DNA of 20,262 nucleotides, taken from a virus. Shown piece after piece: positions 1-20,262 of this stretch. The stretch lies in IMG/VR virus record IMGVR_UViG_3300047386_000083, positions 1 to 20,262 of that record, one strand, 5' to 3'. The notes under the pieces were generated by a model. That model was given only the letters and a program-made list of their open reading frames with translations. It made no database searches and had not been told where the DNA came from. The position numbers and the translations under genes were made by a program. Within the stretch, counting starts at the first letter, position 1. Each line of letters opens with the position of its first letter.

Positions 1-331
1 CAGCTGTCATATTTGACATATTCTTTAATATGTATTTTCTAGCATCTACTAAGTTGTCGTTTATTAAGCACAAATGAGCTTTCTTTACGTCATCACTGTA
101 AGTCTTATATATATCGTAATTTTTTAAACTGTGCATTAATGTAGAATGATGTATATTAAGACCATTCTTTTTGTATTCATTCGTAATCTGCCTATATTTT
201 AATCCAGCAACTTGACGTAAATAATAAGTAGCAACGCTTCTAAGCTCGACTACTTCACGTTTTCGTGTCTTTTCAAATATGTTTACGTCTGTAATATCTT
301 TTATTGTTTCTGCTATTATTTCTATTTTCAT
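1..331 (-). CDS. Free-standing DnaA domain IV-like DNA-binding protein (3' end cut by window)
   Basis: The 110 visible residues resemble the C-terminal DNA-binding domain of DnaA (domain IV). A basic, Arg-rich helix (KTRKREVVELRSVATYYLR, residues 21-39) is followed by a GLKYRQI turn and helix. The sequence HHSTLMHS at residues 61-68 is close to the DnaA signature DHST(V)xHA, which contacts the DnaA box. No AAA+ ATPase domain precedes it, since the ATG at 331 starts just 20 codons before the basic helix. In DnaA this domain recognises TTATNCACA-type boxes. Here it could recognise phage or host origin boxes or act as a regulator; that role is inference. The leader before ATG is A/T-only, and the next gene upstream ends 8 bases away. 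The stop codon lies beyond the left edge. The family call is fairly sure, the function is not. Confidence 0.72.
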   Translation of the reverse strand, partial: MKIEIIAETIKDITDVNIFEKTRKREVVELRSVATYYLRQVAGLKYRQITNEYKKNGLNIHHSTLMHSLKNYDIYKTYSDDVKKAHLCLINDNLVDARKYILKNMSNMTA

Positions 332-339
332 AATTTTTT

Positions 340-429
340 TTATTTAAATTCAGCGTGTTCTAAACATTCGCTACATATATCTAATTCGTTCCATTGTGAT
401 GCACCACAGCAATCGCTTTCTAAATTCAT
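340..429 (-). CDS. 29-residue Cys-rich mini-protein, possible zinc binder
   Basis: This very short reading frame encodes a protein with a CC pair (residues 7-8) and a CxxC pair (residues 19-22) followed by EH. That spacing is compatible with a tiny zinc knuckle. The pattern SDCCGA...CSECLEH resembles small phage proteins with a CCGA...CxxCxEH layout that I have seen in other phage genomes; no function is established. Its ATG overlaps the stop of the preceding gene as ATGA (426-429), which is strong support for translation by coupling. The DnaA-like gene starts 8 bases after its stop. It is too short for most gene callers. Confidence 0.6.
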   Translation of the reverse strand: MNLESDCCGASQWNELDICSECLEHAEFK

Positions 430-560
430 ATCTTGTTGTCTATTGTTTCAATTAAGTGTCTTAAATCGCTTCTTTCCCATTCTCCTAGTTTAACTCCGTT
501 AATGTTAAAGATGTAATAATCTTTTCTTTCTGCTTTTTTTAGTTCAATGTTTATATACAT
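426..560 (-). CDS. 44-residue hypothetical protein
   Basis: This short acidic/basic mixed protein begins MYINIELKKAERKDYYIFNI and continues with a NGVKLGEWERSDL segment that looks like a beta-hairpin followed by a helix. No family is recognised. Support for it being a gene comes from its context: it starts 2 bases after the stop of the gene at 563-955 and ends in an ATGA overlap with the Cys-rich mini-protein. Its codon use is like the neighbours. It was probably retained as part of a polycistronic early operon. Confidence 0.6.
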   Translation of the reverse strand: MYINIELKKAERKDYYIFNINGVKLGEWERSDLRHLIETIDNKI

Positions 561-562
561 AA

Positions 563-955
563 TTAATCTATTTTATTAAATTCAGCTTTTTGTGTTTTAA
601 TTAGTTCATCTTTGTTTTCAAAGTAGTTATCGACTAGTGCGTCAATCATAACAAGTTCATCAATAGAAGCTGTTTTAATCTTGTGTATTAAGCTGTCTAT
701 TTTATTTAATACATTAGTACACATTTCTGGGTTATTATGATAGATCACATTAAAGCCTTGTTTATATACTCTTTCAAGAATTGCGTTTGTCTTATTCACT
801 TGTAGTTTTACGTTTTGTTTAAAAGCGTTACTGCCTTGTAGTTCATCGTTTGCTTCTAGTAGTAATTGACTTATCAATACACATTTTAAATAGTTTAGAT
901 GTCTATCGTTTATTGACTCGCTTTCTTCTTGATGTTCTAGTTCTTTTTGTTTCAT
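563..955 (-). CDS. Hypothetical protein, 130 aa, mostly helical
   Basis: The protein is charged and predicted helical throughout, with an N-terminal Glu-rich stretch (MKQKELEHQEESESI). No catalytic motif, Cys cluster or membrane segment is visible. The ATG is preceded by an A/C-rich leader (ACAAACAA) like that of the other early genes, which supports this start. It sits between a DUF3310 gene (15 bases upstream) and the 44-residue protein (2 bases downstream), so it is likely part of the same early operon. I do not recognise the family; a small DNA- or protein-binding accessory role is only a guess. Confidence 0.65.
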   Translation of the reverse strand: MKQKELEHQEESESINDRHLNYLKCVLISQLLLEANDELQGSNAFKQNVKLQVNKTNAILERVYKQGFNVIYHNNPEMCTNVLNKIDSLIHKIKTASIDELVMIDALVDNYFENKDELIKTQKAEFNKID

Positions 956-969
956 TTGTTTGTAGTATT

Positions 970-1197
970 TTATTTATTCTTTTCTATCCACTTTTCTTGT
1001 TCGTTTCTTAGATAGTCAATTTCTCTCTTTAAATAATCTAAAGCTTTCTCTAAGTCTTTTATTTCATCTTCTTTCTTTCCCGCTCTAACTAAATATTTTA
1101 TGCAGTTACCTCGATTGAAGTTCAAGCCGTAATCTCGAATGAAATCTATAACGTCATAGCCTTTTCCGTTTTCATAGTGTAAATAAGTTGCTCTCAT
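970..1197 (-). CDS. DUF3310 family protein
   Basis: The 75-residue protein carries the DUF3310 pattern: an N-terminal HYxxGxGYDVIDFI (residues 7-20), then NCIKYLVRAGKK (31-42), then an acidic linker and DLEKALDYLKREIDYL (48-63). Members are very common in phages. The family is sometimes called nucleotide kinase-like because of similarity to T7 gene 1.7, which affects sensitivity to dideoxythymidine. No classical P-loop is present here. A role in nucleotide metabolism or host takeover is therefore family-based inference. The ATG overlaps the stop of the preceding gene as ATGA (1194-1197). Confidence 0.8.
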   Translation of the reverse strand: MRATYLHYENGKGYDVIDFIRDYGLNFNRGNCIKYLVRAGKKEDEIKDLEKALDYLKREIDYLRNEQEKWIEKNK

Positions 1198-1652
1198 AGT
1201 TTTACTTTTAATTTGTCTTTTATTTGATTGTGTGTTTCTTGCTGAAAGAATAGTTTTAAATGTTCATCACTTGTAATTCTATACATAGCTTTTATGTATT
1301 CACTTTTATTCTTTCTATCTTTTACTTCTTTTATATTTTTTATTTCATATACCATAGTGATTCCGTCTATCGTTTCACAGGTTTCGGTATTTACATTTGA
1401 TCGTACAATGAAGCATTGTATTTTTGTGTTATCTGTAAGCTTAACATCTACGTAATTAGCAAGAGTTCTTACAGTATTTATTGAAGTTAAATCCCCAGTC
1501 TTTTTGTGATCTATAAAAAATGTATTGTAATTGAATTTTGTTAGTACACAATCGATGTCTATTATTGAGCGTTTTAAATCTGTTAGTTCACTTATTAAAT
1601 AGTTGAACTCATTGTTGTGGTAAGTTGGTTTAAATGCTTTTCTTGTTTTCAT
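1194..1652 (-). CDS. Hypothetical protein, possible PD-(D/E)XK-type nuclease
   Basis: This 152-residue protein has alternating strands and helices. An IDIDCVL segment (D32, D34) followed by NTFFIDHKKTGD (D48, K50) recalls the D...(D/E)xK arrangement of PD-(D/E)XK nucleases such as the VRR or restriction-like phage enzymes. The middle acidic residue is Asp rather than the usual Glu, and the spacing is short, so this is a weak structural inference. The rest (a YVDVKLTDNTKIQCFIV strand pair and a basic C-terminus) gives no further clue. The start has a clear A/C-rich leader (AACAAAAACACAAGAAACA). It overlaps both neighbours as ATGA, following the glycosyltransferase gene. Confidence 0.6.
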   Translation of the reverse strand: MKTRKAFKPTYHNNEFNYLISELTDLKRSIIDIDCVLTKFNYNTFFIDHKKTGDLTSINTVRTLANYVDVKLTDNTKIQCFIVRSNVNTETCETIDGITMVYEIKNIKEVKDRKNKSEYIKAMYRITSDEHLKLFFQQETHNQIKDKLKVKL

Positions 1653-2509
1653 TGTTTCTTGTGTTTTTGTTTAATAATCATCGGCGTAGTATTTCGCCAC
1701 TTAATAGAGTGATGAAGTCTTGGCTTTGTAAAACCCATCATTCCCACTTTTACGCTAGATGGGTGCATTAATACACTCATAAAAGATTTTATATAAGTTC
1801 CAGAGAGTTGATATATGTCGGTCATTCCAGAGCTTTGACTTTGAGTGGCTTTTTGTTCAAGACCTATATAAGGCAATGTAAGAAATAAAGCACCTCTTGA
1901 AGCTAAACTTGTATAAGTATTAACGTCTTCATTTATAGAACCTACAAATTGAAACTCTCTATCGGTCGAACATATAAAAGAGTTCATACACTTTCTTGAA
2001 TTGTTTATGTAGTTTGATATTAAACCACAACCAGCACCACCAATAAAGTCACCACCTTGTGCAAACGCTATACTTTTAGCATCTATCGTTTTATAAAAAT
2101 TTAATAGAAGATCAAAATAGAAATCAAGATTCTTAACGCTTCCTTTTGTTGTATATTTGTGATCTACGTATCTATATCTAAAACTTGTATAGTCATCGTC
2201 TAATTGAATAAAGTATTTTATATTTAACTCTTTAGCTATTTTAAAACAAACATTTCTAGCGTGAACAATTACTTTTCTATTGTCAAAATTATTACCTTCA
2301 TCAATAGAATCAGCCATAGATTTTTTATCAAAAATATATACGTTTTTATGACCGAAGTTTTCTATATACTTATTTATACTTTTGTCTTCATTATCTATAA
2401 CAATAATAATTCTGCCAGTATATCCACTTCTTTTTAAAGTCTTATAAGTTATCACATTATCAGATCGACCGTGTGATAGTATAAAAGCAACGAAGTCTTT
2501 ATTCTCCAT
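1649..2509 (-). CDS. TET-associated-type glycosyltransferase (TAGT-like)
   Basis: The 286-residue protein matches what I know of the TET/JBP-associated glycosyltransferases of phages. It begins with FILSHGRSDNVITYKTL (9-25), which carries the SHGR nucleotide-sugar site, then a GRIIIVIDNEDK strand (32-43). An HARN motif (83-86) precedes the DxD-type metal site IQLDDDYTSF (101-110, with D104-D106). A Gly-rich FIGGAGCGLI segment follows. Family members are predicted to add sugars to hydroxymethylated or otherwise modified pyrimidines in phage DNA, protecting it from nucleases. No base hydroxylase or hydroxymethylase is visible in this window, so the acceptor is unknown, and a glycoprotein acceptor is possible. 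It is co-encoded with the 130-residue gene upstream (11-base overlap), which may be a partner. Length is normal for the family, and no frameshift is seen. Confidence 0.75.
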   Translation of the reverse strand: MENKDFVAFILSHGRSDNVITYKTLKRSGYTGRIIIVIDNEDKSINKYIENFGHKNVYIFDKKSMADSIDEGNNFDNRKVIVHARNVCFKIAKELNIKYFIQLDDDYTSFRYRYVDHKYTTKGSVKNLDFYFDLLLNFYKTIDAKSIAFAQGGDFIGGAGCGLISNYINNSRKCMNSFICSTDREFQFVGSINEDVNTYTSLASRGALFLTLPYIGLEQKATQSQSSGMTDIYQLSGTYIKSFMSVLMHPSSVKVGMMGFTKPRLHHSIKWRNTTPMIIKQKHKKQ

Positions 2510-2891
2510 ACTCTTGTAAGTATTGATTCTTTATTTCTTCAGAAAGTTTAACATAACCTAATTGAATAGCTTTCTCAAAGTCTATTATAACAAGAGCTGA
2601 TTTCTCCATTAACATCTGCATCTCTTTACTCGAATGTGCATAATAATCAGCTATCTTTTCATAATGAAAGACATTGTGTCTTCTAGCAGCGTCTATTAAA
2701 AAAGATTTTTCTTCAAGCTCTATGTTTGAACTTTCAATCTCTCTTATAAGTCTATGTGTTTTATACTTATCGCATAGTTCAAATATATGTGGTTTCTTGT
2801 TTTTAGGCTCGTATATCGGAGCTTCTACTTTTTTAGTGTACTTGTTATCGTCTTCAGATAATTCGCCGCTAAACATATTTATTTGTTTCAT
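2499..2891 (-). CDS. Hypothetical helical protein co-encoded with the glycosyltransferase
   Basis: This 130-residue protein has a disordered N-terminus (1-35) and a helical core starting HIFELCDKYKTHRLIREIE. The core ends with an ALVIIDFEKAIQLGYVKLSEE segment. There are no catalytic or metal motifs that I recognise. The overlap of 11 bases with the glycosyltransferase suggests translational coupling and a shared job, for example as an accessory or substrate-recognition subunit; this is inference from position only. The start is well supported by a very A-rich leader (TAAAACAAAAACAAG directly before ATG), the strongest form of the early-gene leader. Confidence 0.68.
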   Translation of the reverse strand: MKQINMFSGELSEDDNKYTKKVEAPIYEPKNKKPHIFELCDKYKTHRLIREIESSNIELEEKSFLIDAARRHNVFHYEKIADYYAHSSKEMQMLMEKSALVIIDFEKAIQLGYVKLSEEIKNQYLQEYGE

Positions 2892-2910
2892 CTTGTTTTT
2901 GTTTTAGTTT

Positions 2911-3684
2911 TTAAAGTGTACCGCTTAAACAATAATTATCTAAGTCATAGCCTTGAATGAAGAACTTATCATATAAATCAATCGCTTTAGCGACTTTTTC
3001 TTCACCAGCAAAATAGAAATCTTCAGAGCATTCCCAGACGCCGATGTCAAGACTACCTTTGTCAAGTACTACAAACTTAAATTGATCGTATGTTTTACCG
3101 AAAAGATTGCAATAAAGATAGCATTGAATGTCGTAGCCGTATTTCTTTGCAGCATAACTAAAGCCTTTGATGTCACTCGTTGTTTTTAAATCAACAATTC
3201 TATCTGAAGCAAGTACATCAGCTTTGCCTCTGAACGGCTTGCCCATAACTTCACCAATCACTGGTACTTCAAACTCTGCATTTGTTATCGATTGAAGTGC
3301 GTGTTCATTTCTATAAAAAGCGTCTGCTAATCTTTCAGCGTTGTTCTTTTCTTTTATAGTGAAAACCCTACCAAGCTCTTGCTTTGCTTCTCTAAACTTC
3401 TTTGTATTCTTGCTTTGAACGTCAATAAAAGTTTGAGCTGAAAAAACATCTGGCTCAAGAATTGCTGTGTGAAATAGCCAACCGTCACGAAGTGGTTGTG
3501 ATTCTGGACTACCATATTGTTGAACGAATTTATAAGTTTTAGGACTTGACAACAACGTCTTTAAGCTGCTAGAACTTAAAGCTAGTTTATTGAGTTCGCC
3601 ATAATAAAATTCATCATTATCCATTTTTTTAAGCAATGCGTTTTTATCGTAAAGCTTTCCGTCTAGTAGTTTGATATTACTCAT
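2911..3684 (-). CDS. PD-(D/E)XK exonuclease, RecE/exonuclease VIII-like (DUF3799 type)
   Basis: The 257-residue protein has the N-terminal LSSSSLKTLLSSPKTYKF segment (36-53) typical of phage PD-(D/E)XK exonucleases. A GWLFHTAILEP segment (68-78) holds the conserved His. The catalytic core is FRGKADVLASDRIVDLKTTS (151-170), in which D156, D165 and K167 fit the PD-(D/E)XK triad. The downstream YDIQCYLYC (184-192) supplies the conserved Gln and Tyr. Such enzymes degrade one strand of double-stranded ends to feed annealing-type recombination. The ssb and recombination-mediator-like genes at 8.2-9.0 kb are likely partners. The start overlaps the next gene's end by 8 bases and has an AAGAAACA leader. 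The family assignment is solid; processivity and polarity are not visible. Confidence 0.82.
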   Translation of the reverse strand: MSNIKLLDGKLYDKNALLKKMDNDEFYYGELNKLALSSSSLKTLLSSPKTYKFVQQYGSPESQPLRDGWLFHTAILEPDVFSAQTFIDVQSKNTKKFREAKQELGRVFTIKEKNNAERLADAFYRNEHALQSITNAEFEVPVIGEVMGKPFRGKADVLASDRIVDLKTTSDIKGFSYAAKKYGYDIQCYLYCNLFGKTYDQFKFVVLDKGSLDIGVWECSEDFYFAGEEKVAKAIDLYDKFFIQGYDLDNYCLSGTL

Positions 3685-3886
3685 TGTTTCTTATTTTATT
3701 TAATATTATTCCCTCTATTTCATAAAGCTGCTCGATACTAAGAAGATCATAAACATCAACATCTTTAACTTTTACGCTTTCAATTTCAGCACTATCTGGG
3801 GAGCCTGGGTAATCATAACTTGCTGGCTCTTGTTCTTCATAACTGTATTCTATTGATAAAGCTATGTCGTTATAAATTATATTCAT
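3677..3886 (-). CDS. Small acidic hypothetical protein, 69 aa
   Basis: The protein starts with two likely beta-strands (NIIYNDIALSIEYSY), has an acidic and proline-rich middle (EPASYDYPGSPDS), and ends with a helix (LLSIEQLYEIEGIILNKIR). This layout of a strand, an EPAxYxxPGxPxS loop and a helix is familiar from small uncharacterised phage proteins, but I know of no function. It overlaps the exonuclease gene by 8 bases and the coiled-coil gene as ATGA (3883-3886), so it belongs to the same transcription unit. High acidity might suggest DNA mimicry, but this is speculation. Confidence 0.65.
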   Translation of the reverse strand: MNIIYNDIALSIEYSYEEQEPASYDYPGSPDSAEIESVKVKDVDVYDLLSIEQLYEIEGIILNKIRNNE

Positions 3887-4158
3887 ATCTCGTATTGTTT
3901 TAATTTGTTTTCTAAGTCTTCTATTTGTTTTTGTAAATCTACTATTAATTTATTTTTACTTTCTCGTGTCAAAGATATTCTTTTCATTAAGACTTCGTTT
4001 TCAATATTTAATTGATTAACATATTGACCAATCTCATTCATAGCTTTGATACAATTATTCAAGTCTGTGTTCATAGGCTTGGCTTGTTTCCATTCTATAA
4101 CTTTGTCGGCTATCCAATTAAACCAAAGATTGTAAGATTGCTTTTGTAGTATTGTCAT
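3883..4158 (-). CDS. Coiled-coil hypothetical protein, 91 aa
   Basis: The N-terminal half has a Trp-rich helix (LWFNWIADKVIEWKQ, residues 11-25). The C-terminal half, about residues 50-90, is a heptad-like coiled coil (NIENEVLMKRIS ... KQIEDLENKLKQYEI). This suggests an oligomeric adaptor, but no family is recognised. The start overlaps the stop of the upstream membrane protein gene as TAATG (4156-4160), and its own stop overlaps the next gene as ATGA, so it is translated in a coupled chain. Confidence 0.65.
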   Translation of the reverse strand: MTILQKQSYNLWFNWIADKVIEWKQAKPMNTDLNNCIKAMNEIGQYVNQLNIENEVLMKRISLTRESKNKLIVDLQKQIEDLENKLKQYEI

Positions 4159-4346
4159 TATATGCTAGAGCCAACAAGTAAACCTAAAGTAAAGATTAAC
4201 AATGCAAAAAGTAAAACAGTTCCTGTTATTATAAAATTTCTAGCTTGTTTTTCATATAGTTTTTTTTGTCGCAATTCTTTTTTAGTATAAACCTCAATAC
4301 GATTCTTTCTAGTTTCAATATGTAATCCTGTTCCTGTTATCTTCAT
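4158..4346 (-). CDS. Small single-pass membrane protein, 62 aa
   Basis: A basic, cytoplasm-type N-terminus (residues 1-37, many Lys and Arg) is followed by one strongly hydrophobic segment (residues 38-60, FIITGTVLLFALLIFTLGLL). Only SSI follows. The charge distribution predicts N-inside, C-terminal anchor topology. No signal-cleavage site is seen. A role in superinfection exclusion or membrane tethering of early complexes is possible but unproven. It lies one base downstream of the 48-residue gene and is coupled by TAATG to the coiled-coil gene. Confidence 0.65.
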   Translation of the reverse strand: MKITGTGLHIETRKNRIEVYTKKELRQKKLYEKQARNFIITGTVLLFALLIFTLGLLVGSSI

Positions 4347-4347
4347 T

Positions 4348-4494
4348 TTATTGTATGTTAAAAATTATACTACTTATTAAGTCTTTTCTATTTACTAAAT
4401 TATTTAATAGAATATCTGGTATATTATTTGTATACCTTAAAGTTCTGTTGATTTGTCTTAACTCGTGATTAAGATCGTCTAATTGTGTTTTCAT
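4348..4494 (-). CDS. 48-residue hypothetical protein
   Basis: This short frame encodes a helical protein starting MKTQLDDLNHELRQINRTLR and ending in a hydrophobic patch (LISSIIFNIQ). The main evidence that it is real is a textbook early-gene leader (TTTAAAACAAAAAACA directly before ATG) and its end one base before the start of the membrane protein. It is the first gene after the 128-base non-coding gap at 4495-4622 and may open a transcription unit. No family is recognised. Confidence 0.58.
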   Translation of the reverse strand: MKTQLDDLNHELRQINRTLRYTNNIPDILLNNLVNRKDLISSIIFNIQ

Positions 4495-4580
4495 TGTTTT
4501 TTGTTTTAAAGATTAAAAAGTTAATGTTTCTTTTTAGAGGATCGTCTTTTCATACCTTACTTTATGTTTCATTAACACTG

Positions 4581-4610
4581 CAATATAGTAAAAACTAACT
4601 TATAAACAAA
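4581..4610 (-). promoter_or_regulatory. Weak Bacteroidetes-type promoter candidate in the 4495-4622 gap
   Basis: Reading the minus strand, TTTG (4610-4607) is followed by 19 bases and then TATATTG (4587-4581). The TTTG box and spacing match the Bacteroidetes consensus, while the -7 box is one T short of TAnnTTTG. It would start an RNA with an 80-odd-base leader ahead of the 48-residue gene at 4494. The gap holds no convincing terminator for the upstream nuclease-like gene, so read-through is likely. The rest of the gap shows nothing else recognisable. Confidence 0.4.
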
Positions 4611-4622
4611 ATATAAACAATA

Positions 4623-5078
4623 TTATTTTTCATTTAGCTTAAAATAAGAGTCCCAAATACCAAGTTCGGTATCTTTTTCATTGATATTTATTATAGATGC
4701 GTCACTCTCATTTAATAAATAACAAGTCTTTAAAACTTTTTTTGTAGTCCATAATGTAGTATCTGGACAATATATATCTTTAGTTTTCAAATCTTTTAAA
4801 TTATTTAGAAAAAACATATAATTACCTTTCGGATCATTCACTAAATACAATGCTATTTTATTTGTAGCTATAAGTTTGTCATATTTAAACTTTTCAATAA
4901 TCTTTTCCTTATAATGCTTCTTTCTAAATTTCATTTCAATTACACATTCTAAACCTTTTGGCGTAGTTCCGATAGCGTCCCAACTTTCATTGCTTTTTCC
5001 TGTGTGCTTTAAGTTCCAACCATCTAAATTTAAAAGCATCACGACAGCTTCTTCCCACTTATTAATTTCTTTAATCAT
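4623..5078 (-). CDS. PD-(D/E)XK nuclease-like protein, resolvase or VRR type
   Basis: The 151-residue protein has a short N-terminal helix with E10, then GW-N-L-K-H, then WDAIG (D34) and CVIEMKFRKKHYKEK (E48, K50). The D-x13-ExK arrangement with a following basic helix (KYDKLI) is the PD-(D/E)XK core seen in Holliday junction resolvase-like and VRR-type nucleases. A nuclease role in resolving or processing phage DNA is therefore probable. The C-terminal third is unrecognised. Its ATG overlaps the upstream stop of no gene, but its start overlaps the stop of the 66-residue gene as ATGA (5075-5078). It may pair with the DNA-replication genes upstream. Confidence 0.62.
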   Translation of the reverse strand: MIKEINKWEEAVVMLLNLDGWNLKHTGKSNESWDAIGTTPKGLECVIEMKFRKKHYKEKIIEKFKYDKLIATNKIALYLVNDPKGNYMFFLNNLKDLKTKDIYCPDTTLWTTKKVLKTCYLLNESDASIININEKDTELGIWDSYFKLNEK

Positions 5079-5275
5079 TTAATTTTATTATATAAATTAT
5101 CAATATCTTTAATCCACATTACAATATCTTTTGGTCTGCAACTGCAAGGCTCGTAATATCTATGATTATAATAAGTTGAATGTAATTCACACAGTAATCT
5201 AAACTGTTCTTGATTAAGCTTACCTGTAACGCTTGACTTAAAATCTAGCCACGCTTCTTGATCTTCTATTCTCAT
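5075..5275 (-). CDS. 66-residue hypothetical protein with CxC motif
   Basis: A helical N-terminus (LNQEQFRLLCELHSTYYNHRYYEPCSCRP) leads into a CSC motif (residues 44-46) and a final helix (DIVMWIKDIDNLYNKI). The HSxYYxHxYYEPCxCxPK pattern recurs in small proteins of flavobacterial phages that I have seen, all without function. The His and Cys residues could bind a metal. The gene is locked between two ATGA overlaps (5272-5275 and 5075-5078), so it is coupled to the mini membrane protein upstream and to the nuclease downstream. Confidence 0.68.
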   Translation of the reverse strand: MRIEDQEAWLDFKSSVTGKLNQEQFRLLCELHSTYYNHRYYEPCSCRPKDIVMWIKDIDNLYNKIK

Positions 5276-5415
5276 AACTCTATATTAATGTCGTTCCATT
5301 CACTTCTTCTTTTATCACAACCGCAATCTTTCCCCAGGGCTTTGCTTATTGTCTTGACTAGCCAATGAATACCAGTGTAAAACGTAATATAATAAATTAA
5401 ATCTCCTAACTTCAT
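5272..5415 (-). CDS. 47-residue small membrane-associated protein with CGCDKRR motif
   Basis: The protein begins with an amphipathic or membrane-inserting helix (MKLGDLIYYITFYTGIHWLV) and ends in a polar tail with a CGCDKRR motif followed by WNDI. I recognise this layout as a widespread tiny protein of Bacteroidetes phages. Its function is unknown. The Cys pair could bind metal or form a disulfide. It overlaps its upstream and downstream neighbours as ATGA (5412-5415 and 5272-5275), so it is clearly part of a coupled translational chain. Confidence 0.72.
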   Translation of the reverse strand: MKLGDLIYYITFYTGIHWLVKTISKALGKDCGCDKRRSEWNDINIEL

Positions 5416-5903
5416 AACTGTTTTTTTATGTGCTTTTTAGCGTTTATATAAGTGTTATATAGTGAGTAATAACTGATTTTTGTTTCTCTTGACAAACTAG
5501 CTACTGATTTGCCAGATGCACAAATTTCAAATATTTTTCTATCGTACCAATACATCTCTTTCAATATGTTATCAATTTGTTTTTTTCGACTAGCGTATTC
5601 AATCTCGTTTATACCTAAGTCTTCAGCTTGTTTCAACTCATCAATGTCCTCAAGATATAGCTTTAAAATTATAGCTTCTTTTTTATATATATTGCAGTAA
5701 ATACCTCTTAGAACTTTGTAGCAATAGTAATGATTTATCTGGTCTTTATAGTAAAGGTCTAAACCTTTTTTAACATCAGCATCAAGCTGAATATACATTT
5801 CCATTACAACGTCCTCACTCATTGAGGGGTTGCATCCGAAACTCTTTACTATGTTATTCCAATCATTATGCTTTTTATAAGCTAGTTCTAAAATTGGTGT
5901 CAT
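5412..5903 (-). CDS. Sigma factor-like helix-turn-helix protein
   Basis: The 163-residue protein looks like a diverged small sigma factor. An N-terminal helical part includes PSMSEDVVMEMYIQL (26-40), reminiscent of sigma region 2 (xxEDIVQEmyikl). The C-terminal part (RKIFEICASGKSVASLSRETKISYYSLYNTYINAKKHI) has the spacing of a sigma region 4 or other transcription-factor HTH. It could redirect host RNA polymerase or act as a late-gene activator. The sequence is short and lacks a clear region 2.4, so a plain HTH regulator is the alternative. It ends in an ATGA overlap with the mini membrane protein and follows the PP-loop gene by 9 bases. Confidence 0.6.
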   Translation of the reverse strand: MTPILELAYKKHNDWNNIVKSFGCNPSMSEDVVMEMYIQLDADVKKGLDLYYKDQINHYYCYKVLRGIYCNIYKKEAIILKLYLEDIDELKQAEDLGINEIEYASRKKQIDNILKEMYWYDRKIFEICASGKSVASLSRETKISYYSLYNTYINAKKHIKKQL

Positions 5904-5912
5904 TTATTTATT

Positions 5913-6761
5913 TTATAAGCCACAATAACCACTGTCGCATTCATTAAAGTCGTCATCAAATAGTTCTGTTTGTTTAAAACTGTTTTTTATTTGTTTATAG
6001 TTAATTCCGTTTTTAAAGGTTCTAACATTATAACCTGTTTCCTGTTCTGCTTCTATAAACCAATTAAATTTATTTGGGTGCTTATCACTCATTAATTTAA
6101 GCAACACTTCGTTTCTATGAAAACAACCTACGCAATTATTCATATAAGCAAACCTAACATTTTTATCTTTCCAGTATTTTTCTACTTGGTCTTTATATAT
6201 ATTATCTTTAATTAAAGGGAATACAGGTTTTTGCCATTCTATATCCGCCCATTTGTTTTGTGTTTTTCTTTTACCTACAATAGTTTTCATTTCTAAAAAA
6301 CCATTTTTATTTGTTTTATTTAACATTGTTTTTGCTCTGCTTTGTTCGTTTGCTCTAAACCCTATACGCATTTTTACAACTTGATTTATTTCTTTATGCC
6401 ACCAATTAAAAATAGGTTTTAGTTTCATTTCGGTTGTGCAAAATCTTATTGTTGCATTTGGTAAATATTTTTTACCATTTCTATCAATAACCTTGTCAAA
6501 AGTCTTACCAGTTACCCAATCAATTTTTGAACCTATAAACTGCTCTAAATCTAACATTGTATATATAATAGTATCTTCTTCTAAAGTGCCTATAAATTCA
6601 GTACCTAACCTATCACTAACTTGCTGTCTTATTTTAGCATCTGGGAACATACATTTTTTATCGTCTGTTCTAACTAAAGAAAACACATTATAATCAGCTG
6701 GGTAATTAGCTGCTATATAACTTGATGTCTTACCACCGCTTAAACTGTTTACTGTTTTCAT
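5913..6761 (-). CDS. PP-loop PAPS reductase/DndC-like ATP-pyrophosphatase-fold protein
   Basis: The N-terminal NSLSGGKTSSYIA (5-17) is the PP-loop that binds ATP or PAPS. C108 lies in RFCTTEMKLKP (106-116), which is the conserved region seen in phage PAPS-reductase-like proteins. A CVGCF pair (C210, C213) and C-terminal C275 and C280 provide enough cysteines for an iron-sulfur cluster of the DndC/TtcA type. Family members adenylate a substrate and transfer sulfur; known roles are sulfate assimilation, tRNA thiolation and DNA phosphorothioation. No dndB, D or E gene is nearby, so the substrate is unknown. The start has a clear leader (AAAACAACAACAAA) and overlaps the ATPase gene's end as ATGA (6758-6761). 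Confidence 0.75.
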   Translation of the reverse strand: MKTVNSLSGGKTSSYIAANYPADYNVFSLVRTDDKKCMFPDAKIRQQVSDRLGTEFIGTLEEDTIIYTMLDLEQFIGSKIDWVTGKTFDKVIDRNGKKYLPNATIRFCTTEMKLKPIFNWWHKEINQVVKMRIGFRANEQSRAKTMLNKTNKNGFLEMKTIVGKRKTQNKWADIEWQKPVFPLIKDNIYKDQVEKYWKDKNVRFAYMNNCVGCFHRNEVLLKLMSDKHPNKFNWFIEAEQETGYNVRTFKNGINYKQIKNSFKQTELFDDDFNECDSGYCGL

Positions 6762-7639
6762 TTTGTTGTTGTTTTATTTGGTACTAATTTCTTAGGAATA
6801 AAATCTTTTAACGGGTCATAAAGGTTGCCAACAACGTAAGGTAAACCAAATTCATTTACACTAAAACTAAAAGTATCAAAAGAATAACCTCTTGAGCGTT
6901 TACATATTGCAGTTATCCATTCATTGTTTGTTGTGTTTGCTTCTAACTGAATAACAGTTTCAGCTTTTTTTTCTAAGAAAGAGCCGAGATGACCAGTGCC
7001 AAGCTTTGCACTACCAAAGTTTTGATGTATAACAGTCATTATGTGACAATTATTTCTGGCGCTTAATTCCATTAATTTTTGAACACAAAGATTTGACTCC
7101 TCAATATTATTTACATCGGAAACAAGATCGGCAATGCCATCAATTAAAATCAAACCATTTTCATTCTTATTCTCTTTTAATATGTACTCAATAAACTCAA
7201 GTCTTTGTTTATAGTTGATAGTTCTTAAAGCATACGTTTGATAACAACCAAGCTTTTTATTACTTGACATATCTTGAACTCTCTTAAAAACTCTTTGTGC
7301 GTGCCAAGTACCTTGCTCTGTGTCAAAATGAACTAGACATTTGTCATCACGATAACCTTTTATATCAGCTCCAAAAGTATTTTGATCGCTTAAATAAACT
7401 GAAGCTAGTAAAGACATAAAAAATGTTTTCTTTGTCTTAGGTGGTGCAGTGACCACGCTTATATTTCCCATTGTAGCAATTGGAATAGGAAAAGTTAAAT
7501 TACCCGATTTTGTTTGTATTGTTGTAGTTCCAAGACTTAATGCTAAAGGCGGATATTCTAAGATGTCGTTTGTATCAACAGCACATTCTTCTTTTATAAG
7601 TTGCATTAACATATTCTCGGTTGTTTCTTTTTCGGTCAT
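6758..7639 (-). CDS. RecA-fold ATPase (RepA/AAA_25-like), probable replicative helicase or recombinase
   Basis: The 293-residue protein has the layout of phage RepA-like or AAA_25 ATPases. Walker A is degenerate, TAPPKTKKTFF (64-74), lacking both canonical glycines but keeping K71 and T72. FDTEQ (105-109) and the Walker B strand LILIDGIADL (163-172, D167) follow. A TVIHQN segment (202-207) supplies the sensor. The likely role is as a hexameric DNA helicase or recombinase in phage replication, with the ssb gene upstream. An alternative is a DnaB-loader-like ATPase. The start has the best early leader (ACAAAACAAAAAACAAAG). The degenerate Walker A may reflect a family variant with PKxxK in place of the usual loop. 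Confidence 0.72.
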   Translation of the reverse strand: MTEKETTENMLMQLIKEECAVDTNDILEYPPLALSLGTTTIQTKSGNLTFPIPIATMGNISVVTAPPKTKKTFFMSLLASVYLSDQNTFGADIKGYRDDKCLVHFDTEQGTWHAQRVFKRVQDMSSNKKLGCYQTYALRTINYKQRLEFIEYILKENKNENGLILIDGIADLVSDVNNIEESNLCVQKLMELSARNNCHIMTVIHQNFGSAKLGTGHLGSFLEKKAETVIQLEANTTNNEWITAICKRSRGYSFDTFSFSVNEFGLPYVVGNLYDPLKDFIPKKLVPNKTTTK

Positions 7640-7658
7640 CTTTGTTTTTTGTTTTGTA

Positions 7659-7757
7659 TTAATAATTCCAATCTTCTGGCCACATTTTTTTACCTATTAT
7701 TTTGCCTAATTTCATAACAACGTATGCTAATATAATATATAATATTGCTTTTATCAT
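7659..7757 (-). CDS. 32-residue small membrane protein
   Basis: The frame encodes a single hydrophobic helix (MIKAILYIILAYVVMKLG) followed by a short basic and aromatic tail (KIIGKKMWPEDWNY). It is too short for standard gene finders. Its ATG overlaps the stop of the 109-residue gene as ATGA (7754-7757), and its stop lies 19 bases before the next gene's start. The positive charges after the helix suggest an N-out or membrane-surface orientation. No function can be assigned. Confidence 0.55.
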   Translation of the reverse strand: MIKAILYIILAYVVMKLGKIIGKKMWPEDWNY

Positions 7758-8083
7758 AATTTTTCGCTTAATTCATCTTCCATTAACTCATTTAAAACAT
7801 CAATAGCTTCTTCTATATAAAAAGAATTTAAGTCATCAACGTAAATAATATCCTTATCTAGTTTAGAGCTATATTTTATATGATCGACTAAAGCATCTTG
7901 TAAATCTGAATCGTAATAATATACATTTTCGCCTACACAAATACCGTTTTTAGGGTCATCAATCGCTACATATACCGAATAACCATCAGCTGTGCTTTCT
8001 TCATAAATATAAAAGTCTTGAAGTCCCCAGTCATCAGTAAATTCAAAATTATAATATTTTTTTACTTTATCTAAGTTTTCCAT
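7754..8083 (-). CDS. Acidic hypothetical protein, 109 aa
   Basis: This very acidic protein is rich in Asp, Glu and Tyr, with a mixed strand and helix pattern (WGLQDFYIYEESTADGYSVY then IEEAIDVLNELMEDELSEKL). No known family or catalytic motif is visible. The acidic surface is compatible with a DNA-mimic or anti-restriction type role, but nothing in the sequence shows that. Its leader (GAAAAAACAAAAAAA before ATG) is of the early class. Its start lies inside the end of the upstream zinc-ribbon mini-gene, a 13-base overlap. Confidence 0.65.
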   Translation of the reverse strand: MENLDKVKKYYNFEFTDDWGLQDFYIYEESTADGYSVYVAIDDPKNGICVGENVYYYDSDLQDALVDHIKYSSKLDKDIIYVDDLNSFYIEEAIDVLNELMEDELSEKL

Positions 8084-8190
8084 TTTTTTTGTTTTTTCAT
8101 TAATATATGAAAAGATTTTAAACTATTCTTTTCAAAACATTTTTTACATAATTTGCCAAAGCATTTTGTTTTACATTTTTTGCAATTCAT
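8071..8190 (-). CDS. 39-residue zinc-ribbon-like mini-protein
   Basis: The N-terminus (MNCKKCKTKCFGKLCKKCFEK) has five Cys at residues 3, 6, 10, 15 and 18, with two CxxC knuckles as in a tiny zinc ribbon. A basic tail (KKQKKWKT) follows. The ATG directly follows the U-tract of the terminator at 8191-8215, so the transcript feeding it is read-through from the ssb unit or starts within that unit. The gene overlaps the next one by 13 bases. A nucleic-acid or protein binder is likely from composition. The frame is short, so it remains a plausible rather than certain gene. Confidence 0.5.
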   Translation of the reverse strand: MNCKKCKTKCFGKLCKKCFEKNSLKSFHILMKKQKKWKT

Positions 8191-8215
8191 AAAAAAAAGA
8201 GGGCAAAAAGCCCTC
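8191..8215 (-). terminator. Rho-independent terminator after ssb
   Basis: On the minus strand GAGGGC-TTTTT-GCCCTC forms a perfect 6-bp, GC-rich stem with a 5-base loop, followed by eight T. It lies 10 bases after the ssb stop codon and closes the ssb transcription unit. The T-run ends exactly at the ATG of the zinc-ribbon mini-gene, so transcription into the left-hand operon needs read-through or antitermination. Confidence 0.9.
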
Positions 8216-8225
8216 CCTAATTTAA

Positions 8226-8534
8226 TTAAAACGGCAATCCGTCAGCTTCCGCTTCTACTGGGTGAGTTTGCAATTCTTCAGCAACTTCTTTTTCAGCATT
8301 GACAATTGTTCCGTTGTTCCAGACAACCTTACCATTTCCAAGATACAACTTTTGCTTTTTAGCTTCTCGTTCTTCTTGTGTTTGTGAAACGAAAACACCT
8401 ACGTTGTTGCCGTATCTTGTGTCGTCATTTACACTCATTGTTAAATTGACGTAAAATGCGCCATCTTTTCCTGCGATAAATTTCTCCTTAGGGAGCTTAT
8501 CCACTCTTAAACTGTAATTAATTAATGCACTCAT
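8226..8534 (-). CDS. ssb: Phage single-stranded DNA-binding protein
   Basis: The 102-residue protein resembles small phage SSB-type OB-fold proteins. Strand-rich segments (LINYSLRVDKLPKEKFI, then GAFYVNLTMSVND) are followed by a basic and Gln-rich loop and KLYLGNGKVVWNNG. It ends with an acidic linker and the tip DGLPF, equivalent to the D(D)IPF tip by which SSBs recruit partner proteins. It is shorter than bacterial SSB. It would coat single strands made by the helicase-like and exonuclease genes of this genome. The A/T-only leader (TTTAATATATATAAAT before ATG) resembles that of the structural genes rather than the early class. It lies in a unit with the recombination-mediator-like gene. Confidence 0.75.
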   Translation of the reverse strand: MSALINYSLRVDKLPKEKFIAGKDGAFYVNLTMSVNDDTRYGNNVGVFVSQTQEEREAKKQKLYLGNGKVVWNNGTIVNAEKEVAEELQTHPVEAEADGLPF

Positions 8535-8545
8535 ATTTATATATA

Positions 8546-8953
8546 TTAAAGGGTTTTAAATGTTGTTTCTTTTTTCTTAAATGATTCTGACTCATCTTCA
8601 CCAAATACGCCAAGCTCATAGAATCCTGTCAATTTCAATACAGCCCTTGACATCGCTCGTTTTTCTGCCATTTCTGCGACATACCAAGAATTTGTATTTG
8701 ATTCTTTATAACTATCGCCTTTTAAAGCACTACCGAAAGTTTCAATAGTCTTATTGTCTTTTGTAGCTGTCGCTTTAAATACTGCAAAATTTGTTTCACA
8801 TCTTATTACTTCATATTTAACGCTCATTTGTTCTAAAGCTTGAATTTTGTCGATTCCCGCCCTGGTTATGATCGTATAATGTTGATGTTTAAAAAAATCG
8901 TCTTTGTTTAGGTCATACTTTTTGTATAACTCCATTAATTTGTCTTTGTTCAT
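8546..8953 (-). CDS. Recombination mediator/ssDNA-annealing-like protein (Rad52/ERF-type, tentative)
   Basis: The 135-residue protein has a YTIITRAGIDKIQA segment (26-39), then strands (YEVIRCETNFAVFKATATK). Then comes GSALKGDS and VAEMAEKRAMSRAVLKLTGFY. The AEKRAxSRAVL helix resembles the AETRAxxRAL signature of ERF, Rad52 and Sak-type annealing proteins, which pair single strands coated by SSB. The protein is shorter than most ERF proteins. The gene precedes ssb by 11 bases in the same unit, and a RecE-like exonuclease is encoded at 2.9-3.7 kb, which together fit a phage annealing-recombination module. Assignment rests on short motifs, so an uncharacterised family is possible. Confidence 0.5.
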   Translation of the reverse strand: MNKDKLMELYKKYDLNKDDFFKHQHYTIITRAGIDKIQALEQMSVKYEVIRCETNFAVFKATATKDNKTIETFGSALKGDSYKESNTNSWYVAEMAEKRAMSRAVLKLTGFYELGVFGEDESESFKKKETTFKTL

Positions 8954-9090
8954 TGATTTATGTTTAAGTTATTAATTTCAATTTGTGCTTCTAAAAATTC
9001 AACTCTTTTTTCTAAAGCTTCTACTCTTGCGTTTAAGTAGTCTATTGTGTCTGTGCTTGATGCTCTTTTTACGTCTTCTTTATAAGTCAT
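8950..9090 (-). CDS. 46-residue coiled-coil hypothetical protein
   Basis: After a short polar start (MTYKEDVKRASSTDT) the protein is a single heptad-like helix (LNARVEALEKRVEFLEAQI) suited to dimer or trimer formation. It overlaps the recombination gene's ATG as ATGA (8950-8953), so its translation is coupled to that of the downstream gene, and it begins one base after the stop of the 66-residue gene upstream. It could be an oligomerisation partner of either neighbour. No family is recognised. Confidence 0.58.
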   Translation of the reverse strand: MTYKEDVKRASSTDTIDYLNARVEALEKRVEFLEAQIEINNLNINQ

Positions 9091-9091
9091 A

Positions 9092-9292
9092 TTATATCTC
9101 TTTAAATAATTCGTAAGGACTTTCCACGTCTAACAAGAATCTTAAGTCTGTTACTAATCCGTAAGGCATATCTCTAACAAATTTGTAAAGTTCTAATTGG
9201 TCAACTGCATATCCAACAAGAGCTGGGTGCTTTGTGTTACCTGTTTCAAGGTTGTCTTTGTACTCTGGTTTTAATCTTTCTAATAAATTCAT
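9092..9292 (-). CDS. 66-residue hypothetical protein, first gene of the ssb unit
   Basis: The protein is small and helical with a PEYKDNLETGNTKHPALVGYAVDQL segment and a C-terminal LRFLLDVESPYELFKEI. No family is recognised, although the start LLERLKPEYKDNL resembles small proteins found near phage replication genes. Its leader is a strong early type (TTAAAACAAAGACAA before ATG). It lies about 25 bases after the consensus promoter at 9318-9348, so it is probably the first gene of the unit that ends with ssb. Confidence 0.65.
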   Translation of the reverse strand: MNLLERLKPEYKDNLETGNTKHPALVGYAVDQLELYKFVRDMPYGLVTDLRFLLDVESPYELFKEI

Positions 9293-9317
9293 TTGTCTTT
9301 GTTTTAATTAATATTTA

Positions 9318-9348
9318 CAAATATAAGAAAAAAAACGATATAAACAAA
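9318..9348 (-). promoter_or_regulatory. Consensus Bacteroidetes promoter for the ssb unit
   Basis: The minus strand reads TTTG (9348-9345), 19 bases, then TATATTTG (9325-9318). This is a perfect match to the TTTG-N19-TAnnTTTG pattern of Bacteroidetes housekeeping promoters. The predicted RNA starts near 9311, giving a leader of only about 20 bases before the ATG at 9292. It would drive the four genes ending at the terminator at 8191-8215. Confidence 0.8.
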
Positions 9349-9354
9349 TTGTAA

Positions 9355-9382
9355 ACAAAAAAACCACCCCGTTAAGAGTGGT
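9355..9382 (-). terminator. Rho-independent terminator after ninG-like gene, with TCTTAACGGG loop
   Basis: The minus strand forms ACCAC-TCTTAACGGG-GTGGT (or a 7-bp stem if the loop edges pair) followed by a run of seven T. It would end RNAs from the promoters at 9942-9973 and 9434-9463. Its ten-base loop TCTTAACGGG is the same as in the terminator at 15888-15917 although the stems differ. Confidence 0.85.
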
Positions 9383-9428
9383 CTTATTCGACTGGTTAGC
9401 AGCCTTAAAACAAAAACAAAGATAATTC
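9355..9428 (-). ncRNA. Predicted short RNA between promoter 9434-9463 and terminator 9355-9382
   Basis: A promoter at 9434-9463 and the terminator at 9355-9382 would bound an RNA of about 75 nt with no start codon of note. After the 5' end it contains CTTTGTTTTTGTTTTAA (9421-9405). This is the exact reverse complement of TTAAAACAAAAACAAAG, a form of the leader in front of early genes at 2891, 4494, 7639 and 9292. A small hairpin GGCTG-CTAAC-CAGTC (9404-9390) and the terminator hairpin follow. It could also be the 3' part of the ninG-like mRNA. The RNA itself and any regulation are inference from sequence. Confidence 0.45.
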
Positions 9429-9433
9429 TTTTA

Positions 9434-9463
9434 CAAATATAACTTAATTATCTAGTTCTTCAA
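9434..9463 (-). promoter_or_regulatory. Second Bacteroidetes-type promoter, inside the end of the ninG-like gene
   Basis: The minus strand reads ATTG (9464-9461), 19 bases, then TATATTTG (9441-9434). The -7 box is a perfect match and the -33 box keeps TTG. The promoter overlaps the last codons of the gene at 9444-9839 and is directly followed by only 50 bases before the terminator hairpin, so it would make a short RNA unless terminated transcription is relieved. Confidence 0.6.
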
Positions 9464-9839
9464 TCAATTCTTGATACTTATTTATCAACATTTCTAAGTC
9501 CGTGTTGTCTAGCTTGACAGTTTTATGAGCTTCAATTAAAAGTTCTTCAGCTAAACCACTGTAATAAGTATTATCTAAATTTAATGCGAATTTATATTGT
9601 TCGCCATATCTGAATACATTGCAACCAGCACATTGAACCTGGCAATTTAATTCGTGCCATCTAGTAGAATAGTGTTTTCTGGATTGAAAGTGGCCGTTTT
9701 GTAATTTCTTCCAATGATCTTGTTTGCCACAAGTAAAACATTCTGATATATCATTAACAGCTTTTCTTCTTCTTATATAAACACTGAAAATCTTATCTAG
9801 TTTTTCAATTAATTTTTTTCTTTTTGTTTTCTTAGCCAT
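9444..9839 (-). CDS. ninG: NinG/Rap-like HNH-type recombination protein
   Basis: The 131-residue protein has a Lys-rich N-terminus (1-30), then CFTCG (C34, C37), WKKLQNGHFQSR (43-54, H50) and HELNCQVQCAGCN (62-74, with C70 and C73). The CxxC...NGHFxSR...NCxxQCxxCN pattern is that of the NinG/Rap family of lambda and relatives, an HNH-like structure-specific nuclease that cuts branched DNA and aids Red recombination. Here it would fit with the exonuclease and annealing-type genes to the left. It is shorter than lambda NinG (about 200 residues), mostly at its C-terminus. It has its own promoter at 9942-9973 with a leader of nearly 100 bases. Confidence 0.8.
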   Translation of the reverse strand: MAKKTKRKKLIEKLDKIFSVYIRRRKAVNDISECFTCGKQDHWKKLQNGHFQSRKHYSTRWHELNCQVQCAGCNVFRYGEQYKFALNLDNTYYSGLAEELLIEAHKTVKLDNTDLEMLINKYQELIEELDN

Positions 9840-9866
9840 TTGAATACACTTCAGATATCTTATATT

Positions 9867-9906
9867 TATCTATATTTTTAGATTTTTATATATCTATATT
9901 TTTAGA
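9867..9906 (-). repeat. 15-bp direct repeat in the ninG-like leader, possible operator
   Basis: The plus strand shows TATCTATATTTTTAG at 9867-9881 and again at 9891-9905, start to start 24 bases apart. Each copy contains TCTA-N6-TAGA (9869-9882 and 9893-9906), a small inverted repeat. The pair lies between the promoter at 9942-9973 and the ATG at 9839, as an operator or RNA-structured control site would. AT-rich context makes chance repeats more likely, so function is uncertain. Confidence 0.45.
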
Positions 9907-9941
9907 AATATGTTTTTAAACACTTCTATTAATAAATAATT

Positions 9942-9973
9942 CAAAGTTATATATTTATTTTTAATAAAACAAA
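9942..9973 (-). promoter_or_regulatory. Consensus Bacteroidetes promoter for the ninG-like gene
   Basis: The minus strand reads TTTG (9973-9970), 20 bases, then TAACTTTG (9949-9942), a full match to TTTG-N20-TAnnTTTG. It begins directly after the holin gene's stop codon, so it starts a new unit at the border between the structural/lysis and replication regions. The predicted leader of about 95 bases contains the direct repeats at 9867-9906. Confidence 0.75.
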
Positions 9974-9980
9974 AAAAATA

Positions 9981-10457
9981 TTATTTCTTCCAATGTTTAG
10001 TGATTTTCTCTGCTGATCGCATACCAAAATATCCACCATAAACCAAAAGTAATAAAGAAGAAAGTAAATCAATCCAATTAGAATCTATTTTAAAGCCCTC
10101 TAATGAACTATCTAATATAATATAGATAAACAGTGTAGCGGTTAAAAAAGCAAGTGTTAAGGGTCTTATATTGCGTGTTAAATAACTGTCTGTATTGTTA
10201 TCTGAAACCCATCGCTTTGTGGTTTCTTGCATTTCTATTTTATCGAAGTTTAGTTCTTCTAATAAAAGTTGTTTATCTGCTTCGCTTAGTTTATCGTCTG
10301 CTCCTATTTTTGAAGCTAAAACATCTAGTGCTTCTATTCCTGTAACGTTACCAGCTATTTTTAAAAGTTCTGGTGCAACTTCTTTGCCTTGCTTTAACAA
10401 CCAACGTAAAGCATCGCCAACTCTAGTAGTTCCGTTTTTATCTTTATAGCTAGGCAT
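9981..10457 (-). CDS. Holin of GTA 3TM type
   Basis: The 158-residue protein has a soluble N-terminal part (1-90) with a helix-turn-helix-like packing of LLKIAGNVTG and LSEADKQLLLEEL. Two membrane segments follow (about 98-116 and 127-146). The conserved RWVSDNNTDSYLTRNIRPL (82-100) and GGYFGMRSAEKI (141-152) match the GTA_holin_3TM family. It would permeabilise the inner membrane so that the amidase encoded just upstream reaches the cell wall. Its ATG overlaps the amidase stop as TAATG. It lacks any clear third membrane segment, but the family label is otherwise convincing. Confidence 0.8.
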   Translation of the reverse strand: MPSYKDKNGTTRVGDALRWLLKQGKEVAPELLKIAGNVTGIEALDVLASKIGADDKLSEADKQLLLEELNFDKIEMQETTKRWVSDNNTDSYLTRNIRPLTLAFLTATLFIYIILDSSLEGFKIDSNWIDLLSSLLLLVYGGYFGMRSAEKITKHWKK

Positions 10458-10897
10458 TAATATCTATGACTTATATTTTCATATTCTTTTTTTGCATCAA
10501 AGCTAGGACATTCTTTTGAGCTGAAATCTCTGTGTCCGTATATCTCTCCTCCGTAAGTGTCTTTTAACTCACACAATAGATCTACTAAAGCTTCTTTTTG
10601 TTCATCAGTTCTAGTGTCTTTTGCAATCAAATTTTCATCAACTCCACCTACATAACATATTCCTATGCTATCTGAATTATGACCACGAACGTGAGCTCCA
10701 GCTCTTTCTACTTCTCTGCCAAAATGCACAACTCCGTCAAGTGTTATAATAAAATGATAACCTATGTCAGACCAGCCATTGTCCTCAACGTGCCACCTTT
10801 TAATTTCTTCTGGCGATACATTTCTTTTTTCTGGCGTAGCTGAACAGTGTACTATTATTTTATTTATCGTTCGCATTTTTTTTCTTGTGCGTTTCAT
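10457..10897 (-). CDS. N-acetylmuramoyl-L-alanine amidase, T7 lysozyme-type endolysin
   Basis: The 146-residue protein is an Amidase_2 domain. With the upstream ATG, the expected residues fall at H17 (IIVHCSAT), Y47 (IGYHFII), H122 (YGHRDFS), K128 and C130 (KECPSFD), as in T7 lysozyme. H17, H122 and C130 are zinc ligands; Y47 and K128 are catalytic. It cleaves the amide between muramic acid and L-alanine in peptidoglycan. No signal peptide is present, so export needs the holin. A second ATG at residue 8 (10876) has a more A-rich leader and would reduce overlap with the small membrane protein from 38 to 17 bases, so the true start is uncertain. Confidence 0.9.
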   Translation of the reverse strand: MKRTRKKMRTINKIIVHCSATPEKRNVSPEEIKRWHVEDNGWSDIGYHFIITLDGVVHFGREVERAGAHVRGHNSDSIGICYVGGVDENLIAKDTRTDEQKEALVDLLCELKDTYGGEIYGHRDFSSKECPSFDAKKEYENISHRY

Positions 10898-11027
10898 ATA
10901 TTTTTTGTGCCGTATATCCTATTGACAATAGCAATAATATAATTTTTAAACTATTTTCTATATGCGTAAAACTCACTCCAAAAGTGAAAGCATTTAATAT
11001 TCCTATTTTCAAATCTTGTATTGTCAT
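10860..11027 (-). CDS. 55-residue small membrane protein of the lysis cassette
   Basis: A mildly hydrophobic segment (ILNAFTFGVSF, 10-20) is followed by a clear membrane segment (SLKIILLLLSIGYTA, 26-40) and a basic tail (QKIYETHKKKNANDK). It overlaps the gene upstream as ATGA (11024-11027) and overlaps the amidase start. A location right before the amidase is typical for holin, antiholin or pinholin-like genes, so a lysis role beside the GTA-type holin is plausible. No recognised family. Confidence 0.6.
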   Translation of the reverse strand: MTIQDLKIGILNAFTFGVSFTHIENSLKIILLLLSIGYTAQKIYETHKKKNANDK

Positions 11028-11365
11028 TTTATTTTATATTCTAAATATGAAAGCCCAAAAAAACTGTGCATTCCTTCTGTGTCTAAGTCGCAACTGTAAG
11101 TTTTCCAACCCCAAGGGTGGTCTTTTAAGTCACTCCAGATAACATCAACGTGATACTTGTCGCTTAATACAGGCTCTTTAATCATTTGCATTTCACCCTC
11201 TTTAATCTCGTATTCACCTTTTTGTAAAACTATATTTCCCAACTCAACAATACTATGGTTATGTGTTGGATATTGGTTACCCTCAAAGTCATAGTCCACA
11301 CCTAAGTCTTCAATTTTTTCTTTAACTTGTTCTTTGTCGTTAAATTCGTATTTGCCTATTTTCAT
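11024..11365 (-). CDS. Conserved phage hypothetical protein, 113 aa
   Basis: The protein has features I associate with a recurring protein of flavobacterial phages: N-terminal MKIGKYEFNDKEQ, a PTHNHSIVELGNIVL segment, and a C-terminal YHVDVIWSDLKDHPWGW followed by MHSFFGLSYLEYKI. It looks strand-rich and compact. It lies between a fibre-like protein and the lysis cassette and overlaps both neighbours as ATGA. A structural or tail-fibre-associated role is suggested by position only. Confidence 0.7.
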   Translation of the reverse strand: MKIGKYEFNDKEQVKEKIEDLGVDYDFEGNQYPTHNHSIVELGNIVLQKGEYEIKEGEMQMIKEPVLSDKYHVDVIWSDLKDHPWGWKTYSCDLDTEGMHSFFGLSYLEYKIK

Positions 11366-12618
11366 AATTCCGTTAATTTTACCATTTCGTTATTATCTAG
11401 AGCTTCGTCAAAAACTTGTATTTCATAAACTTCACCCTCAAATTCATTACTGCTATATGATTGTTGAAATTGGAATGTTTCTAAGTCACTAAAAAATCTA
11501 CTAGTATTTAAGTAACTGTTTAAAAGTTGTCCGTTTGCAAAAATAGAATAATTGCCATTGTTCCACCTTATAGCTGCTTTAATTCTGCCGCCATTGTGTG
11601 CTAAGTCATAATCAAAAATTGCCGAACCAGCTGGGGCATCGTGAGCATAAAACTCTAAAACATTGCTTGTTCTGAACCTAAAAAACATTTGATTATAACT
11701 CCCACCTACTAAAGATATTATGTTTCCGTTTGTATCACTTGCATCGACTGGAAAAGGTTTAACGTCTATAAATGCGACACCCTCATTTTTATTAAATTCT
11801 GTGTCACCATATAACCCAGTCGATACTCTAGTTTCTTTGTTTCTTGTAGCTATACTACCCTCTGTTTTTATGTAGCTAGAGCCATATATTTGCTCCTCAA
11901 CTTGTGACCCCCAGATAAAACAATTAGCATTGTTGTTTACGTCTGTGTCATCAATATCGCCCTGTGTAAATCTAGGACTATAAGAATGAGTTAGTATATT
12001 ATATCCGTCGGTTGTATATGTAAAGTATATTCTAAACCAACCATTGTCAAACTCCTCAACCTTTGAGCTTATTGCAGTAAATATACTAGTTGCAGTATAA
12101 GAAATTATTTGCTTAGTTAAAAAATTAAATCTTAAATCTACCCACGCACCAGAGCCTCTTGCTCTAATGGCTAAAAAACTACCCACACCTTTTTTTACAA
12201 AAATTGAATTAGTGTAAGTCTTTTGCCCATAACCTATGCTTATAGCGTCATATATGTAACTAGCGGCAGTATTTGTTCTTTGTAATTTATCAGCGCTCTC
12301 CGTTCCATCTGGAGAAATTGTATCGTTTGCAGTAACCGTTATATTTGTTTTAGTCCACGTGAAAATATCAAACTCTTCGCTTCTTATTTGTAAATTTGTA
12401 GATGTTCCCTCTAATAAAAGACTAGGACATTCGCCGCTCCAATTTAATCTAGGGTTATTTGAGCCTGAAACAAACTCAATTAAACCGTCTTTATTTACTC
12501 TATTTGCAGCACCGTTTCTTCTTAGTTCAAAATCTCCGTCACCATTTACTGGTAAAACTGAATAAACTTTTAAAGATTTTTCTGCGCTAGGCACTAATGC
12601 TAATACTGGCTTTTTCAT
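11362..12618 (-). CDS. Tail fibre-type or host-interaction protein with lectin-like C-terminus
   Basis: The 418-residue protein starts with ALVPSAEKSLKVYSVLPVNG (7-26), then RNGAANRVNKDGLIEF and CPSLLLEGTSTNL (64-76). This N-terminal pattern recurs in tail or spike proteins of Bacteroidetes phages. The middle (about 80-240) is a beta-rich domain of carbohydrate-binding type. The C-terminal third (about 270-418) resembles a concanavalin-A/LamG-like lectin, ending in EGEVYEIQVFDEALDNNEM. It probably binds a host-surface glycan. It is encoded right after another beta-rich protein and overlaps it as TAATG. The specific receptor cannot be inferred. Confidence 0.68.
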   Translation of the reverse strand: MKKPVLALVPSAEKSLKVYSVLPVNGDGDFELRRNGAANRVNKDGLIEFVSGSNNPRLNWSGECPSLLLEGTSTNLQIRSEEFDIFTWTKTNITVTANDTISPDGTESADKLQRTNTAASYIYDAISIGYGQKTYTNSIFVKKGVGSFLAIRARGSGAWVDLRFNFLTKQIISYTATSIFTAISSKVEEFDNGWFRIYFTYTTDGYNILTHSYSPRFTQGDIDDTDVNNNANCFIWGSQVEEQIYGSSYIKTEGSIATRNKETRVSTGLYGDTEFNKNEGVAFIDVKPFPVDASDTNGNIISLVGGSYNQMFFRFRTSNVLEFYAHDAPAGSAIFDYDLAHNGGRIKAAIRWNNGNYSIFANGQLLNSYLNTSRFFSDLETFQFQQSYSSNEFEGEVYEIQVFDEALDNNEMVKLTEL

Positions 12619-13064
12619 TATCTTTCTATTATTATTGATGTACTAGTACAATACCACCACTGTCCGTTCACTTGTAGTCTTAGCGTTACCACTTGACCTC
12701 TGTTTATTTCTATTGACCTACCAAAATCTAAAATTACTACTTCTCTAACATTATTACCGTAAGCACTCGTTTGACTACCTTTTAAAACATTATCTACATA
12801 AACACTTAAAGTTAAAGAGCTTCCGTTAGGAAACTGCCTAGAACTATAAGGCATTGATGACAGCTGAAATTGACTAAAATAAGCATCGTAAGGAACACCT
12901 ATGCCGCCATAAGCATAAGGGAACGCAGTACTCGCACCAGTACCAAAAAGCGTATAAGTAGAAATACCACTAATATAGTGACGCCACGTAACTGATATTT
13001 TTTCAGTCGTTAAACCTCTGCTAGTATATTCTCTTGTTTTAGCTTTTAAAACGTTATTAATCAT
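12618..13064 (-). CDS. Beta-rich structural protein, probably fibre or tail tip component
   Basis: The 148-residue protein alternates polar and hydrophobic residues, with many Ser, Thr, Gly and Tyr (YTLFGTGASTAFPYAYGG, then SLTLSVYVDNVLKG). Strand-forming segments such as VVTLRLQVNGQWWYCT suggest a small jelly-roll type domain. No family is recognised. It is placed between the connector-like gene and the fibre-like gene and overlaps the latter as TAATG and the 30-residue gene as ATGA. A role in virion assembly or host contact is likely. Confidence 0.6.
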   Translation of the reverse strand: MINNVLKAKTREYTSRGLTTEKISVTWRHYISGISTYTLFGTGASTAFPYAYGGIGVPYDAYFSQFQLSSMPYSSRQFPNGSSLTLSVYVDNVLKGSQTSAYGNNVREVVILDFGRSIEINRGQVVTLRLQVNGQWWYCTSTSIIIER

Positions 13065-13153
13065 TTAGTCTTTTCCTTTATTAAAGGTTTGCTTTCTTTC
13101 TTCAAATAAGCTATTAACTTACTCAAGTTTTTATCTTTAACTTTGTAGATCAT
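13061..13153 (-). CDS. 30-residue basic mini-protein linked by ATGA at both ends
   Basis: This very short frame (MIYKVKDKNLSKLIAYLKKE and ten more residues) is strongly basic and likely one helix. It is linked to the connector-like gene (13150-13153) and to the structural gene downstream (13061-13064) by ATGA overlaps at both ends, which is hard to explain if it is not translated. No function is known. It may act mainly as a coupling frame. Confidence 0.48.
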   Translation of the reverse strand: MIYKVKDKNLSKLIAYLKKESKPLIKEKTK

Positions 13154-13650
13154 AAAACCCAGCCATTAAACGTTGTATCTGAATCTGGACTTATATCCTC
13201 GTTTGTATTGCTATTGTATTCAGGAAACAAAGATTGATTAAAGCACATATAATCGACTAATCTTGTACTGTAATAATTTGCGTATTCTCTAGCTTTTGCA
13301 ACTAAATAATCAACTTCATTTTTATCAACTGTTTGAGAGTTTTCAGCTTGATGCTTATATACGCCGCCTTTAGCAATAGTGTAAGCACTGAAAGGAATAT
13401 AATTCATTTGAGCGAACCAAATCAACATAGGCTGAACGTACTCATTTACAAGTGTTAAGTAGTTTCCAGTTAATGTGCCGGCAATAATATCAGCACTTAT
13501 TCTGTTGTATAAATCAGTTCCTAATAAGTTTTGAACGTCTATCTCCTGCGCCACTTTCACGAATTGAACTATTTTATCATAATCAACATTTCCGTCAATT
13601 ATTGAATTACGAACTAAGTCGTTTCTTGTTATAAATAATGCTGTTGCCAT
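13150..13650 (-). CDS. Head-tail connector-like protein (DUF6712-like, tentative)
   Basis: The 166-residue, mainly helical protein begins ALFITRNDLVRNSIIDGNVD and has a IDVQNLLGTDLYNRI segment (37-51). A central YVQPMLIWFAQMNYIPF helix follows, then AREYANYYSTRLVDYM. The layout is like gp6-type head-tail adaptors and a small protein family of Bacteroidetes phages (DUF6712 in my recollection). Such proteins form a ring under the portal. The gene lies directly after the portal, the expected place for a connector. The leader is A/T-only, as for the other late genes. Confidence 0.55.
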   Translation of the reverse strand: MATALFITRNDLVRNSIIDGNVDYDKIVQFVKVAQEIDVQNLLGTDLYNRISADIIAGTLTGNYLTLVNEYVQPMLIWFAQMNYIPFSAYTIAKGGVYKHQAENSQTVDKNEVDYLVAKAREYANYYSTRLVDYMCFNQSLFPEYNSNTNEDISPDSDTTFNGWVL

Positions 13651-13653
13651 ATA

Positions 13654-15468
13654 TTAATTTTCAAATCCCATTTTATCCCAATATTCTTTTGTGTAACCAG
13701 CGTATTCCATATTCTTTGGCGCTATTGATACTTTTCTGTTATTTGATTCTGGTCTGAATCCTCTCTTTATTGCTTGAGTTGTGCTTATTGCATTTCCCAA
13801 ACTACGACCGTCTTTTCTTGCGTAAAGCTTACGAGTCCAGCGATGTTCACAACGTGGGCCGCCTTTGTATAACCAAATCGAATATTCTTCAACTCCATCT
13901 TTTCCGAAGCCAGGATTCAATTCTAAGCTTTTCATTTCAAGTACATCTTCTTTTCGATAAACTTTATTTGCTTTTTCCATTTCAAAACAGAAATCTCTTT
14001 GTTCCCCAGTCTTTGATTTACCAGGTGCTTTTGTGTATTTATATCTAACTAAAAACTCAACATCTTCTTGACCTTTTTTCTTAGAAGTTCCATCTTGTTC
14101 GCTATCTCTGTAAGGCGTAGCTTTTCCAACTTTTGCAAATTTTAAAACTTTAGATAATAAAGTGTCATCTTTTGGTTTATTTAATTCGTTTACAATCTCA
14201 TCAAGTTCGTCTTCTAAGTCATAATCAACTTCAGCTTCGTGAACTAAGTCATAATCAGCTAATAATTCGCTTTCATCTTGACCAATGTCTTTTAAACGTT
14301 TTTCAATTAAAGATCTAGATTCTTCACTTAACTTGACACCTGTTTCTTCTTCCATTGTTTCACTATCTTGAACATTCTCTAAGTCTGTAAACTCTAACGG
14401 CTGAAGCGTTTTAAAGTACAATTTAAGCGATATTTGATTGTACGCTAGTATAGTATCAAAGGCATCTATTAAAAGTGTCTGAAACGGTCTTATAACCGTG
14501 TTATCCATTAGTGTCGAAGCTGTGCGTAATTCATCAGCATTATTTCCAAGTCCAGAATTATCTTTAATTCCTAAAAGCATAGGTGAAACCACTCTGTGAG
14601 CAACCATAACTTTTTTAGAACTTTCATCACTTAAAAACTGATATTGATTGTGAGCATCGCTTAATTGTATAGGCTCAATAGTTGCAGCACTTTCTGGATT
14701 ATCATTAAAGGCTAAAATGAACTTACCCGCCGCTGAACTCCCAGAAAATTTCTCTAAAATTCTGTTTTCTAACATTTGACGCTCCTCTGCATTTGGAGTT
14801 CCGTTGTTAAAATTAATCAACATACTAGGCGCCAGACCATTTAATATATTGTTGAGGTGGTAGTTGCTTATCTCTTGCTCCAGCTCTGCATATTGAAGTC
14901 CTCCTGCATAATCCGGGCTGGAATAATATTTATAACCAGCTCTGTAAGGTTTTACATATATAATCTCAATATTTTCTTTACTGAAACCGAAAGCTGGTAT
15001 TTTAAGAGTACTACTTATATTTTTAACTTTAGTCCAATTATCCGAGTAATAATATGCTTCTATCTCTCCTTTGTCGTTGCATTTTTCAGCTCTTAAATTC
15101 TCAACTGGAATATGTTCAACTTGTGCGATTGTTTTTCTATCTTTAGAATAAATTACTTGTATAGCACATTGACCCATTAATTTAAGATCATAACACACTT
15201 TTCGAACCATATCTTTTTTAAACAAAGAAATCATTTGTGCGTATTGCCCTGGCTTTTTATTTGAATTTAACGCATCTAGTCCACGTCCATAAATCATTTG
15301 ACTTATTCCGTTTATAATCGCATTGTTTGTTGGGCTGCCGTTGTATCTATCAATTAAATACTGAAAATAATTATTATCGGCCCCATAGGAAACGTATTCC
15401 TTACTTGATTTTTCAATAATATCAGGACTTGTGTAAGTACTCAAGTTCACTATTCTTAAATCATTCAT
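13654..15468 (-). CDS. Portal protein with C-terminal extension
   Basis: The 604-residue protein reads as a phage portal through about residue 360. It has YGADNNYFQYLIDRYNGSP (28-46), PAFGFSKENIEIIYVKPYR (158-176), a long helix, and VVSPMLLGIKDNSGLGNN (293-310). Portals form the dodecameric DNA gate of the head. An acidic linker (362-430) is followed by a C-terminal domain (about 470-560). That domain contains FLVRYKYTKAPG, RDFCFEMEKANKVYRKEDVL and IWLYKGGPRCEHRWTRKLY. The CEHRW and FC motifs resemble a module I have seen at the ends of other phage head proteins, and its role is not known. The gene lies downstream of the capsid gene, opposite to the usual order. Confidence 0.75.
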   Translation of the reverse strand: MNDLRIVNLSTYTSPDIIEKSSKEYVSYGADNNYFQYLIDRYNGSPTNNAIINGISQMIYGRGLDALNSNKKPGQYAQMISLFKKDMVRKVCYDLKLMGQCAIQVIYSKDRKTIAQVEHIPVENLRAEKCNDKGEIEAYYYSDNWTKVKNISSTLKIPAFGFSKENIEIIYVKPYRAGYKYYSSPDYAGGLQYAELEQEISNYHLNNILNGLAPSMLINFNNGTPNAEERQMLENRILEKFSGSSAAGKFILAFNDNPESAATIEPIQLSDAHNQYQFLSDESSKKVMVAHRVVSPMLLGIKDNSGLGNNADELRTASTLMDNTVIRPFQTLLIDAFDTILAYNQISLKLYFKTLQPLEFTDLENVQDSETMEEETGVKLSEESRSLIEKRLKDIGQDESELLADYDLVHEAEVDYDLEDELDEIVNELNKPKDDTLLSKVLKFAKVGKATPYRDSEQDGTSKKKGQEDVEFLVRYKYTKAPGKSKTGEQRDFCFEMEKANKVYRKEDVLEMKSLELNPGFGKDGVEEYSIWLYKGGPRCEHRWTRKLYARKDGRSLGNAISTTQAIKRGFRPESNNRKVSIAPKNMEYAGYTKEYWDKMGFEN

Positions 15469-15470
15469 AT

Positions 15471-15842
15471 TTATATTATTATGTATTCATTATCAAAACT
15501 ATCTTCACTAACAAATTCATCTTTGTTTATGCTGTAATAAATACCTTTTTCTTGATTAACAGCTTGATTAGTGCAAAAAATCTTATCTTTATATATAACT
15601 CTAGTTTCTTGATTCGCAATGTCGTTGTATTTTATATCCATCGTGTAAAAGTTTCCTTCAACTAAAGTTCCAAAATTACAAGTGAATTGTATAAAGTTTC
15701 CTTGAATTGTAGATTGAACAGTTTGTGTTGGCAAAGTTACATTTGTGCTTTCATTTATAATAATTACATCAATGTCCCCAGTAATAAATTCTCTTGGAAT
15801 TACCCTAAATAATTTAATTCCGCTTGTCGTGATTAACTTCAT
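15471..15842 (-). CDS. Beta-rich hypothetical structural protein, 123 aa
   Basis: The protein is rich in alternating strands (DIDVIIINESTNVTLPTQ, then NFYTMDIKYNDIANQETRV) and carries YKDKIFCTNQAVNQEKG near its end. No family is recognised, although the layout is that of a small head or tail component. It is placed between the portal gene and a terminator, with the A/T-only late leader (TATATATTAAT before ATG). It may be a decoration, adaptor or tail-assembly protein. Confidence 0.6.
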   Translation of the reverse strand: MKLITTSGIKLFRVIPREFITGDIDVIIINESTNVTLPTQTVQSTIQGNFIQFTCNFGTLVEGNFYTMDIKYNDIANQETRVIYKDKIFCTNQAVNQEKGIYYSINKDEFVSEDSFDNEYIII

Positions 15843-15887
15843 ATTAATATATAAAGAAAAAATAAATATTTTGTATAGTGTAGAAAT

Positions 15888-15917
15888 AAAAAAAGGGTTA
15901 CCCGTTAAGATAACCCT
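15888..15917 (-). terminator. Rho-independent terminator with TCTTAACGGG loop
   Basis: The minus strand reads AGGGTTA-TCTTAACGGG-TAACCCT followed by seven T. The 7-bp stem and U-tract are typical of a strong terminator. It lies after the gene ending at 15940 and before that starting at 15842. The ten-base loop is identical to that at 9355-9382. Downstream genes (portal and beyond) need read-through. Confidence 0.88.
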
Positions 15918-15939
15918 AATTTATAAGTAAAAGTACTAA

Positions 15940-16467
15940 TTATGCAGTTGGGTCAATTTGAACCGCTGAAGCATCGTCAGTTATAACAGTTGATGTTACA
16001 AAGAAAGGTGGTGCAGTTTCTTGAGCATTCACCGTTAAAGTGTAACCTGTTAAATCCCCCATTGCAGCTCCGGTGACTATTGTCCCGCCATTTACATCGC
16101 CACCATTTTCAAGTCCTACTAAAAAGAAGTTTCCGTTATAATCTTCAACGGCAACGTGCGGACGTGCGTGAGCGATTAGTTTAAGTTCTTCTTGTGTAGC
16201 TTTGTCTTGAAATGTCAAAGTCATATTTAGTGTAGTATCATAGAAAGTCGTTCCGTTTTCTCGGCTTGAAGTGATAGCAGTTTCCATTGAACTGTTACCT
16301 TTTACGTCAAACTGAAACCACGTTGGCGTTCCAGAAACAGCTGTAATTTCTCCAGCTACGATTGTCGCAGTTCCTAAAGTTCCGTAATCTGCGAAATAGA
16401 TAGTTTTAATACCACCCACCGCTGATTTGCAAGGTACTTTACGGCCGCTAGTTATTAGGCATCCCAT
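15940..16467 (-). CDS. Structural protein, possibly tail-tube-like
   Basis: The 175-residue protein has an N-terminal MGCLITSGRKVPCKSAVGGI with two Cys, then IKTIYFADYG, a Thr and Ala-rich beta-type core, and AMGDLTGYTLTVNAQE near the end. This last pattern, together with small size and predicted strands, is like some phage tail-tube proteins. The start MxCxxTxGRxxPCK is recurrent in Bacteroidetes phages. It is placed directly after the capsid gene, where a head-decoration or connector protein might also sit. Terminators flank it on both sides, and its upstream promoter is not visible. Confidence 0.5.
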   Translation of the reverse strand: MGCLITSGRKVPCKSAVGGIKTIYFADYGTLGTATIVAGEITAVSGTPTWFQFDVKGNSSMETAITSSRENGTTFYDTTLNMTLTFQDKATQEELKLIAHARPHVAVEDYNGNFFLVGLENGGDVNGGTIVTGAAMGDLTGYTLTVNAQETAPPFFVTSTVITDDASAVQIDPTA

Positions 16468-16487
16468 AGGTTTAAAGTTTTTTAAAT

Positions 16488-16520
16488 AAAAAAGGGCGAG
16501 TTATTTTACCCACCCTTTTT
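16488..16520 (-). terminator. Terminator after major capsid gene
   Basis: The minus strand reads AAAAGGGTGGG-TAAAATAA-CTCGCCCTTTTTT. Pairing A and U pairs, GGG with CCC, and two G-U pairs gives an 11-bp stem followed by T-run. It lies 18 bases after the capsid stop. It probably limits transcription past the capsid gene, which would set a high dose of capsid over downstream proteins. Confidence 0.82.
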
Positions 16521-16537
16521 CAATGATTAATTAATTA

Positions 16538-17467
16538 TTAAGAGTAAAGAACAATATCGGTTACCTGTGCGTACTGAACGCCAGCGGTAAATCTCATCAC
16601 TACTCGAATATTTTGACTTCCGTCGGTTTCGCTCATATCGATAACACGAACTTCTTGCTGATCTGAAAGCAATCCTGTTCCGAAGAAAAGGTTTGATTTT
16701 TCAGCTGCAATCATAGTTCCGTCAGCCATACCTTTTGCAACTACTAATTGAATTCCATCAAAGTATAAACCACCTAGAACTTGATTAGTTCCTTTGTTGT
16801 CGAAACCATTTGCTCCAACTCCTGCAGCAGCAAACCCACCTAAAGCTCTTGTGTAAGCTCTGGCGATGTCTGAAGATACGTAAATTCTTAAATCGTCCTT
16901 GCCGTAAACAGCAGTAGGAATCGCATCGGCTACACGACCAAGCTCTGCTATAATTGTAGCAGGATCAACAGCGGCAGCAACTAAGTCTTGAGCTGCAGGT
17001 AAATTTCCATCAGCTGCTAATAAAGTTGCAAGACCGTCAAACTCTCCAGCGTTTGCATTAACACCTTGCCAGATGTTTTTTTCTGTTTTGTCTGCTACTT
17101 TAGCCGCTACGTGACCAAGTACGAAATCAGAGAAAGAAGCTGGAATCTCTGCGAAAGCTGAATATCCCATCTCTAAAGCTTGCCACGATTGGTGAAGCTC
17201 TTTTTTACACAATTCAAGGTTTACTTGAAATTCCTCGGCTGTTAATACAGCTTCAGTTAAAGTTAAAGTTCCTTGTCCTGTTTGAAAGTTACAATCAGCG
17301 TCACGTACAATATTGTCAGTTGATGCTTTTTGTAGAACAGACTTATATCTCACGTTTGGTAAGATTGTAATCTCATTGTTTGCTAGAGTATCCCCAGAAA
17401 GCAAAGCGGCTGCGATGTATTTTCCTGAAAATTCACCAGCATAGGTTGTTGTAATTGCTAAACTCAT
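16538..17467 (-). CDS. Major capsid protein, HK97-fold
   Basis: The 309-residue protein has an N-terminal stretch followed by VRDADCNFQTGQGTLTLTE, WQALEMGYSAFAEIPASFSDF (95-115) and a long helix (VAAKVADKTEKNIW). An Ala-rich A-domain-like part (AAQDLVAAAVDPATIIAELG) and a C-terminal strand set (RFTAGVQYAQVTDIVLYS) follow. Alternating helix and P-domain strands and length are normal for HK97-type capsids with an external scaffold. Its neighbours, protease upstream and scaffold-like gene just before it, support the call. The gene is followed by a terminator. The leader is A-rich (ACTAAAAAAAAATTCAA before ATG). Confidence 0.82.
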   Translation of the reverse strand: MSLAITTTYAGEFSGKYIAAALLSGDTLANNEITILPNVRYKSVLQKASTDNIVRDADCNFQTGQGTLTLTEAVLTAEEFQVNLELCKKELHQSWQALEMGYSAFAEIPASFSDFVLGHVAAKVADKTEKNIWQGVNANAGEFDGLATLLAADGNLPAAQDLVAAAVDPATIIAELGRVADAIPTAVYGKDDLRIYVSSDIARAYTRALGGFAAAGVGANGFDNKGTNQVLGGLYFDGIQLVVAKGMADGTMIAAEKSNLFFGTGLLSDQQEVRVIDMSETDGSQNIRVVMRFTAGVQYAQVTDIVLYS

Positions 17468-17497
17468 TTGAATTTTTTTTTAGTTGTTATTTATTAT

Positions 17498-18100
17498 TTA
17501 TTTTAAATTTGCGAATACTCTATCCATTGTATTTGCTTTTCTGTTTGAACCTATCTTGAATTTTGATAGCTCTTTGAATGACTCTGGATTTGAAACGATA
17601 GGCTCGGCACTTGGCTCGCTTAATACAGCTTCAACTTCAGTTGGTACTTCTTTTGAAAGCTCAACAGTTAAGTTGTTACCCATTTCGATAGCTGATAGTT
17701 CTTCTTTTAAGTCTTCTTCAGCTTTAATGTCTGCAATAGCGTCTTCAAGATTTTTAATTCTTTTTTCCATACCTTTCCAATCTGCAACGTCGGCTTCTTC
17801 AGCTAGTTCTTCTTCCATTTCTTCTTCAGATTCCTCACTAGGTACTTCATCAGAAACTTCACGAACATCAGCAATTAATCCTTCTTCTTCAATTACTAAT
17901 AATTTAGAATCTTCAAGAATATACTCGCCTACTGGCATTGCCACTTTTTCGTCATCTGTTACAATAAAAACTTCTTTCCCTTTTTCAAAAGATTCAGCTT
18001 CAATCACAGTTCCGTTTTCCAGTTTAATTTGTTCAAGCTTTACTTCTTCATTCAAGCTTAACACATCTTTGATTTTTTCAATCATATTGTTTGACTTCAT
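17498..18100 (-). CDS. Scaffold-like protein, acidic with coiled coil
   Basis: The 200-residue protein has a small N-terminal strand-rich domain (LEQIKLENGTVIEAESFEKG, then EVFIVTDDEKVAMPVGEYILEDSKLLVIEEEG). A very acidic and helical middle follows (SEESEEEMEEELAEEADVAD, then MEKRIKNLEDAIADIKAEED, likely coiled coil). The basic C-terminus (FKIGSNRKANTMDRVFANLK) would bind the capsid. Acidic coiled-coil proteins placed right before capsid genes are typically scaffolds, removed by the prohead protease encoded upstream. The leader is A/T-only (TATATATTAAT before ATG). Confidence 0.7.
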   Translation of the reverse strand: MKSNNMIEKIKDVLSLNEEVKLEQIKLENGTVIEAESFEKGKEVFIVTDDEKVAMPVGEYILEDSKLLVIEEEGLIADVREVSDEVPSEESEEEMEEELAEEADVADWKGMEKRIKNLEDAIADIKAEEDLKEELSAIEMGNNLTVELSKEVPTEVEAVLSEPSAEPIVSNPESFKELSKFKIGSNRKANTMDRVFANLK

Positions 18101-18139
18101 ATTAATATATAATTTAGTTTAATTTATTTTGTATTTTCG

Positions 18140-18607
18140 TTATGCTTTTTTCTGAATTATGAACCATTCTACGCCATCACTCCATAATTGAATACCCTCA
18201 AATTCTTTATTTATTTCGTAATAATTAGAACTGCCGTCTATTGTTTGACCTGAAGCTGGAGTTAAATAAACTCTTGTATTTGTGTTAAATGTTGAATCGG
18301 ATATAAATCTCATTAATCTATTTATGTTGTTTGTAGAAGTCGCATCTGGCAGAGTTAAAGTCATATTTCCAGCTGTACCCGACCAAGTTAATCTAATTAC
18401 TTCAGAATGATTGTAAGTTTCTGAATCCAAATCAACATTATTATCAGCTGTAACCGTTAAGTTTGTAGGAACTAAATAATTTAAAACTTCTTTTTGAAGA
18501 TTATTAAAAGTAACTCTTTTTGTCTGGCTATTATTAACGACTGCGAACTCATCTGTAAGTGATAAAACACTTAATTCGGGTAATTGACTTATTTTTAAAT
18601 TTGGCAT
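18140..18607 (-). CDS. Small fibre-like or decoration protein
   Basis: The 155-residue protein begins MPNLKISQLPELSVLSLTDE, then FAVVNNSQTKRVTFNNLQ, a start I associate with head-fibre, collar or tail-fibre proteins of phages. A beta-rich domain follows (NLTVTADNNVDLDS, TWSGTAGNMTLTLPDATS, RVYLTPASGQTIDGSS, GIQLWSDGVEWFIIQ). The latter resembles an Ig-like or fibre-tip domain. It is next to the scaffold and capsid genes, so a head-fibre or decoration role is likely. It overlaps the upstream 71-residue gene as TAATG. Confidence 0.6.
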   Translation of the reverse strand: MPNLKISQLPELSVLSLTDEFAVVNNSQTKRVTFNNLQKEVLNYLVPTNLTVTADNNVDLDSETYNHSEVIRLTWSGTAGNMTLTLPDATSTNNINRLMRFISDSTFNTNTRVYLTPASGQTIDGSSNYYEINKEFEGIQLWSDGVEWFIIQKKA

Positions 18608-18822
18608 TATATTAATATTTTTTGATTATTTTCTTGAAGTATTAAATAAGTGTCTTCTTGTGTTAAAAACTCTATTCTTTCACCAATAGAAGACGTACTA
18701 CCAATTCCTTGGGCTCTTAAAGTTCCGTCACAGCATTTAGTTGAGTAAGTATTATCTTTACAAAGACAACCTTTTCTGCCACCTTTAGGACTTGTTTTGC
18801 TAGGCGTTTCAAATTGTTTCAT
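18607..18822 (-). CDS. Small Cys-containing structural-region protein, 71 aa
   Basis: The protein starts MKQFETPSKTSPKGGRKGCL, then CKDNTYSTKCCDGTLRAQGIG, with four Cys that could bind metal or form disulfides. This Lys/Gly-rich start with CLCxDNTYSxKCCDG recurs in phages of flavobacteria that I have seen. The start is chosen at ATG 18822, which overlaps the protease stop as TAATG and has an A-rich leader. A longer frame from 18840 begins with TTG inside the upstream gene and is not favoured. Confidence 0.65.
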   Translation of the reverse strand: MKQFETPSKTSPKGGRKGCLCKDNTYSTKCCDGTLRAQGIGSTSSIGERIEFLTQEDTYLILQENNQKILI

Positions 18823-19991
18823 TATTTTATTTTTACGCAATTAGGCACTGTCTTTCCGTCTAATATTTTAGTTCCTTTTTGTTCGTATCCGTCCCAACAA
18901 GGTGATTTCAAACTATGACTTTCGCAAGGCATATACCAAGTTTTATCTTCAAATTCGTGTGTGTGATATTTTTCACAGCCTATGTCTTTAGCCGCCTTTA
19001 CAGCTTCTTCTTTTGTTGAGTACGCTAAACGCCCATCAATTATTGCCATTGTTTCATTGATAATTTCAGACGACAATTCTAATTCTTTTAATTTAGATTG
19101 TGACCAACGTAAACCAGCTTTTCCACCCCAGAGCAAATAAGAAATAGTACCACAAGCTTCGTTATCTTTTTCATTGTAGTATTCTGAAGCTCTTGATAGA
19201 TAAGAGTACATTCTTTTTATCGTTTCTTTACTAAGTCCTTTGCCTTGTGCTAATTGTCTAGCCCTAACTTTTCCGACTTGAGTGGCGCATTTATTGTCTT
19301 GTTTCTCGTTAAGTTCAATTCCTTTCTTTGCATTGTTCTTAACAGCATCTGGATAATCAGCGTAAGTTTTAAGATCAACTTCTTCATTCTTTAAAATTGA
19401 CTTTACTTGATTTAATAAATACTCTGCTTCTTCATCTTCAATAGAAGAAAGTTCATCTTTTATAGTTGCATCGTTCGGCCGTTCCATTTTATCAGCAAAA
19501 TATCCTTCAATACTAAAACCTTTCACCTTGCCAGTCTTCACGAACTCATTCCAGATCTTATCATTATTGACTTTAACACTACCGACCCAAGTTCCTAAAG
19601 GTAAGTCCATTCCAAACTTAACGCTCTTATCGTGAACTTTATCTTCAACTATCCAAGATTCCACTAAACTAAGTCCGTTTATTTCGTATTGATGCTCAAG
19701 TGTAGCGTTATTTTGTTTGCTATTCATCAAATACATTTGACTAGCTTTTAAGACAGTATCTTTTGAAAAATATATATAGTACTCATCTTCACCATTACGT
19801 CTGTAAATAGGCTTGTTTGGTATCAATAAAGCACCCATTAAAATTCTACGCTCTTTATCAACTTCAGCAAGTTTAAACTCTTGACTTTTTAAAGCGACAA
19901 AATCTTCTTCAATTGCCGGGCTCTCAACCACACTTATGGCTTCAATTCCAAGCTCTTGATCTTCATCTAATATCAATTCGACTATTCTCAT
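18822..19991 (-). CDS. XkdF-like prohead serine protease with C-terminal extensions
   Basis: Residues 1-170 fit the XkdF-type prohead protease family. LEHQYEINGLSLVESWIVED (98-117) carries the candidate catalytic His (H100), and GFSIEGYFADK (158-168) the candidate Ser (S160). GTWVGSVKV (133-141) also fits the fold. Such enzymes cleave scaffold and capsid precursors. Residues about 210-300 form another module (YPDAVKNNAKKGIELNE, then RARQLAQGKGLSKETIKRM, then CGTISYLLWGGKAGLRW). The C-terminus ends in SPCWDGYEQKG...VPNCVKIK, a motif recurrent at ends of Bacteroidetes phage proteins. Upstream lies the tape-measure-like gene, downstream the Cys-containing mini-protein. Confidence 0.75.
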   Translation of the reverse strand: MRIVELILDEDQELGIEAISVVESPAIEEDFVALKSQEFKLAEVDKERRILMGALLIPNKPIYRRNGEDEYYIYFSKDTVLKASQMYLMNSKQNNATLEHQYEINGLSLVESWIVEDKVHDKSVKFGMDLPLGTWVGSVKVNNDKIWNEFVKTGKVKGFSIEGYFADKMERPNDATIKDELSSIEDEEAEYLLNQVKSILKNEEVDLKTYADYPDAVKNNAKKGIELNEKQDNKCATQVGKVRARQLAQGKGLSKETIKRMYSYLSRASEYYNEKDNEACGTISYLLWGGKAGLRWSQSKLKELELSSEIINETMAIIDGRLAYSTKEEAVKAAKDIGCEKYHTHEFEDKTWYMPCESHSLKSPCWDGYEQKGTKILDGKTVPNCVKIK

Positions 19992-20026
19992 AATTATATA
20001 TAAAGTTTTTTTATTTATTTTGTTTT

Positions 20027-20262
20027 TTATAAAGTTGCACCCTCAACTATATTGTTTTCTAAACTTTGTGCTGTTGTTACATCGTTTGAAACTACATAAG
20101 CTTGTACTGGTTCGTTTGTTTGCTCTGCGACTGTGTCAGCTAAAACACTTGTTTCACTTGCGCCAACTACATTGAAACTTGGTGGAGCTGGTGCAGATCC
20201 TCCCGTTGCTGCTGCACCACCGCCGCTGCTAGTTCTGGGGACTTTTACACTTACAATTTTTT
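20027..20262 (-). CDS. C-terminal fragment of large tail protein, probable tape measure
   Basis: The last 78 codons of a gene cut by the window edge are seen. They encode a Gly/Ala/Pro-rich linker (SSGGGAAATGGSAPAPP), then SFNVVGASETSVLADTVAEQ and PVQAYVVSNDVTTAQSLENN, ending NIVEGATL. The (S/P)FNVVG...PVxAYVVxxDVTTAQSLxxN pattern is one I associate with the C-terminus of tape-measure or other long tail proteins of Bacteroidetes phages. The domain may be a chaperone- or tail-tip-binding segment. The start is outside the window, so length is unknown. Confidence 0.62.
   Translation of the reverse strand, partial: KIVSVKVPRTSSGGGAAATGGSAPAPPSFNVVGASETSVLADTVAEQTNEPVQAYVVSNDVTTAQSLENNIVEGATL

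Follow-up and report, generated by a model that had tools for sequence, protein, structure and literature searches.

The window analysed here, a virus record of 20,262 bases from a tailed phage, encodes a TAGT-family glycosyltransferase together with a small partner protein. The two genes form an obligate and conserved pair that occurs in bacterial and archaeal viruses, is linked to the terminase and is mostly found without a recognizable base-hydroxylation pathway. We lean slightly toward reading the pair as a two-subunit DNA glycosyltransferase that would be fastened to DNA clamps and would glycosylate phage DNA, probably as a shield from host nucleases. DNA modification, proposed in an earlier note on this sequence, stays the best reading of the locus, on different grounds: the obligate partner bears a clamp-type motif or else a ParB domain, and ParB-DNA methyltransferases share the genomic slot of the pair.

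Organization of the locus

Both ORFs and their 11-nt overlap are as described in the earlier note, which had left unstated that they lie on the minus strand, the partner first and the transferase second (Table 1). Plus-strand frames across both are riddled with stops, and strong purifying selection acts on the two genes, with dN/dS of about 0.04 to 0.07 against their closest relatives. The next gene downstream has a counterpart of the same length after the transferase of L040, a 95%-identical relative. The window stops short of its own terminase; in L040, TerL follows the transferase at a distance of 1.9 kb. The host probably belongs to the Bacteroidota, given that a Bacteroidetes MAG contig encodes a partner with 71% identity. 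Elsewhere on the minus strand, the window encodes a PAPS-reductase-like protein (5913-6761; phrog_424, E=2.2e-20) and an HTH protein resembling DnaA domain IV (2-331; PF08299, E=5e-8). A gene similar in length to the latter precedes TerL in L040, and the HTH gene may stand in the position of a terminase small subunit. No structured RNA or tRNA was found within the window.

Table 1. Coordinates of the cassette and its features in the window
Feature	Position	Strand	Evidence
TAGT-family glycosyltransferase, 286 aa, GT-A fold predicted	1649..2509	-	PF20691, E=5.6e-33; AF2; VIA-align
SHGR, residues 12-15	2465..2476	-	R15 invariant, G14 at least 90% in 51 diverse homologues
HARN, residues 83-86	2252..2263	-	N86 invariant, A84 and R85 at least 90% in 51 homologues
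LDDDY, residues 103-107, DxD-type metal/nucleotide-sugar site of GT-A enzymes	2189..2203	-	D105, D106 and Y107 invariant, D104 at least 90% in 51 homologues
NEDV, residues 193-196, candidate catalytic ED motif	1922..1933	-	N193 and D195 invariant, E194 at least 90% in 51 homologues
Short-form obligate partner, 130 aa	2499..2891	-	C-terminal part of phrog_620; immediately precedes the transferase in almost all of the 159 loci (of 161 distinct ones) with both genes
Conserved helical partner domain, residues 17-118, common to short and long forms	2538..2843	-	42-sequence alignment, 18 invariant columns
QINMF, beta-clamp-binding-like motif, partner residues 3-7 of MKQINMF	2871..2885	-	Pattern counts, column conservation
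Gene overlap, 11 nt	2499..2509	-	Sequence; ORFs overlap in 150 of 159 loci
Downstream neighbour gene, 152 aa, no family at useful E in Pfam or PHROG	1194..1652	-	Sits between cassette and terminase region

A TAGT-family transferase

The TAGT identity proposed for the larger product was borne out by its PF20691 match, which scored 115 bits against a cut-off of 27.5 over profile positions 4-202 of 205, and by its similarity to phrog_842 (E=1.4e-65). The AF2 model (pLDDT 84.8, pTM 0.86) aligned by VIA-align with GalNAc-T2 (Z 13.5, rmsd 4.4 over 222 residues) and GnT-I (Z 13.2, rmsd 3.5 over 197 residues). The top Foldseek match was 9jn3, a glycosyltransferase crystallized with the nucleoside Ara-A, and TM-scores to any single enzyme were low, about 0.5. 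A profile of the transferase found no relatives of solved structure by sequence, the best matches (E about 0.4) being unrelated proteins. The SHGR, HARN and LDDDY motifs already reported for this protein are all present, and a further NEDV motif is a candidate for catalysis by analogy with GT2-type enzymes. Across the 51 diverse homologues, the DDD motif, the NED region and several His/Arg positions show little or no variation, and the transferase is therefore expected to be active as an enzyme.

An obligate partner in two forms

The earlier note had found no recognized family for the smaller protein, a view that the present analysis overturns. Residues 24-118 match positions 148-215 of phrog_620, annotated as a 'ParB-like partition protein' (E=5e-7), and the partner is therefore the C-terminal domain of that family; this match and the obligate conserved domain rule out a family-less orphan. 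The helical domain is common to two kinds of partners. Long partners, of about 240-340 aa, carry a ParB domain at the N-terminus followed by the conserved helical domain, and short partners, of about 130 aa, consist of the helical domain alone and account for 120 of the 159 loci, the window among them. The window's partner has no Pfam match, and the ParB N-terminal domain PF02195 is absent both from it and from the window record. Its absence from the record and from a near-identical relative argues that a ParB protein supplied in trans by a separate gene is not a general solution. PF02195 was found in 13 of 42 records; the named phages have it fused, as the long form, and some viral contigs encode it separately.

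The AF2 model of the partner is moderate (pLDDT 73) and confident solely at about residues 31-100. Foldseek and VIA-align returned PDB matches at chance level, no sequence relatives were found among solved structures, and a BFVD search with the model gave two good matches only, both to homologues (62% and 43% identical).

Loci were gathered from both sides, with partner queries against viral contigs and genomes, with a transferase query and from annotated phages, so the pairing is no effect of one query; the viral sets of this survey comprise the nearest relatives only. Among the collected loci, both genes were present in 159 of 161 distinct ones. LL-Ku and Ld17, two Lactobacillus phages closely related to phage c5, are the exceptions; in them, one deletion took the partner plus an N-terminal part of the transferase. 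Pairwise distances of partner and transferase correlate (Mantel r=0.70, with 0 of 1000 permutations as high), and the two are an obligate, co-inherited pair. In L018, L021, L028 and L188, 259-873 bp separate the two ORFs, perhaps owing to inserted genes. The pair ranges from phages of Bacteroidota, Bacillota and Pseudomonadota to an archaeal virus, HHTV-2; its carriers include phages of Lactobacillus, Nocardia, Vibrio, E. coli/Salmonella and Porphyromonas, as well as bacterial-genome contigs assigned to Bacteroidota, Bacillota, Desulfovibrionaceae, Kiritimatiellota and others. No partner match occurred in 72,556 plasmids.

A clamp-binding-like motif in place of the ParB domain

Short partners typically start with MKQxNLFGxE. 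The bacterial beta-clamp-binding consensus is QL(S/D)LF, and the N-terminal motif of the short forms fits it. The pattern Q..[LMIF][FL] precedes the conserved core in 108 of 114 unique short forms (99 with a stricter pattern), against a single one of 37 long forms (none with the stricter pattern); of 1706 other ORFs from the same loci, 16 have it within the first 12 residues (1 with the stricter pattern). Q3, L/M6 and F7 hardly vary in the alignment, unlike position 4 and most of positions 9-16; judged by its conservation, this N-terminus has the profile of a short linear motif. QINMF of the window lies in the variable, low-confidence N-terminus of the AF2 model, a probably disordered stretch in which a QxxLF-type peptide would be accessible. 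We infer that the short partner should bind the replicative sliding clamp through this motif.

ParB domain and clamp-type motif are nearly mutually exclusive among partners. The transferase tree implies about 10-11 changes between short and long forms, of which at least five are forced by well-supported branches if L215, a truncated contig, is counted. Among supported independent pairs, an average of 2.7 out of 4 have the motif with the short form, and the opposite case hardly ever arises (sign test p=0.25); so small a number of pairs cannot be significant by itself. Against a clamp-binding role stand five diverged short forms that lack the motif, as well as the moderate partner model with no fold match.

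DnaN-like clamp genes adjoin the pair or lie near it in the short-form bacterial loci L189, L190, L194 and L195. Their matches range from weak to moderate (E 4e-7 to 7e-4, some under the Pfam cut-off, with one marginal PDB match). The tally of downstream genes showed no DnaN-like gene beyond these four loci, and none beside long-form loci among the downstream genes scanned. Three of the four lack a perfect motif, which might be expected beside a DnaN-like gene of the phage's own if that clamp has diverged. A family A DNA polymerase is encoded upstream in L190 and L195.

A slot shared with ParB-DNA methyltransferases

Phage phi jlb1 has a long partner whose ParB domain shares 55-65% identity with the N-terminal domain of phage 'DNA modification methylases', which combine ParB_N (PF02195) with N6_N4_Mtase (PF01555) in Pfam. 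Such ParB-methyltransferase fusions lie immediately or shortly upstream of the terminase in the Streptococcus phages vb_Spy_7 and Javan492. The TAGT pair is likewise upstream of the terminase in phi jlb1, c5, NTR1, Porphyromonas phage 005 and E. coli phage 683R6. Many prophages have the same order, and among the gene families counted downstream of the pair, those of terminases come first. Linkage is looser in HHTV-2, where the pair lies eight genes upstream of TerL, and a 191-kb Vibrio phage carries it among replication-type genes. The adaptor-TAGT pair thus occupies a slot otherwise held by ParB-DNA methyltransferases. In Javan381 (L238:4001-5068), a ParB-type protein with a C-terminal DUF4417 has a similar place upstream of the terminase, and the slot may host several kinds of ParB-headed effectors.

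Which acceptor?

As the earlier note had remarked, no base-modifying hydroxylase or hydroxymethylase is visible in the window, and a lack of hydroxymethylase and methylase genes extends to whole relatives. With positive controls that gave signals, the thymidylate-synthase/hydroxymethylase family was detected in 1 of 42 pair-bearing records (the 191-kb Vibrio phage), C5-methylase in 1 of 42 and N6/N4 methylase in 4 of 42; the first two are absent from the window record, which is partial. The genomes of HHTV-2, c5, jlb1 and NTR1 have neither thymidylate-synthase-type nor C5-methylase genes. TET_JBP (PF12851) matched 0 of 42 records, in a search whose control gave no signal and with many records possibly fragments. 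The near absence of the hydroxymethylase and C5-methylase families means that most of these records do not encode the customary path to a hydroxylated base, and a canonical hmC/TET pathway within the phage is not supported; the name 'TET-associated' should not be read as implying a TET enzyme in this phage.

Nucleotide sugars appear to be in real use around the pair. L195:6230-10301 holds three tandem TAGT genes with a partner, followed by UDP-galactopyranose mutase, which suggests galactofuranose as the donor at that locus; tandem TAGTs also occur in L196, L204, L205 and L209. Single loci have a GDP-mannose-dehydratase-like enzyme or a cytidylyltransferase-like protein near the pair, and these neighbours, like the mutase, support such use.

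The missing source of an acceptor hydroxyl counts against DNA as the acceptor, since canonical DNA has no obvious base hydroxyl. The family name alone does not settle the question either: GREB1 is classed with the TAGTs (PMC6163654), and human GREB1 is reported to glycosylate a protein in work cited in PMC12645433, which also speaks against DNA. The main rival is accordingly a protein acceptor, such as the terminase, a capsid protein or a host DNA-bound factor, with the partner as substrate-recognition subunit and the clamp or ParB contact merely positioning the enzyme near replication or packaging. The scarcity of base-hydroxylation genes (hydroxymethylase and C5-methylase, each 1 of 42) and the linkage of the pair to the terminase speak for it, as do the GREB1 precedent and best fold matches to protein glycosyltransferases such as GalNAc-T2, although the GT-A fold is a common one. 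We nevertheless hold it unlikely, given that pair partners and DNA methyltransferases in the same slot have the ParB domain in common, and that archaeal and bacterial viruses with differing head genes carry the same pair, so that no single virion target is evident.

As in T-even phages, the acceptor could instead be hydroxymethylated or otherwise premodified bases, supplied by the host or by an unrecognized enzyme of the phage. PF20691 does include the T6 enzyme, encoded beside a dCMP hydroxymethylase, yet the T6 and window proteins have no pairwise similarity, and the genomes of the four viruses named above lack thymidylate-synthase-type and C5-methylase genes. Ten loci from gut prophages and a fecal phage (L204, L205, L207, L209, L211, L212, L213, L120, L202 and L218) encode a conserved radical SAM/SPASM enzyme close downstream of the TAGT, mostly as the next gene. 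This enzyme is a possible third cassette component that could activate a base without oxygen, but most loci have no third gene of this kind, and we regard premodified bases as a rather doubtful substrate. An altogether different target (RNA, the nucleotide pool or a host glycan) or an antidefence role independent of DNA modification appears improbable: the cassette is dispensable, as its loss from LL-Ku and Ld17 attests, and the top structural match was crystallized with a nucleoside, but Foldseek TM-scores to any one enzyme are low, and both the swap between ParB and the clamp-type motif and the methyltransferase slot suggest a DNA target.

Proposed mechanism and significance

Under the DNA-glycosyltransferase reading that we prefer, the two genes would specify one enzyme, composed of a GT-A catalytic subunit and an adaptor subunit. 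The helical domain of the adaptor most likely holds the transferase, as their obligate pairing suggests, and its N-terminus would tie the complex to DNA. Long-form relatives would use their ParB domain for this; in the window phage, with its short form, QINMF would dock in the replicative sliding clamp's peptide groove. Taking its sugar from a nucleotide-sugar donor, the complex would then glycosylate phage DNA once it is replicated and ahead of packaging, a step to which the methyltransferase slot and the tethering point. Glycosylated DNA would probably be shielded from host nucleases, which makes an antirestriction role plausible. A more far-reaching version is that the pair represents a new class of hypermodification, in which a two-subunit enzyme sugars canonical DNA without prior hydroxylation, is loaded by a ParB clamp or, through repeated evolutionary replacement, by a peptide binding the host's replicative sliding clamp, and marks DNA as it is made, before packaging. 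We put this forward tentatively, as an attractive idea that has more chance of failing than of holding.

In any case, the TAGT group of the window does not stand alone. With it comes an obligate adaptor in which either a ParB domain or a clamp-binding-like peptide apparently forms the end that would tether it to DNA. Should DNA be the acceptor, the pair would amount to a widespread and unrecognized DNA modification in bacterial and archaeal viruses.

Comparison with known systems

The long-form cassette is present at 80% or more in 863 of 5,426 complete E. coli genomes, within Rac-family prophages, which makes the target of the TAGT testable in laboratory strains. There it is annotated as ynaK plus a 'GREB1-related' or hypothetical protein, just before the terminase. 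ynaK corresponds to the ParB end of the long-form partner, and intact relatives carry the ParB-partner and the TAGT ahead of the terminase, whereas the K-12-type Rac keeps a mere 87-codon ynaK remnant overlapping ydaY, and the window has the short form. Since K-12-type Rac lost all but the start of ynaK, K-12 provides a natural null background. Some strains, 1579 among them, have ynaK annotated as a pseudogene beside an intact, full-length TAGT, so not every copy of the locus is intact. These Rac observations come from L227:9001-10904 and L228:6001-6604.

The T6 beta-glucosyl-HMC-alpha-glucosyltransferase, the characterized relative, is a TAGT that attaches a second glucose to already glucosylated hmC (PMC13390438, PMC13216743). 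It belongs to PF20691 (E=1e-8), has the DDD motif and, according to PMC13216743, adopts a GT-A fold, as predicted for the window enzyme. Unlike the window clade, which has a partner and no hydroxymethylase, it adjoins a dCMP hydroxymethylase and has no partner gene. The latter study, of 2026, left unexplained a 'solitary' TAGT, with no alpha- or beta-GT, in 288 of 753 phage genomes (PMC13216743). By gene content the window fits this group, but its TAGT has an obligate partner that goes unmentioned there, the term ParB having 0 occurrences in the text. Our literature search, of partial coverage, found no paper linking ParB with TAGT. Stenotrophomonas phage DLP3 (PMC7326821) was considered as a parallel for its restriction-resistant DNA, ParB domains and glycosyltransferase, and was set aside since that transferase is RfaB-like.

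Phage ParB-DNA methyltransferase fusions resemble the pair in their ParB domain and their place before the terminase. They differ in that the effector of the pair is a TAGT, present as a second subunit, and that the window's partner lost the ParB domain or never had it. The T4 alpha-glucosyltransferase offers another likeness and a precedent for the clamp reading, as a phage DNA glucosyltransferase that co-purifies with, and is bound to, the sliding clamp gp45, an interaction that is not the main cause of the alpha:beta ratio (PMC13216743); for the window enzyme, clamp binding is predicted from the motif. The T4 enzyme has a GT-B fold, binds the clamp by itself and acts on hmC, whereas the window enzyme is a predicted GT-A transferase whose separate adaptor would reach the clamp through a QxxLF peptide of bacterial-clamp type.
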